Position numbers and translations under genes: made by a program
Part shown: positions 1-64,000 of the stretch, piece by piece
How the letters are laid out: each line of letters starts with the position of its first letter
Position numbering within the stretch: the first letter of the stretch is position 1
Notes under the pieces: generated by a model
Seen by the model: only the letters and a program-made list of their open reading frames with translations
Told to the model about the DNA's origin: nothing
Databases searched by the model: none
Origin: Longispora fulva
Lineage (GTDB): Bacteria; Actinomycetota; Actinomycetes; Mycobacteriales; Micromonosporaceae
NCBI RefSeq assembly: GCF_015751905.1
Contig: NZ_JADOUF010000001.1
Span: 5,580,001 to 5,644,000 of the forward strand
Length of the DNA: 64,000 nucleotides
Direction: 5' to 3'

Positions 1-1
1 C

Positions 2-235
2 TCGCCCGGCATGGTCGTCACGATCCAGTTCGACGACGACCCGGACGACACCGAGACGTTCCTGCTCGGCTCCCGGGAGATCGCCGCGACCACGGACTAC
101 ACCGTGTACAGCCCCGAGTCGGCGCTGGGCACGGCCATCCTGGGCTCCGAGGCCGGCAAGACCGTGACCTACGCGGCCCCGACCGGCGCGCAGATCACCG
201 TGACCGTGGTCAAGTTCGAGCCGTTCTCCGGCTGA
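2..235 (+). CDS. greA: Transcription elongation factor GreA, C-terminal part
   Basis: GreA rescues backtracked RNA polymerase by stimulating transcript cleavage. Only the C-terminal FKBP-like domain lies in the window; the N-terminal coiled coil is beyond the left edge. The reading frame is open from base 2. The fragment shows the family layout: a strand ending in a 'LLGSREIA' segment, the 'SPESALGTAILGSEAGKTV' loop (family consensus SP-x-G-x-AL-G-x-x-x-G-D-x-V) and a final beta strand near the stop. Its D/G positions are slightly divergent. A hairpin at 259-284 follows the stop, so this is probably the last gene of its transcript. Family assignment is confident; the upstream part cannot be judged. 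Confidence 0.85.
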   Translation, partial: SPGMVVTIQFDDDPDDTETFLLGSREIAATTDYTVYSPESALGTAILGSEAGKTVTYAAPTGAQITVTVVKFEPFSG

Positions 236-258
236 CGCCCGCTACTCGAATCACGCCC

Positions 259-284
259 ACCGGGCCGCCTGCGGGCGGCCCGGT
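259..284 (+). terminator. Hairpin terminator after greA
   Basis: A perfect 11-bp stem (259-269 with 274-284) and a TGCG loop lie 23 bases after the greA stop. There is no U-run, as is usual in this GC-rich DNA. It also faces the end of the convergent M48 gene. Confidence 0.6.
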
Positions 285-362
285 TCCGTGACCGGGGCCA
301 TGTCTCGGTTCCGGGCCCGGGTGGCCCGGTTCCTTGTCTGGGTTCCGGGTCTCGGTCTCGGT

Positions 363-1613
363 TCAGTGCTCGACCCAGCCGATGTCGCGGGCCTTTCGGC
401 GGTAGAACCCGGCGAGTTCCTGGTCGATCCGGTCCGACTCCGCCTCCGACAACGCCACCCGGGGCTCCAGCCACGGACGCGACTCGACAAGCCGGGCCCG
501 CATACCCGCCGGCGGGTGGCTGGCCAGGATCGACGTCTCGGTGCGGATGCTCAACTGGCGGAACCACGCCATCCTCGGGCGCATCGATACGCGCGCCTCG
601 TCGGCGGCGGCCCGCCAGTCCCGGGGCTCGTCGCCGTTGCGGGCCGCCCGCCGGACCACCACGTCCAGGCCGGCCGCGCTCGCCAGCGAGTCGGTCAGGT
701 CCCGGGCGGCCGAGCTGCCGGCGACCAGAACGGCGAGTTCGTCAGCGTGGTATTCGGCCCGCTGCGAACTGCGCTCGCCCACCATCGACATGCCGATGTG
801 CACGAGCAGCAGGCTCCGACTGATCACCCACATGACCGGCCGCGCGATGAAGTCGACGAGCATGCTGAGGAAGCCGTAGACGTCACGGGGGCCCATCCTG
901 GTCAGAGCCGCCAGGTTCCCGAACGTGGTCAGCGCCGGATAGGTCAGCAGACGGGTACGCGGGTCACCGTTCACGAAGTGGCCGAGTTCGTGGCCGAGGA
1001 GCGCGACCCGTTGCTGGGGCGGGAGGGCCGCCCACATCGGCAGCCCGAGGCACAGGACGCGGCGGCGTCGGAGCCCGTACGTCCGGGCGAACGCATTGAA
1101 GTCGGTGTCGACCGCGACGTGGTCGGGCACGGGCGCGGCGGCAGCGGCGGCCACCCGTTCGATCAGCGCGAACAGCGTCGGCGCCTGAGCCCGGTCCAGC
1201 AGCTCGAGGTCATCCGGCAGGCCGGGGAACTTGGGCAGCAGCACCCAGACCACACCGAGGGCGAGCAGGGCCACCGGCACGGTCACCCACGACGGATGCG
1301 CGACGACGAGCCAGCCGGCCAGGGCCAGTAGTCCGAGCATGCCAGCGAGCAGCAGAAGGGACACCGCGATCAGGAACACGCCGGCCAGCCCGAGCACCGG
1401 CCGGCCGATCGGGCGGCCGAAGAACTCCGTGAGCTGGGCGCGGTTGAGGCGGAACGCCGCCCGGTAGAGCAGCCGGTCGATCCAGCCGACGCCCGTCACG
1501 CTGTGGTCGGTGGGCTCGTCGATGCCCCACTCGCAGCTCGGACACCAGGGTTCGCCGGTGTCGGCCGAGGTCAGGGGGGTGTGGCAGTGGGGGCAGGCGG
1601 TTGCGAGGGACAC
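363..1613 (-). CDS. M48 family membrane metalloprotease with N-terminal zinc ribbon
   Basis: A 416-aa predicted membrane protease. Residues 7-27 form a zinc ribbon (C7/C10 and C24/C27). Two hydrophobic segments cover about 72-100 and 108-127. The zinc protease motif HELGH is at 208-212, followed by a 'AEYHADELA' segment carrying the third-ligand glutamate typical of HtpX/Ste24-type M48 enzymes. Two further hydrophobic stretches lie between them. The family degrades membrane or secreted proteins at the membrane; the substrate here is unknown. The start is a GTG with a weak AGGA about 10 nt upstream. The fused zinc ribbon is less usual for the family and recurs in two unrelated membrane genes 1.4-2.4 kb away. 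Family call is firm, role is not. Confidence 0.85.
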   Translation of the reverse strand: MSLATACPHCHTPLTSADTGEPWCPSCEWGIDEPTDHSVTGVGWIDRLLYRAAFRLNRAQLTEFFGRPIGRPVLGLAGVFLIAVSLLLLAGMLGLLALAGWLVVAHPSWVTVPVALLALGVVWVLLPKFPGLPDDLELLDRAQAPTLFALIERVAAAAAAPVPDHVAVDTDFNAFARTYGLRRRRVLCLGLPMWAALPPQQRVALLGHELGHFVNGDPRTRLLTYPALTTFGNLAALTRMGPRDVYGFLSMLVDFIARPVMWVISRSLLLVHIGMSMVGERSSQRAEYHADELAVLVAGSSAARDLTDSLASAAGLDVVVRRAARNGDEPRDWRAAADEARVSMRPRMAWFRQLSIRTETSILASHPPAGMRARLVESRPWLEPRVALSEAESDRIDQELAGFYRRKARDIGWVEH

Positions 1614-1751
1614 GGTCGGGCATCCTGCCGGCGGACGGAGTGCCCGTCAACCGGGTTCCCCACAACGGTCCCGGACCGAGCCGTCCGAGGTCAGCTCCCC
1701 CAGACGCCACCCGGCGGTGGACCGTGCCGCCACGGCACGACGCGCGATCAG

Positions 1752-2963
1752 TCAGTCGAAGGTCACCGTGTGGCCGGCGGCGCGCAGCGCCGCGACCATC
1801 CGCTCCGCGTGGTCCTTGCCCCGGGTCTCCACGGAGAACGCCACCACCACCTCGCCCAGCGGCAGCCGCGCGTCGTAGCGCTCGTGCGCCACGTCGAGGA
1901 CGTTGGCCCCGTTCTCCGCGATCAGGGCGAGCAGCCGGACCAGCTGGCCGGGGCGGTCGGCGCACCGGACCGTGAACCGCTGGTAACGACCGGCGGCGGC
2001 GAGGCCGTGCTCGAGTACCCGGAGCAGGAGGAGCGGGTCGATGTTGCCGCCGGACAGGACGGCGACGGCCGGGGTCTCGACCTTGACGACCTCGGCCATC
2101 AGGGCGGCGACCCCGACGGCGCCGGCCGGTTCGGCGAGCAGCTTGTTGCGCTCCAGGAGGGCGAGCAGGGCGCGGGAGATGTCCTCGTCGGTGACCGTGA
2201 CGACCTCGTCGACGGTCTTCGCGATGTGCTCGAAGGTGAGCACGCCGGGGATGCTGACCCGGATGCCGTCGGCGATCGTGGAGGTCTCCGACAGCCGGAC
2301 CGGGTGGCCGGCCAGCAGCGACGGTGGTACCGCCGCGGCGCCGGCAGCCTGCACCCCGATGATCCGGATGTCGGGACGCAGCGCTTTGGCCGCGATCGCC
2401 AGCCCGGAGATCAGCCCGCCGCCGCCGATCCCCGCGATGATCGTCTTCACCTCCGGGCACTGTTCGAGGATCTCCAGGGCGACCGTGCCCTGGCCGGCGA
2501 TCACGTCCGGGTGGTCGAAGGGGTGGATGAACACGGCACCGGTACGCTCCGCGAACTCACTCGCGGCGACCAGCGCCTCCTCGACGGTGGCGCCGACGAG
2601 TTCGACGTGGGCCCCGTACCCCCGGGTGGCGGCGATCTTCGGCAGCGGCGCGCCGGTGGGCATGAAGACCGTCGACCGGGCACCCAGCGAAGTGGCGGCG
2701 AGCGCCACCCCCTGCGCGTGGTTGCCGGCGCTGGCGGCCACGACGCCCCGGGCCCGCTCGGCGTCGGACAACCGGGCGATCCGGACATAGGCCCCGCGTA
2801 CCTTGTACGCCCCGGCCCGCTGCAGGTTCTCGCACTTCAGCCACACGGGGCCACCGAGCTGCGCGGACAGCGTGCGCGATGGCTCCATCGGCGTCTCGCG
2901 GACCACGCCCGAGAGCAGCTCCCGGGCGGCGCGGACGTCGTCGAGTGTGACCAGTGCCGTCAT
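1752..2963 (-). CDS. ilvA: Threonine ammonia-lyase (threonine dehydratase), ACT-domain form
   Basis: A PLP enzyme converting L-threonine to 2-oxobutanoate and ammonia, the entry step to isoleucine. The product is 403 aa. The PLP lysine is K54 in 'GAYKVRGAY', a variant of the family S-F-K-x-R-G-A motif. The phosphate-binding glycine loop 'GIGGGGLISG' and a C-terminal ACT domain (about residues 325-403) follow. One ACT domain and this length match the TdcB-like/short IlvA class rather than the long two-ACT E. coli IlvA. The ATG at 2963 is chosen because homologous sequence begins there; AAGGAGG sits about 16 nt upstream, somewhat far. It is transcribed alone or ahead of the M48 gene (138-bp gap). 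Confidence 0.93.
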   Translation of the reverse strand: MTALVTLDDVRAARELLSGVVRETPMEPSRTLSAQLGGPVWLKCENLQRAGAYKVRGAYVRIARLSDAERARGVVAASAGNHAQGVALAATSLGARSTVFMPTGAPLPKIAATRGYGAHVELVGATVEEALVAASEFAERTGAVFIHPFDHPDVIAGQGTVALEILEQCPEVKTIIAGIGGGGLISGLAIAAKALRPDIRIIGVQAAGAAAVPPSLLAGHPVRLSETSTIADGIRVSIPGVLTFEHIAKTVDEVVTVTDEDISRALLALLERNKLLAEPAGAVGVAALMAEVVKVETPAVAVLSGGNIDPLLLLRVLEHGLAAAGRYQRFTVRCADRPGQLVRLLALIAENGANVLDVAHERYDARLPLGEVVVAFSVETRGKDHAERMVAALRAAGHTVTFD

Positions 2964-3009
2964 GCCCCAGATCGTGCCACCTCCTTGACCCGGCCGGTCA
3001 GCGGGCACG

Positions 3010-3219
3010 TTACCCCTGGGTACGGCTGGTCTGGGCTGCCGTGAGGACCCCGCCGGCCACCGCGATGGCCATCCCGACACAGGTGGCGATCACGAGGCCC
3101 CGTAGTGGCTTGAGCGCCGCCGGAGCAATCCCGACCTCGGAGTGGGCGCAGTTCTGGCACCAGGTCCAGGTGTCGGCCAGCGGGGTGTCGCACGTGGGGC
3201 ACCGCACCGGTGTCACCAT
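3010..3219 (-). CDS. Small zinc-ribbon, single-TM protein
   Basis: A 69-aa protein with an N-terminal CxxC pair (C7/C10) and a second pair (C21/C24), forming a zinc ribbon, then one hydrophobic helix at about 41-62. Its ATG overlaps the stop of the upstream DUF4328 gene (ATGGTGA), so the two are probably translationally coupled. The zinc ribbon resembles the ribbon at the start of that upstream protein, as if it were a split-off or duplicated module. I do not recognise a named family and infer no function beyond a membrane-anchored metal-binding module. Confidence 0.6.
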   Translation of the reverse strand: MVTPVRCPTCDTPLADTWTWCQNCAHSEVGIAPAALKPLRGLVIATCVGMAIAVAGGVLTAAQTSRTQG

Positions 3220-3974
3220 ATCCGGGGCTGGCGGCTGACCTGGGCTGCCGTGATGCCCCGGATCACGATGACCGCCAGCACCCCCGCGGCGGTGAGCGCC
3301 ACCAGGCCCGGCAGCCCCAGGGCGACCTTGGAGCCCAGCAGACCGGTGACCTTGTCGACGTCGAACGACTCGCCGGTCGAGTAGGGGGTGTAGAACTCCG
3401 TGTCGATCTCGCCGTCGTTGGCGTTGCCGAGCCGGGAGACGCAGTTGAACGCGAAGAACGTCAACCACCACCACGTGATCAGGGAGCCGGACACCTTCGT
3501 CCGGCCGCTCTCCGGGGCGGGCTCGCTGTTGAGTGCGATGTCCTTCAACGCCATCGGCACCAGGACGTACTGGGCGAGCGGGATGAACCAGCCGCCCACC
3601 GACATCCAGACGGGCTGCTGGGGCCAGGCATCCGGGATCAGGTCGGTGTTCTTCCGGGCCCGGTAGGTCCAGATCACCATGAAGACGACGCCGGCGACCA
3701 GGCCGAGAATCAACAGCAGATAGCCGGCGAGCTCGACCAACACTCCGTAGTTGAACTCCGCGTCGGACCGCACGACCGCGATCTCCAGCAGCGGCGACAG
3801 CGTCGCGATCAGCAGACCCACCAAGCTGACGGCGACCGCGACGTAGCTGCCGATGGCCGGGCCGGTCAGGGACAACAGCGGCCGGGGCTGCGCGACGAGG
3901 CCGGCCGGAAGGCCACAGGTGCGACAGGCCGGGTCGGTCTCGGACAGCGCGGCGTTGCAGGACGGGCAGTGCAC
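3213..3974 (-). CDS. DUF4328-like zinc-ribbon membrane protein
   Basis: A 253-aa polytopic membrane protein. An N-terminal zinc ribbon (CPSC and, eleven residues later, CRTC) precedes about five hydrophobic segments. The 'GWFIPLAQYVLVPMALKDI' stretch is characteristic of the actinobacterial DUF4328 family, whose function is unknown. I use the GTG at 3974, which has AGGAG five bases upstream; a GTG at 4004 is also open but has no ribosome site. The last bases overlap the start of a 69-aa zinc-ribbon protein. Transcription diverges from the DUF2269 gene. Confidence 0.75.
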   Translation of the reverse strand: MHCPSCNAALSETDPACRTCGLPAGLVAQPRPLLSLTGPAIGSYVAVAVSLVGLLIATLSPLLEIAVVRSDAEFNYGVLVELAGYLLLILGLVAGVVFMVIWTYRARKNTDLIPDAWPQQPVWMSVGGWFIPLAQYVLVPMALKDIALNSEPAPESGRTKVSGSLITWWWLTFFAFNCVSRLGNANDGEIDTEFYTPYSTGESFDVDKVTGLLGSKVALGLPGLVALTAAGVLAVIVIRGITAAQVSRQPRIW

Positions 3975-4049
3975 GGGGGCTCCTGGGGCTTGAGGGGAGA
4001 GCACACGCTACGTGTCCCACTTCCGCCCCGCAAGGCCTCTAAATCGGCC

Positions 4050-4061
4050 TAGACTTTAAAT
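4050..4061 (+). promoter_or_regulatory. Probable leaderless promoter -10
   Basis: TAGACT at 4050-4055 is followed by six bases and then the ATG at 4062, so transcription would start at or next to the start codon. There is no Shine-Dalgarno sequence. No clear -35 is seen. Confidence 0.5.
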
Positions 4062-4583
4062 ATGGGTACATTTCTACGGCTGCTGCACGTACTCTCCGCC
4101 ATCCTGATCATCGGGCCACTGGCGGTGATCCCCCTGCACGGCCTCCGCGGGCTGCGCGACCGGGACGTCGTCACCGTCCGCGAGGCCGGCAAGGCCGCCA
4201 CCCGGCTCGGGTTCGCGTCGATCCTGGTGGCCGTGCTCGGCGGGATCCTGGCGAAGTACCTGAAGTACCGGACCGGCACGCCCTGGATCGTGATCGCCGC
4301 GACCCTGTACATCGTGCTCGTGGTCATCGTGTTGTTCTGGACCGCGCCGGCGCTCCGCAAGGCCGCGAGGACCATCGAGGCCGGCACCTTCGAGCTGCCG
4401 GCGCCCCCGGAGGGCGCGGACCAGCCGGCCACACCGGAGATGATGGCGGCGACCGGGAGCTATCTCACCACGAAGTCCGAGGTCGACAAGGCCGTCGGGC
4501 GGGTCGGCGCGGCCGCCGGGGTCACCCTGCTGCTCGTGGTCGCGATCGTGACGCTGATGGTGAGCAGGCCGTTCGGGCGCTGA
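4062..4583 (+). CDS. DUF2269-like integral membrane protein
   Basis: A 173-aa protein with hydrophobic segments at about 4-24, 48-66, 76-97 and 147-166. The start 'FLRLLHVLSAILIIGPLAV' and the overall four-helix plan resemble the DUF2269 group of predicted membrane proteins. Function is unknown. It is a single gene, divergent from the DUF4328 operon and convergent with the amidase. Translation most likely starts leaderless at 4062. Confidence 0.65.
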   Translation: MGTFLRLLHVLSAILIIGPLAVIPLHGLRGLRDRDVVTVREAGKAATRLGFASILVAVLGGILAKYLKYRTGTPWIVIAATLYIVLVVIVLFWTAPALRKAARTIEAGTFELPAPPEGADQPATPEMMAATGSYLTTKSEVDKAVGRVGAAAGVTLLLVVAIVTLMVSRPFGR

Positions 4584-4652
4584 GGGCGCTGGCGACCCCG
4601 GCCGGCACCCGGTGGGGCCGACGCTGCCGGTCACGCCCCACTCGTCACCGTC

Positions 4653-6008
4653 TCAAGATCTTGATCTTGGGGCTCTCGGCCAGCTCGGCGCGTGCCGGCG
4701 CCACGGGGCCGCCAGCTCCAGCAGCCCGGCCACGGCCAGCAGCATCAGCTCCGAGCCGGGCGGCCCGACCAGTTGCACGGCCGCCGGCAGGCCGTCGCCG
4801 CGCACCCCGGACGGCACCACGATCGCCGGCAGGCCCGCGACGTTCCACGGGGCGGAGTAGGGGGCGTAGCGCATGTTGGCCACCAGGTTCGCCCGCCACG
4901 GCCGGCGGGACCACTCGGCGGCCTCCAGCGGCGCCCCCGCCAGCGCCGGCGTGACCAGCAGGTCGTAGTCGCCCAGCCAGCTCAGAGCCTGGCCGCGCCA
5001 CCGGGTCCGCTGCCCGGACGTGACCTCGGCCGTGCGCACCGCCTGCTCGCCGAGCGCCACGTGCCGCCGGGTGCGGCGTTGCAGCTCGGAGTAGTCCAGA
5101 TCGCGGGAGTCCAGGTAGGACGAGGCCGTCCACGTCGCGAGAACCACGGCACCGAGCCTCTTCGGGTACGGCACCTCCGCCCGGATCGCCGAGTGCCCCG
5201 CCCCGACCAGCGACCGCACGGCCCGACTGACCGCCGCCCGGTTGTCGGCATCGGGGCTGACCCCGGGAATCGGGCTGTGCAGGGACACCGCCACCCGCAG
5301 CCGGCCCGGCTCGGTCAGCTTGTGCGTCCGCCGGCCGGCCAGCACCGCGAACCCGACCGCGGCGTCGGCGACCGTGGTGGCGAGGATGCCGTTCTCCGCC
5401 AGCCCGTACCACGCGTTGGCCCCGATCCCGGCCGGCACCACGCCCCGGCCCGGCTTCAGCCCGACGAGTCCGCAGCACGCCGCCGGGATCCGGATCGACC
5501 CCAGCCCGTCATTGCCGTGCGCGATCGGCACCAGCCCCGCGGAGACCGCCGCCGCCGAACCCCCCGACGACCCGCCCGGCGAGCGGTCCAGCCGCCACGG
5601 GTTGCGGGTCACGATCTCCTTGTCGTCGCACGTCCCCCACAGGCCCAGCTCGGGCATGCGGGACGTGCCCACCACGATCGCCCCGGCCCCGCGCAGCCGG
5701 CGGACCACCTCGTGGTCGGCGTCGGCCACGTGCGGCCAGTCGGCCCCCGACCGCTCACCGGCGACCGCGACGTTCTCCTTCACCGCCACCGGCACCCCGG
5801 CGAGGGGCAGGTTCGTCAGCTCCGGCAGCCCGTCCACGGCCTCGGCCTCGGCCAGCGCCCGCGGCCCCCGCAGTGCCCGGAACGCGCCCAGGTGCCGGTC
5901 CGTGGACCGGATGTAGTCCAGGTGGTCGGCCACCACCTCGGTCGCTGACGCATCGCCGCGCCGCACCGCCCGAGCGATCTCCCGCGCGGTTGCACCGACC
6001 CAGGCCAT
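4653..6008 (-). CDS. Amidase (amidase-signature family)
   Basis: A 451-aa amide hydrolase. The Ser-cisSer-Lys triad is visible: K77 in 'VAVKEN', S148 in 'GGSSGG' and nucleophile S171 in 'GLGSIRIPA'. This is the AmiE/GatA-type amidase-signature fold. GatA itself is unlikely because no gatB or gatC is adjacent. The substrate cannot be told; such enzymes act on aliphatic or aryl amides and nitrile-pathway products. The start is supported by AAGGAGG six bases before the ATG. The upstream neighbour metB is 237 bp away behind a hairpin, so this is probably its own unit. Confidence 0.88.
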   Translation of the reverse strand: MAWVGATAREIARAVRRGDASATEVVADHLDYIRSTDRHLGAFRALRGPRALAEAEAVDGLPELTNLPLAGVPVAVKENVAVAGERSGADWPHVADADHEVVRRLRGAGAIVVGTSRMPELGLWGTCDDKEIVTRNPWRLDRSPGGSSGGSAAAVSAGLVPIAHGNDGLGSIRIPAACCGLVGLKPGRGVVPAGIGANAWYGLAENGILATTVADAAVGFAVLAGRRTHKLTEPGRLRVAVSLHSPIPGVSPDADNRAAVSRAVRSLVGAGHSAIRAEVPYPKRLGAVVLATWTASSYLDSRDLDYSELQRRTRRHVALGEQAVRTAEVTSGQRTRWRGQALSWLGDYDLLVTPALAGAPLEAAEWSRRPWRANLVANMRYAPYSAPWNVAGLPAIVVPSGVRGDGLPAAVQLVGPPGSELMLLAVAGLLELAAPWRRHAPSWPRAPRSRS

Positions 6009-6082
6009 GACCGACCTCCTTCGTAAGTCGAATCCCTGCCCCGAGCCCCGGACCACGCCGGAGCCCGGAGCGCGGGATGCTG

Positions 6083-6113
6083 GCCGGCGCTCCGCTGTGG
6101 GCGGAGCGCCGGC
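6083..6113 (-). terminator. Hairpin after metB
   Basis: A perfect 13-bp GC-rich stem (6083-6095 with 6101-6113) with a 5-base loop lies in the 237-bp gap between metB and the amidase gene. No U-run. Apart from this hairpin and the amidase RBS, I see nothing else in the gap. Confidence 0.5.
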
Positions 6114-6245
6114 GCGCGCGTTCCTGTGAGCCGGGCACCACTCGGCTCGTGCGCCGAGCACGACCCGGTGCGTTGGCCACGCGCGGCCCCTTCGCACGGG
6201 CCGAGCGCGACCCGGAGCTTGGGCCGTGTGCGGCCCGGCCCGGTT

Positions 6246-7385
6246 CTAGCCGAGTGCTTCGGCGAGGTCCGCGAGCAGGTCGTCGACGGTCTCGATGCCG
6301 ACGGACAACCGCACCAGATCGGCGGGCACCTCCAGCGACGTGCCCGCCACCGAGGCGTGGGTCATCCGGCCCGGATGCTCGATCAACGACTCGACCCCGC
6401 CCAGAGACTCGCCCAGCGTGAACAGCGTGGCCCGGTTGCAGACCTCGACGGCCGCCTGCTCGCCGCCCTGCACCCGGAAACTGATCATGCCACCGAACCG
6501 GTGCATCTGCTTGGCCGCGATCTCGTGCCCCGGGTGCTCCGGGAGCCCCGGGTAGTAGACGGTGTGCACCTTCGGGTGCCGCACCAGGTACTCCGCGATC
6601 CGCTCAGCGTTGTCCGAGTGCCGCTCCATCCGCACGGCGAGGGTCTTGATCCCCCGCAGCGTGAGCCACGCGTCGAACGGACCGGCCACGGCCCCCATCG
6701 CGTTCTGGTGGTACGCCAGCTCCTCGCCCAGCCCGGCGTCCGCGGCGATCAGCGCGCCACCGACCACGTCCGAGTGCCCGCCCACGTACTTCGTCGTCGA
6801 GTGCACCACCACGTCCGCGCCGTGCGACAACGGCTGCTGCAGGTAAGGGGACGCGAACGTGTTGTCCACGACCAGCTTCGCCCCGCCCTCGTGCGCGACC
6901 CCGGCCAGCGCCGCGATGTCGGCGATCCCCAGCAGCGGGTTCGTCGGCGTCTCCACCCAGACGATCTTCGTCTCCGGCCGGATCGCCGCCCGCACCGCCG
7001 CCACGTCGGACAGCTTCGCCGACGTCCAGCTGATCCCCCAGCGCTCGGCGACCTTCGCGAACAGCCGGAACGTGCCCCCGTACGCGTCGTCGGGGATGAC
7101 CACGTGGTCGCCCGGCTTGCACACGGTCCTGATCAGGGCGTCCTCGGCGGCCAGGCCGCTGGCGAACGCGAGACCCCGCTGCCCGCCCTCCAGCGCCTGC
7201 AGGCACTCCTCCAGCGCGGTGCGGGTCGGGTTGGCCGAACGGGAGTACTCATACCCCTCGCGCAGGCCACCCACGCCATCCTGCTTGTACGTGGACGTCT
7301 GGTATATGGGCACCACCACCGCGCCGGTGCGGGGGTCAGGCTCCTGACCGGCGTGAATGGCGAGCGTATCGAAGCCGTGTGTCAT
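6246..7385 (-). CDS. metB: Cystathionine gamma-synthase / trans-sulfuration PLP enzyme
   Basis: A 379-aa Cys/Met-metabolism PLP enzyme. It joins O-succinyl- or O-acetyl-homoserine with cysteine to give cystathionine, or acts as the gamma-lyase; the two are hard to separate by sequence. 'YEYSRSANPTR' near residue 45, the cofactor aspartate in 'VVDNTFASPYLQQP' and PLP lysine K199 in 'HSTTKYVGGHSD' are intact. Cystathionine beta-synthase is encoded 8 kb away, so both halves of trans-sulfuration are in this window. The ATG at 7385 has no good RBS but a TACGCT -10 box ends seven bases before it, suggesting a leaderless transcript. It diverges from msrA. Confidence 0.92.
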   Translation of the reverse strand: MTHGFDTLAIHAGQEPDPRTGAVVVPIYQTSTYKQDGVGGLREGYEYSRSANPTRTALEECLQALEGGQRGLAFASGLAAEDALIRTVCKPGDHVVIPDDAYGGTFRLFAKVAERWGISWTSAKLSDVAAVRAAIRPETKIVWVETPTNPLLGIADIAALAGVAHEGGAKLVVDNTFASPYLQQPLSHGADVVVHSTTKYVGGHSDVVGGALIAADAGLGEELAYHQNAMGAVAGPFDAWLTLRGIKTLAVRMERHSDNAERIAEYLVRHPKVHTVYYPGLPEHPGHEIAAKQMHRFGGMISFRVQGGEQAAVEVCNRATLFTLGESLGGVESLIEHPGRMTHASVAGTSLEVPADLVRLSVGIETVDDLLADLAEALG

Positions 7386-7398
7386 GACTCTGAGCGTA
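7386..7398 (-). promoter_or_regulatory. Probable leaderless promoter of metB
   Basis: TACGCT on the minus strand (7398-7393), seven bases before the ATG at 7385. No -35 could be recognised. Confidence 0.4.
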
Positions 7399-7473
7399 AC
7401 CGTTGGCTCCGACAGACCGGCGGTAAGCACGTCGTAATGGGCAGGTGACCAGCGACTGCGGCATGCTGGTGTC

Positions 7474-8121
7474 ATGCGCAGACCACGTGATCTCGACATC
7501 CCCACCGCTGAGCAGGCCCTGCCCGGCCGCGCGGAGGCCATCCGGGTCGCGGCCCGGCACACCGTCCTCGGTACCCCTCTCGTGGGCCCCTGGCCTTCCG
7601 GTTTCGAGGTGGCCATCCTCGGCCTCGGCTGCTTCTGGGGCGCGGAGCGGATCTTCTGGAGGCTCCCGGGGGTGTACTCGACCTCGGCGGGGTACGCCGG
7701 GGGACACACCCCGAATCCGACATACGAGGAGGTGTGCTCCGGGGGGACCGGGCACGCCGAGGTGGTCCAGGTCGTCTTCGACCCCGCCGTGATCTCCTAC
7801 GAGACGGTGCTGAAGGAGTTCTGGGAGAACCACGACCCGACGCAGGGGATGCGGCAGGGCAACGACCTGGGGACGCAGTACCGGTCGGCGATCCTGACGA
7901 CGACGGTGGAGCAGCAGGCGGTGGCGGAGGCGTCGCGGGCGGCGTTCGGGCCGGTGGTGGCGGGGGCCGGGCTCGGGGTGATCACCACGGAGATCGAGCC
8001 GGCGAGGGAGTTCTTCTACGCCGAGGACTACCACCAGCAGTACCTGGACAAGAACCCCGGGGGCTACTGCAACCACGGCCCCAACGGGCTGAGCTGCCCC
8101 ATCGGCGTGGCCCGGGGGTGA
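7474..8121 (+). CDS. msrA: Peptide methionine-S-sulfoxide reductase MsrA
   Basis: A 215-aa repair enzyme that reduces Met-(S)-sulfoxide in oxidised proteins. The catalytic cysteine is C53 in '[11 protein letters not shown]', followed by the family segment '[12 protein letters not shown]' and the substrate-pocket '[10 protein letters not shown]'. C-terminal cysteines in '[13 protein letters not shown]' are the usual resolving/recycling residues. About 40 N-terminal residues precede the core, as in other actinobacterial and E. coli-type MsrA. The stop overlaps the GTG of the next gene by 4 bp, so the two are co-translated. Confidence 0.95.
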
Positions 8122-8713
8122 CCGCGCACTGCTGCGACACGATGGCCGTGCAACTGGCCCACGACTGCGACCTGCATCCGGACCCGTACGACTGTCCGGA
8201 TGCGGTCGTGGTTTCGAGGCCGGGTGGCGGGCCTATGGCCTGCCCGTCCACGACGGCGGCGCGAGCTACATCGCCATCGTGCACTGTCCGTGGTGCGGGT
8301 CCCGGCTGCCGCAGACCGTCGAGGAGGAGTGGGAGGCCGCCGTCCGCGCCAGGGGGCTGGACCCCGACGCCGAGGACGACCTGCCGGCACACCTGGACTG
8401 GGAGCGCGCGGGATACCGGCGTGACTCGGCACTCCTGGCCGCGATCGGGGCGCATCTCGCTCCCCAGGTCAGTCGAATCAGTGTCCGACTGCCGCGCCAG
8501 TTGGCCGATGACGCCGTCGCCGCGTGGCATCGTGACGACGAGGGCGACATCGGCGAGGAGACACCGGAACAGGCCGCCGTGCGGGACCATGCCGCGTATC
8601 TGGCCCTGATCGGACTCGTCATCACACAGCGTGGCGTGGCCGACGGCGACGAGGTCGTGGTGGACCTGGACGTCACCCACGTCGGGGCCGCGCTACGAGC
8701 CGCAGAGGGCTGA
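8118..8713 (+). pseudogene. DUF6980-like zinc-binding protein, interrupted by an apparent frameshift
   Basis: Read from the GTG at 8118 (GTGA overlap with msrA), the frame gives 'HCCDTM', then 'CDLHPDPYDCPDAVV'. From about 8210 the expected continuation 'FEAGWRAYGLPVHDGGASY' and 'HCPWCGSRLP' lies in another frame, which then stays open to 8713. The parts join if one base is missing near 8205-8213. The combined Cys/His pattern is what I recall for small DUF6980 proteins, here with about 130 extra C-terminal residues that I cannot assign. No slippery heptamer is visible, so a sequencing error or a real mutation is more likely than programmed shifting. The intact downstream frame could alternatively start at the GTG at 8279 (144 aa). 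Confidence 0.6.
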
Positions 8714-8749
8714 GAGCCACATGCCGGACCGCTTGATTCATTATTCCGG

Positions 8750-9085
8750 ATGGCGCGCGCGTGTCGGATATCTGAAGATCACGCCCAGTGGGGTAGCGCT
8801 GTGGTCGCGCTCAGGGTCACGGGCGGCAACGGCGTACCGGTCAACGGGGTGACGGCGGTGACGATGGACGTCACGGTCACGGCGCCGACCAGCTCGGGTT
8901 TCCTGAGCGTGGAGCCGCAGGGCGGCTGGGCCCGCGACGCGACGTCCAACCTCAACTGGGTGGCGGGCCTGACCGTGCCGAACCTGGTGGTCGTGCCGTC
9001 CGGGGACAATATGGTCCGGCTGCTCAACAGCGGATCCGGCACGGTGCACGTGGTCGCGGACCTCTACGGGTACTACACGGGCTGA
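8750..9085 (+). pseudogene. Remnant of a secreted RVLDTR-module protein
   Basis: About 90 residues match one module of the large secreted protein encoded just downstream: 'VTGGNGVPVNGVTAVTMDV', 'TSNLNWVAGLTVPNLVVVP' and a terminal 'GTVHVVADLYGYYTG'. The module lacks its N-terminal strand with the RVLDTR motif, and no signal peptide or other domain precedes it. It therefore looks like the 3' end of a deleted paralogue, or a leftover of recombination between repeats. An in-frame ATG at 8750 exists but its first 18 residues are not module-like. I consider it non-functional. Confidence 0.6.
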
Positions 9086-9185
9086 CCGGACACCGGGCCG
9101 CCCCCGCACGGGATCGACAAGACCCACTTCCGGAACCACAATGGTGCCCGGTAGACACCTCTCACGCTTCACGGGGATTTCAGAA

Positions 9186-11813
9186 GTGCGCAGACACCGC
9201 CTCATCGGCCTCGCCATGGCCACCCTCGCCGCGACCACGGGCCTGGTCGCCACCGCCGGCCCGGCCGCAGCGTCCAGCTCGATCTACGTCGACAATACCG
9301 GCAAGAACTATCCGTGCTCCGACTCCGGCGTCGGTGACGTCACCAGACCCTTCTGCACCTTGAACGCCGCAGCCGCGGTGACCGTTCCGGGCAGTGACGT
9401 CGTCGTCACGGGAACGTACGACGAACGGCTCACGATCACGAGGTCGGGCACGGCCGACCACCCGATCACGTTCTGGAGCAGCGACGGCACTCTGTCCGGC
9501 CCGCATGCCGCCATCGCGATCGAGGGCCAGCACGATGTCGGCATCGAGTTCCTGACGGTCTGGAACCAGGCCGACGTCCCGCCGATCGCCGTCAGCAACT
9601 CGACCCGGATCACCCTGGAGTATCCCCGGGTCAGCTCGTCCAGGGCCGCCGGAGTCCAGCTCACGGCTGTCACAAACTCCATGCTGAAGAACGTGCGGGT
9701 AGTGCAGGGCACGTCACCGGGGATCAGCCTGGACGCCGCGACCAGCGGGGTCACGGTCAGCGATGCGACGATCGAATCACCGGTCGCCACGTCCAGGGGA
9801 GCCGGTGTGCTGGTGCTCGGCTCCCACAACACGGTCACCCGGAACACGATCAAGGGGAACCGCACGGCGGGCGTCACGCTCGGCGCCGGCGCCACCGGCA
9901 ACGCGGTGTCCGCTAACGTCATCACGCTCACGACGACCGACTCCGTGGGGGTCGACAACGCCGGGGCCACCGGCACCGGGATATCGAACAACGCCGTGAC
10001 CAGCTCCTGCTCGGCGGCGATCCGGGTCGCCGACGGCTCGAGCGCCGTGTCCGTGCAGAACAACGTGGTGCGGGTCGGAGCGACCGGTACCTGCAACCCC
10101 GACAAGGCGATCGGCATCGGGGTGTACGGCACGGCAACGTCCACCACCACCGTCGACTACAACACCGTCCGCTCCGGCGCGACCAGCCGGCCGTACGCGT
10201 GGCCGACCACGGTCGCCTCGCTCGCGGAGTTCCGGTCCCTCTCGGGTCAGGGCGCGCACGATCTCGACTCCCCCGACGACGCGGTGAACATCGACTCGGC
10301 GAACTCGGCGGCTCCCGGCTTCCCCGAGGCAGACCTCCTCGGCCACCGCCCCCAGGACAATCCCGAGGTGACCAACTCGGGCACCGGCCCCGTCGGGTAC
10401 GCCGACCGGGGCACCACTGAGCAGGTGAAGGCCCCGACGCTGAACGCCCGGCTGTCCGCGTCGGACCGGGGCCGGACGATCGCGGTCGACGCCAGCGGGT
10501 CCACGCCGGGTTGGGCGCCGATCGCGTCGTACACGTTCTTCTTCAACGACAACACCACGATCACCCAGGCCAGCCCGGTCGCCTCGCACACCTTTCCGCA
10601 GCGCAGCGAGCACGTACCGGTCACGGTGACGGTGACGGACACCAGCGGCCTGCAGGCCCGGGAGACCAAGCTCATCCAGCCCGGTGACAGCTATGTCCCG
10701 GTCCCGCCGGTCCGGGTGCTCGACACCCGGGAGCGGATCGGGGTCCCGACGACCACACCGATCGCTCCGGGCGGCCTGGTGACCCTGCAGGTGACGGACC
10801 ACAACGGTGTGCCGGCGACCGGGGTCACGTCGGTGACGATGAACGTGACGGTCACCGAGCCGACGGCCTCCGGATTCCTGACGGCGTTCCCGCATGACAT
10901 GTGGCCGGGCGGCGGGACGACGTCCAATCTGAACTGGGTGCGGGGCCAGACGGTGCCGAACCTCGTCGTGGTCCAGGTACACGACGGCAAGGTGGACTTC
11001 AGCAACTCCAGCAGCGGCACGGTGCACGTGGTGGCGGACCTGGTGGGCTACCACACGGACGGAGACGGCAGCAGGTATGTTCCGGCCAGCCCCACCCGGG
11101 TGCTGGACACCCGCGAGGCGGTCGGCAGGAACCCGGTTGCTCCCGGCGGCACGCTGACCCTCCAGGTCACGGGCGCGAACGGGGTGCCGGCCACGGGCGT
11201 CACCGCCGTCACGATGAACGTGACGGTCACCCAGCCGACGGCCAACGGCTTCCTCACGGTGTACCCGGACGGCCAGGCCCTGCCCAACGCCTCCAACCTG
11301 AACTGGACCCCCGGCCTGACCGCACCGAACCTGGTGGTCGTCCCCGTGGTCAACGGCAAGGTCGCCTTCCACAACACCAGCCCCGGCACGGTGCACGTCG
11401 TCGCGGACCTCGTCGGCTACCACACCACCGGTACCGGCAGCGTGTTCCACGCCTACCAACCGAAGCGGGTACTCGACACCCGGAGCCGGATCGGCACCGA
11501 CGGCACCACGCCGGTCGCTCCGAACAGCGATCTGTCCCTTAACCTGTGGTCGCTGGCCGAACAGTCGGGTCCGATCACGGGCGTCGTACTCAACATGACC
11601 GTCACCGAGCCCACGGCGAACGGCTTCCTGACCGCCTACCCCGGTACGGCCCAGCAGCGGCCGAACGCCTCGAACCTGAACTGGGTTCCGGGGCAGACGG
11701 TGCCGAATCTGGTCGTCGTCCCGGTCGACAGTGACAACCAGATCCGGTTGTTCAACACCAGTCCCGGCACGGTGCACGTCGTCGCGGACGTCTACGGGTA
11801 CTACACGAACTGA
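9186..11813 (+). CDS. Large secreted protein: beta-helix, PKD-like domain and three RVLDTR modules
   Basis: An 875-aa exported protein. A signal peptide (about 1-30, cleaved after 'AGPAAA') is followed by a right-handed parallel beta-helix region to about residue 400, opened by 'DVTRPFCTLNAAAAV' and with short strand/turn repeats. A PKD-like beta-sandwich covers about 415-500. Three roughly 120-residue modules follow at about 502-625, 625-750 and 750-875. Each opens with RVLDTR, carries 'NVTVT..T..GFLT' and 'SNLNW..G.T.PNLVVV', and ends 'GTVHVVAD.x.GYxT'. Such modules are common at the C-termini of actinobacterial extracellular proteins and probably bind glycan or wall; that is inference. I use the GTG at 9186 because it gives a normal signal peptide; an ATG at 9141 is also open. 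Confidence 0.8.
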   Translation: MRRHRLIGLAMATLAATTGLVATAGPAAASSSIYVDNTGKNYPCSDSGVGDVTRPFCTLNAAAAVTVPGSDVVVTGTYDERLTITRSGTADHPITFWSSDGTLSGPHAAIAIEGQHDVGIEFLTVWNQADVPPIAVSNSTRITLEYPRVSSSRAAGVQLTAVTNSMLKNVRVVQGTSPGISLDAATSGVTVSDATIESPVATSRGAGVLVLGSHNTVTRNTIKGNRTAGVTLGAGATGNAVSANVITLTTTDSVGVDNAGATGTGISNNAVTSSCSAAIRVADGSSAVSVQNNVVRVGATGTCNPDKAIGIGVYGTATSTTTVDYNTVRSGATSRPYAWPTTVASLAEFRSLSGQGAHDLDSPDDAVNIDSANSAAPGFPEADLLGHRPQDNPEVTNSGTGPVGYADRGTTEQVKAPTLNARLSASDRGRTIAVDASGSTPGWAPIASYTFFFNDNTTITQASPVASHTFPQRSEHVPVTVTVTDTSGLQARETKLIQPGDSYVPVPPVRVLDTRERIGVPTTTPIAPGGLVTLQVTDHNGVPATGVTSVTMNVTVTEPTASGFLTAFPHDMWPGGGTTSNLNWVRGQTVPNLVVVQVHDGKVDFSNSSSGTVHVVADLVGYHTDGDGSRYVPASPTRVLDTREAVGRNPVAPGGTLTLQVTGANGVPATGVTAVTMNVTVTQPTANGFLTVYPDGQALPNASNLNWTPGLTAPNLVVVPVVNGKVAFHNTSPGTVHVVADLVGYHTTGTGSVFHAYQPKRVLDTRSRIGTDGTTPVAPNSDLSLNLWSLAEQSGPITGVVLNMTVTEPTANGFLTAYPGTAQQRPNASNLNWVPGQTVPNLVVVPVDSDNQIRLFNTSPGTVHVVADVYGYYTN

Positions 11814-11820
11814 TCACGGG

Positions 11821-11848
11821 CGGGGAGGGCGCGAGCGTGCCCTCCCCG
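11821..11848 (+). terminator. Hairpin terminator after the secreted protein
   Basis: Perfect 10-bp stem (11821-11830 with 11839-11848), 8-base loop, starting 8 bases after the stop. Confidence 0.65.
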
Positions 11849-11859
11849 TACACCGCTGA

Positions 11860-11889
11860 ATAATTCTGACCATGTATGGTTAGAATTAT
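11860..11889. promoter_or_regulatory. MarR operator palindrome overlapping promoter and start codon
   Basis: Half-sites TAATTCTGACCAT (11861-11873) and its complement ATGGTTAGAATTA (11876-11888) pair with one mismatch across a GT spacer; A11860/T11889 extend the symmetry. A TATGGT -10 box (11875-11880) sits inside it, seven bases before the ATG at 11888. The AT-rich palindrome stands out from the surrounding GC-rich DNA. This is the expected form of an autorepressor site for the MarR protein encoded immediately after it. Confidence 0.75.
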
Positions 11890-12328
11890 GAAGAATGTCC
11901 GGATGGACGCCACGGTCGCCTTCCGGCTCAGTTCCCTGGCTGCCGCCGTCACCGACCAGTTCGCCGGCCGGATCGAGGGCCTCGGCCTCAAGCCCCGGCA
12001 CGCCGACCTGATGGCGGCCGTCGCGGTCGGCGCGCCCCGCTCGCAACAGGACCTCGCCCGCACGATGGGCGTCGCCCCGAGCCTGATAGTCGCGCTCGCC
12101 GACCAGCTGGAAGACCTCAAAGCCCTTCATCGGGTACGCGATCCGCACGACCGCCGCCGCCAGGTCCTGACGCTGACCCGCAAGGGCCGAACCCTCCTGG
12201 CGGCGTGCACCGCGCACGCCCGGGCGGTAGACGCCGAGTTGACGGCCCGGCTGGTGCCGCTGGAGCGCGACATGCTGCACCACGTGCTCGGCACCCTGGC
12301 CCCCGGATCACCGCCGGCCGGCAGGTAG
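11888..12328 (+). CDS. MarR family transcriptional regulator
   Basis: A 146-aa winged-helix protein. The recognition helix region is about 55-75 ('SQQDLARTMGVAPSLIVAL') and the wing carries the family 'RDPHDRRRQVLTLTRKG' segment at about 82-98. MarR proteins are dimers that usually repress their own gene and a neighbour and are released by small phenolic or oxidant ligands. The operator palindrome lies over its own promoter and start codon. No divergent efflux or enzyme gene shares that operator (the upstream gene is in the same direction and ends behind a terminator), so its targets are probably elsewhere. ATG 11888 gives a leaderless message; ATG 11876, also in frame, would lie inside the -10. 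Confidence 0.9.
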   Translation: MKNVRMDATVAFRLSSLAAAVTDQFAGRIEGLGLKPRHADLMAAVAVGAPRSQQDLARTMGVAPSLIVALADQLEDLKALHRVRDPHDRRRQVLTLTRKGRTLLAACTAHARAVDAELTARLVPLERDMLHHVLGTLAPGSPPAGR

Positions 12329-12332
12329 CAGT

Positions 12333-12363
12333 CGGCACCCGGCACCCGGCACCCGGCACCCGG
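12333..12363. repeat. Short tandem repeat, 7-bp unit
   Basis: Four perfect copies of CGGCACC plus three further bases, between the convergent marR and ASCH genes. No function apparent. Confidence 0.8.
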
Positions 12364-12373
12364 CCAGGCTCCG

Positions 12374-12793
12374 TCAGAGCAGGCTGACGACCCGGAACCG
12401 TTGGGCGACCATCAGCGTGTCGTCGGTGATCGTGAACTCCGGATCGCCCAGCTCCTCGCGCACCTCGTCGCCGTGCCAGAACTTCTCGTGGTCCCGCCGC
12501 CACTCGGCCACGGTCGTGAACCCTTCCCCCTCGTCGATGGCGTGCTGGAGGTCGCAGTCGCCGACCCGCACGACCCGGACCTCCGTCATCTCGATCAGGG
12601 CGACGGGGCGGGCGTCGGAATCGATGAGCACGGCCCGCTCGCCTGGTTCCGGCAACGGACTGCCCTCCGTCTCGTAGTCGATGGCCAGGGCGCTGGTGGA
12701 GGTCTTCGCTCCGGACAGGACGGCGGCGACCAGTTGGTCGCGGAGGGGTCCGGGGAAGCCGAGTTCGAAAATCGGCAGCTCTTCGTGGGACAT
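12374..12793 (-). CDS. ASCH-domain protein
   Basis: A 139-aa cytosolic protein. It has the ASCH fold signatures: an N-terminal 'FPGPLRDQLVAAVLSGAKTSTSAL' region (split here as 'LVAAVLSGAKTSTSAL'), the 'PLPEPGERAVLIDSDARPV' loop, and 'HAIDEGEGFTTVAEWRRDH' followed by an aromatic C-terminal strand. ASCH proteins are related to PUA domains and are thought to bind RNA or nucleotides; some hydrolyse N4-acetylcytidine. The start is the ATG at 12793. It stands alone, convergent with marR and divergent from the calcium-loop protein. Confidence 0.8.
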   Translation of the reverse strand: MSHEELPIFELGFPGPLRDQLVAAVLSGAKTSTSALAIDYETEGSPLPEPGERAVLIDSDARPVALIEMTEVRVVRVGDCDLQHAIDEGEGFTTVAEWRRDHEKFWHGDEVREELGDPEFTITDDTLMVAQRFRVVSLL

Positions 12794-12937
12794 GACGCGA
12801 CCGTAGCCGAGCCGGACCGGGATAACGATCCGAATTCGCCGCATCCGTACCGCCTGGCCCAAGGGCTCGCGTGATGAGACACGGGTTGCGCGCCGCCCTG
12901 GCACGAACTGTGGATACGAGATCTTGCCGGTGCCTTC

Positions 12938-12943
12938 TACAGT
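12938..12943 (+). promoter_or_regulatory. Candidate -10 of the calcium-loop gene
   Basis: TACAGT stands 31 bases before the ATG at 12974, which also has GGAGGAAG as ribosome site. No -35 is recognisable. The rest of the 12794-12973 gap shows nothing else. Confidence 0.35.
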
Positions 12944-12973
12944 GTTGATCACACAGACACACGGAGGAAGACA

Positions 12974-13285
12974 ATGAGCTCGGAGTTCTACGAGTCGGAT
13001 GTCGACGGCGACGGCCACGCTGACACCATCGAGTACGACCAGCACGCCGACGGCAGCAGCGACATCCTCGTGGACACCAACCACGACGGCGTCGCCGACT
13101 ACGAGGGTTCGGACACCGACGGTGACGGCCGGATCGACTACGTCGCCGCGGACACCGACCACGACGGCACGCACGACGTCGAGGCGTGGGACAAGAACAG
13201 CGACGGCAGCTTCGACTACGCCAACGTGGACACCAACAGCGACGGGGTGGCCGACTACTCGGGCAACCCGTGGGGTGCCGCGTAA
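12974..13285 (+). CDS. Small protein made of seven DxDxDG calcium-loop repeats
   Basis: A 103-aa, strongly acidic protein. Nine-residue loops of the form D-x-[DNH]-x-D-G-x-x-D begin at residues 9, 22, 34, 47, 60, 73 and 86, so almost the whole chain is a 13-residue repeat. These are dockerin/thrombospondin-type-3-like EF-hand loops that bind Ca2+. There is no signal peptide and no other domain, so it appears cytosolic, or exported by an unknown route. GGAGGAAG five bases before the ATG is a strong ribosome site, and a strong terminator follows, so it is a monocistronic gene likely to be well expressed. Calcium buffering or sensing is inference. Confidence 0.8.
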   Translation: MSSEFYESDVDGDGHADTIEYDQHADGSSDILVDTNHDGVADYEGSDTDGDGRIDYVAADTDHDGTHDVEAWDKNSDGSFDYANVDTNSDGVADYSGNPWGAA

Positions 13286-13298
13286 CCGAAGGACATGC

Positions 13299-13338
13299 GC
13301 TGGGGCCCGGAGACTGATCTCCGGGCCCCAGCTTTCTT
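13299..13338 (+). terminator. Strong intrinsic terminator
   Basis: Perfect 15-bp stem (13299-13313 with 13318-13332), CTGA loop, then TTCTTT. It is the clearest rho-independent terminator in the window. The remaining gap to 13477 shows nothing I can name. Confidence 0.9.
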
Positions 13339-13477
13339 TACCCTGTTCGCCGTGGGAGTCGCCACGCCGTCGGGGGGGAGACGCGCCACGCTCGGATGAG
13401 CTGGGCGAACCGGCGGGTCGGGCGTCGCGCCGCTGTCGGGGAGCGATGCTGCGCGATCGGCGTCGCAGGGTGGTCTA

Positions 13478-13855
13478 CTAGAAGCGTGGACTCGGCCGGC
13501 GGTCCCTGCCGATGAACGTGTCCCGCCTGTTGGTACCGCTACTGGTGATCACTCCGGTCACAGCTGGCAGGTGCCCCCTCTCGTCGGCCGGCTCCGTGCT
13601 CCGCCACTCGGGCAGCGCGCGCATGCCGGCGATGTCGTGCCGGGCGGTCCACGCCTCACGCCACGGCTTGCGGGCAGCCGCAGCCGCGCGTTCCGCGAGG
13701 CGGCGCGGGGCGCAGGACCAGGCTCGGCCGCACCACACGCACAGTCCGCGCTCGTCGGGCCGCGAGTGCCGCCGGAGCATGAACTGAGCGTCGCGCCATA
13801 ACAGAGGGTCCGTGACGTCCGCCGGAGTTTCCTCGGCCAGATCGACGGTGACCAT
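13478..13855 (-). CDS. Hypothetical protein with a CxxC pair
   Basis: A 125-aa protein I cannot place in a named family. It has a 'RRHSRPDERGLCVWCGRAW' segment with a CVWC pair and a third cysteine six residues on, then a basic, alanine/arginine-rich helix ('RRLAERAAAAARKPW'). The tail after about residue 95 is low in recognisable structure. GGGGAG lies seven bases before the ATG at 13855, supporting the start. The codon pattern is normal for the window. It is divergent from the hydrolase/tetR operon. A small metal-binding or nucleic-acid-binding role is possible but not shown. Confidence 0.55.
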   Translation of the reverse strand: MVTVDLAEETPADVTDPLLWRDAQFMLRRHSRPDERGLCVWCGRAWSCAPRRLAERAAAAARKPWREAWTARHDIAGMRALPEWRSTEPADERGHLPAVTGVITSSGTNRRDTFIGRDRRPSPRF

Positions 13856-13970
13856 CTTCTAACTCCCCCCATCGGGTGGTGACCCTCTGGAAGAACCTCC
13901 GGACACAACGTTATTTCTCCATCCCTCGCTGTCATCGGACAAGCTGTGCGATTTTCAAATTGGCACCCGG

Positions 13971-13999
13971 TTGACTTAGCTAAGCATGTTAGCTAAGGT
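13971..13999 (+). promoter_or_regulatory. Promoter with paired TTAGCTAA operators
   Basis: A near-consensus -35 TTGACT (13971-13976) and -10 TAAGGT (13994-13999) are separated by 17 bp, with the ATG at 14008 eight bases after the -10. Two perfect 8-bp palindromes TTAGCTAA lie at 13976-13983 and 13989-13996, thirteen bases apart, covering the spacer and -10. They are the obvious binding sites for the TetR regulator encoded as the second gene of this operon. Confidence 0.75.
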
Positions 14000-14007
14000 C
14001 CTTAGTT

Positions 14008-14808
14008 ATGACGACGACGAAGTTCCTGGACCTGACCGACGGCCGCCTCTCCTACGATGACCAGGGCGAAGGCCCCCTCGTGGTGTGCGTGCCGGCGATG
14101 ATCGGGCTGCGCTCGGAGTTCCGCTTCACCACCCCGCTCCTGGTGGCCGCCGGGTTCCGGGTGGTCACTGTGGACATCCGCGGCATGGGCGAGTCGAGCG
14201 CCGCGTGGCCGGAGTACGGCAGCGGCCCGACCGGACACGACCTGGTCGCGCTGATCCGGCACCTCGACGCGGGTCCTGCGTTGATCGCCGGCTGCTCCTC
14301 CGGTGCGGGTTCCGCCGTCGTCGCCGCAGCCACGGCACCCGAGCTGGTGTCCGGGATCGCGCTGCTCAGCCCGTTCCTGCGGGACGCGAAGGGCGGGCTG
14401 GCGATGACCCTGGTCAGGGCGGCGGCCCGGGTCCCCGGCGTCGCGGGGGCGCTGTGGAAGAGCCACTACGTCCAGATGTACCCGGGGACGAAGCCCGCCG
14501 ACTTCGCCGCCGAGCGCGCCCGGCTCGCCGCCAACCTGGCCCAGCCCGGCCGGGGTCGGGCCGCCAGGGCCTACATTTGCGACATGTCACACGCCGAGGC
14601 GGAGAGCCTCATCCCCCGGGTCACGGCCCCGGCCGTGGTCGTCATGGGCACCGCCGACCCCGACTTCCCCGACCCTGCCGCCGAGGCGAACTGGGCCGCG
14701 GAGTCGCTGCGCGCGGACCTGGTGATGGTCGAGGGCTCGGGACACCACCCGCAGGCGCAGGCGCCCGAGCAGGTCGTCGCGGCGATCCGCAAGCTCGCCG
14801 GTGTCTGA
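14008..14808 (+). CDS. Alpha/beta hydrolase
   Basis: A 266-aa alpha/beta-fold hydrolase. The nucleophile elbow is G95-C-S97-S-G99 (GxSxG). The oxyanion segment is 'VVCVPAMIGLRSEF', the usual strand-4 'VVTVDIRGMGES' is present, an acid residue follows 'VVVMGTADPDFPDP', and the catalytic histidine is in 'GSGHHPQAQAP'. The family covers esterases, lactonases, dehalogenases and peroxidases; substrate is unknown. The TetR gene overlaps its last 8 bases, so the operon probably encodes a self-regulated detoxifying or catabolic enzyme. The start codon is placed by a clear promoter just upstream; there is no Shine-Dalgarno site. Confidence 0.88.
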   Translation: MTTTKFLDLTDGRLSYDDQGEGPLVVCVPAMIGLRSEFRFTTPLLVAAGFRVVTVDIRGMGESSAAWPEYGSGPTGHDLVALIRHLDAGPALIAGCSSGAGSAVVAAATAPELVSGIALLSPFLRDAKGGLAMTLVRAAARVPGVAGALWKSHYVQMYPGTKPADFAAERARLAANLAQPGRGRAARAYICDMSHAEAESLIPRVTAPAVVVMGTADPDFPDPAAEANWAAESLRADLVMVEGSGHHPQAQAPEQVVAAIRKLAGV

Positions 14809-15364
14809 GTCGACGGCCGGAACCGGGTCGCGGTTGGGCCGGAAGGCCGGGCTGACCACCGGGAGCGTCATCGCCGCCGCCGCCGACCTGGCCGACGAGA
14901 TCGGCCTGCACAACCTGACTCTCGCGGTCCTCGCCGACCGGCTCGGGGTCCGCTCCCCTTCGCTGTACCGGCACGTCAACGGCCTTCCGGAGCTGCTGTT
15001 CCAGATCGCGCTCCGCGGGGTCGAGGAACTCGCCGACGCCATGGCCGGCGCCCCGGACCTGGCGGCCGTCGCGCACGCCTACCGGAGGTACGCCGTGGCA
15101 CACCCAGGCCGCTATGCCGCCAGCCTGCGGGCGGACCCGCGCCTCGACGAGGCCGGCGGGCGGGCGCTGGCCCCGATGTTCGCCCTGATCGCTTCCTATG
15201 GCGTGCCCGACGCGGACCGGGTGCACGCCGCCCGGATCGTGCGCAGCATGTTGCACGGCTTCGTGTCACTGGAACTCGCCGGCGGCTTCGGCCTTCCCGA
15301 CAGCCTCGACGAGACGTATGAGCGGCTGATCGCCGCCGTGGAGCAAGGGCTCACGCGCAGCTGA
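14801..15364 (+). CDS. TetR/AcrR family regulator
   Basis: A 187-aa repressor. The N-terminal helix-turn-helix (about 24-62) reads 'LTLAVLADRLGVRSPSLYR' then HV, the canonical TetR recognition helix. The C-terminal ligand/dimer domain has the 'HGFVSLELAGGFG' motif typical of the WHG (TetR_C_33) group. It starts at a GTG inside the end of the hydrolase gene (8-bp overlap), giving coupled translation. Its likely operators are the two TTAGCTAA sites in the promoter of this operon. The ligand is unknown, probably the hydrolase substrate or product. Confidence 0.9.
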   Translation: MSESTAGTGSRLGRKAGLTTGSVIAAAADLADEIGLHNLTLAVLADRLGVRSPSLYRHVNGLPELLFQIALRGVEELADAMAGAPDLAAVAHAYRRYAVAHPGRYAASLRADPRLDEAGGRALAPMFALIASYGVPDADRVHAARIVRSMLHGFVSLELAGGFGLPDSLDETYERLIAAVEQGLTRS

Positions 15365-15374
15365 CGTGAGGGGA

Positions 15375-15438
15375 GGCTGCCGGGTTGGCTGTGGAGGGAG
15401 TCAAAGGCTCTTCTCCCTCCACAGCCAACCCGGCAGCC
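15375..15438. terminator. Very long inverted repeat, 25-bp perfect stem
   Basis: Arms 15375-15399 and 15414-15438 are perfectly complementary with a 14-base loop, 10 bases after the tetR stop. There is no U-run. It most likely ends transcription of the hydrolase/tetR operon; its length is well above a normal terminator. Confidence 0.65.
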
Positions 15439-15516
15439 CGCCTACGCGCGCCGTGGGAGGGACGCGGCGTAATCAAAAAATGCGCTTGATCTGGCTCTTG
15501 ATCTAAGGCGCAGTGG

Positions 15517-15611
15517 CCCGCTGAGGGCGAATCTGGCAAGCATCGCGGAGGGCCGCCAGGGCCCGCCCTGCGGCCCTCCGCGATGCGCAGTCCAGATTCG
15601 TTCTCAGCGGG
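15517..15611. repeat. 95-bp nested inverted repeat
   Basis: Outer arms 15517-15536 and 15592-15611 pair over 20 positions (two G-U in RNA). After a small internal loop (CAA opposite GCAGT), inner arms 15540-15555 and 15571-15586 pair perfectly over 16 bp, and the apex 15557-15562/15565-15570 is again self-complementary. It lies 10 bases from the end of cbs. It could be a bidirectional terminator or the relic of a small palindromic mobile element; no flanking duplication is evident. Confidence 0.7.
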
Positions 15612-15621
15612 TCCAAACGGC

Positions 15622-16986
15622 CTAGTCGGTGAGGTGGGCGAGGAGGTCCTGTCGGGTGACGACGCCCTGGGGCTTGCCGTCGATCAGGACCAGGGCCGCG
15701 TCGGCCTTCGCCAGCAGGCTCACGGCCTCCCCGACCGGCTCGCCGCCACCGATCATCGGCAGCGGGGCGGACATGTGCTGCTCGATCGAGTCGTGCAGGC
15801 TCGCCCGGCCGCTGAACACGGCGTCGAGGAGATCGCGCTCGACGACGGAACCGACGACCTCGGCCGTGACGACCGGCGGCTCGGCCTTGACGACCGGCAT
15901 CTGCGAGACGTGGTACTCGCGGAGGATGTCGATCGCGTCGCGCACCGTCTCCGTCGGGTGGGTGTGCACCATGGCCGGCATCGCGCCGCCCTTGCCCGCC
16001 AGCACGTCCGCGACCGTCATCGAGGCGTCGCCGGTGCGCAGGAAGCCGTAGTGCGCCATCCACTTGTCGTTGAAGATCTTCGACAGGTACCCGCGGCCGT
16101 TGTCCGGCAGCAGCACCACGACCACGTCGTCGGGGCCGGCGTTGCGGGCCACCTCGAGCGCCGCCACGACGGCCATGCCGCAGGAGCCGCCGACGAGCAG
16201 GCCCTCCTCGCGGGCGAGCCGGCGGGTGATGTCGAACGAGTCGGAGTCGGAGACCGCGATGATCTCGTCGCAGACGTTCTGGTCGTACGCGGTCGGCCAG
16301 AAGTCCTCGCCGACGCCCTCCACCAGGTACGGCCGGCCGGTGCCGCCCGAGTAGACCGAGCCCTCCGGGTCGGCGCCGATCACCTTGACGTTCGGGTTCT
16401 GCTCCTTGAGGTAGCGCCCGGTGCCCGAGATCGTGCCGCCCGTACCGACGCCGGCGACGAAGTGCGTGATCCGGCCCTCGGTCTGGGCCCACAGCTCCGG
16501 ACCGGTCGTCTCGTAGTGCGAGCGCGGGTTGTTCGCGTTCGAGTACTGGTCTGGCTTCCACGCGCCCGGGATCTCGGTCGCGAGGCGGTTGGACACGTTG
16601 TAGTACGACCGGGGGTCCTCGGGGGCCACGGCGGTCGGGCAGACCACGACCTCCGCCCCGTACGCGCGCAGTACGTTGATCTTGTCCTCGGAGACCTTGT
16701 CCGGGCAGACGAACACGCACTTGTAGCCCTTGGTCTGCGCGACCAGGGCCAGGCCCACACCGGTGTTGCCCGAGGTCGGCTCCACGATCGTGCCGCCGGG
16801 CTTGAGGAGACCCTCGCGCTCGGCCGCCTCGATCATCCGGCTCGCGATCCGGTCCTTGACGCTGCCGCCGGGGTTGAAATACTCCACCTTGGCGAGGACC
16901 GTTGCCGAGATCCCGTCGGTCACGCTGTTCAGCTTGACCAGCGGGGTGTTGCCTATCAGATCAACAACATTGTTGTAGTACTGCAC
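15622..16986 (-). CDS. cbs: Cystathionine beta-synthase
   Basis: A 454-aa PLP enzyme condensing serine (or O-acetylserine) with homocysteine to cystathionine. The catalytic fold (1 to about 320) has PLP lysine K44 in 'NPGGSVKDRIA', 'EPTSGNTGVGLA' and the phosphate loop 'GVGTGGTISGTGR'. Two CBS domains fill about 335-454. This domain order is the same as in eukaryotic and actinobacterial CBS, without a heme-binding N-terminus. The GTG start has GGAAGG eight bases upstream. It is a single gene ending in a large hairpin, and works with the cystathionine gamma-enzyme encoded at 6.2 kb. Confidence 0.95.
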   Translation of the reverse strand: MQYYNNVVDLIGNTPLVKLNSVTDGISATVLAKVEYFNPGGSVKDRIASRMIEAAEREGLLKPGGTIVEPTSGNTGVGLALVAQTKGYKCVFVCPDKVSEDKINVLRAYGAEVVVCPTAVAPEDPRSYYNVSNRLATEIPGAWKPDQYSNANNPRSHYETTGPELWAQTEGRITHFVAGVGTGGTISGTGRYLKEQNPNVKVIGADPEGSVYSGGTGRPYLVEGVGEDFWPTAYDQNVCDEIIAVSDSDSFDITRRLAREEGLLVGGSCGMAVVAALEVARNAGPDDVVVVLLPDNGRGYLSKIFNDKWMAHYGFLRTGDASMTVADVLAGKGGAMPAMVHTHPTETVRDAIDILREYHVSQMPVVKAEPPVVTAEVVGSVVERDLLDAVFSGRASLHDSIEQHMSAPLPMIGGGEPVGEAVSLLAKADAALVLIDGKPQGVVTRQDLLAHLTD

Positions 16987-17113
16987 GTCACGTGCCTTCC
17001 TGACTTGGGCGGTAGTCGTTACCCCGAGCGTACCGGGGGGCGCGTTCCCGGATAGTCGATGCCCGTTACCCGACGCTGCCCGTTATCCGCCGGGAATTGT
17101 CGCCGGAGCACGA

Positions 17114-17125
17114 TAACCTCAGCCC
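17114..17125 (+). promoter_or_regulatory. Probable leaderless promoter of the first SGNH gene
   Basis: TAACCT (17114-17119), six bases before the ATG at 17126; no ribosome site. Confidence 0.45.
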
Positions 17126-17887
17126 ATGAACCGGTTCGCGAAGGCGGCCGCATACGGCGGCGGTGGACTCGGCCTGGCGAGCGCCCTCCTGACGGGCGTG
17201 CTGTTCGGGCAGGTCCAGTGGGCCAAACGTGTCATCCCCCTGCCGGACGCCCCGCCACCGGACGGCAGCGGCTTCTTCCCCGGCGACGGGCCGACCATCC
17301 GGCTCGTCATGCTGGGCGACTCCTCCGCCGCCGGGCTCGGCGCGGACCACCCGGCCCAGACCCCGGGCGCCATGATCGCGGCCGCCATCGGACAACCGGT
17401 CGAATACCGCTGTCTGGCGGTCGTCGGCGCCGACAGCCGCCACCTCGCCCCCCAGGTCGAGGCGGCCCTCACCGAGCCCGTCGACCTCGCCGTCATGATC
17501 ATCGGGGGGAACGACGTCACCCACGGCGTCCGGCAGGGCACCGCCGTCTCCCTGCTCACCACGGCCGTCCGCGCATTGCGGGAGCACGGCGCGCAGGTCG
17601 TCGTCGGCACCTGCCCCGACCTGGGCACCATCCAGCCCATCCGGCCCCCGCTGCGCTGGGTCGCCCGGCAGCTCAGCCGGCAGCTCGCCGTCGCGCAGAC
17701 CGCGGCGATCGAGGCGGCCGGCGGGCACGCGGTGCAGCTCGGCACCCTGCTGGGCCCGGAGTTCGCAGCCGCGCCGGACGAGATGTTCAGCGCCGACCGG
17801 TACCACCCGTCGGCCGCCGGTTACGCCGCGGCGGCCAACGCCCTGTTGCCGGCGGTGCGGGCCACGTTGACCCGGGAGGCGGCGTGA
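17126..17887 (+). CDS. SGNH/GDSL-family hydrolase, membrane-anchored
   Basis: A 253-aa predicted esterase/lipase. A hydrophobic N-terminal segment (about 8-28) acts as signal anchor. Block I is 'VMLGDSSAAGLG' with nucleophile S66, block III is the intact 'IIGGNDVTHG' (oxyanion Asn), and block V is 'DRYHPSAAGY' with the catalytic Asp and His. The fold is that of GDSL esterases acting on acyl groups of lipids, glycans or small molecules. A second, related SGNH gene follows 120 bp downstream, so the pair probably arose by duplication and is co-transcribed. Confidence 0.88.
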   Translation: MNRFAKAAAYGGGGLGLASALLTGVLFGQVQWAKRVIPLPDAPPPDGSGFFPGDGPTIRLVMLGDSSAAGLGADHPAQTPGAMIAAAIGQPVEYRCLAVVGADSRHLAPQVEAALTEPVDLAVMIIGGNDVTHGVRQGTAVSLLTTAVRALREHGAQVVVGTCPDLGTIQPIRPPLRWVARQLSRQLAVAQTAAIEAAGGHAVQLGTLLGPEFAAAPDEMFSADRYHPSAAGYAAAANALLPAVRATLTREAA

Positions 17888-18007
17888 CCAGCGGGTTCCC
17901 CGAGCGCTGCCCAGACGTGGCGGTCCGACGGCCACGCCCGTCAAAGGGGCTGGCGTGAGCCGCGTCCAGGGGACGCGCGTGGTCGGCCCCGATCCCCGGA
18001 GGTCCCG

Positions 18008-18820
18008 GTGACCACGGCGCCCACCCCCCAGCAGCCAGGAGCAGTCGTGACCGCCAGGAGCAAGCTCGGATCGCTCGGCAGGGGCGCGACCCTCGCCGCG
18101 GCCGGTCTCGTCGGCCTCGTCGCGGTCGAGGCGGTGCTGGCCCGCAGCCGGCGGTACGCGCGGCCGCAGCTCAGCCTCGCCCTCCGCAGCAGCGTGGGAC
18201 GCTCCGGCACGCCGGTGCGCCTCGTGCTGCTCGGCGACTCCACCGCGGCCGGCGTGGGGGTCGACCGGTTCGGCGACACGGTCGGCGGGCAGCTGGCCCA
18301 GCTCCTCGCCGACGACGGCCGCCGGGTCGAGCTGTCCAGCGTGGCCGTCGCCGGTGCCCGCTCGACCGAGCTCGCCACCCAGGTCGCCCGCGCGCTCCTC
18401 GGCCCGCACCCCGACATCGCCGTCATCCTGGTCGGCTCGCACGACGCCGTCCGGCCCGGGCGGATCGACAGCGCCGCCGCCCAGCTGGGTGGGGCGGTCC
18501 GTCGGCTCCGGCGCGCGGACGTGCCCGTCGTGGTGGGCACGTGTCCTGATCTCGGCGCGGCGCGGGCCATCGCCCAGCCGCTGCGGGCGCTGGTCAGCCA
18601 GCGGGGGCGGCGGTTGGCCCGGGCACAGGACGAGGCGGCGCGGGAGGCCGGCGGGGTGACCGTGGACCTGGCGGCCGAGACCGGGGTGCTGTTCCGGACG
18701 GACCCGGGGACGCTGTGCTGGGACGGGTACCACCCGTCGGCCGACGGGTACCGGTTGTGGGCGCACGCGCTGGCTCCGGCGGTGGTGGCGGCGCTGGGGA
18801 CGCGCTCACCCCGGAGCTGA
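18008..18820 (+). CDS. SGNH/GDSL-family hydrolase with altered block III
   Basis: A 270-aa paralogue of the preceding gene. N-terminal hydrophobic anchor at about 26-44; block I 'VLLGDSTAAGVGVDR' with S78; block V 'DGYHPSADGY'. Block III reads G143-S-H-D146 where the family, and the neighbouring copy, have G-x-N-D: the oxyanion-hole asparagine is replaced by histidine. The enzyme may be altered in activity. Start: GTG 18008 with GGAGG five bases upstream; a second in-frame GTG at 18047 also has AGGAG, so the first 13 residues are uncertain. Confidence 0.85.
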   Translation: MTTAPTPQQPGAVVTARSKLGSLGRGATLAAAGLVGLVAVEAVLARSRRYARPQLSLALRSSVGRSGTPVRLVLLGDSTAAGVGVDRFGDTVGGQLAQLLADDGRRVELSSVAVAGARSTELATQVARALLGPHPDIAVILVGSHDAVRPGRIDSAAAQLGGAVRRLRRADVPVVVGTCPDLGAARAIAQPLRALVSQRGRRLARAQDEAAREAGGVTVDLAAETGVLFRTDPGTLCWDGYHPSADGYRLWAHALAPAVVAALGTRSPRS

Positions 18821-18968
18821 GGGCGGGCACGGCGGAACGTCGCGGCCGAGCGGCTTGCGGAGTCGAGACCATTCGAAGGTGGCCGACGTGCGGCTCGACG
18901 CGCTGCGGATCAGCCACTGGAGCCGAGGGAACCAGGGGCAGGTGTCGCCGTAACCGGATGAATGGGAA

Positions 18969-18994
18969 ACGGCCGGCGGGTGCCCGCCGGCCGT
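18969..18994. terminator. Bidirectional hairpin terminator
   Basis: A 12-bp perfect stem with a 2-base turn (in practice a 4-base or larger loop) between the convergent SGNH and thiolase genes. The rest of 18821-19008 shows no gene. Confidence 0.6.
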
Positions 18995-19008
18995 GACCAC
19001 GGTCGCCG

Positions 19009-20253
19009 CTAGGAGAGGCGCTCCAGCACGAGCGCCATGCCCTGGCCGCCGCCCACGCACATCGTCTCGACACCGATGGACTTGTCGTGCCAGTTCAGCG
19101 AGTTGAGCAGGGTGCCGGTGATCCGGGCCCCGGTCATGCCGAACGGGTGGCCGACCGCGATCGCGCCGCCCTGCACGTTGAGCTTCTCGATCGGGATGCC
19201 GAGGTCGCGGTAGGACGGGATGACCTGGGCCGCGAAGGCCTCGTTGATCTCGAACAGGTCGACGTCGTCCACGGTCATGCCGGCCCGCTTGAGGGCCTGC
19301 CGGGTGGCTTCGACCGGGCCGAGGCCCATGATCTCCGGGGACAGGCCGGTGACGCCGGTGGACACGATCCGGGCGAGCGGGGTGAGCCCCAGCTCCCGGG
19401 CGCGGATGTCGCTCATGACGACCACGGCCGCCGCGCCGTCGTTCAGCGGGCAGCAGTTGCCGGCGGTGATCAGGCCGTCGGGGCGGAAGACGGGCTTGAG
19501 CCCCTCGACGGCCTCCATGGTGACGCCGGCGCGCGGGCCGTCGTCGGTGCTGACGACCGTGCCGTCGGCGAGGGTGATCGGGGTGATCTCGCGGGCCCAG
19601 AAGCCGTTCTTGATGGCCTCTTCCGCGAGGTTCTGGCTGCGGACGCCGAACTCGTCCATGTCCCGCCGGGTGACGCCCTTGAGCTGGGCGAGGTTCTCGG
19701 CGGTCTGGCCCATCGTCAGGTAGATGTCGGGGAGTTCGCCGTCCTCGCGGGGGTCGTGCCAGGTCTGGCCGCCGGCCGCAGCGAGGTCGGAGCGCTCCTT
19801 GGCGCGCGCGAACGCCGGGTTCTGCCAGCCGCCGCCCACGGCAGCGGAGGCCGCGTCGGGGAGCCAGTCGGAGTTGCCGCGCGCGTAGCGGGACACGGCC
19901 TCGACGCCGGCGGAGATGAACACGTCGCCCTCGCCGGCCCTGATCGCGTGCAGCGCCATCCGGGTGGTCTGCAGCGAGGAGGCGCAGTACCGGGTGAGGG
20001 TGGCGGCGGGCAGGTTGTCGTACCCGAGGAGGATCGAGACGACGCGGCCCATGTTGAAGCCGGCCTCGCCACCGGGCAGGCCACAGCCCAGGTACAGGTC
20101 GTCGATGGTGTTCGGGTCGAGCTCCGGCACCTTCTCGAGCGCGGCCCGGATCGCGGTGGCGGCGAGCTCGTCGGGGCGGACGTCCTTCAGCGAGCCCTTG
20201 TGGGCGCGGCCGATCGGCGTACGGGCGGTGGCGACGATGACAGCTTCAGGCAT
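19009..20253 (-). CDS. Acetyl-CoA C-acyltransferase (thiolase)
   Basis: A 414-aa thiolase. The acylated cysteine C90 is in 'RYCASSLQ', the catalytic histidine H369 in '[10 protein letters not shown]' and the second cysteine C399 in 'CVGGGQG'. '[10 protein letters not shown]' is also canonical. It either cleaves 3-ketoacyl-CoA in beta-oxidation or condenses acetyl-CoA; the sequence does not decide, though the length and '[12 protein letters not shown]' start fit the FadA/degradative type. No fadB-like partner is adjacent. TAACCT six bases before the ATG suggests leaderless transcription; an AAGGGG lies too far upstream to be a normal ribosome site. Confidence 0.92.
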
Positions 20254-20265
20254 GGCGACAGGTTA
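20254..20265 (-). promoter_or_regulatory. Probable leaderless promoter of the thiolase gene
   Basis: TAACCT on the minus strand (20265-20260), six bases before the ATG at 20253. Confidence 0.4.
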
Positions 20266-20281
20266 CCCCTTAGTAACAAAG

Positions 20282-20311
20282 GGCGGGCCGTGACTCAGGT
20301 CACGGCCCGCC
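20282..20311 (-). terminator. Intrinsic terminator of the Bax-inhibitor-like gene
   Basis: Perfect 12-bp stem (20282-20293 with 20300-20311), 6-base loop, followed on the minus strand by CCCTTTGTTACT. Confidence 0.75.
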
Positions 20312-20326
20312 ATCACAATCCGAAGG

Positions 20327-21136
20327 CTATCTGCGCAGGTAGCTGAGCATCCGGAGAACCTCCATGTACAGCCAGATCAGGCCGACGAGGAGGCCGAAGC
20401 CCATCGCCCACGCGTACTTCTCGGGCATGCCGTAGCGGATGCCCTGCTCGATCATGTCGAAGTCGATCACGAAGCTGAGCGCGGCGACGACGATCACGAC
20501 GAGGCTGAACACGATCGGCAGCCAGCCGACCTTGCCGGTCATGCCGGCGCGGATGCCGATGCCGTTGTCGGAGAAGAAGTAGGCCACCAGGTTGACCAGC
20601 ATCAGGCCGACGAGGCCGATCGTGGCGCCCACGATGACCTTGGTGAACCGGGGGCTGTTCCGGATGACCTTGAACTTGTACAGCATCGCCATGCCGAAGA
20701 AGATGCCGAACGTCGCGACGACGGCCTGCAGCACGATGCCGTGGTAGAACGACTCGAAGATCCGGCTGAAGATGCCGAGCACGAGACCCTGGGTCACGGC
20801 GTAGGCGCTGATCACGAACGGGTTGGTGACCCGCTTGAACGAGATCACCAGACCGAGGACCAGGCCGATGAGCGCCGCGCCGAGCACGACCGGCAGGGCC
20901 AGCGCGTCGGGGAGCAGGGTCCAGCTGAAGGCACCGGCGGCCCCGGTGACTGCGAGGAGGATCACCGTGCGGACGACGACGTCGTCCATGGTCATCGTGC
21001 GGACCTCGGGGGCGCCGTAGCCAGGCGCGCCGTACGGAGCCGGGTAGCCCGGCTGGGTGTAACTGTTGCGATCCTGGACCGCGCCAGCGACGACGCGGCC
21101 CAACGCACCGTTGGAACTCTTCAACTCTGGCCTCAT
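20327..21136 (-). CDS. Bax inhibitor-1/YccA-like membrane protein
   Basis: A 269-aa integral membrane protein. A Pro/Gly/Tyr-rich cytosolic N-terminus (about 1-50, 'YPAPYGAPGYGAPE') precedes seven hydrophobic segments. 'FVIDFDMIEQGIRYGMPEKYAWAMGFGL' near the C-terminus (quoted here as its key part 'DFDMIEQGIRYGMPEKY') contains the acidic pair typical of the Bax inhibitor-1 / UPF0005 family, pH-sensitive Ca2+ leak channels in the structures known. The physiological role in actinobacteria is unclear. The ATG at 21136 follows a TACCCT -10 by eight bases. It has its own terminator. Confidence 0.88.
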   Translation of the reverse strand: MRPELKSSNGALGRVVAGAVQDRNSYTQPGYPAPYGAPGYGAPEVRTMTMDDVVVRTVILLAVTGAAGAFSWTLLPDALALPVVLGAALIGLVLGLVISFKRVTNPFVISAYAVTQGLVLGIFSRIFESFYHGIVLQAVVATFGIFFGMAMLYKFKVIRNSPRFTKVIVGATIGLVGLMLVNLVAYFFSDNGIGIRAGMTGKVGWLPIVFSLVVIVVAALSFVIDFDMIEQGIRYGMPEKYAWAMGFGLLVGLIWLYMEVLRMLSYLRR

Positions 21137-21150
21137 AACCTCAAAGGGTA
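21137..21150 (-). promoter_or_regulatory. Probable promoter of the Bax-inhibitor-like gene
   Basis: TACCCT on the minus strand (21150-21145), eight bases before the start codon. The TACCCTT string recurs 24 bases further upstream. Confidence 0.35.
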
Positions 21151-21191
21151 GCCCGATGTACCCAAGGGTAGCTGGGGTTGGCCGAGGTGGG

Positions 21192-21272
21192 TGCCCGGAG
21201 CGGGGGTCGAACCCGCACGCCTTGCGGCAGCCGATTTTAAGTCGGCCGTGTCTGCCATTCCACCACCCGGGC
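21192..21272 (-). tRNA. tRNA-Leu (anticodon UAA)
   Basis: The minus strand folds into a complete class II cloverleaf of 81 nt. The acceptor GCCCGGG pairs with TCCGGGC (one G-U), followed by discriminator A; the anticodon stem CCGA/TCGG encloses CTTAAAA with anticodon TAA. A variable arm (TGCCGCAAGGCGT) follows, and GCGGG-TTCGAAC-CCCGC forms the T arm. The long variable arm and the A discriminator fit leucine. CCA is not encoded (ACCC follows). Confidence 0.95.
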
Positions 21273-21351
21273 GCCGGAGCTCCCGGCAGGTCGCTCCGCT
21301 AGGGGCCACGGTAGCCCGAAGTGGCCCCTCCTTGGTACCCGCTTACTCCGT

Positions 21352-21364
21352 TAACGTGCTCCAG
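21352..21364 (+). promoter_or_regulatory. Probable leaderless promoter of the GT-C-like gene
   Basis: TAACGT (21352-21357), seven bases before the GTG at 21365. It decides the start, because no ribosome site is present at any of the candidate starts. Confidence 0.4.
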
Positions 21365-23065
21365 GTGACACGCAAATGGCCGCTGGATGTGGCGGCAGGG
21401 ATGGGATATTTGGCGATTGCCGTATTTCTGACGGCAGGGCTGTGGTCGGATCCCAGTGCCCGTGCGTTGGGGGTGAATCCGGCCGACCAGACGTTGATCG
21501 AGTGGTTCCTCGCCCAGGGGTCGCGGTTCTGGCTGGGCGACCTGACGCTGGTCACCGACCGGATGAACAGTCCGGACGGGATCAACCTGCTGACCAACGC
21601 GACGAATCTGCTGGCCGGGGCGGTGCTGGCCCCCGTGACCTTCCTGTTCGGGGCGCCGACGTCGTTCGCCGCGCTGGTCGCGGGGAACCTGGCCGGCACG
21701 GCGCTGGGCTGGTATCTGCTGTTCGCCCGGGGCTTCGGGCTGCACCGCGCGGCGTCCGCGGCGGCCGGCGCGCTGTGCGGCTTCGCGCCGGCGATGATGT
21801 CGCAGTCCAACAGCCATACCCATATCACAATGCAATGGCTTTTACCCCCCATTGTGTACTGCCTGCTGCGGCTCACCCGGGCCCAGACCCCGATCCGCAC
21901 CGGCCTCGCGCTGGGCGCCCTGATCACCGCGCAGTTCTTCGGCGGCCAGGAGGTGCTGTTCTTCGCGGCCATGACCCTGGGCCTGTTCACCGTGGGGTAC
22001 GCGCTGTTCGACCGCGACCTGGTCCGGCGCGCCGCCCGGCCGGTCCTCCTCGGGCTGGGCGTGGCGGCCGGCCTGGCCGTGACGCTGCTGGCGTACCCGT
22101 TGTGGGTGGAGTTCAAGGGTCCCCAGTCGGTGCCCAACGGCCCGTTCTCCCCGGAGTACTTCTCCGCCGACCTGGCCAGCTACGCGAAGTTCTCCCCGCT
22201 GTCGTGGGCCGGCCGGAACGGCGACGGCGGCAACTACGCCCCGAACGCCACCGAGATGAACACGTTCCTCGGCATCCCCCTCCTGATCATGGCGGCGGCC
22301 TGCGTGGGCTACCTCTGGCGGCACCCGGCCGTCCGGGCCTCGGCGATCGTGGGCGTGCTGATGGCGTGGCTGTCGCTCGGCCCGACCGTGATCGTGTCCG
22401 GTGAGCAGACCGGCTTCCCCGCGCTGTACGGGCTGCTGCACGGCCTGCCGGTGATCGACGGGGCGCTGCCGAGCCGGTTCGCGCTCACCCTGCTGCCCCT
22501 GATCGCGACGGTGCTGGCCCTGGCCCTCGACGCCGCGCTGCGCGCCGGCGGCGTGGTGCGGTACGCGCTGCCGGCCGCCACCGCCGTCGCCCTCCTGCCG
22601 CTCCTGCCGCTCCCGCTGGACACGGTGCACCGGCCGGTCGTGCCGACGTTCTTCTCCGCCGGGCACTGGAAGACCTGCGTGCGGACGGGGGGCGTGCTCG
22701 TCCCGGTGCCCCTGCCGACCCCGACCGACCCGGAGCCGCTGCGCTGGGCCACCGCGGCCGACGTCGCGTTCGGGGTGCCGGAGGGCTTCTTCATCGGCCC
22801 GTACGGCGGGGAGGGCAAGGCCAGCATCGGGGTGTATCCGCAGCCGACCGCCGCCCTGCTCGGTGAGGTGCGCAGGACAGGCGTGGTGCCGCAGGTCACA
22901 GCGGAAGGCCGGAGGCTGGCACAGGCCGACGTTGGGCATTGGAATGCATCATGTATTACTCTCGGCCCCACAGTGCATCGCGACGAGCTGAAGGCGACAC
23001 TGGACCTGCTGTACGGCCCCGGTGAGCGCGTCGCCGACGTCTGGGTGTGGAGGGTGAAACCGTGA
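21365..23065 (+). CDS. Polytopic membrane protein, GT-C glycosyltransferase-like
   Basis: A 566-aa membrane protein with about ten hydrophobic segments and a soluble C-terminal domain (about the last 130 residues). The first extracytoplasmic loop holds 'DRMNSPDGINLLTNATN', and later helices carry 'QSNSHTHITMQW'. An acidic/Asn-rich loop after a first helix and His/Gln between helices are usual in GT-C type transferases that use polyprenyl-phosphate sugars (YfhO/DUF2079-like). The specific reaction is not recognisable. The GTG at 21365 is preferred to GTG 21356 or ATG 21401. The upstream frame runs back through the tRNA and cannot be coding. The stop overlaps the next gene by 4 bp (GTGA). Confidence 0.6.
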   Translation: MTRKWPLDVAAGMGYLAIAVFLTAGLWSDPSARALGVNPADQTLIEWFLAQGSRFWLGDLTLVTDRMNSPDGINLLTNATNLLAGAVLAPVTFLFGAPTSFAALVAGNLAGTALGWYLLFARGFGLHRAASAAAGALCGFAPAMMSQSNSHTHITMQWLLPPIVYCLLRLTRAQTPIRTGLALGALITAQFFGGQEVLFFAAMTLGLFTVGYALFDRDLVRRAARPVLLGLGVAAGLAVTLLAYPLWVEFKGPQSVPNGPFSPEYFSADLASYAKFSPLSWAGRNGDGGNYAPNATEMNTFLGIPLLIMAAACVGYLWRHPAVRASAIVGVLMAWLSLGPTVIVSGEQTGFPALYGLLHGLPVIDGALPSRFALTLLPLIATVLALALDAALRAGGVVRYALPAATAVALLPLLPLPLDTVHRPVVPTFFSAGHWKTCVRTGGVLVPVPLPTPTDPEPLRWATAADVAFGVPEGFFIGPYGGEGKASIGVYPQPTAALLGEVRRTGVVPQVTAEGRRLAQADVGHWNASCITLGPTVHRDELKATLDLLYGPGERVADVWVWRVKP

Positions 23066-24459
23066 GTGATTTCGTTACCGGCAGTCACGACTGGCCGGTT
23101 ACCGAGGCTCTGACCGAGTTCATGAAGATCGGCTGGGCGGACTCGGAGCTCTCCCCCTCGCCGAGCGAGCAGGCGCCCTGGGCCGAGGCCCGGCGCAAGC
23201 GGCTCGCGGCGGCCTTCCCCGGCGAGCGGGTCATCGTGCCGGCCGGCCGGATGATCGCCCGCTCCAACGACCAGGACTACCGGTTCCGCGCGCACTCGGC
23301 GTACGTGTGGCTGACCGGCGACCAGACCTCCGACGGCGTGTACGTGCTCGAACCGTCCGGCGAGGGCACCCTCTACCTGCGGCCGCGCTCCAACCGCTCC
23401 GACGGCGAGTTCTTCACCGACCGCCGGTACGGCGAGCTGTGGGCCGGCCGCCGCCCCACCCTGCGCGAGTCCTCCGCGACCCTGGGCGTCGAGACCCGGC
23501 ACATCGACGAGCTGGCCCTGTCCGGCCCGGCCCGGGTCCTGCGCGGCGTCGACGCCACGATCGACCACCTGGTGCCCGCGATCGGCGACGGCACCCGCGA
23601 CCTCGAGCTCGCCGCCGTCCTCGCCGAGCTGCGCCTCGTCAAGGACGAGTGGGAGATCGCCGAGCTGCGCCGCGCCTGCGAGTCCACGGCCCGGGGCTTC
23701 GAGGACGTGGTCCGGGCGCTGGAGTTCGCCAAGTCCGGCGGCGGCGAGCGCTACCTGGAGGGCACCTTCTGGCGGCGGGCCCGCACCGAGGGCAACGACG
23801 TCGGCTACCACTCGATCGTCGCCGCTGGCTCGCACGCCACCACCCTGCACTGGATCGAGAACAACGGCCCGATCCTCGACGGCGACCTGCTCCTCCTGGA
23901 CGCCGGCGTGGAACTACGCTCCCTGTACACCGCCGACGTGACCCGGGTCTTCCCGATCTCCGGCCGCTTCACCCCGCTCCAGCGCGACGTGTACGAGCTG
24001 TCCCGCCGGGCCAACGACGCCGCCCTCGGCGAGCTGCGGCCGGGTGCCGACTACCGCGACTTCCACCGGGCCGCCATGCGGGTGATGGCCCACGGGCTCG
24101 AGGACCTGGGCGTGCTCCCGGTGTCCGCCGAGCAGGCCCTCGACCCGGAGTCCACGATCTACCGGCGCTGGACGCTGTGCGGCTCCGGCCACATGCTCGG
24201 CCTCGACGTGCACGACTGCGCGCGGTCGCGGGCGTCGAAGTACCTGGACGGGAAGTTGGAGGTCGGCCACGTGCTCACCGTCGAGCCGGGGATCTACTTC
24301 CAGCCCGACGACCTGCTGATCCCGGCGGAGCTGCGCGGGATGGGCTTCCGGATCGAGGAGGACCTGGCGATCACCGCCGACGGGTACGAGATGCTGTCCG
24401 ACCAGCTGCCGCGCACCGCCTCCGACGTCGAGGCGTGGATGGCGAACCTGGTCCGCTGA
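23062..24459 (+). CDS. pepP: Xaa-Pro aminopeptidase (aminopeptidase P family, M24)
   Basis: A 465-aa metallopeptidase that removes an N-terminal residue before proline. The creatinase-like N-domain (to about 200) is followed by the M24 pita-bread domain with the five metal ligands: Asp in 'LLLDAGVEL', Asp in 'TADVTRVFP', His in 'GSGHMLGLDVHD', Glu in 'VEPGIYF' and Glu in 'RIEEDLAIT'. The two dimanganese sites should be intact. Its GTG start overlaps the stop of the membrane gene and has GGAGGG seven bases upstream, so these two genes form an operon. A stem-loop follows at 24472. Confidence 0.93.
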   Translation: MSDFVTGSHDWPVTEALTEFMKIGWADSELSPSPSEQAPWAEARRKRLAAAFPGERVIVPAGRMIARSNDQDYRFRAHSAYVWLTGDQTSDGVYVLEPSGEGTLYLRPRSNRSDGEFFTDRRYGELWAGRRPTLRESSATLGVETRHIDELALSGPARVLRGVDATIDHLVPAIGDGTRDLELAAVLAELRLVKDEWEIAELRRACESTARGFEDVVRALEFAKSGGGERYLEGTFWRRARTEGNDVGYHSIVAAGSHATTLHWIENNGPILDGDLLLLDAGVELRSLYTADVTRVFPISGRFTPLQRDVYELSRRANDAALGELRPGADYRDFHRAAMRVMAHGLEDLGVLPVSAEQALDPESTIYRRWTLCGSGHMLGLDVHDCARSRASKYLDGKLEVGHVLTVEPGIYFQPDDLLIPAELRGMGFRIEEDLAITADGYEMLSDQLPRTASDVEAWMANLVR

Positions 24460-24471
24460 GCCGAAGGTGGC

Positions 24472-24513
24472 CCGTGCCCCTCATGTCCCCACGTTGGGGT
24501 GTGGGGGGCACGG
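24472..24513 (+). terminator. Stem-loop after pepP
   Basis: Nine-base arms 24472-24480 and 24505-24513 are complementary; the 24-base interior is itself GC-rich and partly self-pairing (CCCCAC with GTGTGG-type pairing). Probable terminator. Confidence 0.5.
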
Positions 24514-24681
24514 CTCGTTGTCATGGCTTGGCCCCTTCAGGTGACCAGCCTCAATGTACTGACCTCCCCGCCATGACAGGCAGACGTAAGGGTGGGTGTG
24601 CATGATCGGTCGGGTCGGGGCGAGCACGGTGCGCCGACGGCCCGAGGCGTCCGTCCACAACGGCGTCACCTTCTCGATCAT
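24481..24681 (-). CDS. Possible small hypothetical protein
   Basis: A 66-aa open frame on the minus strand in an otherwise empty gap. Third codon positions are G or C in most of the first 35 codons, as in real genes of this window. The sequence ('RRRTVLAPTRPIMHTHPYV', then 'CLSWRGG') is not repetitive. No recognised family, no good ribosome site before the ATG at 24681, and its end runs through the presumed pepP terminator. I list it as doubtful; it could be a gene remnant. Confidence 0.25.
   Translation of the reverse strand: MIEKVTPLWTDASGRRRTVLAPTRPIMHTHPYVCLSWRGGQYIEAGHLKGPSHDNEPCPPHPNVGT
24519..24578. repeat. 9-bp inverted repeat TGTCATGGC/GCCATGACA
   Basis: Perfect arms at 24519-24527 and 24570-24578 with 42 bases between, upstream of the secreted-protein array. 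It could be an operator pair or the ends of a degraded small element. Confidence 0.5.
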
Positions 24682-24692
24682 GGAGTGGCCCG

Positions 24693-25142
24693 ATGAAGTC
24701 ACTGATCATCCGGAGAGTCGTCGTGGTGGTCGCCGCGATGGGCGCGACGCTCGGCCTGCTGTCCACACCCGCCCACGCCGAGTCCGCGCCCGGCTGCTCC
24801 GACACCTTCCAGGTGTCCAGCACGGGATACATCGATGTGGACGGTCAGCGGGCCGCTTCCGTCAAGCAGTTCTGGTCGCCGAAGTGCCAGGCCAACTTCG
24901 GCTATCTCTACGTCTGGCAGTCCTTCCGGAACAGTCACCCGCACAGCGTCTGGACCGTGGACGTCGGTGTGACCTACCACGGCGGCCAGAGCGGGTCAGA
25001 TGGCGGGTACTTCGAGAACACCTCGGGCAGTGACTTCTGGTCGGGTCCCTTCGCCGGTCGCGGAATCTGCACCGGCGTCACGGGGGAGTTCATCTTCAAC
25101 GGCGTCGCCCATATTGCCGGCACCGGCGCGGCCTGCAACTGA
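24693..25142 (+). CDS. Small secreted four-cysteine protein, array copy 1
   Basis: A 149-aa exported protein: signal peptide about 1-29 ('MGATLGLLSTPAHA' before the cut), mature part about 120 residues. It shares with the next three genes a core 'DGQRAASVKQFWSPKCQANF', 'YLYVWQSFR', a later 'SDFWSGPFAGRGICT' segment and a C-terminal cysteine. Four cysteines would give two disulfides. The signal peptide differs from those of copies 2-4, and the inserted 'YHGGQSGSDGGYF' is its own. The Sx-x-C-x-A-x-[FW] core is vaguely like DUF2690, which I cannot confirm. The ATG start has no strong RBS. Confidence 0.75.
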   Translation: MKSLIIRRVVVVVAAMGATLGLLSTPAHAESAPGCSDTFQVSSTGYIDVDGQRAASVKQFWSPKCQANFGYLYVWQSFRNSHPHSVWTVDVGVTYHGGQSGSDGGYFENTSGSDFWSGPFAGRGICTGVTGEFIFNGVAHIAGTGAACN

Positions 25143-25164
25143 CCCGAAGAAAGGGATCTGAACT

Positions 25165-25599
25165 GTGAGAACTCTGACCCGGCTGGCCACGGTCAGCGCC
25201 CTGGCCACCTCGGCGCTGTTCGGCCTCAGCACCGCGGCCCACGCCGAAGCGGCCCCCGGCTGCTCCGACACGTACCAGTTGGGCTCCACCGGATACATCG
25301 ACGTGGACGGTCAGCGGGCCGCTTCCGTCAAACAGTTCTGGTCGCCGAAGTGCCAAGCCAACTTCGCCTACGTCTACCTCTGGCAGTCCTTCCGGACCAG
25401 CCATCCCGGGAAGTGGACCGTACTGGTCGGATTGACCGTCCCCGGCCGCGATCCCGTGGGAATGAAGTACTACCCGGACACCACGGGCAGTGAATTCTGG
25501 TCGGCGCCCTTCGCTGGTCGCGGAGTGTGCACCTACGGCTACGCGTCCATCTACTACACGGTCGTCGACGCTGGCGACACCGACGGGCACTGTGGCTGA
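25165..25599 (+). CDS. Small secreted four-cysteine protein, array copy 2
   Basis: A 144-aa paralogue of copy 1. The GTG start lies 22 bp after it, with GAAAGGG about 12 bases upstream. The signal peptide runs to 'STAAHA'. Its first 60 nucleotides are identical to those of copy 3, which indicates recent duplication or gene conversion. Conserved cysteines are in 'PGCSDTYQ', 'SPKCQANF', 'GRGVCTYG' and the last 'DGHCG'. The middle third ('TVLVGLTVPGRDPVGMKYY') varies freely between copies while the Cys/Trp core is kept, as expected of a scaffold with a variable surface. Confidence 0.8.
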   Translation: MRTLTRLATVSALATSALFGLSTAAHAEAAPGCSDTYQLGSTGYIDVDGQRAASVKQFWSPKCQANFAYVYLWQSFRTSHPGKWTVLVGLTVPGRDPVGMKYYPDTTGSEFWSAPFAGRGVCTYGYASIYYTVVDAGDTDGHCG

Positions 25600-25626
25600 T
25601 TCGTACCCCTCGAAAGGAACTGAGCT

Positions 25627-26064
25627 GTGAGAACTCTGACCCGGCTGGCCACGGTCAGCGCCCTGGCCACCTCGGCGCTGTTCGGCGTCAGCACCGCGGC
25701 CCACGCCGAGGCCGCGCCCGGCTGCGCCGACTCCTACCAGATCGGCACCACCGGATACATCAACTGGGGCGGTCAGCGGGCCGCTTCCGTGAAGCAGTTC
25801 TGGTCGCCGAAGTGCCAGGCCAACTTCGCATATGTCTTCGTCTGGCAGTCCTTCCGGGACAGCCATCCGGGCACCTGGGCCGTGTACGTCACCGAGGACA
25901 TCCACGGCGGCGAAGCCGGAGGAGAAAGGTACTACCCACCCTCCCGGGGTTCGTACTTCTGGTCGGACCCCTACCCCGGTCTCGGAGTGTGCAGCTACGC
26001 CCTGGGGAACATCACCTATGCCGGCGTCCAGGCAGAGGGATTCACCGACGTGCGTTGCGGCTGA
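25627..26064 (+). CDS. Small secreted four-cysteine protein, array copy 3
   Basis: A 145-aa paralogue, 27 bp after copy 2, with GAAAGG before a GTG start. The signal peptide equals that of copy 2 apart from one residue (L to V). The mature protein reads 'PGCADSYQIGTTGYINWGG', then the shared 'QRAASVKQFWSPKCQANF' core. Its variable part is 'VYVTEDIHGGEAGGERYY', and it ends 'DVRCG'. With copies 2 and 4 it is probably transcribed as one unit. Confidence 0.8.
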   Translation: MRTLTRLATVSALATSALFGVSTAAHAEAAPGCADSYQIGTTGYINWGGQRAASVKQFWSPKCQANFAYVFVWQSFRDSHPGTWAVYVTEDIHGGEAGGERYYPPSRGSYFWSDPYPGLGVCSYALGNITYAGVQAEGFTDVRCG

Positions 26065-26097
26065 TCCAGCCCACACCCCGAAGAGAGGAACTGAACT

Positions 26098-26538
26098 GTG
26101 AGAACTCTTACCCGACTGGCCGCGATCTGCGCCATGGTCGTGCCGGCACTGTTCGGCGTCAGCACCGCGGCTCACGCCGAAGCTGCGCCCGGCTGCTCCG
26201 ACTCCTACCAGATCGGCCCCACGGCGCTCCTCTCCTGGAACGGAGAGAGTGCCGCCTCCGTGAAGCAGTTCTGGTCGCCCAGGTGCCAGGCCAACTTCGC
26301 ATATCTCTACGTCTGGCAGTCCTTCCGGACCAACCATCCCACGGGGAACTGGTCCGTCAATGTCGGCGAGATCATCTGGGACGACGGGATGTCGGGGTGG
26401 ATGAACTACTCCCCGAGCCGGTCCACCGACTTCTGGTCGAGGGCCGTCGCCGGCCTCGGACAGTGCACCCGCGCCTCGGCGGCATTCAACTTCAACGGCG
26501 TGTACGGCAATGCCACCACTGACCCGCGCTGCGGCTAA
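26098..26538 (+). CDS. Small secreted four-cysteine protein, array copy 4
   Basis: A 146-aa paralogue, 33 bp after copy 3, GTG start with AGAGGAA upstream. It is more diverged: the signal peptide is 'MRTLTRLAAICAMVVPALFG', the core reads 'ESAASVKQFWSPRCQANF', and the variable part is 'VNVGEIIWDDGMSGWMNY'. The C-terminal 'DPRCG' keeps the last cysteine. It ends the array, just before a 15-bp inverted repeat. Function of the family is unknown; small secreted disulfide-rich proteins could be inhibitors, toxins, wall-associated or developmental proteins. Confidence 0.8.
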   Translation: MRTLTRLAAICAMVVPALFGVSTAAHAEAAPGCSDSYQIGPTALLSWNGESAASVKQFWSPRCQANFAYLYVWQSFRTNHPTGNWSVNVGEIIWDDGMSGWMNYSPSRSTDFWSRAVAGLGQCTRASAAFNFNGVYGNATTDPRCG

Positions 26539-26554
26539 GCCCCTCCCCTGATCT

Positions 26555-26610
26555 CGGTGATCTTCATGCACCTCGGTAGTCATCGCTGCCCGGGCGCATG
26601 AAGATCACCG
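26555..26610. terminator. Inverted repeat between convergent genes
   Basis: Perfect 15-bp arms (26555-26569 and 26596-26610, CGGTGATCTTCATGC and complement) with a 26-base spacer. It lies between array copy 4 and the DUF397 gene and could terminate both. Confidence 0.6.
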
Positions 26611-26625
26611 GTTGGGGGCCCCGGC

Positions 26626-26823
26626 CTAGGCCGCGAGAGTGCCCCGGCGGAGCGCCGAGGTGAACGCGCGCCAGTCGGCCGGGGCGAACGCGAGCACCGG
26701 CCCGGCCACGTCCTTGCTGTCCCGCACCCCGGTCACCCCGGACACCTGCGCGACCTCGACACACGATCCGGCGGCGTTGCTCCGACTCGACTTCCGCCAT
26801 GCGGCGTCTGCCAATGCACTCAT
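26626..26823 (-). CDS. DUF397 domain protein
   Basis: A 65-aa protein with the complete DUF397 pattern: 'AAWRKSSRSNAAGSCVEVA', 'VRDSKD' and 'FAPADWRAFTSALRRG'. In streptomycetes and relatives these small proteins are encoded next to an XRE/DUF5753 regulator and are thought to act as its partner, in several cases affecting development or growth inhibition. The gene begins one base after the stop of such a regulator here, which fits exactly. Confidence 0.93.
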   Translation of the reverse strand: MSALADAAWRKSSRSNAAGSCVEVAQVSGVTGVRDSKDVAGPVLAFAPADWRAFTSALRRGTLAA

Positions 26824-26824
26824 C

Positions 26825-27712
26825 TCAGTCGAACTCCTTCGCCATTCGCTCCAACAGCATCCGCGAGTCCGCCACGTTCAGCGAGCGGCCAACAATGTCG
26901 TCAAAAGCCTCCGAGAACTCGCCCACCTCGGCCGGCCTGTCAAGATAGAGATCGCCAGTGAAGCCATCCCTCATGACAACAGATGGTTCCCTGGCCCCCT
27001 GGGGTCCCTCAGGAAAGTCCAGGATCGAGAAGGCTGCGGTGTTCAGCCCAGCGTGCAGGCCGAACGCGAACGGCACGATCCTGATCGACACATTCGGCAG
27101 ATGACTCATCCGGACAAGATGGCGTAGTTGAGCAGCCATGAGCGTCGGACTGCCGATCGGCCGGTGCAGGACCGCCTCATCCAGAACGGCGTCCACCTGC
27201 AGAGCTGTAGACGAAGTGCGGGTGAGAATCGCCTGGCGGGCCATGCGGACCTCAACCAGCCTCTTGAGCTCCTCGCCGGAGTATTTGGCTCCGATGATCT
27301 GCCTCGCGTAGTCGGGAGTCTGGAACAGGCCCAGGACCAGTTGCGCGTTGAACCACCGCATCCGCGAGGCCGCAGCCTCCAGGCTGACGTAGATCTCGTA
27401 TTTCTCCATCAGCACGTCGCTGAAGGCGTGCCACCAACCTTTGTTCTTGGTTTCGGCGGCCAGGGAGACCATGCCGTCGCGGGTCGCCTCATCCACCTTG
27501 TACAGGCGGCACAGCGCCTCGATGTGCGACCGGCCGTACTTCACGCTCGAGTCGCCGTTCTCCATCCGCCACAGGGACTGGCGGGACACGTCGATCGCGG
27601 CGGAGACCTCGTCCGCGCGCAGGCCACGCTCGGCGCGCAGGGCACGCAGGCGGCGGCCGAGCTGGCGGCGGGGCACGGTGCTTCCCGAGCCCTCCGGCGT
27701 CGTACTCATCAT
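26825..27712 (-). CDS. XRE-family regulator with DUF5753 domain
   Basis: A 295-aa DNA-binding protein. The helix-turn-helix is at about 17-60 ('ADEVSAAIDVSRQSLWRME'), and the C-terminal DUF5753 region (about 100-280) has the typical 'WFNAQLVLGLFQTPDYAR' and 'RIVPFAFGLHAG' segments. It is the regulator half of the XRE/DUF397 pair. GAGGAG stands nine bases before the first of two adjacent ATGs. A TAGAAT box lies about 120 bp upstream on the same strand. Base composition in this gene is slightly lower in GC than its neighbours, as for the array beside it. Confidence 0.92.
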   Translation of the reverse strand: MMSTTPEGSGSTVPRRQLGRRLRALRAERGLRADEVSAAIDVSRQSLWRMENGDSSVKYGRSHIEALCRLYKVDEATRDGMVSLAAETKNKGWWHAFSDVLMEKYEIYVSLEAAASRMRWFNAQLVLGLFQTPDYARQIIGAKYSGEELKRLVEVRMARQAILTRTSSTALQVDAVLDEAVLHRPIGSPTLMAAQLRHLVRMSHLPNVSIRIVPFAFGLHAGLNTAAFSILDFPEGPQGAREPSVVMRDGFTGDLYLDRPAEVGEFSEAFDDIVGRSLNVADSRMLLERMAKEFD

Positions 27713-27923
27713 GTGCAGCGGCTCCTCACCGGGCCGGCGTCCGCGTTCCAGAATAGACGCCGACGTAACCCGACGGCCTTCCTGGCTGGTTACGGAACGA
27801 AACAGTGGGTTCTTCCGAATCAGCCGAGAATTCTACGGTGCGCGCACGCGGGGGCCAGCGCCCGGGAGTCATAGGGTTCGATCGCCAGAGCTGTGCGTGA
27901 CGCCCACCCCGGGAACGACGCGA

Positions 27924-27952
27924 GGCCCCGACCGGCGCGTGCCGGCGGGGCC
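27924..27952 (-). terminator. Hairpin terminator after ndh
   Basis: A 12-bp stem with one bulged base (27924-27936 with 27941-27952) and a GCGT loop, about 25 bases past the ndh stop. The rest of 27713-27923 holds upstream DNA of the XRE gene. Confidence 0.6.
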
Positions 27953-27976
27953 CCACTCGTAACCGATAAAAAGGTT

Positions 27977-29290
27977 TTAGAAGCTGTCCTCGCGCCACTC
28001 GTGCTTGGGTGCCTGGAGTTGGCCCAGGGCGATGACCTCGCGCTTGAGGAACAGGGCGAGGGTCCAGTCCGCGACGACCCGGACCTTGCGGTTCAGGCTC
28101 GGGATCCGGCTCATGTGGTAGGTGCGGTGCACCCACCAGGCCGGCAAGCCCCGGATCTTGATGCCGAACAGGTAGGCGACGCCCTTGTGCAGGCCGAGGC
28201 TGGCGACGGAGCCTGCGTACTTGTGCCGGTACTCCTTCGGCTCCTGGCCGCGCACGACCGCCGCGATGTTGTCGGCGAGCCGGCTGGCCTGGCGCACCGC
28301 GTGCTGGGCGTTGGGGGCGCAGGTCGCGTCGGGGTCGTCGAGGGACAGGTCCGGCACCCGGGCGCAGTCGCCCGCGCTCCAGACGCCGTCGAGCGGCGCG
28401 CCGTTCTCGATGACCCGGAGGTACGCGTCGCAGGTGACCCGCTTGCGCTCGTCGCGCGGCAGGTCGGTGGAGTCGAGCATCGGGTGCGGCTTGACGCCGG
28501 CCGTCCACACGATCGTGTCGGACTCGAATGTGTCGCCGTCGGAGAGCACGACCTTGCCGTCGACGCACGACTCCAGCCGGGTCGACAGGCGCACGTCCAT
28601 GCCGCGCTCGACGAGCTGCACCGCCGTGTACGCGCCGAGTTCCAGGCCCACCTCGGGGAGGATCTTCTCGGAGGCCTCGACGAGTACCCAGCGCAGATCC
28701 TTGCGGTCCAGTTCGGGGTAGTAGCGCAGGCCGTCGTCGACCATGTCGGCCATCTCGGCGAGGGCCTCGATGCCAGCGAAGCCGCCGCCGACGAAGACGA
28801 AGGTCAGGGCGCGCCGGCGGGTGGCCAGGTCGGCGGTGCTCGCGGCGATGTCGAGCTGGGCGAGCACCTGGTTGCGCAGCAGGATCGCCTCGCCGATCGT
28901 CTTGAAGCCGATCGCGTTCTCCTTCAGGCCCGGGATCGGCAGGGTCCGGGACACCGAACCGGGGGCCACGATGATGTGGTCGAACCCGGTCTCCCACTCC
29001 GGCCCGACGAGGGGCTGGATGGTGAGGGTCTTGGTCTTGGCAGACACGGAGGTCACCAGGCCGGTGATCACGTGACACTTGTTGCGGAGGATGCGGCGCA
29101 GCGGCACGACGGCGTGCCGGGGCGAGATGTTGCCGGCTGCCGCCTCGGGCAGGAACGGCTGGTACGTCATGTGGGGCTGGGGATCGATGACGATGATCTC
29201 CGCCTCGCGGGACTTGAGCTTCCTGGACAGCCTCAGAGCTGTATAAAGGCCGACGTGGCCGGCCCCGACTACGACAATCCGCTTCGCCAT
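27977..29290 (-). CDS. ndh: Type II NADH dehydrogenase (NDH-2)
   Basis: A 437-aa single-subunit flavoenzyme that passes electrons from NADH to quinone at the membrane without pumping protons. The FAD dinucleotide fold opens at residue 4 ('RIVVVGAGHVG'), the NADH-binding fold is 'FVFVGGGFAGIE' near 170, and 'VWSAGDCARVPD' is the second FAD motif. The C-terminal region with 'WWVHRTYHM' provides the membrane-binding amphipathic part. The ATG at 29290 follows GAGG. It lies 4 bp after a small membrane gene and may be the last gene of the DUF4129/MoxR operon. Confidence 0.92.
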   Translation of the reverse strand: MAKRIVVVGAGHVGLYTALRLSRKLKSREAEIIVIDPQPHMTYQPFLPEAAAGNISPRHAVVPLRRILRNKCHVITGLVTSVSAKTKTLTIQPLVGPEWETGFDHIIVAPGSVSRTLPIPGLKENAIGFKTIGEAILLRNQVLAQLDIAASTADLATRRRALTFVFVGGGFAGIEALAEMADMVDDGLRYYPELDRKDLRWVLVEASEKILPEVGLELGAYTAVQLVERGMDVRLSTRLESCVDGKVVLSDGDTFESDTIVWTAGVKPHPMLDSTDLPRDERKRVTCDAYLRVIENGAPLDGVWSAGDCARVPDLSLDDPDATCAPNAQHAVRQASRLADNIAAVVRGQEPKEYRHKYAGSVASLGLHKGVAYLFGIKIRGLPAWWVHRTYHMSRIPSLNRKVRVVADWTLALFLKREVIALGQLQAPKHEWREDSF

Positions 29291-29294
29291 GTCC

Positions 29295-29861
29295 TCATGA
29301 TGCGCCGCGCCGGGGGCTCCGTAGCGCCAGGTACGCCAATATCCCAGCAGCCAGAATGGCGCCGACCACACCGAGCAGCGGAAACACGAGCAAGGGGCTG
29401 GGTTTCGCACCCTCGGACAGCGTGACCACGACCACCCCGAGAACGCCCGTGATCAACATCACTCCGGCTGTTCGGGTAAACCACCGCAAAAGCACTGCTG
29501 GCAGAACCACGGCATCGAGGGGTACCGCGGCGGCCAGCGCGCACGCCGAGTGCTGCAGGTACAGCGCGCACGCCACCGAGATCAACGCCGTGGTGGACCG
29601 GCCGCCGCCGTCCATGGCCGTGCCGAGGAGCCACAGCACCACTGTGCCCAGCTGGACCATCGACACGAACGGCCCGCCCGGCGCGATCGCCGCGATGGCC
29701 GCCAGCACCGCGCCGGCCATCATCATCGGGCCGGTCAGCAACGAGCCCGGCAGCGCGATCCCGAAGGCCGCCACGCCGGTCGCGAGAACGATCGCCCGCA
29801 GCAGCAGCGGACCGGGGGCGGTCCGGGCCAGCGCCCGGGCCAGGGCCGTCAGGTTGTTCAT
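29295..29861 (-). CDS. Hypothetical membrane protein
   Basis: A 188-aa protein with about five hydrophobic segments (roughly 20-40, 42-62, 66-86, 92-118 and 130-180, the last being two helices) and a basic C-terminal tail. No family recognised. It sits between a DUF58 gene and ndh in the same orientation. Its start codon lies in a 32-bp tandem duplication; before that duplication the ATG would have overlapped the DUF58 stop as ATGA. It is likely to belong functionally to the MoxR/DUF58 operon. Confidence 0.6.
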   Translation of the reverse strand: MNNLTALARALARTAPGPLLLRAIVLATGVAAFGIALPGSLLTGPMMMAGAVLAAIAAIAPGGPFVSMVQLGTVVLWLLGTAMDGGGRSTTALISVACALYLQHSACALAAAVPLDAVVLPAVLLRWFTRTAGVMLITGVLGVVVVTLSEGAKPSPLLVFPLLGVVGAILAAGILAYLALRSPRRGAS

Positions 29862-29910
29862 CGCAGTCCAGCTCTCGGGGAGGCGTGGTTCATCGCAGTC
29901 CAGCTCTCGG
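29856..29910. repeat. 32-bp tandem duplication at a gene junction
   Basis: A 23-base string (29856-29878) recurs exactly at 29888-29910; the offset is 32 bp, so the unit 29856-29887 is duplicated in tandem with the second copy incomplete. Each copy carries the end of the DUF58 reading frame (PRAGLR then stop) and an ATG. Confidence 0.85.
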
Positions 29911-31218
29911 TGCGGCGGCCAACTGGGACATGTCCCGCAGCACCTGGTCCAGGCTGCCGGCGCCCGCCCACGGAACCACCGGCACGCCGTGCTCCAGCAA
30001 CTGGCCGATGATGTTCTCCCGCTCCAGACGCCAGATCCGGTACCCGACGTCGCCCCACTCGCTCGCCGTCGCCGGCCGGAGCATCGACGGCAGGGTGTCC
30101 ACGGCGACCACGGTGCGCCCCGCCCGGGCCAGGCGGGCCAGCAGCCCGGCGCTGCGCACCTCCAGCAGCGGGGTCAGCACCACGAACAGCGCGTTGCCGG
30201 ACCTCAGGTGCCGGCTGAAGATGCCGTCCAACGGGTCGTACTCCGTCCCGCCCGGCGCCACGTCCAACAGCCACTCCAACGCCGCCAGGTGGTGCCTGCG
30301 GCCACTGCCGGGTCGCAGCCACCGGGTGCGCGCGCCGTACTCCAGCATCGACACCCGGTCGCCGCAGCCCAGGTAGTGCTGGGCGATACCGGCCGCGGCG
30401 CGGACCGTCGTGTCGAGGACCGAGGCCCTGGTCGGGTTCCGGCCCTTCGAGGTGCCCTCGACCTCGTGCAGCACGTCGAGGACCAGCACCACCTCGGCGT
30501 CGCGGTCGGAGAGGGTGTGCGCGACGTGCAACTCCCTGGTCCGCAACGAGGTGCGCCAGTCGATCCGGCGCAGCCTGTCCCCGGAGGAGAAGGGGCGGAT
30601 GCCGGCGAGTTCGCCGCCGTCGCCGTACCGGCGGGAGCGGTGCGCGCCGACCAGCCCGGCGGCCCGGGGCATCGCGTCATCGGCCTTGAACGGCTCCGTC
30701 TTCGGGAACACCCGCAGCAGCAGCGGCTGGGCCACGATCGGCCGGCTCTGCAACATCGCGTCACACGCCACGGCGTGCACCTCCAGCGGCCCGACCGGAT
30801 GCCGGCCCCACCGCTCGGCCAGGCCGACCAGGTCCAGGTCGACCACGCCGAGCGCAGGCACCGGGGTCAGGAACGGCCGGTCGCCGTTGGGCACCTTCAG
30901 CCACGGCGACAGCTCGGTGCGGATCACGGCGATGTCGTACGGCGCGTGGTCGGGGTTGGCGACGCTGACCCGGACCTCGGCCTGCCCGCCCTCCGTCAGG
31001 TACGGCGCGGACGTGCCCACCACGGCGTCCGGCAGCTGGCGCGGCCGGTTGCGCAGGGCCACCGCCGCCCCGATCGCGAACGGCGAGGCCAGCACGATCA
31101 GATCCCACCGGCTGGTGACGGCGGCGGCGACCAGCAGGATCGTGGTCATGAAGACGGCCCGGCGCAGCGCCCGGGTGGGCACCCAGTCCGGGTCGTCGGA
31201 GGCGCGGGCTACTGCCAT
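29890..31218 (-). CDS. DUF58 domain protein
   Basis: A 442-aa membrane-anchored protein. Two hydrophobic segments near 18-53 are followed by a beta-rich region and the DUF58 core, which includes 'GIRPFSSGDRLRRIDWR' (about 230) and a vWA-like domain with 'VVLVLDVLHE'. DUF58 proteins are regularly encoded next to MoxR AAA+ ATPases, which are believed to act as chaperones for metal-binding vWA partners. The start overlaps the MoxR stop by 10 bp. Confidence 0.88.
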   Translation of the reverse strand: MAVARASDDPDWVPTRALRRAVFMTTILLVAAAVTSRWDLIVLASPFAIGAAVALRNRPRQLPDAVVGTSAPYLTEGGQAEVRVSVANPDHAPYDIAVIRTELSPWLKVPNGDRPFLTPVPALGVVDLDLVGLAERWGRHPVGPLEVHAVACDAMLQSRPIVAQPLLLRVFPKTEPFKADDAMPRAAGLVGAHRSRRYGDGGELAGIRPFSSGDRLRRIDWRTSLRTRELHVAHTLSDRDAEVVLVLDVLHEVEGTSKGRNPTRASVLDTTVRAAAGIAQHYLGCGDRVSMLEYGARTRWLRPGSGRRHHLAALEWLLDVAPGGTEYDPLDGIFSRHLRSGNALFVVLTPLLEVRSAGLLARLARAGRTVVAVDTLPSMLRPATASEWGDVGYRIWRLERENIIGQLLEHGVPVVPWAGAGSLDQVLRDMSQLAAAPRAGLR

Positions 31219-32228
31219 TGCCGGGCCTCGCCGACCGGCACCTCCTCGGTCGGATACCCGTACGTCGGCAACGCGCCGCTCGCCGGGGTGGGCACCGACT
31301 CCACGACCTCGCGGACCACGGTCTCCGGATCCACCCGGCGCAGCCACATCTCGGGCCGCAGGGTGATCCGGTGCGACAGCGCCGCCACGGCCACGCCCTT
31401 CACGTCCTCGGGCACCACGTAGTCGCGGCCGGCGAGGACGGCCCGGGCCCTGGCCAGCAGCAGCAGGGCCAGCGAGCCGCGCGGGGAGGCCCCGACGAGC
31501 ACCCGGGTGTCCGAGCGGGTCGCGCCGACCAGCTCCACGACGTACCGGGAGATGGACTCCTCGACCGCCACGTACTCGATGGACTCCTGCATCGCCAGCA
31601 GCGTCGCCGCGTCCACGACCGGCTCGACAACGGCCTCCTCGCGGTGGCGGACCATGCGCCGGTTCAGCACGTCCAGCTCCTCCTCGGCGCTCGGATACCC
31701 GAACGACACCCGGAGCATGAACCGGTCGAGCTGCGCCTCCGGCAGCGGATACGTGCCCTCGTGCTCGATCGGGTTCGCGGTGGCGAGCACGTGGAACGGG
31801 GCGGCGAGGCGGTAGGTCGTGCCCTCCACCGACACCTGCTTCTCCTGCATCGCCTCCAGGAGCGCGGCCTGGGTCTTGGGCGGCGTCCGGTTGATCTCGT
31901 CGGCGAGCAGCAGGTTCGTGAACACCGGGCCCGGGCGGAACGTGAAGTCGTGGGTGCGCTGGTCGTACAGGAAGGAGCCGGTCACATCCGCCGGCAGCAG
32001 GTCCGGGGTGAACTGCAACCGGCGGAACTCGATGCCCAGCGCCTGGGCCATCGTCCGCGCGGTCAGGGTCTTGCCCAGCCCGGGCAGGTCCTCCAGCAGC
32101 ACGTGCCCACCGGCCAGGATCCCGGCCAGCACCAACTCCAGCGAGTCGCGCTTGCCGACGACCACCGTGCCGACCCGGTCCAGGACAGCCCGGGCCAGCC
32201 GGCTGACCTCGTGCGGGGGCAGGTTCAT
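31209..32228 (-). CDS. MoxR-type AAA+ ATPase
   Basis: A 339-aa ATPase. Walker A is 'DLPGLGKT' at 47-54, Walker B 'LLLADEINRTPPKTQ' near 108, sensor 'HVLATANPIEHEGTYPLPE' near 148, and the arginine finger region 'DRFMLRV' follows. This is the MoxR group, which acts as a chaperone in assembling protein complexes. It overlaps the upstream gene by 4 bp (ATGA) and the DUF58 gene downstream, giving an operon DUF4129 - small membrane protein - moxR - DUF58 - membrane protein (- ndh). Confidence 0.93.
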   Translation of the reverse strand: MNLPPHEVSRLARAVLDRVGTVVVGKRDSLELVLAGILAGGHVLLEDLPGLGKTLTARTMAQALGIEFRRLQFTPDLLPADVTGSFLYDQRTHDFTFRPGPVFTNLLLADEINRTPPKTQAALLEAMQEKQVSVEGTTYRLAAPFHVLATANPIEHEGTYPLPEAQLDRFMLRVSFGYPSAEEELDVLNRRMVRHREEAVVEPVVDAATLLAMQESIEYVAVEESISRYVVELVGATRSDTRVLVGASPRGSLALLLLARARAVLAGRDYVVPEDVKGVAVAALSHRITLRPEMWLRRVDPETVVREVVESVPTPASGALPTYGYPTEEVPVGEARQWQ

Positions 32229-32791
32229 AGCTCCTCCAACAGTTTCACGAGCTCCGACAGCTGGGCGTGGCTCGGTGCCCGCCGCTTCGGGGAGTCCAGG
32301 AAGTCAACGAGACGCGGGCCGAGCAACTCCGCCGCCCGCGCCGGGTGGGTGGCCCGGGTGATGCCGTGCCGCAGTCGCAGCCGCTCGTCGGCGAGCGCGG
32401 CGAACGCCGGCAACAGGGCCCGGTTGAACTGTTCGCCGTCGCCGCGCACCCAGTCCAGCCGGTCCACCCAGCGCTTGGCGTCGGCGAACGGCTTGTCCAC
32501 GGCCCGGAAACCCGACTCCTCGCGGGGCGTGGGCCGGTACCTCGGGAAGGGCTCCGGCCGCAGCATCCCGCCGAGCCGCCAGCTGATCGCCACGGCCAGA
32601 CACACTGTGAACACCAGGAGGAACGGCACGGAGTAGCCCGTGGCCGCGACCACCATCCAGAGGAACCCGGCAACCAGCGCCGCCCAGATCGCGGACCGCA
32701 CCGTGGCCCCGAGCGGGGTCAGGCGCGCCTTCCGCCGCCGTGGCGCGGGCTCGGGCTCGCCGCCGAGCAGGTCGTCGATGCCGACGCTCAC
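32225..32791 (-). CDS. Hypothetical membrane protein of the MoxR operon
   Basis: A 188-aa protein: a basic N-terminus, two adjacent hydrophobic segments at about 33-50 and 52-68, then a soluble C-terminal part rich in Arg and Leu ('FAALADERLRLRHGITRA'). I do not recognise a named domain. Both ends overlap neighbours by 4 bp (GTGA with the DUF4129 gene, ATGA with moxR), so it is an integral part of the operon. GGGAGG lies seven bases before the GTG. Confidence 0.7.
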   Translation of the reverse strand: MSVGIDDLLGGEPEPAPRRRKARLTPLGATVRSAIWAALVAGFLWMVVAATGYSVPFLLVFTVCLAVAISWRLGGMLRPEPFPRYRPTPREESGFRAVDKPFADAKRWVDRLDWVRGDGEQFNRALLPAFAALADERLRLRHGITRATHPARAAELLGPRLVDFLDSPKRRAPSHAQLSELVKLLEEL

Positions 32792-33495
32792 GCCGTCACC
32801 TCCCGGGCCAGCTCGTCGTGCAGCTGCGCGAGAGCCGAACGGGCCCGCAGGCGCATGTCCTCGTCGACGATGTGCGGGGCGTAGCGGGCGAGCCGGTACA
32901 GCTCCACGAAGTCGCCCAGCCCGCCGCTGCTCACGTGGTGCTCGGCCAGCAGCCGACCCACGAGCTCGGTGGGCGTGTCCCCGGTCTGACGGACCGTGCC
33001 CGCCTCGGCGGCGGCGGCCTCCAGGCCCAGCCAGCAGGCGATCACGGCGCGGCGCGGATCCCCGAGGTCGTCGAGCGCGTCCAGGCCGGCCCGCACGGCC
33101 GCCCGGACCTCCTCGACCCGCACCTCTGGCGCACCGTTCACCGGGTTCAGCGCCGCGTACGGCCGGACCCGGATCCGGATGTTGTCCTTCACCACGGTCC
33201 ACAGCACGGCGACCACCACCGAGACCAGGATCGCGCCGACGATGCTCAGCAGAAGGATCCACACCCAGGAGGGCCAGCCTCCCGAGTCGGCCACCGCGCC
33301 GGCCGCGGGCTCGCCGCTCTGGATGGCTTTCTGCGGGATGTCCTCCGGCGGCGTGGGCGGCGGGTGCGTGAACATCGGCATGGGAAGCCGCGTCGCCTGC
33401 ACGCTCGTCCGGGCCGCCGCCGTCGCGACCGCGCCGAGCAACGCGACCACGATCACCAGCGGCCCCCAGCGCCACAGCCCCCGCGCGATGTTCAC
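32788..33495 (-). CDS. DUF4129 domain membrane protein
   Basis: A 235-aa protein. An N-terminal helix (about 9-28), a Pro-rich extracytoplasmic stretch ('FTHPPPTPPEDIP'), a second helix at about 76-103, and a cytosolic C-terminal DUF4129 domain with 'ACWLGLEAAAAEAG', 'TPTELVGRLL' and 'FVELYRLARYAPH'. Such proteins accompany MoxR/DUF58 and sometimes transglutaminase-like proteins; function is unproven. The first gene of its operon; a TAGGGT -10 box lies six bases before the GTG start, so translation is probably leaderless. Confidence 0.88.
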   Translation of the reverse strand: MNIARGLWRWGPLVIVVALLGAVATAAARTSVQATRLPMPMFTHPPPTPPEDIPQKAIQSGEPAAGAVADSGGWPSWVWILLLSIVGAILVSVVVAVLWTVVKDNIRIRVRPYAALNPVNGAPEVRVEEVRAAVRAGLDALDDLGDPRRAVIACWLGLEAAAAEAGTVRQTGDTPTELVGRLLAEHHVSSGGLGDFVELYRLARYAPHIVDEDMRLRARSALAQLHDELAREVTA

Positions 33496-33507
33496 GTGGT
33501 CACCCTA
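33496..33507 (-). promoter_or_regulatory. Probable leaderless promoter of the DUF4129/MoxR operon
   Basis: TAGGGT on the minus strand (33507-33502), six bases before the GTG at 33495. Confidence 0.5.
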
Positions 33508-33559
33508 TGCCCACGTTACTGGGAGTGTGAGGCACGGCACCGTAACAACTTGCGCTCTG

Positions 33560-33572
33560 TACAGTCGCGGTC
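33560..33572 (+). promoter_or_regulatory. Probable leaderless promoter of the Nudix gene
   Basis: TACAGT (33560-33565), seven bases before the GTG at 33573. This and the promoter of the MoxR operon face outward from a 77-bp gap. Confidence 0.5.
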
Positions 33573-34034
33573 GTGGAGACCGAACTGGCCGAGGCCCGGC
33601 TGGCCGCCGGAGCGCTGTTCCGCGACGCGTCGGGGCGGGTGCTGCTGGTGAAGCCGAGCTACAAGTCCGGCTGGGACATCCCCGGCGGGTATGTCGACGA
33701 GGGCGAGAGTCCGCTGCAGGCGTGCGTGCGGGAGGTCCGCGAGGAGATCGGCCTCACGGTCGCTCTCCGGGGGCCGCTGGTGGTCGACTGGTCGCCGAAG
33801 CCCCGGGCCGGGAACCGGGTGATGTTCGTGTTCGACGGCGGGTCGCTCACCGGCGGGCAGGAGGCGGGGATCCGACTCCAGAAGGACGAACTTTCCGGGT
33901 ACCGGTACGTGGCGCCGGCCGACCTGGACCGGCACCTGGGCAAGCGGCTGCTGCCCCGGGTGCTCGCCGCGCTGGCCGCCCGGGAGTCGGGCACCACGGT
34001 GTACCTGGAGCACGGCCGGCCTCTGGCGGGGTGA
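33573..34034 (+). CDS. Nudix hydrolase
   Basis: A 153-aa pyrophosphohydrolase. The Nudix box (G-x5-E-x7-REVxEExGU) is complete: it begins 'GYVDEGESPLQAC' and ends 'REVREEIGL', at about 38-60. Nothing outside the box shows the substrate; candidates are oxidised nucleotides, nucleotide sugars or other X-linked nucleoside diphosphates. It stands alone, divergent from the MoxR operon and convergent with ppx. Confidence 0.9.
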   Translation: METELAEARLAAGALFRDASGRVLLVKPSYKSGWDIPGGYVDEGESPLQACVREVREEIGLTVALRGPLVVDWSPKPRAGNRVMFVFDGGSLTGGQEAGIRLQKDELSGYRYVAPADLDRHLGKRLLPRVLAALAARESGTTVYLEHGRPLAG

Positions 34035-34061
34035 GCCGGGTCCGGCTCGTCGGTCGCCGAG

Positions 34062-34973
34062 TCAGGCCAGGGACCAGGCGATCCCGTCGAGGATGTCGGA
34101 CTCCGACGCGATCACCGAGTCCGCGCCCGTGCGCTCCATGATGGTCCGCAGGATCAGCGCCCCGGCCACGATCACGTCCGCCCGCCCCGGGTGCATCACC
34201 GGGATCGCCAGCCGCTCCTCGTGGTCGGCGGCGGCCAGCTCGGCGGAGACCCGGGCGACGTCGGCGTAGGGGACGACGGCGTGGTGGACGCGGGACGAGT
34301 CGTACCCGTCGAGGCCGAGGCTGATCGCCGTCACGGTCGTGACGGACCCGGCCAGGCCGACCAGGGTCACGCCCCGGCCGCCACCCACGTGCGCGAGCGC
34401 CCTGTCGACGGTGCCCGTGATGTCCACCAGGGCGGCGGCCAGTTCCGGCGTGCTCGCCGGGTCGGAGTGCAGGTGCCGCTCGGTCATCCGCACGCAGCCG
34501 ACGTCCACGCTGATCGCGGCCTCGACGTCGGTGGACCCGACCACGAACTCGGTGGAGCCGCCCCCGATGTCCACCACCAGGTACGGCGGCTCGGCCGTCA
34601 GGCCCCGCGCCGCCCCGGTGAACGACAGCCGGGCCTCCTCGTCGCCGGTGACGACCTCCGGCTCGACGCCCAGCGTGTCGCGCACCATGGCGGTGAAGTC
34701 CGCGGCGTTGGCGGCGTCGCGGGACGCGCTGGTCGCGCACATCCGGATCCGGTCCGCGCCGAGCTCGGCGATCATCGCGGCGTACTCGACCAGGGCGACA
34801 CGGGTGCGCTCGATCGCCGCCTCGGACAGCCGGCCGGTGCGGTCGACGCCCTCGCCCAGCCGGACGATCCGCATCTCGCGGCGCAGGTCGGTCAGGGTCT
34901 CGCCGTCGGTGTCGGCGATCAGGAGCCGGACGGAGTTGGTGCCGCAGTCGATGGCGGCGACGCGGTGGGTCAC
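34062..34973 (-). CDS. ppx: Exopolyphosphatase / pppGpp phosphohydrolase (Ppx/GppA)
   Basis: A 303-aa member of the ASKHA phosphatase fold. The phosphate-1 loop is 'AAIDCGTNSVRLLI' at the N-terminus, 'VVDIGGGSTEFV' is the phosphate-2 loop, 'GLAGSVTTVTAI' the adenosine-type loop. It lacks the C-terminal domains of E. coli Ppx, as is usual for the short actinobacterial Ppx1/2. It degrades polyphosphate or pppGpp. The GTG start overlaps the DUF501 stop by 4 bp. Confidence 0.92.
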   Translation of the reverse strand: MTHRVAAIDCGTNSVRLLIADTDGETLTDLRREMRIVRLGEGVDRTGRLSEAAIERTRVALVEYAAMIAELGADRIRMCATSASRDAANAADFTAMVRDTLGVEPEVVTGDEEARLSFTGAARGLTAEPPYLVVDIGGGSTEFVVGSTDVEAAISVDVGCVRMTERHLHSDPASTPELAAALVDITGTVDRALAHVGGGRGVTLVGLAGSVTTVTAISLGLDGYDSSRVHHAVVPYADVARVSAELAAADHEERLAIPVMHPGRADVIVAGALILRTIMERTGADSVIASESDILDGIAWSLA

Positions 34974-35554
34974 GCCGGGCCGTGCCGGTAGCGCTCGTCG
35001 GCCGCGATGTGGGCGGGATCGGTGGCACCCGTGGCGGGCGCGGCATGCGGGACGTCGCTCGCGGCGGGCCCGGGCGTGACACACGGCCCGGAGGCCCACC
35101 AGTCGCCCAGCCGCTCACGCACCTCGTCCCCGAACGGGTTCACCCCGGGACCGGCCGCCAGCGCGTGCCCCAGGTGCACGTGCAGGCACTTGACCCGCTC
35201 CGGCATCCCGCCGGCGGAGATCCCGGCGATCTCGGCGACGTGCTCGATGGCCTCGCGCCGGTCGAGGTAGTCCTGGTGCGCCTTCTGGTACCGCGCGGCC
35301 AGCTCCGGATCTTCGGCGAGCCTGGCCTGCTGGTCCTTCATCAGCCCCTCGGACTCCAGGCTGCTCGCGCCGGCCGTCGCCTTCGGGCACGTCAGGTAGA
35401 ACGTGGTCGGGAACGGGGTGCCGTCGGGGAGCCTCGGCGACGTCTCCACGACGTCGGGGTTGCCGCACGGGCAGCGGTGCGCGACGGCCCGGGTGCCCCG
35501 GGGCTCGCGCCCGAGCTGCGCGGCGACCGCCGCCAGGTCCTGCTCGCTGACCAT
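34970..35554 (-). CDS. DUF501 family protein
   Basis: A 194-aa cytosolic protein with the DUF501 pattern: 'AHRCPCGNPDVVETSPRL', 'FPTTFYLTCPKA', 'SLESEGLMKD', and 'RVKCLHVHLGHALAAGPGV' with 'NPFGDEV'. The conserved Cys and His suggest a metal site. Function is unknown. The gene is almost always found between ftsB/divIC and ppx in actinobacteria, as here (4-bp gap to ftsB, 4-bp overlap with ppx). The C-terminal 25 residues are a variable His/Pro/Ala tail. Confidence 0.93.
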   Translation of the reverse strand: MVSEQDLAAVAAQLGREPRGTRAVAHRCPCGNPDVVETSPRLPDGTPFPTTFYLTCPKATAGASSLESEGLMKDQQARLAEDPELAARYQKAHQDYLDRREAIEHVAEIAGISAGGMPERVKCLHVHLGHALAAGPGVNPFGDEVRERLGDWWASGPCVTPGPAASDVPHAAPATGATDPAHIAADERYRHGPA

Positions 35555-35558
35555 TGTT

Positions 35559-36065
35559 CTACTTTCGTCTGGGTTTGTCGGCTGCCTTGGTACTCGACCA
35601 TAGCTTCCCGTACCAGGGGCCGTCGCTCGCAGCCTTGCCCCGGCTGGAGCCCTCGCCGTCCGGCGCGCCGCCGGCCACCGAGTCGGTCACCCGGTAGGCG
35701 GTGTCGCCGGGGAGCACGAGTTGCAGGCGCTCGCGGGCCTGCTGCGCGAAGTACTGCGGGTCGTCCCACTTCTTGCGTTGCAGGGACAGGCTGTCGATCC
35801 GGGTCTGCTGCGCGCGCAACTGGTCCTCGACCCGGGCCATCTCCGCGTTCTGGGTGAGATAGGTCCGCACCGGATACGCGTACGCCAGCACGAGGGTCGC
35901 CAGCAGGATGCCCAGGATCGCCGCGCGGCCGGTGAACTTCCGCTGCCGGGGTGGCCGGGTGCGCTGGGCCGCGCCGGGGGCCGCCGGGCGGCGGGCGGCG
36001 GCCGGGCGGGAGCCGGACCGGGTGGTCCGACGGCCCGGACCCTGCCGGCCAGGGGTGCGGCTCAC
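35559..36065 (-). CDS. FtsB/DivIC-type septum formation initiator
   Basis: A 168-aa bitopic cell-division protein. A long basic Arg/Pro/Ala-rich cytosolic N-terminus (about 1-45) precedes one TM helix at about 49-66, a coiled coil at about 70-100 ('NAEMARVEDQLRAQQTRID') and the DivIC motif 'KWDDPQYFAQQARERLQLV'. It links FtsL and FtsQ in the divisome. I use the GTG at 36065 with GAGGAG four bases upstream; an upstream TTG is less likely. Confidence 0.9.
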   Translation of the reverse strand: MSRTPGRQGPGRRTTRSGSRPAAARRPAAPGAAQRTRPPRQRKFTGRAAILGILLATLVLAYAYPVRTYLTQNAEMARVEDQLRAQQTRIDSLSLQRKKWDDPQYFAQQARERLQLVLPGDTAYRVTDSVAGGAPDGEGSSRGKAASDGPWYGKLWSSTKAADKPRRK

Positions 36066-36088
36066 GACACTCCTCAAGGGGGTGGGGT

Positions 36089-36118
36089 CCGACCCCGGCG
36101 CTGACGCGCCGGGGTCGG
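36089..36118 (-). terminator. Hairpin between eno and the ftsB-like gene
   Basis: Perfect 13-bp stem (36089-36101 with 36106-36118), TGAC loop, 10 bases after the eno stop. It would end or attenuate the highly expressed eno transcript before the division gene. Confidence 0.65.
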
Positions 36119-36127
36119 CAATCCCTT

Positions 36128-38123
<1,996 letters not shown>

Positions 38124-38184
38124 CCAGCGTGGCGGCGCCCCGCTCGCGCCCGTCGGCCCGCGGCCGGCGCGCGGCGGTGACCTC

Positions 38185-38976
38185 GTGACCAGCCGGGCAC
38201 CCGGCCCGCCCGGGGCGCGACTCGTCCCCGGCACCGTCGGCGACCTCACCCCGCACGTCGGCGACTGGCTGCTCCCGGTCTCCGGCGACCGCCTCGGCAT
38301 GCCGACGGCCGTCACCGAGCCCACCGCCGACCTGCTCTACGTCGGCGAGTTCGACGGCCGGTCCGCGTGGGCGGCCGAGAGCCCCGAGGCGACCCTGCGC
38401 TGGCCGGAACTGGCCCAGCACCTCGACCGGGCCACCCTCGCCCTCGCCGGCCGCGCCCAGCAACTGGTGGCCTGGAAACGCACCCACCGGTACTGCGGCG
38501 CCTGCCGCGCCGAACTCGGCTACGAACCGCCCTACCCGTGGCCCCGGTGCACGGCCTGCGGCCTGCTCGTCCCGATGGCCCCGTGCCCCGTGGTGCTGGT
38601 CCTGATCCGGCGCGACGACCGGGTGCTGCTCGCCCGGCACTCCTACGCGCACAGCGACATGTGGGCGCTGGTCGCCGGGTACGTGGAGTACGGCGAGACG
38701 CTGGAGGAGGCCGCGCGGCGCGAGGTGTGGGAGGAGGTCGGCGTCGAGATCGACGACCTGTCCTACGTCGACAGCCAGCCGTGGACGCTGTCGGGGCCGG
38801 GGACACTGCTCGTCGGGTTCACCGCGCGGTGGGTCGCGGGGGAACCGACGGTGGACGGGGTGGAGCTGACCGCCGCCGAATGGTTCCCGGTGGCGGACCT
38901 GCCGGACGCGGTGCCGCCGGAGTACTCGCTGGCCCGGTGGATGCTGGACGCGGCCCGGGAGTCGGCCCCCCGCTAG
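38185..38976 (+). CDS. NudC-like Nudix hydrolase with zinc ribbon
   Basis: A 263-aa protein with the NudC domain order: variable N-domain, zinc ribbon (C104/C107 and C122/C125) and Nudix box at about 165-187 ('GYVEYGETLEEAARREVWEE'), followed by 'SQPW' at 197-200. NudC hydrolyses NAD(H) and removes NAD caps from RNA. Two differences: the segment that normally reads YPR-x-x-P is 'VPMAPCP' here, and SQPW is followed by 'TLSGPG' rather than the usual Phe-Pro. Function may have shifted. GTG start; the ribosome site is weak. Confidence 0.8.
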   Translation: MTSRAPGPPGARLVPGTVGDLTPHVGDWLLPVSGDRLGMPTAVTEPTADLLYVGEFDGRSAWAAESPEATLRWPELAQHLDRATLALAGRAQQLVAWKRTHRYCGACRAELGYEPPYPWPRCTACGLLVPMAPCPVVLVLIRRDDRVLLARHSYAHSDMWALVAGYVEYGETLEEAARREVWEEVGVEIDDLSYVDSQPWTLSGPGTLLVGFTARWVAGEPTVDGVELTAAEWFPVADLPDAVPPEYSLARWMLDAARESAPR

Positions 38977-39008
38977 GCAACGCGCGAGGGGCTCGGGGGC
39001 TCCGGGAC

Positions 39009-40592
39009 TCAGACGCCCAGCAGGGTCCGCAGGTGCCTCGGGGCCGGGCTGCCGTGGCCGAGCATCGCGTCGTGCCACTCCCGCACCGACGTCCCCGCCG
39101 GCCGGGCCGCGGCGATCGACGACATCTCCGTGTACCCCACGAAGTAGGTCGACAGCTGGGTCGACGTCAACAGCGCCCGGCGCCACTTGCCGGCCGCCTC
39201 GCCGTCCTCCTGGAAGCCGCGCTCCAGCATCAGGGCCATGCCCTCGGCCTCGGACAGGTCCTCGCAGTGCGCCAGCTGGTCGAGGACGGCGTTGATCGCC
39301 ATCCGGAGCTGCATCTTCAGCTGGGCCAGCTTCACCGGGTGGCCGCCGAAGCCGGCGTCGGCCATCAGCTCCTCGGTGTACACGGCCCAGCCCTCGGTGA
39401 ACACGCCCGACCGGCACAGGGCCCTGGCCGGGTTGGAGCCCCGGAACCGGCGGCTGTGCGCGAGCTGCAGGTAGTGGCCCGGCATGGCTTCGTGCACCGC
39501 CAGGTTACGCAGCATGTGGTTGTTGTACTCGCGGTAGAACGACTCGACGCGCTCCGGGCTCCAGCTCCGCGGCGCAGGCGAGATCGCGAAGGTGGTCGGC
39601 AGTTCTGCGGTCTCGAAGGGGCCGACCGGCATGCAGTACGCCACGGCGACGCCGCGGGCGAACTCCGGCATCTCCTCGATCACCAGCGGGTCGGTGACCA
39701 TGGTGACCAGGTCGTGCTCCCGGCAGAACTCCGTCGCCTCCGCCGTGAACCGCCGCGACAGCTCCAGGATCGTGGTGTTGTCGGGGCGGTCGGCGCCCAG
39801 GGCGTCGAGGGCCTCGCGGACCGGCACCCCGCCGCACAGGTCGACGAGCTGCGCCGTCGCGTCGTCGAGCGCCACCATCGCCCGGTCGAGCAGTTGGCTG
39901 GCCGGGAGCTCGGTGTCCAGCGTGTACCAGAGCTTGCCCTCCCAGAGCCGGCGGCCGAGCCTCGGGTCCCGCCCGGGCCGCAGCACCGCCTCGCGCAGCC
40001 AGCCGTCGAACTCGGCCAGCGCCGCCAGCGCGTCGTCGCGCGCCTTGTCGAGCGCCACGCCCGGGGCCTGTGCGGCGAACGCCGGCAGCTCGTCGCGGAT
40101 CAGGGAGGCGACGCCGGCGAACTGGCCGATCGCCGTCTCCAGGTGCACGGTCGGGCAGTCCCGCAGGGTCTCGCGCGCCGTCGCCAGCGCGTCCGGCACG
40201 GCGGCGAGCCGGCCGGCGAGCACCTCGAGCCGGTCGGCGACCGGGGCGAACTCGCTCGTCAGCAGGCCGTGCAGCAGGACGCCCGGGTTGTGCGCCAGCG
40301 GGTCCCACTCGTGGTTGCGCACCTCGGTCAGGTCGAACAGCCGCCGGTCGACGGCGGTGCTCAACTGGGCGTGGTCGACCAGGTCCTCGGGCTCCAGCAC
40401 GTCGGCGTCGACCTGTGCGAGGGCGTTGGCCGCGTCGTGCAGCATGGCGGTCCTGGCCGCGACCCCGCCGGACGAGAAGTCCGGCAGCCGGTCGTCCACC
40501 CGGTGGTCCCCGGCGTAGAACGCCGTGACCGGGTCGGACTGCAACAGGGCGTCGACGATGCGCCCGGCGAGGGCGGGAAAATCCTGGGACAT
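39009..40592 (-). CDS. DUF885 family metallopeptidase-like protein
   Basis: A 527-aa cytosolic protein. The C-terminal half has the DUF885 signature 'HEAMPGHYLQLAHSRRFRG' (an HExxxGH zinc-type motif), then 'FTEGWAVYTEELMADAG'. The fold is related to thermolysin-like gluzincins, and a few members have shown peptidase activity. No signal peptide. Its ATG is 9 bp before the end of the LCP gene upstream, so it may be part of that transcript. Confidence 0.88.
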   Translation of the reverse strand: MSQDFPALAGRIVDALLQSDPVTAFYAGDHRVDDRLPDFSSGGVAARTAMLHDAANALAQVDADVLEPEDLVDHAQLSTAVDRRLFDLTEVRNHEWDPLAHNPGVLLHGLLTSEFAPVADRLEVLAGRLAAVPDALATARETLRDCPTVHLETAIGQFAGVASLIRDELPAFAAQAPGVALDKARDDALAALAEFDGWLREAVLRPGRDPRLGRRLWEGKLWYTLDTELPASQLLDRAMVALDDATAQLVDLCGGVPVREALDALGADRPDNTTILELSRRFTAEATEFCREHDLVTMVTDPLVIEEMPEFARGVAVAYCMPVGPFETAELPTTFAISPAPRSWSPERVESFYREYNNHMLRNLAVHEAMPGHYLQLAHSRRFRGSNPARALCRSGVFTEGWAVYTEELMADAGFGGHPVKLAQLKMQLRMAINAVLDQLAHCEDLSEAEGMALMLERGFQEDGEAAGKWRRALLTSTQLSTYFVGYTEMSSIAAARPAGTSVREWHDAMLGHGSPAPRHLRTLLGV

Positions 40593-40601
40593 GGGAGGAC
40601 C

Positions 40602-41726
40602 CTACCTGTTCACCAGCTCCAGATGCCGCCCCACGAACGCGTCCACCTCGTCGGCGACGACGGCGGCGAAGAACTCGGCCGCGACCGGTTCGAGCTCCTC
40701 GCCCTGATAGCCGGCCCCGGTGCCGATGTTGTGCCCCGGGAGCTTGATCAGGGCGAGGCGGTCCTGGCCGATGCCGTGCAGGGCGACGGCGAAGTCGACG
40801 ATGGACGCGCCCCTGCCGTCGAAGGTGAGCGCGTCGCCGGCCGCGCCCACCACCGCGCCGAGTTTGCCGGGGCTGGTCAGCACCGACAGGCTCGTCGCCT
40901 TCGCGACCAGGGCGCGGATGAACTGCTGCTGGTGGCGCTGGCGGGTGTAGTCGCCGCCCTCGGTGTAGCGCTGGCGGACGTAGTCCAGGGCCTCGGAGGC
41001 CGACAGGTGGCGCTGGCCCGGCTCGTACACCCGGTGCGGGGGGTCGCCGGGGATCTTCCACCGGGGCTCGCCGTCCGGGGTGAGGTGGATGGACTCGACG
41101 TGCTGGTCGATGTACATGTCCACACCGTCCAACTCGGCCACCACCTGCTGGAACCCGGCGAAGTTGATCACGAGCCCCGCGTCGAAGCTCGTGATCCCGG
41201 TGTACGCCGACACCGTCTTGGCCAGCAGCCCGAACCCGCTGGCCACGTCCGACGGCGCGCCCTCCCGCCGGGAGCCGTAGGTCATGGAGTGGGTCAGCTT
41301 GTCGTACCGGCTGCCGGCGAACTGGGCCCGCTCCCACGGCGGGATGTCGAGCAGCAGGTCACGCGGTAGCGAGAACAGGTAGGCCCGGTCGAGGTCGCGG
41401 GGCACGTGCAGGATCATCACCGAGTCGCCGTGCGGGGCCTCCTCCGGGTTCTCCGGGCGGGGGTCGATCCCGACGAGCAGGATGTTCAGCGGGCCGGTGA
41501 TCCGCGCCCGGCCGCCCCGGTCGGCAGCCAGCTCCGGCAGCGGCCCGAACAGGTCCGCCGTGTGCACGGACCGCTCGATCTTCCGCTGGGCCTCATGGGT
41601 GACCACATACCCGCCGACGCTGGACAGGACGAGCACGCTGCCGAGAACCACGCATAACCACGCCCACGCCGGCCCCCGAGTTTTTCGCACACCTCCATGA
41701 CGCGGCGCGGGCCCGAATGGTTGCAC
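40602..41726 (-). CDS. LytR-CpsA-Psr (LCP) family protein
   Basis: A 374-aa membrane protein: one TM helix at about 20-43, then an extracytoplasmic LCP domain. The pyrophosphate-binding residues lie in 'ILLVGIDPRPENP', 'DSVMILHVPRD', 'FSLPRDLLLDIP' and 'ALDYVRQRY..GGDYTRQRHQQ' (split motif). LCP proteins move wall polymers such as teichoic acid, arabinogalactan or capsule from lipid carrier to peptidoglycan. The GTG start follows the mazG stop directly (TGAGTG) with GGCGG upstream. Confidence 0.92.
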   Translation of the reverse strand: MQPFGPAPRHGGVRKTRGPAWAWLCVVLGSVLVLSSVGGYVVTHEAQRKIERSVHTADLFGPLPELAADRGGRARITGPLNILLVGIDPRPENPEEAPHGDSVMILHVPRDLDRAYLFSLPRDLLLDIPPWERAQFAGSRYDKLTHSMTYGSRREGAPSDVASGFGLLAKTVSAYTGITSFDAGLVINFAGFQQVVAELDGVDMYIDQHVESIHLTPDGEPRWKIPGDPPHRVYEPGQRHLSASEALDYVRQRYTEGGDYTRQRHQQQFIRALVAKATSLSVLTSPGKLGAVVGAAGDALTFDGRGASIVDFAVALHGIGQDRLALIKLPGHNIGTGAGYQGEELEPVAAEFFAAVVADEVDAFVGRHLELVNR

Positions 41727-42437
41727 TCAGTCCGCCGGCGGCGCGTTCCGTTCGGCGTGCTTGATCAGGTTCCAGTTGGTGACGATGTCCTCGACGCTCG
41801 TCACCGTGACGCCGGCGAAGACGTGCGGGTTGCGCCGGACCATCTTGTCCACGAAGTCCCCGGCCACGTCGTCGATGCTGAACCGCTCGCCCTCGGGGAG
41901 TTCCTCGCCGAGCCGGGCGTGCAGCAGCACCTGCAGGAGCACGTCGCCCAGCTCGTCGCGCAGCGACTGCAGGTCGCCGGCCTCGATGGCGTCGACGGCT
42001 TCGCGGGCCTCCTCGAGCATGTACTTCGCCAGGCTCGCGTGCGTCTGCTGCCGCTTCCACAGGTCCTCGGCCCGCAGCCGGTCGGTGACCGCGACCGCGT
42101 CGAGGAGCCGGGCGCCCGGCGGGTCCCAGGAGCCGTAGCACAGCTCCAGGGTGGCCTGCTCGGGCTTGAGGAGCAGTTTGCGGCCGAGGGTCCTGGCGAA
42201 GTCGCCGTCACCGGTCGGCCCGGCCAGCCAGACGATCGTCTCGTCGAGGGCGAGCAGCGCGTCGAGGTCGGGCGGGCCGACCGTCAGCGTGACCCCGGCG
42301 TGCCGGAGCGCCTCGGTCTGGTCGGACTCCTGGCCCGCGTACACCGGGTGCGCGCGGACCAGGTCCCACGCCTCCGCCGTGAGCAGGCCTGCCGGCAGCC
42401 GGGGGGAGGTGACGAGCAGGACGATCCGGCGCGTCAT
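41727..42437 (-). CDS. mazG: MazG family nucleoside triphosphate pyrophosphohydrolase
   Basis: A 236-aa enzyme of the all-alpha NTP-PPase superfamily, hydrolysing (d)NTPs to NMP and PPi. A N-terminal domain (about 1-110) of unknown role is followed by a single MazG core with the metal motif 'LEEAREAVDAIE' and 'DELGDVLLQVLLHARL'. E. coli MazG has two such cores. It ends at 'VTNWNLIKHAER', the standard C-terminal segment. The gene is 3 bp after a SurA-like lipoprotein and abuts the LCP gene. Confidence 0.92.
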   Translation of the reverse strand: MTRRIVLLVTSPRLPAGLLTAEAWDLVRAHPVYAGQESDQTEALRHAGVTLTVGPPDLDALLALDETIVWLAGPTGDGDFARTLGRKLLLKPEQATLELCYGSWDPPGARLLDAVAVTDRLRAEDLWKRQQTHASLAKYMLEEAREAVDAIEAGDLQSLRDELGDVLLQVLLHARLGEELPEGERFSIDDVAGDFVDKMVRRNPHVFAGVTVTSVEDIVTNWNLIKHAERNAPPAD

Positions 42438-42440
42438 CGG

Positions 42441-43148
42441 CTAGCCCAGCGGCCCGGGCTCGACCACCGGAAGGTCGGTGACCGCGGACCGGGTCGCGCC
42501 GAGCGGCACCTGGACGAGGCTGCCGGCGCCGTTCTGGAGCTGGAGCACGCCGTACGCGATGGGGCCGAACATCGGGTTGACGTCCGTCGTGTGCCGGGCC
42601 TGCGCGCCGAGCAGCAGCTGCTTGACGCCCAGCGCGGACGCCAGGGTCGCCGGCGGCAGGGCCTTGCGCATGTCGGCGATCTGGGCTGCCTCCGGGATGG
42701 CCTTGAGCTTGACGGCCTGCGCGAGCACCTCGGAGTAGTCCGCGTCGGTCGGCTGGACGGCCGGGGCCTTCACGATCACCGCCTGGTACGCCTTGAACTC
42801 GGCGATGATCCGGGTCAACTGGCTGTTCTCGGCAAGCCCGAACTGCTCGGCGCTGGCGGCGACGTCCACCTGAGCCGGCGGGAGCTTGCCCTCGGAGACG
42901 AGGTCCTTGCCCAGCTGGCCGATCACCCAGGAGCTGACGATCTGGGTACGCAGCCCGGCCTGGGCGACCTTGTCGTCCTTGGACTTCTGGGCCGTGGTGA
43001 ACTCCTTGACCATCCCGTCGACCTGGGCGGTCGTCAGCCGCGCGTCGCCGACATACGCGGCGGTGTCGGGGCCCTGCTGGCAGCCGGTGAGCCCGAGGGC
43101 ACCGACGGCGGCGATGGTGACGACGGCGAGTACCCGACGACGGTTCAC
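42441..43148 (-). CDS. SurA N-terminal-domain-like lipoprotein
   Basis: A 235-aa exported lipoprotein (lipobox 'LGLTGC', lipid cysteine near 23). The mature N-terminus 'AAYVGDARLTTAQVDGMVKE' and helices that follow match the SurA/PrsA-like chaperone N-domain; no PPIase domain is present. It may be a periplasm-side folding chaperone. GGGAGGA lies six bases before the GTG. Its position between mfd and mazG is, as far as I recall, common in actinobacteria. Confidence 0.82.
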   Translation of the reverse strand: MNRRRVLAVVTIAAVGALGLTGCQQGPDTAAYVGDARLTTAQVDGMVKEFTTAQKSKDDKVAQAGLRTQIVSSWVIGQLGKDLVSEGKLPPAQVDVAASAEQFGLAENSQLTRIIAEFKAYQAVIVKAPAVQPTDADYSEVLAQAVKLKAIPEAAQIADMRKALPPATLASALGVKQLLLGAQARHTTDVNPMFGPIAYGVLQLQNGAGSLVQVPLGATRSAVTDLPVVEPGPLG

Positions 43149-43186
43149 GTGCGCTCCTCCCAGAGCGGAGATTGTCTACCCGCAGA

Positions 43187-46100
43187 CTAGTCGAGCAGGC
43201 TGGACAGGAACTCCCGGCACCACCGCATCAGCGGCACGTCCCGCAGCGGCTCGCCGCCGACCCGGCGGGTCGAGGGCCTGGGCAGCGAGATCGTGTCCGC
43301 CGCCTGCTTGTACACGGCCTCCGGGTAGAGGCGCTTGAGGCGCATCTGCTTGGAGTCGGGGAGCACCAAAGGCCCGAACCGAACAAATTTTCCCTGTACC
43401 GAGATGTCGGCCAGCCCGTACTCGCGCGCGGCGAGCCGCAGGCCGGCCACCTCGACGAGGTTCGCGACCGGCTCGGGCGGGTTGCCGTACCGGTCCCGGA
43501 GCTCTGCCGTGACCGCTTCCAGCCCGGCGAGGTCGCGCACCTCGGCCAGCTTGCGGTACATCTCCAGGCGCAGCCGCTCGGCGGAGATGTAGTCGTGCGG
43601 GATGTGCGCGTCCACCGGCAGGTCGACCTTGACGTCGGCCGGCTCCTCCTCGGCCGTGTCGCCCTTGAACGACGCGACCGCCTCGCCGACCATCCGGATG
43701 TACAGGTCGAAACCGACGCCCTCGATGTGCCCGGACTGCTCGCCGCCGAGCAGGTTGCCGGCGCCCCGGATCTCCAGGTCCTTCATCGCCACGAACATGC
43801 CGGCCCCGAGTTCGGTGTGCTGCGCGATGGTGGCCAGCCGCTCGTGGGCGTGCTCGGTGAGCGGCTTCTCCGGCGGGTACAGGAAATAGGCGTAGGCCCT
43901 TTCCCTGCCCCGGCCGACCCGGCCGCGGATCTGGTGCAGCTGCGACAGGCCCAGCAGGTCGGCGCGCTCCACGATCAGGGTGTTGGCGTTCGGGATGTCG
44001 ATGCCCGACTCGATGATCGTGGTCGCGATCAGGACGTCGAACTCCTTCTCCCAGAAGCCGACCATCACCTTCTCCAGCGCGTCCTCGCCCATCTGGCCGT
44101 GCGCCGTGACGATCCGGGCCTCGGGCACCAGCTCGCGGAGCTTCTTCGCCGTGCGGTCGATCGACTCGACCCGGTTGTGCAGGTAGAACACCTGGCCGTC
44201 GCGGAGCAGCTCCCGGCGGATGGTGGCCGCGACGGTCTTCTCCTCGTACGCCGCGACGGAGGTGAGCACCGGGTGCCGCTCCTCCGGCGGGGTGGCGATC
44301 GTGGACATCTCCCGGATGCCGGTGATCGCCATCTCCAGGGTGCGCGGGATCGGGGTCGCCGACATCGCCAGCACGTCGACGTTCGTGCGCAGGGCCTTGA
44401 GATGTTCCTTGTGCTCGACGCCGAACCGCTGCTCCTCGTCGACGATCACGAGCCCGAGCTGCTTGAACTTCGTCGAGGCCGACAGCAGCCGGTGGGTGCC
44501 GATCACGATGTCGGCGGAGCCGTTCGCCAGCGCCTCCAGGGTGAGGGTCGTTTCGCGAGGCGTCTGGAACCGCGACAGCTGCCTGATCGTCACCGGGAAC
44601 TGGCTCATCCGCTCGGTGAACGTGTTGAAGTGCTGCTGGGCGAGCAGCGTCGTCGGCACCAGCACCGCGACCTGCTTGCCGTCCTGCACCGCCTTGAACG
44701 CGGCGCGGACCGCGATCTCCGTCTTGCCGTACCCGACGTCGCCGCAGATCAGCCTGTCCATCGGGACCTGCTTCTCCATGTCGCCCTTGACCTCGTCGAT
44801 GGCCGACAGCTGGTCGGGGGTCTCCGTCCACGGGAACGCGTCCTCCAGCTCGCGCTGCCAGGGCGTGTCCGGGCCGAACGCGTGGCCCTTGGAGTTCTGC
44901 CGGGCCGCGTAGAGCTGGATGAGCTGGGCTGCGATCTCCCGGACCGCCTTGCGCGCGCGGGCCTTGGACTTCTGCCAGTCCGAGCCGCCCATCTTGTGCA
45001 GCGTCGGGTTCTCGCCGCCGACGTAGCGGGACAGCTGGTCGAGCTGGTCGGTGGGCACGAACAGCCGGTCGCCGGGCTGGTTCTTCTTCGTCGCCGCGTA
45101 CTCGATGACCAGGTACTCGCGCTCCGCGCCGTTGACCGTGCGCTGGACCAGCTCGACGTAACGGCCGATGCCGTGCTGCTCGTGCACCACCAGATCGCCG
45201 GCCCGCAGTTCGAGGGGGTCGATGGTGTTCCGGCGGCGGGACGGCATCTTGACCGCGTCCCGGTTCGTCGCGCCCCGGCCGCCGGTGACGTCGTTGCCGG
45301 TGATGATCGCGAGCTTGTGCGCCTCGTCGATGAGGCCGTGTTCCAGGTTGCCGGTGGTGACCGTGATCCGGCCGCGCTCCGGCAGCGTGTCCAGGGACCG
45401 GGCGGACAGCGGGCCCATGTCGGCCTCGCGGAGCAGCTCCAGGGCGCGCTCGGCCGGGCCGTGGCCGGCGAAGACGAGCACGACCCGCCAGCCGTCGGCC
45501 GCCCAGCGGCGGACGTCGCCGAGCAGGGCCGCGCCGTCGCCGTGGTAGAGCGGGGCCGGCTGGGAGGTGGACTCCAGGCCGCCCAGGTCCGCCTCATCCA
45601 CGATGCCGAACGGGCTCAGCGACCACCACCGCTGGCCCAGCTCGCGGGCGTGTTGGGCCACGTCGCCCAGGCTGCGGAAGGTCGCGGCGCCCAGGTCGAT
45701 CGGCGCCTGGCCGCCGACCGCGGCTGCGGCCCAGCTCGCCTCCAGGAACTCCTCGGAGGTACGCACCAGGTCCGCCGCCCGGCCCCGGATCCGCTCCGGG
45801 TCGCACAGCACGACGGTCGTGTTGGTCGGCAGGCAGTCCAGCAGCAGCTCCAGCCGGCCGGCGCCGAGCACCGGGGCGAGGGACTCCATGCCCTCGACCG
45901 CGATGCCCTCGGCGAGCTTCGCGCACATCTCCGCCAGCCCCGGATACGCACCCGCCAGCTCGGCGGCCCTGGCCCGGACCGGGGCGGTGAGCAGCAGCTC
46001 GCGGCACGGCGGCGCGACCAGCACATCGGCCTTGTCGAGCGAACGCTGGTCGGCCACGGCGAAGTAGCGGATCTCCTCGACGTCGTCGCCCCAGAACTCG

Positions 46101-46678
46101 ACCCGCAGCGGGTGCTGCTCGGTGGGCGGGAAGATGTCCAGGATGCCGCCGCGCACCGCGAACTCGCCGCGCTTCTCGACCAGATCCACCCGGTTGTACG
46201 CGATGTCGACGAGCCGGGTGACCGTGTCGTCGAGGTCGTAGCGCTGGCCGGCGCGCAGCTCGACCGGGACCAGGTCGCCGAGGCCCTCGAGCTGGGGCTG
46301 GAGCACGCTGCGCACCGGGGCGACGACCACCCGGACGTCGTTGGACCCCGCCAGGCGGCGCAGCACGGCGAGGCGGCGGCCGACCGTGTCCGACCGGGGG
46401 GACAGCCGCTCGTGCGGCAGGGTCTCCCAGGCCGGGAAGATCTCGACGGTGCCCTCGGGGAGGAGGTCGCCGAGGGCCGCCGCCAGCTCCTCGGCCTCGC
46501 GGGTGGTGGCGGTGACGGCGAGGACGGTGCCCTCTCCCGCCGCCGCGTTCGTCGCCGCAGCGGCCACGAACGGTCGAAGGGCCGGTGGGCCGGTCAGCTC
46601 CAGGTCGGTGCCGCCCTTGCGGGAGGCGGCTACGACGGGGTCGTCGAGGGTCGCGGCGAGCAGGCCGGCGAGCTGCAT
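43187..46678 (-). CDS. mfd: Transcription-repair coupling factor Mfd
   Basis: A 1163-aa SF2 translocase that removes stalled RNA polymerase and recruits UvrA. The UvrB-homology region is N-terminal, the RNA-polymerase-interacting domain with 'GDLVVHEQHGIGRYVEL' is near 490-510, helicase motif I 'CGDVGYGKTEIA' near 645, the DEEQ box 'IVDEEQRFGVEHKE', 'MSATPIPRTLEMA', and motif VI 'HQIRGRVGRGRERAYAYF'. The C-terminal TRCF domain is complete. ATG 46678 with GGAG seven bases upstream is the conserved start. Confidence 0.97.
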   Translation of the reverse strand: MQLAGLLAATLDDPVVAASRKGGTDLELTGPPALRPFVAAAATNAAAGEGTVLAVTATTREAEELAAALGDLLPEGTVEIFPAWETLPHERLSPRSDTVGRRLAVLRRLAGSNDVRVVVAPVRSVLQPQLEGLGDLVPVELRAGQRYDLDDTVTRLVDIAYNRVDLVEKRGEFAVRGGILDIFPPTEQHPLRVEFWGDDVEEIRYFAVADQRSLDKADVLVAPPCRELLLTAPVRARAAELAGAYPGLAEMCAKLAEGIAVEGMESLAPVLGAGRLELLLDCLPTNTTVVLCDPERIRGRAADLVRTSEEFLEASWAAAAVGGQAPIDLGAATFRSLGDVAQHARELGQRWWSLSPFGIVDEADLGGLESTSQPAPLYHGDGAALLGDVRRWAADGWRVVLVFAGHGPAERALELLREADMGPLSARSLDTLPERGRITVTTGNLEHGLIDEAHKLAIITGNDVTGGRGATNRDAVKMPSRRRNTIDPLELRAGDLVVHEQHGIGRYVELVQRTVNGAEREYLVIEYAATKKNQPGDRLFVPTDQLDQLSRYVGGENPTLHKMGGSDWQKSKARARKAVREIAAQLIQLYAARQNSKGHAFGPDTPWQRELEDAFPWTETPDQLSAIDEVKGDMEKQVPMDRLICGDVGYGKTEIAVRAAFKAVQDGKQVAVLVPTTLLAQQHFNTFTERMSQFPVTIRQLSRFQTPRETTLTLEALANGSADIVIGTHRLLSASTKFKQLGLVIVDEEQRFGVEHKEHLKALRTNVDVLAMSATPIPRTLEMAITGIREMSTIATPPEERHPVLTSVAAYEEKTVAATIRRELLRDGQVFYLHNRVESIDRTAKKLRELVPEARIVTAHGQMGEDALEKVMVGFWEKEFDVLIATTIIESGIDIPNANTLIVERADLLGLSQLHQIRGRVGRGRERAYAYFLYPPEKPLTEHAHERLATIAQHTELGAGMFVAMKDLEIRGAGNLLGGEQSGHIEGVGFDLYIRMVGEAVASFKGDTAEEEPADVKVDLPVDAHIPHDYISAERLRLEMYRKLAEVRDLAGLEAVTAELRDRYGNPPEPVANLVEVAGLRLAAREYGLADISVQGKFVRFGPLVLPDSKQMRLKRLYPEAVYKQAADTISLPRPSTRRVGGEPLRDVPLMRWCREFLSSLLD

Positions 46679-46745
46679 TGATCTACTCCAGGCACGGCGA
46701 AGATCCCAGCTCTGCGCGAACCGGGGGGACTTCAGCCTATCTCGG

Positions 46746-47759
46746 TCAGTAGCGGACGGTGACGCGTCGGGCGGGGCCGTCGATGGTGACGTGCCCGCCG
46801 TACGGCAGGAGGAGCTGCGGGTCGGTGTGCCCGATGTCCAGGTTGTGCACGACGAGCACGCCCGGCGCGTACTCCGCGAGGGCCCGGCGGACCGCCGCGC
46901 GCTGGGCGTCCGGGTAGTGCGGATCACGTCCGCGCAGGTCACCGGCCTTCGGGCGGCCCAGGAGCACGGCGGAGAACTGGCCGAGGATGCCGCGCTCGCC
47001 CATGCACATCAGCATCCGGTACACGTCCGTCGCGCTCGGGCGTTCCTCCGAGGTCTCCAGGAACAGGACGTGGCCGGAGTAGTCGGCGCCGATGTGGGTG
47101 CCCACCGCCAGGTTCCAGTCGAGGATCTCCAGGTTGCCGCCCCACAGCCGGCCCTCGACGACCCGGTCGGCGTTGTCCCAGGTCCAGCCGCCGCCCGGCA
47201 TCAGGTCCGGCTCGGTCTCCAGGTGCTTCGGCTCCGCCCAGTCGCGGCTGACGTCGGTGAACCCGTCCGCAGGGGTCAGCTCGAAGTCGCCCCCGTCGAA
47301 CAGGGCCGCGCGCCAGGACGCCTCGGTCAGCGGGTGCAGCGCGCCGCCCCGGCCCAGCTCGACCATCACGCTGCCGCCGTGCAGGCCGCTGACGCCCAGG
47401 GTGAACAGGTAGTTGAGGAGGTTGGTGTTGTCGGAGTACCCGATGAAGAGTTTGGGGGTGGCTCTGAGCAGCTCCGGGTCGAGGTGCCGCAGGAGGGTGA
47501 TCTGGTCGTCGCCGCCGATGCTGGCGACCACGGCGCGGATGTCCGGATCGGCCCAGGCGGCGTGCAGGTCACGGGCCCGGTCGGCGGGCGCGGACCGCAG
47601 CACCCGCGTCGTCGGGTACTCCACCGGCACCAGGCCGAAGGTCTCCCGCAGCCGCCGGAGCCCCAGCTCGAACGGGTGCGGGAACAGCTCGGGGAGCCCG
47701 CCGGACAGGGAGAGGACGGCGACGCGGTCGCCGGGCTGGAGCCGGGCCGGGGTGATCAT
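46746..47759 (-). CDS. LD-carboxypeptidase (peptidase S66 family)
   Basis: A 337-aa serine peptidase that trims L,D-linked peptides, classically tetrapeptides of recycled murein; some members confer microcin resistance (MccF). The nucleophile is in 'FIGYSDNTNLLNYL', the Glu and His of the triad lie in the C-terminal domain ('LLFLETSEERPS'-like segment and 'DIGHTDPQLLLPYG'). I use ATG 47759 ('MITPARLQPGDRVAVLS', the usual family start); a GTG at 47795 is also in frame. Confidence 0.9.
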   Translation of the reverse strand: MITPARLQPGDRVAVLSLSGGLPELFPHPFELGLRRLRETFGLVPVEYPTTRVLRSAPADRARDLHAAWADPDIRAVVASIGGDDQITLLRHLDPELLRATPKLFIGYSDNTNLLNYLFTLGVSGLHGGSVMVELGRGGALHPLTEASWRAALFDGGDFELTPADGFTDVSRDWAEPKHLETEPDLMPGGGWTWDNADRVVEGRLWGGNLEILDWNLAVGTHIGADYSGHVLFLETSEERPSATDVYRMLMCMGERGILGQFSAVLLGRPKAGDLRGRDPHYPDAQRAAVRRALAEYAPGVLVVHNLDIGHTDPQLLLPYGGHVTIDGPARRVTVRY

Positions 47760-47861
47760 CCCCAGAGCCTGCCAGCCCGGATTCTCCCCCGCCACCGGTT
47801 TCCGGCGATCATGAAACGGGGCCAGCTGCGTGTTATTCCTCTTAACCGATATGTCAGCCCA

Positions 47862-47867
47862 TAGGCT
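47862..47867 (+). promoter_or_regulatory. Candidate -10 of the 490-aa membrane protein gene
   Basis: TAGGCT lies 20 bases before the ATG at 47888, which also has GGAGGTGG. No -35 recognised. Confidence 0.35.
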
Positions 47868-47887
47868 ATCGGGGTGGAGGTGGCGAA

Positions 47888-49360
47888 ATGAGCGACAAAA
47901 GCCCCAAGGGGAACCCGGGTCCCGCCGAGGAGCCGGCCGCTGCCTCCGGCGCTGGCGGGGCCGAGGCCGGGCCGGCCGACGCCGAACTGCCGTCCGTCGC
48001 CACCGACTGCTGGCCCACCGGGGAGAAGGTCGACCCCGCGGGCGGCACGAAGGATCCGGGCGAGGGCCAGGAGGCCGGCGGTGCGATGGCCGCTGCCGCG
48101 GGCTTCCCCGCCGAGGCCGGACCGCAGGACGGCGCGACCGGCACCGGTCCGCACACCGCCAGCGGATCGCACTTCGCCGGCGGCGACCCCGCCCAGGACG
48201 CCCCGACAGGGGCTTCCGCCGAGACTCCGGCCGACGCCGGCGGCTCCCACCGCAACGGCGCGAAGCGCGGCAAGCACGCCGCCCCCCGGCACCGGATCTG
48301 GCAGGCGCTGTGGTTCATCCCCGAGCCGGTCAACGACCGCTGGTGGCGCAGCTGGTTCTTCCGCTCCCTGCTCCTACTCACCGGGGTCCTGCTGCTCACC
48401 GGCCTGTTCATCGGCTCCTACGTCGGCGCGCTGCACAACCCCACCCCGAAGGACGTCCCGGTCGGGGTCGTCAAGGGCGACGCGACGGCGGCGTCCGTGC
48501 TGTCGCGGCTGCGGGAGGCGGGCGACACGCTCAAGGCCGTGGAGTACCCGGACGCCGCGGCGGCGACGTCGGCGCTGCAGAAGCGCCGGGTCTACGCGGT
48601 CCTCACGTTCACCTCCGACGCCACCGAGCCGCCGAAGGCCGACCAGCCGGCGCCGGCGACCGGGGCGGCGCTGACCGTGGCCACCGCGGCGAGCGCGTCG
48701 GCGGTCCAGGTGATCACGGGGGTACTGACGACGGCGCTGGACGCGGCGAGCGTACCCGTCACGGTCACCGACATCGCCCCGCTCGACGCCGAGGACCCGC
48801 ACGGCCTGGCCCCGTTCTACCTGGTGGTGGGTTGGATCGTCGGCGGCTACCTGGCCGCGACCGTGCTGGCCCTGTCGACGGGCACCGTGCCGCGCAACTT
48901 CGAACGGGCGACCCTGAGGCTGGCGGCGCTGGCCGGCTTCGCTGCGCTGGCCGGCTTCATCGGGGCCCTGATCACCACGCACATCCTGGACATCTGGCCG
49001 GACCATCTGCTCGGGCTGAGCGTCGTGGGGGCGCTGGTCGTGTTCGCGGCGGCGGCGGCCGCGTCGGCGCTGTCGGGGTGGCTGGGGATGGCCGGCACCG
49101 GGGTCGCGATCCTGCTGTTCGTGATCCTCGGCAACCCGGGCTCCGGCGGCATCTACGCCCCGGAGCTGCTGCCGTCGTTCTTCCGGAGCCTGCACAACTG
49201 GGTACTCCCCGGCCTCGGCACCGACCTGGCCCGCTCCGTCGTCTACTTCGCCGCCAAGGGCCCCGGCCGGGCCGTCACCGGCCTGGTGGCCTACGCGGGG
49301 GTCGGCGTCCTCGGCCTGCTCGCCGCCACGGCGGTGCTCGGCAAGAAAGGTGACCGGTAA
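47888..49360 (+). CDS. Membrane protein with disordered N-terminus, DUF3533/YhgE-like plan
   Basis: A 490-aa protein. The first 130 residues are Ala/Gly/Pro-rich and charged, predicted disordered and cytosolic. A TM helix (about 160-185) is followed by a large extracytoplasmic domain ('KDVPVGVVKGDATAASVL' onward) and then about five TM helices at 295-490. One helix, a large outside domain and a C-terminal helix bundle is the plan of YhgE/Pip and DUF3533 proteins, related to ABC-2 permeases. No ATPase is adjacent. Function unknown. Confidence 0.65.
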   Translation: MSDKSPKGNPGPAEEPAAASGAGGAEAGPADAELPSVATDCWPTGEKVDPAGGTKDPGEGQEAGGAMAAAAGFPAEAGPQDGATGTGPHTASGSHFAGGDPAQDAPTGASAETPADAGGSHRNGAKRGKHAAPRHRIWQALWFIPEPVNDRWWRSWFFRSLLLLTGVLLLTGLFIGSYVGALHNPTPKDVPVGVVKGDATAASVLSRLREAGDTLKAVEYPDAAAATSALQKRRVYAVLTFTSDATEPPKADQPAPATGAALTVATAASASAVQVITGVLTTALDAASVPVTVTDIAPLDAEDPHGLAPFYLVVGWIVGGYLAATVLALSTGTVPRNFERATLRLAALAGFAALAGFIGALITTHILDIWPDHLLGLSVVGALVVFAAAAAASALSGWLGMAGTGVAILLFVILGNPGSGGIYAPELLPSFFRSLHNWVLPGLGTDLARSVVYFAAKGPGRAVTGLVAYAGVGVLGLLAATAVLGKKGDR

Positions 49361-49403
49361 GTAAGAGACGCACGACACGGAGATCGGGGCCCGCACCTCC
49401 CGA

Positions 49404-49409
49404 TAGGGT
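49404..49409 (+). promoter_or_regulatory. Candidate -10 of ppc
   Basis: TAGGGT, which would give a leader of about 75 bases before the GTG at 49493. Confidence 0.3.
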
Positions 49410-49492
49410 GAGGGCATTCCCGGACAGTGCGGTCAGGGGCCCCACCCACCGGAACCTCGCCGCGCCAGCGCGCCCGAGGGAAGGAGCCGTCC

Positions 49493-52165
49493 GTGCTCGA
49501 AGAAGACGCCGAACTCCGCGCCGACGTCCGCCGGCTGGGCACTCTGCTCGGCCAGGCCCTGGTCCGGCAGGAGGGGCCGGCGCTGCTGGATCTGGTCGAG
49601 GACGTCCGGGCCCTGGTCCGCTCCGACGCCGACGCGGCAGCCGCCCGGCTCGAGGCGCTCGACGTGGCGACCGGCATCCAGCTGAGCCGGGCGTTCGCGA
49701 CGTACTTCCACCTGGCCAACATCGCCGAGCAAACCCACCGGGGCCGCGAGCTGCGCCGTCGCCGGGCCGCGGAGGGCGGCTGGCTGGAGCAGGTCGCCCG
49801 CGCGATCACGGCGAAGAACGTGCCCCGGTCCGAGATCGCCCGGGCCTCCGAGCGGCTCGCCGTGCGGCCGGTGTTCACCGCGCACCCGACCGAGGCGGCC
49901 CGCCGGTCGATCCTGACCAAGCTGCGCGCCGTGGCCGACATCCTCGACGCCGAGGCCGCGCAGCTCGCGCAGGGCTTCGCCTCCGACGCCGACGAGCGGC
50001 TCGCCGAGCAGATCGACCTGCTCTGGCAGACCGACGAGCTGCGGCTGTCCCGCCCTGACCCGACCGACGAGGCCCGCAACGCCGTGTACTACCTGGCCGA
50101 CCTGTACGCGGAGGCCGCCCCCCAGGTGCTCACCGACCTGGCCGGCACCCTGTCGGGGCTGGGCGTCGAGCTGGCCCCGACCGCGCGCCCGCTGACGTTC
50201 GGCTCGTGGATCGGCGGGGACCGCGACGGCAATCCGTACGTGACCCCGCAGGTGACGCGGGACGTCCTGTTGTTGCAGCACGAGTACGGCATCCGGGCGG
50301 CGGAGAAGGCGATGGACGCGCTGCTCAACGAGTTGAGCGTGTCGCGACGGCTCCGCCCGGTCAGCCTCGACCTGGCCGCCAGCGTCGCCACCGACCTCGA
50401 CCGGCTGCCCGAGCTGCCGGAGCGGGTCCGCCGGGTGAACGCCGAGGAGCCGTACCGGCTGAAGATCCGGTGCATCAAGCTCAAGCTGGCCAACACCCGC
50501 GAACGGCTCGCCGCCGGGGCTGCGCACCGGCCGGGCCACGACTACCTGGGCGCCGACCAGCTGATCACGGACCTGGAGCTGATCCGCGACTCGCTGGACC
50601 GCAACGGCGGGCACCTCGCGGCCACCGGCCGGCTCAGTTCCCTGATCCGGGTCGTCGCGGCGTTCGGGCTGCGGCTGGCGACCCTCGACGTGCGGGAGCA
50701 CGCCGACGCCCACCACGGCGTGCTGGCGCAGCTCTACGCGCACGTCGGCGAGGTGGACTACAAGACCCTCAGCCGCGAGCAGCGCACGGAGCTGCTGATC
50801 GGCGAGCTGTCCTCCCGCCGCCCGCTGTCCACCCCGGACACCCCGCTCAACGCGGCCGGCACGAAGACCCTCGGCGTGTTCCGGGCGATCCGCGCGGCCA
50901 GGGACCTGTTCGGCCCGGACATCATCGAGTCCTACATCGTGTCCATGACCCAGGGCATCGACGACGTGCTCGCCGCCGTCGTGCTGGCCCGCGAGGCGGG
51001 GCTGACCGGCATCGGGTTCGTGCCGCTGCTGGAGACGCCGGCCGAGCTGTCGGCGGGCGGGGAGATCCTGGACGCGCTGCTCAGCGTCGCGCCGTACCGG
51101 AACCTGGTCGGCGACGTGCAGGAGGTGATGCTGGGCTACTCCGACTCGAACAAGGAGGCCGGCATCACGACGTCGCAGTGGGCCATCCACCAGGCCCAGC
51201 GCTCGCTGCGCGACGTCGCGGCCAAGCACGGGGTGCGGCTGCGGCTGTTCCACGGCCGGGGCGGCACGGTCGGGCGGGGCGGCGGGCCGACGCGGGAGGC
51301 GATCCTGGCCCAGCCGTACGGCACGCTCGACGGGGCGATCAAGGTGACCGAGCAGGGCGAGGTGATCTCGGACAAGTACACCCTGCCGGCCCTGGCCAGG
51401 GAGAACCTGGAGCTGTCGCTGGCCGCCGTCCTGGAGGCCTCGGTGCTTCACACCTCCCCCCGGCAGCCGTCGGCGTCGCTGGAGTCGTGGAACTCGGCGA
51501 TGGACGTGGTCTCCGGTCGCGCGTTCACCACCTATCAGGGCTTGGTCAACGACCCGGAGCTGCCCGCGTACTACTGGGCGGCCAGCCCCACCGAACTGCT
51601 CGGCGCGCTGAACATCGGCTCCCGGCCGGCCAAGCGGCCCGACGCCGGCGCCGGGCTCGGCGGGCTGCGGGCCATCCCGTGGGTGTTCGGCTGGACCCAG
51701 TCCCGCCAGATCGTCCCCGGCTGGTACGGCGTGGGCTCCGGGCTGGCTGCCGCGCGCGAGGCGGGGCTGGGCGACTCCCTCGCCGAGATGTACGAGCGGT
51801 GGGACTTCTTCCGGACCTACCTCTCCAATGTGGAGATGACCCTGGCGAAGACGGACCTGGCGATCACCAGGCGCTACGTGACAGAGCTGGTCCCGGCGCA
51901 CCTGCACCGGTTCTACGACCAGATCGTGGCCGAGCACGCCTCCACGGTCCGCGAGGTGCTCGCGATCACCGGCGAGTCGGAGCTGCTGGAGAACCAGCCG
52001 ACGTTGCGCCGCACCCTGGTGGTCCGCGACACCTACCTGGAGCCGTTGCACCACCTGCAGGTCGCGCTGCTCAAGCGGCACCGGCAGAAGCCCGACCCGC
52101 TGCTGGAACGGGCCCTGCTGACCACGATCAACGGCATCGCGGCGGGGCTGCGCAACACCGGGTGA
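49493..52165 (+). CDS. ppc: Phosphoenolpyruvate carboxylase
   Basis: An 890-aa anaplerotic enzyme fixing bicarbonate onto PEP to form oxaloacetate. Catalytic H131 is in '[12 protein letters not shown]', K554 in '[10 protein letters not shown]' and R589 in '[14 protein letters not shown]'. The C-terminus ends in the family '[12 protein letters not shown]', whose Asn contributes to the allosteric aspartate site. GTG 49493 has AAGGAG six bases upstream; an in-frame start further 5' is less likely. No obvious operon partners. Confidence 0.97.
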
Positions 52166-52169
52166 ACCG

Positions 52170-52319
52170 CTACTGCGGCGTGGGCAGCAGGGCCAGCTCG
52201 GCGATCACCCGGACCCCGTAGCAGCAGGCCCCGGCCAGGCCGACCGCGACGAGCACCCAGACGAGGGCGAGCCACCTCGGACTCCGGGGTGGCTCCTCGT
52301 CGGCGTTCTGGTCCCACAT
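52170..52319 (-). CDS. Small single-TM membrane protein
   Basis: A 49-aa open frame: an acidic/polar start ('MWDQNADEEPPRSPR'), one strong hydrophobic helix (about 18-42) and a short tail. Convergent with ppc, 4 bp apart. No family recognised and no convincing ribosome site; retained because the amphiphilic plan (charged start, single helix, stop) is typical of real small membrane proteins. Confidence 0.45.
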   Translation of the reverse strand: MWDQNADEEPPRSPRWLALVWVLVAVGLAGACCYGVRVIAELALLPTPQ

Positions 52320-52392
52320 CCGTTCAGGGTGCCACGGACGGCCGGGGCCGGTCCGGCCTGTTCGCGGGAAGCGCGACAACCGTCGACGATGT

Positions 52393-52398
52393 TAGATT
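52393..52398 (+). promoter_or_regulatory. Candidate -10 of the second RVLDTR-module protein
   Basis: TAGATT in an AT-richer stretch. It would place the transcript start near 52405, ruling out the in-frame ATG at 52389 and favouring the TTG at 52440 behind GGGGG. Confidence 0.4.
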
Positions 52399-52439
52399 CC
52401 TGTGCTCGTTTCGGTAGTCAGCAACATTCGGGGGTTTCG

Positions 52440-54881
52440 TTGCGCGTTCGTCGTGGCGTCTTGATCGGCGCCGTCGCATTCCTTGTCACAGCGGTCATTC
52501 CGCCCGGAACGGCCAGCGCGGCCCCGGTGCCGACCGCTCCCTACACCGCGTTCTCCATCGACGCCGGCGACAGCAACAACGTCCACGACCTCGGCGGATC
52601 GCAGCTGTACGACAGCAACAACGGCACCTTCACCGGCAGTTACACCAGCGCGAATGATGTCGTGGAACTGCGCGCGCGCGACAACGCCGCCACCGTGGGC
52701 TACACGTGGCGGGCGGCCCTGATGCCGCCGACCGGCTCGACGTGGGTGGCCGGTACCCGGTATCCGACCCAGAACGACCCGGACGCGACGCACGCCAGCC
52801 TGCACGTCCAGCCGGGCTCCGCCGTCTGCTCCGGCCCTGGGTCCGTCCTGATCCGGGAGGTGGTCCGCGACGGCGCGCAGAAGATCACCGCGTTCGCCGC
52901 CACCTACGCCGTCGACTGCTTTGCGGAGCAACCCCAGCAGCGCGTGACCGGTGAGCTGCGGTGGAACTCCAGCGTCGGCTACACCGCCGCGACGACCGAG
53001 AAGTGGGCCAAGTACTTCGGTAAGATGTACGCCGGGATGGACGGGCCGCCGCAGGCGATCACCCTCACGGCGAAGGGCACCGAGCCGACCACGTTCGGCG
53101 CGGTGACGTTCGGGGACCCAACGCTGTTCACCGTCACCGGCAACACCTGCTCCGGTGCGACGTTGGCGTACGGGGAGACGTGCGCCGTGACCCTGACGCC
53201 GCACCCGACCCAGCGGGGGTACCAGTACACCCAACTGTTCGTCGCCGACAACACGGCCGGTGGCCGCAAGGTCGTCCAGGTGAGCCTGGTCGGCCTGGAC
53301 CCGCGCGAGGTCGCGCCGACGTACCTGGGGTCGTTCGGGCCGGTCGAGGCGGGGCATGCCGACGTCGTGCAGACCGTGACGGTGCAGTCCTACGGCATCC
53401 AGCCGACCCGGATGGGCAAGGCGTCGATCGACGGCGTGGCCCCGGGGTGGTTCACCATCACGGCCGACACCTGCTCGGGGACCACGCTCCCGGTCGGGGG
53501 CGCCTGCACGATCCAGGTGACGGCACACGGTCTCGAGGCTCCGTACCAGGATCGGACGCTGTTCATTCCGAACGACAGCCTGACCCCGCGCTACGAGGTG
53601 CGGCTGGGCGCGGACATCGGCGCCCGGGGCAGCTACTACCCGCTGACGCCCAACCGGATCCTCGACACCCGGGAGGGCAACGGCGCGCCCAGGCGGACGG
53701 TCGGCGGCGGCGAGACCGTCCATCTGCAGGTCAACGGCCGGGGCGGCGTGCCGGCCGCCGGGGTGTCGGCCGTGGTGCTCAACGTGACCGTCACCGAGCC
53801 GACCGCCGCGGGGTTCATCACGGTGTACCCCTCCGGCCTGCCGCGTCCCGTGGCGTCGTCGCTGAACCACGTGCCCGGCTGGACCGGGGCGAACTCCGTC
53901 ACGGTCGGCGTGGGCGCCAACGGCCAGGTCGACCTGTACAGCCACGCCGGATCCACCCACGTGGTCGTCGACGTGGTCGGCTACTACGCGAAGGGCTACG
54001 CGGGGCCGGACGGTGGCCCGGCCGTCGGCGCCCAGTACGAGCCGATCGTGCCGCAGCGGCTGCTGGACACCCGCAGCGCCTGGGGCGACCCGCTGCCGGC
54101 CGGCCACTACGCCAAGGTGCCGGTCGACTTCGGGGCGAACGTCAACCCGCACATCCGGGCCCTGGCGGTCAACGTCACCGCGGTCGACCCGCGCGGGTCG
54201 GGCTTCCTGACCACCTGGGACGGGCAGGGCCCGCGCCCGAACGCCTCGACGCTCAACTACACGGCCGGCCGGAACGTGCCGAACATGGCGATCGTGCCCA
54301 CCGCGAACTGCACCGACTGCGGCGTCGGGACCGGCCTGCCGTCGATCGGCGTGCACACGACGACGGACACCCACCTCGTGGTCGACGTGGTCGGGTTCTA
54401 CGTCGACAACGGCGTGACGAGCGGACTGCGCTTCCAGCCGGTCAGGCCGACCCGGATCACCGACACCCGGCCGGACTACACCGGACCAGGCCTGCACGGT
54501 TCGATCGGCCCGGACTCCTCGGTCCCGGTCGCCGCCGACGGGGCCGTGTTCCCGGGCGCGGTCGCGGTGGGGCTCAACGTCACGGCCGTGGCGCCCACCT
54601 CGAACACGTTCCTGACCGTGTGGCCGTCGACGTATCCCGAGGTGGACCGGCCGGGGGTCAGCAACCTCAACCCGACCGCCGGGCAGGTCGTGGCCAACGC
54701 CGTGGTCACCGGCGTCGGCTTCAAGATCGGCTATGGCGGCGACCTGATGTTCAACGTGTACAACCTGGCCGGCCGGACCGACCTGGTCGTCGACGCGGTC
54801 GGGGCCTACTACTCCAGCACGACCGGCTACCGGCAGACCTACCTGCTCCTCAGCTACCCGCCGTCGACCCGGCACGGCTGA
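52440..54881 (+). CDS. Large secreted protein: anchor-D-like domains and three RVLDTR-type modules
   Basis: An 813-aa exported protein. The signal peptide is about 1-27 ('VLIGAVAFLVTAVIPPGTASA'-type, cut before AP). After an N-terminal beta region come two immunoglobulin-like domains (about 205-285 and 293-390), each with 'T.DTCSG.TL..G..C.I.VT', as in choice-of-anchor-D/HYDIN-ASPM-type domains. Three modules at about 398-520, 532-655 and 664-790 begin RILDTR, RLLDTR and RITDTR and end '..VVVDVVGYY'. These are diverged versions of the modules in the protein encoded at 9.2 kb. The start is a TTG, the only one compatible with the signal peptide and promoter. Role in adhesion or glycan binding is inference. 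Confidence 0.78.
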   Translation: MRVRRGVLIGAVAFLVTAVIPPGTASAAPVPTAPYTAFSIDAGDSNNVHDLGGSQLYDSNNGTFTGSYTSANDVVELRARDNAATVGYTWRAALMPPTGSTWVAGTRYPTQNDPDATHASLHVQPGSAVCSGPGSVLIREVVRDGAQKITAFAATYAVDCFAEQPQQRVTGELRWNSSVGYTAATTEKWAKYFGKMYAGMDGPPQAITLTAKGTEPTTFGAVTFGDPTLFTVTGNTCSGATLAYGETCAVTLTPHPTQRGYQYTQLFVADNTAGGRKVVQVSLVGLDPREVAPTYLGSFGPVEAGHADVVQTVTVQSYGIQPTRMGKASIDGVAPGWFTITADTCSGTTLPVGGACTIQVTAHGLEAPYQDRTLFIPNDSLTPRYEVRLGADIGARGSYYPLTPNRILDTREGNGAPRRTVGGGETVHLQVNGRGGVPAAGVSAVVLNVTVTEPTAAGFITVYPSGLPRPVASSLNHVPGWTGANSVTVGVGANGQVDLYSHAGSTHVVVDVVGYYAKGYAGPDGGPAVGAQYEPIVPQRLLDTRSAWGDPLPAGHYAKVPVDFGANVNPHIRALAVNVTAVDPRGSGFLTTWDGQGPRPNASTLNYTAGRNVPNMAIVPTANCTDCGVGTGLPSIGVHTTTDTHLVVDVVGFYVDNGVTSGLRFQPVRPTRITDTRPDYTGPGLHGSIGPDSSVPVAADGAVFPGAVAVGLNVTAVAPTSNTFLTVWPSTYPEVDRPGVSNLNPTAGQVVANAVVTGVGFKIGYGGDLMFNVYNLAGRTDLVVDAVGAYYSSTTGYRQTYLLLSYPPSTRHG

Positions 54882-54885
54882 CGAA

Positions 54886-54919
54886 CGACGCCGCACCTCC
54901 GAGGGGAGGTGCGGCGTCG
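54886..54919. terminator. Bidirectional hairpin terminator
   Basis: Perfect 15-bp stem (54886-54900 with 54905-54919), GAGG loop, between the convergent secreted-protein and APS kinase genes. Confidence 0.75.
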
Positions 54920-54929
54920 CCGTCGTCGG

Positions 54930-56447
54930 TCAGCGATGCGTGGGCTCCAGCCAGCCCTCGGCCGTCAGATACTCCAGGACCGTCGCCACCGCCTCGTCCA
55001 CCGTGCCGGCGGTGTCCAGCGTCAACTCCGCGTCCGTGGGGATCTCGTACGGGTCGTGCACGCCCGTCATGTTGGTGATCTCGCCCGCGCGGGCCTTCGC
55101 GTACAGCCCCTTGCGGTCGCGGTGTTCGCACACCTCCAACGGGGTGGCGATGTGCACCAGGATGAAGCCGGCCCCGGCCTCGTGCGCGAGCTTGCGGGCC
55201 TCGGACCGCCCGTGCGCGTACGGCGCGATCGGGCAGCACAGCGCCAGCCCGCCGTGCCGGGCGACCTCGGCGGCCACGAACCCGATCCGGGTGATGTTCA
55301 GATCCCGGTCGGCCCGGGAGAAGCCCAGCCCGGACGACAGCAGCCGGCGGACGACGTCGCCGTCGAGCAGGCTCGCGTTGCGGTCCCCGCCCTCCAACAG
55401 CGCCTCGTGCACGCCCCGGGCGATCGTGGACTTGCCGGCCCCGGACAGCCCCGTGAACAGCACGACCAGGCCCCGCTCCCGGCGCGGCGGCCGGGACCGG
55501 CGCAGCTCGCGGGCCACTGCCGGCGGGGTGTGCCACTCGGGCAGGGTCACGCCCCGGTCCTGCAGGTCGGCGATCTCCCGGTTGGTGAGCGCGAGCCGGC
55601 GGGTGTGCGGGGGCACGTCGTCCCGGGAGCGCCACTGGCCGTCCCTGGCGTCGTAGGCCAGCTCACGGGGCAGCACCACGCGCAGCCCGCCGGCCGTGAT
55701 GGTGGCCGCACCCGACAGCAGGTGCGTCACCCCGTAGGCCGCGGCGACCCGGCTGTGCAGCAGGGCGTCACGCACGTCGTCCCCGGTCCGGCTCAGCGGC
55801 ACGGCGACGATGGTGGCCGCCGGCAGCCGGTCGCGGGCGGCGAGGACGGACCGGACCAGCGCCTCGGGCGGCAGGCCGTCCGGACCGGGGCCGCCGACCG
55901 GGACGATGATCAGCACGTGGCCGGCGATCGTACGGGCGGCGTGCGCGAGCTGGGCCAGCTGCGGCCGGTGCAGCGGCCGGTCGGCGATCACCCCGAGCAC
56001 CCGCCCCGACGGCAGCACGTCGCGGACCTCCGCCGGGCCCATCCGGAGCTTCTTGAACGCGCCGCGCGGACCCTCGCCGAGCCGGCGGAGCTGCCCGGAG
56101 ATGTACACCGAGCCGGCCCTGGCCTCCCAGGTCTCCGTGACGTCCAGGGCGGCGGCCGGCGCGGCCTCGGTGTCGGTGAGGACCAGGACCCGACGCATCG
56201 GGTTGGTCAGGTCGAGCTTCCCCGTGAGCTCGACCGGCACCTCCAGGGTGACCGGCGCCGACCAGGGGGTGCCGTCGGCGAGGCGTCCACGCCGGGTCAC
56301 CGCCACCAGGTCGGCCCGGCTCAGAAAGCCCGTCAGCGGGGCGTACGCCCCGCTGAGCAGTAGTTCCAGATCGGCGAGTTCCCGTGGTCGGGGCGTGTAC
56401 GTCGGTGCGCCCCGTAGTACTTCGTCTGGCAGAACCCAGCCGTTCAT
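54930..56447 (-). CDS. APS kinase fused to a degenerate ATP-sulfurylase-like domain
   Basis: A 505-aa protein. The C-terminal third is an intact adenylyl-sulfate kinase: P-loop 'GLSGAGKST' at 333-341, 'LLDGDVVRRLLSSGLGFS', 'DRDLNITRIGFVA' and 'CCPIAPY'. It makes PAPS from APS and ATP. Residues 1-310 look like ATP sulfurylase ('SGAYAPLTGFL' at 32-42), but the Q-x-R-N-x-x-H-x-x-H site reads 'VIADRPLHRPQL' (153-164) and the GRDHAG loop reads 'GAATIT' (near 246-251). Sulfurylase activity is therefore unlikely. ATG 56447 has GGAGGGGG five bases upstream. A sulfotransferase that would use PAPS is encoded 7 kb away. Confidence 0.85.
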   Translation of the reverse strand: MNGWVLPDEVLRGAPTYTPRPRELADLELLLSGAYAPLTGFLSRADLVAVTRRGRLADGTPWSAPVTLEVPVELTGKLDLTNPMRRVLVLTDTEAAPAAALDVTETWEARAGSVYISGQLRRLGEGPRGAFKKLRMGPAEVRDVLPSGRVLGVIADRPLHRPQLAQLAHAARTIAGHVLIIVPVGGPGPDGLPPEALVRSVLAARDRLPAATIVAVPLSRTGDDVRDALLHSRVAAAYGVTHLLSGAATITAGGLRVVLPRELAYDARDGQWRSRDDVPPHTRRLALTNREIADLQDRGVTLPEWHTPPAVARELRRSRPPRRERGLVVLFTGLSGAGKSTIARGVHEALLEGGDRNASLLDGDVVRRLLSSGLGFSRADRDLNITRIGFVAAEVARHGGLALCCPIAPYAHGRSEARKLAHEAGAGFILVHIATPLEVCEHRDRKGLYAKARAGEITNMTGVHDPYEIPTDAELTLDTAGTVDEAVATVLEYLTAEGWLEPTHR

Positions 56448-56558
56448 GACAGCCCCCTCCCTTGGCCCGTCGCCCCTGCGGGCCACATGGGGCCTGCGGC
56501 CCTGACAGTCTCCCAGCCTGTCAAGAAGAGGTCGAGCCGCCACCCAGGGCTGTCACTG

Positions 56559-57029
56559 TTACGTCAGATCGGCGGCCCCGAACGAGGCACTGAACCTTTT
56601 ACACCAGATCGTCACACTCTTGTAGAGATCCAGGTCGGTGCCGGGCGGGATGTCGTACACCTGACTGCCCTTGTTGCCCTTGAGTCGGCCCAGCTCGACA
56701 TGGCGCGAGGCATCGAGGTCCGTCACCGTCGCCGCCTGGTCGGTGATCCAGACCCGCAGGTCGGGGCCGTTGCTCGTGTCCAGGTCACGCAGGGCGAGCA
56801 CGTGCCGGCCGTCGGCGAGCCGGACCAGTTCGGCGGATCCGGCCGTCGCGTGCTCGTGGCTGACGAAGCTCCCGTGGCGCACGACGGTGTCGGCGATCGT
56901 GGGCGCCGCCGCCGGCAGGGTCTCGTGCACCGTCCGGTCGACGACCAGCTTCCACGGCTGGAACCAGAACAGTCCGAAGGCGACGGCCACCGCGAGCGCG
57001 AGGCCGACGAGGACAAGTTTCTTCCGCAT
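56559..57029 (-). CDS. DM13 domain protein, membrane-anchored
   Basis: A 156-aa protein with an N-terminal signal/anchor helix (about 5-24) and a DM13 domain: 'HGSFVSHEHATAGSAELVRL', 'LRDLDTSNGPDLRVWIT', 'VELGRLKGNKGSQVYDIPPG' and 'SVTIWCKRFSASFGAADL'. The single cysteine near the end is the conserved DM13 cysteine, proposed to take part in redox. Secreted DM13 proteins are of unknown function. It lies 111 bp upstream of the APS kinase gene in the same direction. Confidence 0.88.
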   Translation of the reverse strand: MRKKLVLVGLALAVAVAFGLFWFQPWKLVVDRTVHETLPAAAPTIADTVVRHGSFVSHEHATAGSAELVRLADGRHVLALRDLDTSNGPDLRVWITDQAATVTDLDASRHVELGRLKGNKGSQVYDIPPGTDLDLYKSVTIWCKRFSASFGAADLT

Positions 57030-57096
57030 GCCCCTCAGCCTGCCCGCTCCGGGCCGATCCGCACCTTACGAGCCGGTTACCGGCCCCACCGGGCGG

Positions 57097-59013
57097 CTAC
57101 CTCAGTCGGACGTCGAACATCCGGTTGCTCATCAGGTCCCGGAACGCCGCCGCCGCCTGCGGGGTCGCGTCGATCCGTGAGTCGCGGCCCTCGGCGTTCG
57201 GCGAGTCGAAGTACACCAGGGCCTTGACCCGGGGGAACAGCGCCATCTGGTCGGCGGTGGTCGCGAAGAACCACGGCTTGTGGCCCGGGTTCCCGCCCGA
57301 CTGCCACACGCCCCACTCGGCGACCATCAGCGGCTTGTCCGGGAAGGTCCGCGCCGCCCACGAGTAGATGCCCGGCCAGGCCTTGCCGACCGAGGTGCGG
57401 TTGACCATCTCCACGAAGTCGCCGTAGCCGAAGCCGCCGTCGCTGTAGGCGTACACGTCCCAGCTGACCCAGTCGACCACGTCGTCGCCCGGGTAGAGCT
57501 CACCGAACCACGGCTGGACATTCCACGGCACGTAGGACATGTAGCACATCACCGTGACCGCGTTCGTCACTCCCTTGGCACGCAACCGCTCCACGACGTG
57601 CCGGTACATCGCGGCGTAGTCCCGGGCCGTCATGCCCGAGCCCGCGCCGGCGATCACGTCGTTCTCCGGCTCGTGGTGCACGGTCAGGTAGAACGGGTCG
57701 GTGTAGGTGGACGTGATGTGCGCGGCGAGCCGGTCGATCACCCGGTCGTAGTCCCCGGCGGCGACCCGGTCCCAGCGCATCAGGGGCTTCCAGTTCAGGA
57801 ACAGCAGCCGCTCGTGGCCGGGTTCGCGGGCCAGCGCCACCTCCCACGGGGTCGGGAACAGCTCCTCGCCCCGGTGGTAGTGGTGGAAGATCTGCTGCCC
57901 CCGGCCTGCGGTCGCCTCGAACTCGCGGAGCGCCTGGTCCCGGGGCTGGCTGGTGTGTGCGGCCGGGGCGACGCCGGTGAGGATGCCGCAGGTGGGGACG
58001 AGCTTCGGGCCGACGACGCAGGGCGCGGCCGGCGGCTCCTCCGGGTCCTCGGAGGGCACGGCGGTCGGGATCGGGCTGACGGCGGGCGGGCTCGGCACCG
58101 CCGGGCTGGGCACGGTCGGGCTGGGCACCGTCGGGTCCGGCGGGACGGCGGTGGGCGCCGGCGGCGTCGGGGACGGGAGCTGCTGGCCGGGCGTCGACGG
58201 CACCGGCTGGGGGGCCGGCGGGCTCGGCTGCGGCGGGACCGGGCTGGGTTCCCCGCCGGACGGCGGGGTCGGCACGGGATCGGACGGCACGGGCACCGGA
58301 TCGGCCGGGGGCAGCGGCGGCGGCACCGGGTCGGAGGCGGAGCCCGGATCGGGGCTGGGTTCGACGCTCGGCGAGGGGCTCCCAGGGGGCGGCGGCGTGG
58401 TGCCCGGGTCCTCGGCGGGCGCCGGCGACGCCGGATCCTGCCACCGGCCGGTGCGCGGGTCCTCCCGGGTCAGCCGCAGGGTCGGCGCGCCGGAGGGCGC
58501 CTCCGAGCTGCGGAACCGCTGCAACCGATCGGGGCTGGTCAGGGCGAAGGCGTACTTGCCGGTGGACTGCACCACCCGGCTCACGTCGAAGGTCAGGGTG
58601 GTGGCCGACGCGGTGACCGTGCTGGTGCCGAGCACCCGGCCGACCTGCGGCGCCCGGCTGGCCAGGGTGCGCTCGCTCCAGCCGGTGTCCGGCACCGAGA
58701 CCAGCTCGACCAGGCCCGGCTTCGCCCCGGGCAGCGGGGTCAGGGTCAGCGTGCTGCGCAGCCGGCCGGTGCCGCGGGGCACCTCGCTGACCTGGAAGCG
58801 CAGGTAGGACACCATCGCCTCGGCGCCGGACCGGCCGGCGGCCAGCTCGGGGTCACGGGCGACGGCCGGGGTGCGGCCGTTGCGCAGGTACGCGTCGGCG
58901 GCCACCCGGACCAGAACGTCGGGCGTCACGGGCGAACTCGTGCAGGCGGCCAGTCCACCGCCCAGGCAGAGCACGGTGGTGACGAGGGCGACTCGACGGT
59001 CCACGCATCTCAT
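57097..59013 (-). CDS. Lipoprotein with DNRLRE-like domain, Pro-rich linker and GH26-like glycosidase
   Basis: A 638-aa exported lipoprotein (lipobox LAAC, C24). Residues about 28-200 form a beta domain of the DNRLRE/CBM96 kind ('VAADAYLRNGR' and 'MVSYLRFQVSEVP'). A roughly 130-residue linker of Pro/Ser/Thr/Val repeats ('PSPTVPSPAVPSPP') follows. The C-terminal TIM-barrel resembles GH26 endo-mannanase-type enzymes: acid/base E448 in 'VHHEPEND' and nucleophile E566 in 'MVAEWGVW', with 'YPGDDVVDWVSWDVYAY' between. It would hydrolyse a beta-glycan outside the cell. It diverges from the polysaccharide operon, so it may trim that polymer. GH family assignment is by motif only. Confidence 0.75.
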   Translation of the reverse strand: MRCVDRRVALVTTVLCLGGGLAACTSSPVTPDVLVRVAADAYLRNGRTPAVARDPELAAGRSGAEAMVSYLRFQVSEVPRGTGRLRSTLTLTPLPGAKPGLVELVSVPDTGWSERTLASRAPQVGRVLGTSTVTASATTLTFDVSRVVQSTGKYAFALTSPDRLQRFRSSEAPSGAPTLRLTREDPRTGRWQDPASPAPAEDPGTTPPPPGSPSPSVEPSPDPGSASDPVPPPLPPADPVPVPSDPVPTPPSGGEPSPVPPQPSPPAPQPVPSTPGQQLPSPTPPAPTAVPPDPTVPSPTVPSPAVPSPPAVSPIPTAVPSEDPEEPPAAPCVVGPKLVPTCGILTGVAPAAHTSQPRDQALREFEATAGRGQQIFHHYHRGEELFPTPWEVALAREPGHERLLFLNWKPLMRWDRVAAGDYDRVIDRLAAHITSTYTDPFYLTVHHEPENDVIAGAGSGMTARDYAAMYRHVVERLRAKGVTNAVTVMCYMSYVPWNVQPWFGELYPGDDVVDWVSWDVYAYSDGGFGYGDFVEMVNRTSVGKAWPGIYSWAARTFPDKPLMVAEWGVWQSGGNPGHKPWFFATTADQMALFPRVKALVYFDSPNAEGRDSRIDATPQAAAAFRDLMSNRMFDVRLR

Positions 59014-59153
59014 ACGTGCATATTTACAGTTTTTCGCGACACGAGGGGGTGAAAAACCGCAACTCGCCGCGCACCCTCGACCCCCCGCCGGTCGTTGGCC
59101 GTTTAGTCGGCCTGTGCGCATTGCCGCACATCGGAGGGAGGCCGGATTTGTTC

Positions 59154-59175
59154 TATAGTACTTTTTTCATAATTT
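59154..59175 (+). promoter_or_regulatory. AT-rich promoter region of the polysaccharide operon
   Basis: TATAGT (59154-59159) lies in a strikingly AT-rich run extending to about 59190 in DNA otherwise above 70% GC. A leader of about 50 bases to the ATG at 59215 would follow. No -35 fits at 17 bp, so an activator or alternative sigma factor is possible. Confidence 0.4.
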
Positions 59176-59214
59176 GTCCTCGATTGTAACGATGCGAAAG
59201 GTCCCCGCATCCCC

Positions 59215-60579
59215 ATGGACGTGTCTCGGCCGGCCACGTACGACCTCTCCGACTACCTCAGCGCCCTCCGCAGGAGCTGGTGGGTGGCCGTGCTGGCCGC
59301 GGCTCTCGGGTTCGCCGGGGCCACGGCGTTCACCATGACCCAGCACAAGCTGTACGAGTCCTCGGCCTCCGTTCTCGTCCAGCCCACCGGCGTCACCGAC
59401 ACGAACGTGACCGGCGGCCGGACCAAGGGCGACATCAACCTGGACACCGAGGCCCAACTCGTGAAGTCCACGGCCGTGGCCACCGACGCCGGGAAGCTGA
59501 TGCGCAGCGCGAAGACCGCGCCGCAGCTCGCCCACCGGGTGTCGGTCGCCGTGCCGCCGAACACGTCGGTGCTGGTCATCACGTACTCCGAGCATTCGCC
59601 GCGCGCCGCGCAGGCCGGCGCGCACGCGTTCGCCGAGGCCTACCTCGCCAACCGCAACGAGAGCGCGAAGGCCGACCTGACCGGGCAGGCCGGCACGCTG
59701 GACCGCAAGATCAAGCAGGTGAACGCCGACCTGGCGAGCCTGCCGACCACCCTGGACCGGGCCCAGCCGGAGGTCGAGAGCCGGCGGTCCAACCTGTCCA
59801 ACCAGCTCAACACGCTGACCTCCCGGTTGAACCAGCTCGCCACGACCACGGTCAACGGCGGCAAGATCATCAGCGACGCCGACCTGCCACACCAGGCCAT
59901 CAAGCCCAGCGTGCCGCTCAACCTCGGCAGCGGAGCGCTCGCCGGACTCGTGATCGGGATCGGCATCGCCCTCGGCCGGGAACGCTTCGACCGCCGGGTC
60001 CGGCGCGGGATCGACCTGCCCCGGCGGGCCGGCGTGCCGCTGCTCGCCGAACTCGCCGAGATCGACGACCGGTACGACCCGGGCACGGAGAGCGGGCGCG
60101 CCTTCGCCCGGCTGCGCAACGAGATCGCGTGCGGGGAGCACCGGCTGATCGTGGTGACCGGGGCCGCCCCGGGTTCGGCGGCCACCCTGGTCGCGGCCAA
60201 CCTGGCCGGGGCGTTCGCGCACGCCGGCAACAACGTCTCCCTGCTCACCCAGCACGCGCAGGACGCGACCGGGCAGCTGCAGGTCGAGTCCGTCCGCCGG
60301 ACCCTGGACAAGCTGCGCGCCCGGGCCGACTACGTCATCATCGAGGCCCCGTCCACGGCCGCCAGCGCCGACGCCCAGAGCCTCGCCAGCCTGTGCGACG
60401 CGGCGATCATGGCCGTCGAGGCCCGCCGATGTACCCACGCCCAGGTCCTCGACGCCGCCGACCAGCTGCGCCGGGTGGACACCGCCCTGCTCGGCGGGGT
60501 GCTGACCCCGCGCCTGCGGGCCCAGGCCACCCGGCCAGCGCAGCCGGAACCGGTCGAGCCGCAGCCGCAGTTGACATGA
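59215..60579 (+). CDS. Wzz/chain-length-determinant-like protein with degenerate BY-kinase domain
   Basis: A 454-aa polysaccharide co-polymerase. TM1 at about 22-40 and TM2 at about 238-255 flank an extracytoplasmic, coiled-coil-rich domain ('QAGTLDRKIKQVNADLASL'). The cytosolic part resembles the CpsD/BY-kinase ATPase ('VIIEAPSTAASADAQSLA', then 'LCDAAIMAVEARRCTHAQV'). Its P-loop reads G316-AAPGSAAT without the essential Lys, and there is no Tyr-rich tail. It should not bind ATP normally, so it probably acts structurally in chain-length control. First gene of a 4-gene operon; the next overlaps by ATGA. Confidence 0.82.
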   Translation: MDVSRPATYDLSDYLSALRRSWWVAVLAAALGFAGATAFTMTQHKLYESSASVLVQPTGVTDTNVTGGRTKGDINLDTEAQLVKSTAVATDAGKLMRSAKTAPQLAHRVSVAVPPNTSVLVITYSEHSPRAAQAGAHAFAEAYLANRNESAKADLTGQAGTLDRKIKQVNADLASLPTTLDRAQPEVESRRSNLSNQLNTLTSRLNQLATTTVNGGKIISDADLPHQAIKPSVPLNLGSGALAGLVIGIGIALGRERFDRRVRRGIDLPRRAGVPLLAELAEIDDRYDPGTESGRAFARLRNEIACGEHRLIVVTGAAPGSAATLVAANLAGAFAHAGNNVSLLTQHAQDATGQLQVESVRRTLDKLRARADYVIIEAPSTAASADAQSLASLCDAAIMAVEARRCTHAQVLDAADQLRRVDTALLGGVLTPRLRAQATRPAQPEPVEPQPQLT

Positions 60580-61922
60580 CGCTCACGACCGCCCCACCCT
60601 CCCCGCCGCTGGTGCGCCCCAGGGCGCCCCGCTGGCTCCCCCTGCCCCCGGCCTGGCCCCTGGTCGGGATCCTCGCCCTCTACCCGCTGTGGTGGGCGCT
60701 CGGCCTCGGCGTCCTGATCTTCCCGATGATGGCGCTGCCGATGGGCTGGTGGCTGCTGCGGAACCGGCCCATCCAGGTACCCCCCGGATTCGGTCTGTGG
60801 TTGCTCTTCCTGCTCGCGGTCCTGGGCAGCGTCATCGCGCTCGGCTACCAGCCGGCCGGCACCCTGCCGGGCGGCTTCGTCGGCCGGCTGCCCGGGGTGG
60901 GCTTCCGGGTGATCGAGTACGCGTCGCTGACCGTGCTGATGCTCTACGTCGGCAACCTGCCCCGGGCCGTGCTGCCGCAGCGGCGGATCGTGGCGCTGCT
61001 CGGCTGGCTGTTCGTCGTCACCGTCGGCGGCGGACTGCTCGGCGTGTTCGCCGGGCACTGGGAGTTCAACTCCCCGGTGGAGATGCTGCTCCCGCACAAG
61101 CTGCGCAGCATGGGCTTCATCAAGTCCCTGGTGCACCCGGCGGCCGCGCAGGTGATGGACGTGTTCGGCGGGATGGACATCCCCCGGCCGGCCGCCCCGT
61201 GGGGCTACACGAACACCTGGGGCAACAACTACTGCCTGCTGGTCGGCTTCTTCGTGATCTGGGCCTTCGCCACGAGACGCCGCTGGCTGGCCGCCGTGCT
61301 GCTGGTCGTGTCGGTGCTGCCGGTCGTCTACTCGCTCAACCGGGGCCTGTGGATCGGCCTCGGCATGCTGGCCCTCTACCTGGCCGCCCGGCTCGCCGCC
61401 CAGGGCCGGATGTGGCCGCTGTTCGGGCTCGCCGCCACCACGGCCGTCGTCGCGGTGCTGCTCGCCGCCAGCCCGCTCGGCACCCTGGTCAACGCCCGGG
61501 TCGAGCACGGCAAGTCCAACGACGTCCGGATGTACGTCACCGTCGAAGCGCTCCGAGGACTGCCCGAGTCCCCGCTGATCGGCTTCGGCTCGACCCGCAA
61601 CACCTCGGGCGGGCGCAACTCGATCGCGGTCGGCAGCACCTCGGACTGCGAGCGGTGCGGCAACTTCACCCTGGGCGGCAACGGTCAGCTCTGGCAGACC
61701 CTGTACGCGCACGGGATCATCGGCACCCTCGCCTACTTCGGCTTCTTCGGCTACGGCATCTGGCGGTTCCGCCGGGACCGTACCGCGATCGGGCTCGTCT
61801 GCTCGGCCTGTCACGTCGTCAGCTTCTCGGCGATGTTCTGGTACAACGCGCTGGTCACACCACTGGCGTTCCAGCTGCTGGCCTACGCGCTGCTGTGGAG
61901 GAACACCCATGCCCACGAATAA
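60576..61922 (+). CDS. O-antigen-ligase/polymerase-like membrane protein (Wzy/WaaL type)
   Basis: A 448-aa polytopic protein with about ten to eleven hydrophobic segments. The large outside loop carries 'YTNTWGNNYCLLVGF' before it and 'SLNRGLWIGLGMLALYL', then 'ESPLIGFGSTRNTSGG' after it, matching the Wzy_C (O-antigen ligase) pattern with its Arg residues. Such enzymes polymerise or ligate undecaprenyl-linked glycan repeat units on the outer face of the membrane. It overlaps the Wzz-like gene by 4 bp and the next gene by 14 bp, so the three proteins should be made together. Confidence 0.82.
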   Translation: MTLTTAPPSPPLVRPRAPRWLPLPPAWPLVGILALYPLWWALGLGVLIFPMMALPMGWWLLRNRPIQVPPGFGLWLLFLLAVLGSVIALGYQPAGTLPGGFVGRLPGVGFRVIEYASLTVLMLYVGNLPRAVLPQRRIVALLGWLFVVTVGGGLLGVFAGHWEFNSPVEMLLPHKLRSMGFIKSLVHPAAAQVMDVFGGMDIPRPAAPWGYTNTWGNNYCLLVGFFVIWAFATRRRWLAAVLLVVSVLPVVYSLNRGLWIGLGMLALYLAARLAAQGRMWPLFGLAATTAVVAVLLAASPLGTLVNARVEHGKSNDVRMYVTVEALRGLPESPLIGFGSTRNTSGGRNSIAVGSTSDCERCGNFTLGGNGQLWQTLYAHGIIGTLAYFGFFGYGIWRFRRDRTAIGLVCSACHVVSFSAMFWYNALVTPLAFQLLAYALLWRNTHAHE

Positions 61923-63108
61923 CGCGCCGGCGGCACTGACCGCCTCGGACTCCTCGCTGCGGGCCGCGTACCTCACCGAGGTGCTCGGGCTGCTGTACCC
62001 GACGGGTGAGGGGGCCGGGATCGAGTACCTCGTGGTGCCCGACGCGCGCCGGCCACGGCTCCTGGTACCCGCCAACGACCGCAGGCTCGCCGCGGCCGCC
62101 GTGCGCAGGTACGCCGAACCCACCTCCCGGCTCGCCCGGTTCAAGCGGGACGCCGTCGTCGCCGCGCTGCGCACCGGGGCCTCCGGACTGCTGCTCCGCG
62201 ACCGGGTCACGGTGCGCGAGTCCGGCGGCATCGACGCGCACCTGTGCGAGGCGCTCGGCCAGCAGGTCCGGATCAGCGTGCACATCGGACCGGCCAGGGC
62301 CAACCGCAAGCCGGTCCTGCAACTGCTCGCCCCCGGCGGCACCACGGTCGGATTCGTCAAGCTCGGCGTCAACGAGCTGACCCGCCGGCTGGTCCGCGCC
62401 GAAACCAACGCGCTGGAGTCCCTGTCCTGCGCCGGGCTGCAACTGATCACCACGCCGTCCGTGCTGCACGCCGGCGGCTGGCGCGGCCACGAGGTGCTCG
62501 TCCAGTCCGCCCTGCCGATCTGGCGGCCCCGGGCCGCGGTCCGCGCCCGGCTGAACCCCGCGATGCGGGAGCTGGCCGAGGCGTTCGGGGTGACCCGGTG
62601 CCGGCTGTCGCAGAGCGAGTACCGGGGCCGGCTCACCACCCGGCTCGCCACGGTCAAGGTCTCCGACGACGGCCGGGTCCTCGAACGCGCCGCCGCCGAA
62701 CTCCTCAAACGCGCCGGCAGCGCCCAGCTGTCCTTCGGCGCGTGGCACGGCGACTGGACCCCGTGGAACATGGCCGCCGTGCACGACACGCTGCTGGTCT
62801 GGGACTGGGAACGGTTCTGCACCGGGGTGCCCGTCGGCTTCGACGGCGCGCACTACGCCCTGCAGGCCGCCATCGTCACCGCCGGCCGGGAACCCGCCAC
62901 GGCCGTCGACCAGGTGATCGACAACGCGCCGGCGCTGCTCGCCCCGTTCGGGGTCGGGGCCGCCGCCGCCCGGATCACCGTGCTGCTCTACCTCGTGGAC
63001 CTCGCCACCCGGTACCTGACCGATCGCCAGGCGGAGGCCGGTGCCCGACTCGGGGTGCTGGGCACCTGGCTACTGCCGGCGTTGGTCCGCCGGGTTTCTC
63101 ACCTATAG
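61909..63108 (+). CDS. Phosphotransferase-fold (APH-like) kinase
   Basis: A 399-aa cytosolic protein. The C-terminal half has the aminoglycoside-phosphotransferase/choline-kinase plan: Lys151 in 'TVGFVKLGVNEL', Glu165 in 'RAETNALE', the catalytic 'WHGDWTPWNMA' at 279-289 and the metal Asp299 in 'VWDWERF'. All key residues are present. Residues 1-110 are not assigned. It could phosphorylate a sugar, polyol or lipid intermediate of the polymer; antibiotic resistance is a poor fit given its place inside the operon. It overlaps the ligase gene by 14 bp and ends 9 bp before the sulfotransferase gene. Confidence 0.75.
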   Translation: MPTNNAPAALTASDSSLRAAYLTEVLGLLYPTGEGAGIEYLVVPDARRPRLLVPANDRRLAAAAVRRYAEPTSRLARFKRDAVVAALRTGASGLLLRDRVTVRESGGIDAHLCEALGQQVRISVHIGPARANRKPVLQLLAPGGTTVGFVKLGVNELTRRLVRAETNALESLSCAGLQLITTPSVLHAGGWRGHEVLVQSALPIWRPRAAVRARLNPAMRELAEAFGVTRCRLSQSEYRGRLTTRLATVKVSDDGRVLERAAAELLKRAGSAQLSFGAWHGDWTPWNMAAVHDTLLVWDWERFCTGVPVGFDGAHYALQAAIVTAGREPATAVDQVIDNAPALLAPFGVGAAAARITVLLYLVDLATRYLTDRQAEAGARLGVLGTWLLPALVRRVSHL

Positions 63109-63117
63109 GAGAGGGTC

Positions 63118-63987
63118 GTGGACTCACACAAGGTCCCAGAGAAAGTCAAACAGTTGGTGCACTTCGGCTCCCGGTCACTCGGCCGGGCCACCGCGAACGC
63201 CCGACTGCTGCCGTCGTTCCTGCTGTGCGGGGGGCAGCGGTGCGGCACGACGTCGCTGTACCGGGCGCTCGCCGGGCACCCGGCCATCCTCAAGGCGGTG
63301 CTGCACAAGGGCGTGCACTACTTCGACACGTCCTACCACCAGGGATTCTCCTGGTACCGGGGCCACTTCCCGCTCCGGGTCAGCGCCCGACGCGTCGAGT
63401 CCCGGGTCCAGGTGCCGGTCCAGACGTTCGAGTCCAGCCCGTACTACATGTACCACCCGCACGCCGCCGAACGGATCGCCCGCGACCTGCCCGACGTGAA
63501 GCTCGTCGTCCTGGTCCGCGACCCGGTCGAGCGCGCCTACTCCCAGCACGCGCACGAGCTGGCCCGCGGCTTCGAACACATCGAGGAGTTCACCGAGGCC
63601 GTGGACCTCGAGCCGTCCCGGCTGTCCGGCGAGGCGGAGCGGCTGCGCACCGACCCGACGTACTACTCCTTCTCCCACCAGCACCACGGCTACCTGGCCC
63701 GCGGCCGGTACGTCGAATACCTCGAACGGCTCGCCGACATCTTCGGCCGGGACCGCATCCACGTCGTCGACAGCCACGACTTCTTCACCACCCCGCAGCC
63801 GGTGTTCGCCGACCTGCTGGGCTTCCTCGGCCTGCCGTGGCTCGGCGACCCGCCGTTCGAGCAGCACAACGCGCGGCCCAGGTCCACGATGCCGGAGTCG
63901 GTGCGCGAGGCGCTCGACGCGTACTTCGCGCCCCACGACGAACGCCTCGCCCGGTGGCTCGGCTGGACGCCCTCCTGGCGACGATGA
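63118..63987 (+). CDS. PAPS-dependent sulfotransferase
   Basis: A 289-aa sulfotransferase. The 5'-phosphosulfate loop is 'CGGQRCGTTSLYRAL' at 37-51 and the 3'-phosphate site is 'VLVRDPVERAYSQHAHE' with R134 and S142. 'ESSPYYMYHP' is the family segment after strand 3, and the sequence matches the heparan-sulfate/NodH-like carbohydrate group more than small-molecule sulfotransferases. It would move sulfate from PAPS to a hydroxyl or amine of a glycan. GTG start with GGAGAGGG upstream. Last complete gene in the window; the operon probably continues. Confidence 0.92.
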   Translation: MDSHKVPEKVKQLVHFGSRSLGRATANARLLPSFLLCGGQRCGTTSLYRALAGHPAILKAVLHKGVHYFDTSYHQGFSWYRGHFPLRVSARRVESRVQVPVQTFESSPYYMYHPHAAERIARDLPDVKLVVLVRDPVERAYSQHAHELARGFEHIEEFTEAVDLEPSRLSGEAERLRTDPTYYSFSHQHHGYLARGRYVEYLERLADIFGRDRIHVVDSHDFFTTPQPVFADLLGFLGLPWLGDPPFEQHNARPRSTMPESVREALDAYFAPHDERLARWLGWTPSWRR

Positions 63988-64000
63988 CGGTTCTCCAACA

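Follow-up and report, generated by a model that had tools for sequence, protein, structure and literature searches.

An APS kinase with a dead ATP-sulfurylase-like domain beside a sulfotransferase-bearing polysaccharide cluster in Longispora fulva

Introduction

What does an ATP-sulfurylase domain contribute to an APS kinase once its catalytic residues have been lost? This question was raised by a protein encoded in a 64,000-nucleotide stretch of Longispora fulva DNA (the window), in which a sulfurylase-like domain (SLD) precedes an APS kinase domain; we refer to it as SLD-APSK. An earlier note on this DNA had regarded the sulfurylase half as dead and the kinase half as intact. Our analysis makes it likely that SLD-APSK has APS kinase as its single activity, its sulfurylase half being dead, and that it acts as the only PAPS source of the genome and feeds the adjoining gene cluster, with SLD activating the kinase. 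The polysaccharide and sulfotransferase context of the gene, which was missed in the first reading, says most about the purpose of SLD-APSK.

Domain structure and loss of the sulfurylase motifs

The open reading frame of SLD-APSK is real and runs from an ATG start at 56447 to 54930, including the stop codon, on the minus strand. The gene and its domains were located as follows.

54930..56447, minus strand: SLD-APSK, APS kinase with an N-terminal dead ATP-sulfurylase-like domain, 505 aa
55494..56447, minus strand: SLD, residues 1-318, ATP-sulfurylase fold without the catalytic motifs (Pfam PUA_2 and ATP-sulfurylase)
55959..55988, minus strand: IADRPLHRPQ (residues 154-163), in the position of the QxRNxxHxxH ATP loop
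55695..55712, minus strand: GAATIT (residues 246-251), in the position of the GRDHAG loop and variable among family members
55014..55475, minus strand: APS kinase domain, residues 325-478 (PF01583, E 7e-54; TIGR00455)
55425..55454, minus strand: kinase P-loop TGLSGAGKST (residues 332-341)

Pfam matches covered residues 18-110 (PUA_2; E 2e-16), 133-247 (ATP-sulfurylase; E 3e-13), and 325-478 (APS_kinase; E 7e-54). SLD-APSK passed the curated cut-off for APS kinase (TIGR00455; 171.2 vs 138.7 bits), failed that for ATP sulfurylase (TIGR00339; 72.4 vs 322.95 bits), and matched the bifunctional Sat/APSK model (NF004040, PRK05537) below its cut-off (399 vs 669 bits). The AlphaFold (AF2) model had a mean pLDDT of 89.8. 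Its residues 1-318 aligned with the truncated yeast sulfurylase 1r6x (Z 32.0, 2.7 Å, 312 residues), which, together with the Pfam matches, supports the sulfurylase fold that had been read from the sequence of the N-terminal part. Whole-chain structural matches of the model included 3CR8 and 2GKS.

The earlier note had also stated that H160 alone is left of the first motif and that GRDHAG has become GAATIT, and this reading proved exact. The QxRNxxHxxH motif aligned to I154-A-D-R-P-L-H160-R-P-Q163, with H160 as the sole named position left, and GRDHAG aligned to G246-A-A-T-I-T, in which the first G is retained. In addition, the segment following GRDHAG in live fused proteins (PGxxSxGxxFYGPYDAQEL and on) was absent from SLD-APSK in the alignment. 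The kinase P-loop (332-341) and the DGD motif (362-364) are intact as claimed, and from its sequence this half looks live.

These features were examined in 79 full-length related proteins, comprising 52 from the window's own family (f1, presumably Micromonosporaceae) and 27 from other families after fragments and duplicates were left out. None of the 79 contained either QxRNxxHxxH or a GRDH-like motif in SLD, and the P-loop and DGD were found in 79 and 78 of them, respectively. With both motifs lost, the sulfurylase cut-off missed, and neither motif kept in any of these relatives, the view of the sulfurylase half as dead was upheld. Among relatives from named genomes that span the query (36 proteins from the best 80 of 229 matches, one of which, L145, is without a kinase in frame), 26 contained QxRNxxHxxH and 10 did not; L102 (GRNH) and L111 (GRDP) were scored as live, judged by the first motif. 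The 10 proteins without the motif, again from the best 80 of 229 matches, were from Thiobacillus/Hydrogenophilales and another betaproteobacterium, five Desulfobacterota, Streptosporangium, and Acrocarpospora.

Distribution of SLD-APSK

A query consisting of SLD alone matched 249 of the 250 sampled f1 genomes (the genome of the window counted) and all 44 of 44 genera. The single genome without a match, G073, is a 94% complete assembly. In the wider class, SLD was matched, in some cases weakly, in 56 of 296 sampled genomes, 27 of which belong to family f18. We take f18 as Streptosporangiaceae because loci from the named genera Streptosporangium and Acrocarpospora are placed with its members in trees.

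Three genomes of genus g32 (G031, G057, and G090) appeared to carry a split gene with a break at residue 210, and these splits were rejected as probable sequencing errors. In each, a C-run was one base shorter than in the intact relative L015, and the second frame offered no start codon close to the break; a further frameshift in G057 also falls in a C-run. The three assemblies consist of 1-3 contigs with 89-96% completeness.

Conservation of the dead domain

SLD is under purifying selection like the kinase domain in f1. For nine pairs of our choice, a simple counting method gave dN/dS values of approximately 0.07-0.32 for SLD and 0.04-0.35 for the kinase. In 53 f1 sequences, the mean majority fraction was 0.77 for SLD and 0.81 for the kinase. 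The former GRDHAG loop varied most among the SLD regions tested (0.66), and residues 154-166, which contain the former ATP loop, reached 0.94. The best 13-residue SLD windows in f1 were ADRPLHRPQLAQL (0.949) and LPEWHTPPAVARE (0.948), and the best kinase window reached 0.955. The former ATP loop and the LPEW stretch are the most invariant part of SLD in f1, and the loop, now ADRPLHRPQLAQ, was as invariant as the kinase P-loop in these 53 sequences. Thinning to 27 sequences of <80% identity left the pattern unchanged (loop 0.91, SLD 0.73, kinase 0.79). One loop of the old active site was thus swapped for a new fixed sequence and the other was let go, and the dead site has therefore not been left to drift. 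In f18, the loop is different (PLHHRALHQ or RGPLD) or lost, and the new motif is therefore specific to f1 among the families seen.

By analogy with measurements in Entamoeba, SLD most likely positions the kinase and activates it without any catalysis of its own, and the invariant former ATP loop is the point that this role explains least well. It is in this loop that a second explanation, possible though in our judgment doubtful, finds its support. SLD may be a ligand sensor, in line with the regulatory or APS-binding function suggested in the earlier note: APS, PAPS, or ATP would bind in the former nucleotide pocket and thereby modulate the kinase, a mirror image of the fungal enzyme; ADRPLHRPQLAQ indeed ranks with LPEWHTPPAVARE as the most conserved SLD stretch of the 53 f1 sequences. 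However, the other half of the pocket is the variable GRDHAG loop, the substrate segment is deleted, the loop is altered or missing in f18, and the Entamoeba SLD is described as being without substrate binding (PMC13213808). An extended form of the sensor idea, offered just as tentatively, is that the only PAPS source of f1 is gated by its dead sulfurylase, such that the pseudo-active site ADRPLHRPQLAQ would bind a ligand or partner, switch the kinase, and couple the supply of sulfate to spore development and to the sulfation of polysaccharide.

Supply of APS and use of PAPS

The L. fulva genome (8.68 Mb, one contig) contained one PF01747 match and one PF01583 match, both in the SLD-APSK gene. 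PF01507 was matched twice, by CysD and CysH. The CysD gene adjoins CysN and lies approximately 17 kb from the SLD-APSK gene, which answers the suggestion in the earlier note to look for a separate CysD/CysN or Sat elsewhere in the genome. Both proteins passed their curated cut-offs (CysD: TIGR02039, 447.2 vs 396.6; CysN: TIGR02034, 578.0 vs 336.1), and an inositol-phosphatase-family gene beside them scored below the cut-off of the CysQ model (90.2 vs 228.8). CysD was present in 40 of 40 f1 genomes including that of the window, in which CysN was also looked at.

The two genomes of the window's genus have CysD close to the SLD-APSK gene (approximately 17 kb in our genome and 22 kb in G040), most others listed have it far away, and linkage to CysD was therefore dropped as general evidence, being close in that genus only. 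The same data bear on the idea that SLD is a docking surface, which relays APS from CysDN or brings the kinase next to the sulfotransferases. Conserved loops without a catalytic role, the constant presence of CysD, and its nearness in the window's genus would fit such a surface; the distance of CysD in most other genomes listed and the use of the Entamoeba SLD for protomer-protomer contacts (PMC13213808) do not, and we consider docking improbable relative to activation of the kinase by SLD.

In the 30 other f1 genomes, SLD-APSK was in every case the only strong PF01583 match (at least 184.8 bits, over 180). Nine weak additional matches (20.6-36.8 bits, over the Pfam cut-off) occurred in 7 of the 30, and we assume that these are other P-loop kinases.

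The CysH gene of L. fulva adjoins a nitrite/sulfite-reductase-like gene, which passes no curated cut-off. CysH exceeds the cut-offs of the general NCBI models for CysH, which bear the name phosphoadenylyl-sulfate reductase, and falls short of both specific models, narrowly for APS reductase (212.5 vs 235.3) and more widely for PAPS reductase (170.0 vs 254.2). It contains the motifs ECCKLR…GCWPCT…ECGIH (CC...CxxC), which we take to be the cysteine pattern of APS reductases. Because of this pattern, cysteine synthesis in this genome probably, though not certainly, bypasses PAPS and would have no need of SLD-APSK.

Neighboring polysaccharide locus

Upstream of SLD-APSK, the window contains two further genes on the same strand, from which four genes run divergently.

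56559..57029, minus strand: DM13 protein (PF10517, E 1e-25)
57097..59121, minus strand: CBM96 protein (PF24517, E 3e-8), related to GH26 by distant similarity
59215..60579, plus strand: Wzz-type chain-length protein, WpsK-like (PF02706, E 1e-7; synteny)
60576..61922, plus strand: Wzy-like membrane protein, WpsJ-like (start inferred; 58% identical to the gene in the WpsJ position of G142)
61909..63108, plus strand: kinase-like (APH) protein, WpsI-like (PF01636, E 8e-4, below the curated cut-off; 56% identical to G142)
63118..63987, plus strand: sulfotransferase, WpsH-like (PF00685, E 1e-11; PF13469, E 2.5e-11; 64% identical to G142)

The CBM96 protein was 51% identical over 310 residues to a neighbor in genome G142 that was itself 23% identical to the GH26 protein of our genome. 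The Wzy-like protein had no Pfam or NCBIfam match and is named from its position and similarity, and the sulfotransferase had no NCBIfam match. Past the window, genes follow in the order Wzx-like (weak Pfam matches), GH26, DUF6183, methyltransferase, WecG-type transferase, a second sulfotransferase, and GT2, then one more gene, CysN, CysD, the CysQ-like gene, and a sugar transferase. The adjoining cluster probably builds a putative sulfated polysaccharide.

This make-up is nearly that of wps-1 of Actinoplanes missouriensis. As described in the report on that locus (PMC13390465), wps-1 encodes WpsA (GT2), WpsB (sulfotransferase), WpsC (WecG), WpsD (DUF4262), WpsE (GH26), WpsF (methyltransferase), WpsG (Wzx), WpsH (heparan-sulfate-type sulfotransferase), WpsI (kinase-like), WpsJ (Wzy), and WpsK (Wzz), followed by AMIS_7390, a gene of the Sat/APSK family. 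The L. fulva locus is of the wps-1 type with some differences. Its Wzy-like gene is without a family match and its Wzx-like gene has weak ones, its methyltransferase flanks GH26 on the opposite side, and DUF6183 stands where wps-1 has DUF4262. Moreover, two genes separate SLD-APSK from Wzz, whereas AMIS_7390 comes after WpsK in the published description (PMC13390465).

A further 34 loci of our choice, mostly from good assemblies, were read approximately 10 kb to either side (more in G142). The cluster type with Wzz, Wzy-like, kinase-like, and sulfotransferase genes flanked SLD-APSK in all 14 g30 loci, 5 of 16 other f1 loci, and 2 of 4 f18 loci; in the remaining 13 of 34, it was outside the stretch read. 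A homolog of the window's sulfotransferase was found in 26 of 30 f1 genomes including our own: within 10 kb of SLD-APSK in 13 (10 genera), as a strong match elsewhere in 6, and as a weaker match in 7. The four genomes without a match were G073, from which SLD-APSK is also absent, and G032, G036, and G058, in which SLD-APSK is present and PAPS must therefore go to other sulfotransferases.

G142 shows the wps-1-type arrangement, in which no methyltransferase match was found in the cluster. Its SLD-APSK (C1:790689-792209) is 67% identical to that of the window and has the same dead loop. This gene order, among other features, suggests that G142 is A. missouriensis, in which case its SLD-APSK would be AMIS_7390. 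Actinoplanes belongs to Micromonosporaceae, and our assignment of f1 to that family follows from this.

In the published work (PMC13390465), deletion of AMIS_7390 caused severe sporangium defects and reduced spore release, which the authors called unexpected; they described the family as catalyzing APS formation, a key step towards sulfur amino acids. Deletion of wpsH resulted in squashed sporangia, and that of wpsB in normal-looking sporangia with fewer spores released. No macroscopic growth differences were reported, and AMIS_7390 was not activated together with wps-1 at day 3 (PMC13390465). The AMIS_7390 phenotype would be accounted for if this protein, with its sulfurylase half dead, serves through its kinase as the PAPS source of WpsB and WpsH.

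Erosion in other Actinobacteria and ancestry

The region corresponding to residues 18-318 of SLD-APSK comprised 216-239 aa in ten f18 loci vs approximately 300 aa. Domain III was reduced to 6 of 69 residues in six shrunken members checked, including Streptosporangium and Acrocarpospora, and most of it is therefore dispensable in Streptosporangiaceae. In Phytoactinopolyspora, Demequina, and Aeromicrobium, the kinases belong to this lineage as well, and what is left of SLD is shorter still and hard to recognize.

In the kinase-domain tree, shrunken and relic-bearing members grouped with the fusion-type kinases, and 37 of 41 kinases without a recognizable sulfurylase part formed a separate group (support 100/96); the other four were those of Phytoactinopolyspora, Demequina, and Aeromicrobium, and L137, which has a very long branch. 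This grouping, obtained from the kinase domain by itself, makes a fused sulfurylase-kinase the most likely ancestor. The full-length tree (64 rows) placed all dead rows together, requiring one change, with weak support (74/67). The kinase-domain tree of 63 fused rows required four changes, and a single dead clade was not rejected (AU p 0.158), so that Thiobacillus and Actinobacteria may have lost the sulfurylase site either once or independently. L107 and L145 were left out of both trees, and L076, owing to its long branch, was left out of the kinase trees.

This graded erosion is what a neutral relic in the course of being lost would leave. That explanation is very unlikely, and for f1 it was so already, given the near-universal presence of SLD there and dN/dS values in the range of those of the kinase. 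Least probable of all is an SLD that still has sulfurylase activity, its active-site residues having moved or been substituted: the intact fold and the below-cut-off match to the NCBI bifunctional model are set against 79 proteins devoid of both motifs, the missing substrate segment, and a sulfurylase score far short of its cut-off.

Proposed function

On the explanation that we favor, in which SLD activates the kinase of a monofunctional enzyme, the sulfurylase half of a fused sulfurylase-kinase ancestor would have died, leaving a monofunctional APS kinase. APS would be formed by CysD/CysN, encoded elsewhere in the genome, and SLD-APSK, as the only APS kinase found there, would phosphorylate it to PAPS. 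The main consumers of this PAPS would be the sulfotransferases of the adjoining Wzx/Wzy-type (wps-1-type) cluster, which would use it for sulfation, and selection would maintain the dead SLD as a non-catalytic module holding the kinase domain and, by analogy, activating it. Several observations speak against this explanation: the loci and genomes in which the cluster or the sulfotransferase was not found, the weak additional PF01583 matches, the model scores of CysH, the lack of joint activation of AMIS_7390 and wps-1 at day 3, and the normal-looking sporangia after wpsB deletion. For the role of SLD, the nearly constant kcat/KM and the aggregation in Entamoeba, the unconserved Tyr133, and the shrunken SLD of Streptosporangiaceae likewise count against it.

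If AMIS_7390 acts in this way in A. missouriensis, its phenotype has a testable reason, namely that no PAPS means no sulfation, and the view of AMIS_7390 as an APS-forming enzyme would be corrected. The family also provides many natural variants, shrunken ones included, for studying how an inactive enzyme domain serves its active partner.

Comparison with known systems

The best PDB sequence match of SLD-APSK was 3CR8 (41% identical), the hexameric two-domain APS kinase of Thiobacillus denitrificans, which has the same domain order with a dead sulfurylase-like domain and a kinase. In both proteins, the second histidine of the motif is replaced by Gln (HRAQ in 3CR8, HRPQ in SLD-APSK), whereas 3CR8 keeps Q and R of QxRN (QARQPMHRAQ vs IADRPLHRPQ). 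In the kinase-domain tree, 3CR8 falls among proteobacterial fusions, apart from Actinobacteria.

EhAPSK of Entamoeba histolytica (PDB 23VK/23VL) likewise has a dead SLD on a live kinase and lacks the substrate-binding loop (PMC13213808), and differs in being a eukaryotic, mitosomal protein with an SLD very divergent from ours (E 0.017 and 0.008). In that report, removal of SLD or mutation of contact residues lowers kcat about 20- to 130-fold, and kcat/KM is largely unchanged because KM falls along with kcat; the SLD-deletion protein aggregates, and SLD is said to serve contacts between protomers, having lost substrate binding (PMC13213808). The contact residue Tyr133 is not conserved in SLD-APSK, where G129 takes its place according to the T. 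denitrificans alignment and the equivalence given in that report (PMC13213808). The contacts are thus not identical, although the acidic stretch (D92, E94) is conserved.

With a dead N-terminal SLD fused to an intact kinase, SLD-APSK is of the 3CR8/EhAPSK type. Since 3CR8 and EhAPSK share this architecture, the combination of a dead sulfurylase with an APS kinase was known before. In a literature search that covered subscription journals thinly, no earlier account was found of the actinobacterial protein as sulfurylase-dead or of its family-wide presence. What is added to the two described cases is a near-universal family trait, the only strong APS-kinase match in the 31 genomes checked, together with an actinobacterial variant, a repurposed loop, shrunken forms, and a link to the published AMIS_7390 phenotype.

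The bifunctional sulfurylase-kinase of Aquifex aeolicus (2GKS; PRK05537) shares the architecture and the kinase lineage, whereas SLD-APSK is without the sulfurylase motifs and the substrate segment of this type. The ATP sulfurylase of Penicillium chrysogenum, as presented in the Entamoeba report (PMC13213808), is also a fusion with one dead partner, which is in that case a kinase-like domain serving as an allosteric regulator. The arrangement in SLD-APSK mirrors this fungal enzyme, so that the reversal of roles proposed in the earlier note stands; it is, however, less unusual than was implied, being shared with 3CR8 and EhAPSK and near-universal in f1.

Structural variation among SLD-APSK proteins and their relatives

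SLD-APSK, the APS kinase carrying a dead sulfurylase-like domain, showed apparent departures from its usual form in two genera. In three genomes of genus g32 (L199, L200, and L201 from G031, G057, and G090, respectively), the gene was broken at residue 210, where a C-run was shorter by one base and both halves were well conserved on either side; this break is probably a sequencing error. The family member L063 (G038, genus g39) had DSG in place of the kinase DGD motif and a P-loop reading GLRGSGKST, which may reflect either failure of the kinase itself or a poor assembly of G038 (about 780 contigs).

Sulfurylase parts also varied outside the family. Kinases of Phytoactinopolyspora (L136), Demequina (L138), and Aeromicrobium (L143), which share a lineage with SLD-APSK, had in front of them a decayed sulfurylase remnant of very small length. 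An unusual sulfurylase site was present in fused sulfurylase-kinase proteins from Electrothrix (L118; HTGEYLHCAH/ATDH), Desulforhopalus (L119; HTEDYLHCAH/APDH), and Solidesulfovibrio (L120; QTDTLLHNREH/GLNH). The three form a further group with an altered sulfurylase site, in which activity is possibly changed.

Genomic contexts and CysH

The pairing of the kinase with a sulfotransferase was even tighter in genus g35: at G034:C1:3712955 and G060:C1:1840181, a sulfotransferase gene lay on the same strand, approximately 0.3 kb from the point where the kinase match of SLD-APSK ended. The Longispora fulva features considered were as follows.

Window 52329-54881: gene for an 850-aa protein, adjoining SLD-APSK
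Window 54890-54915: perfect inverted repeat of 11 bases (gccgcacctcc / ggaggtgcggc)
L007:8365-9063: CysH of this genome

The repeat separates the convergent ends of SLD-APSK and the 850-aa gene and is likely a terminator common to both. A Pfam search of the 850-aa protein at E 0.001 returned no match; by eye, a stretch near its start resembled a secretion signal. CysH passed the cut-offs of general models named PAPS reductase and fell narrowly under that of the APS-reductase model; its cysteine pattern is of the APS-reductase type.
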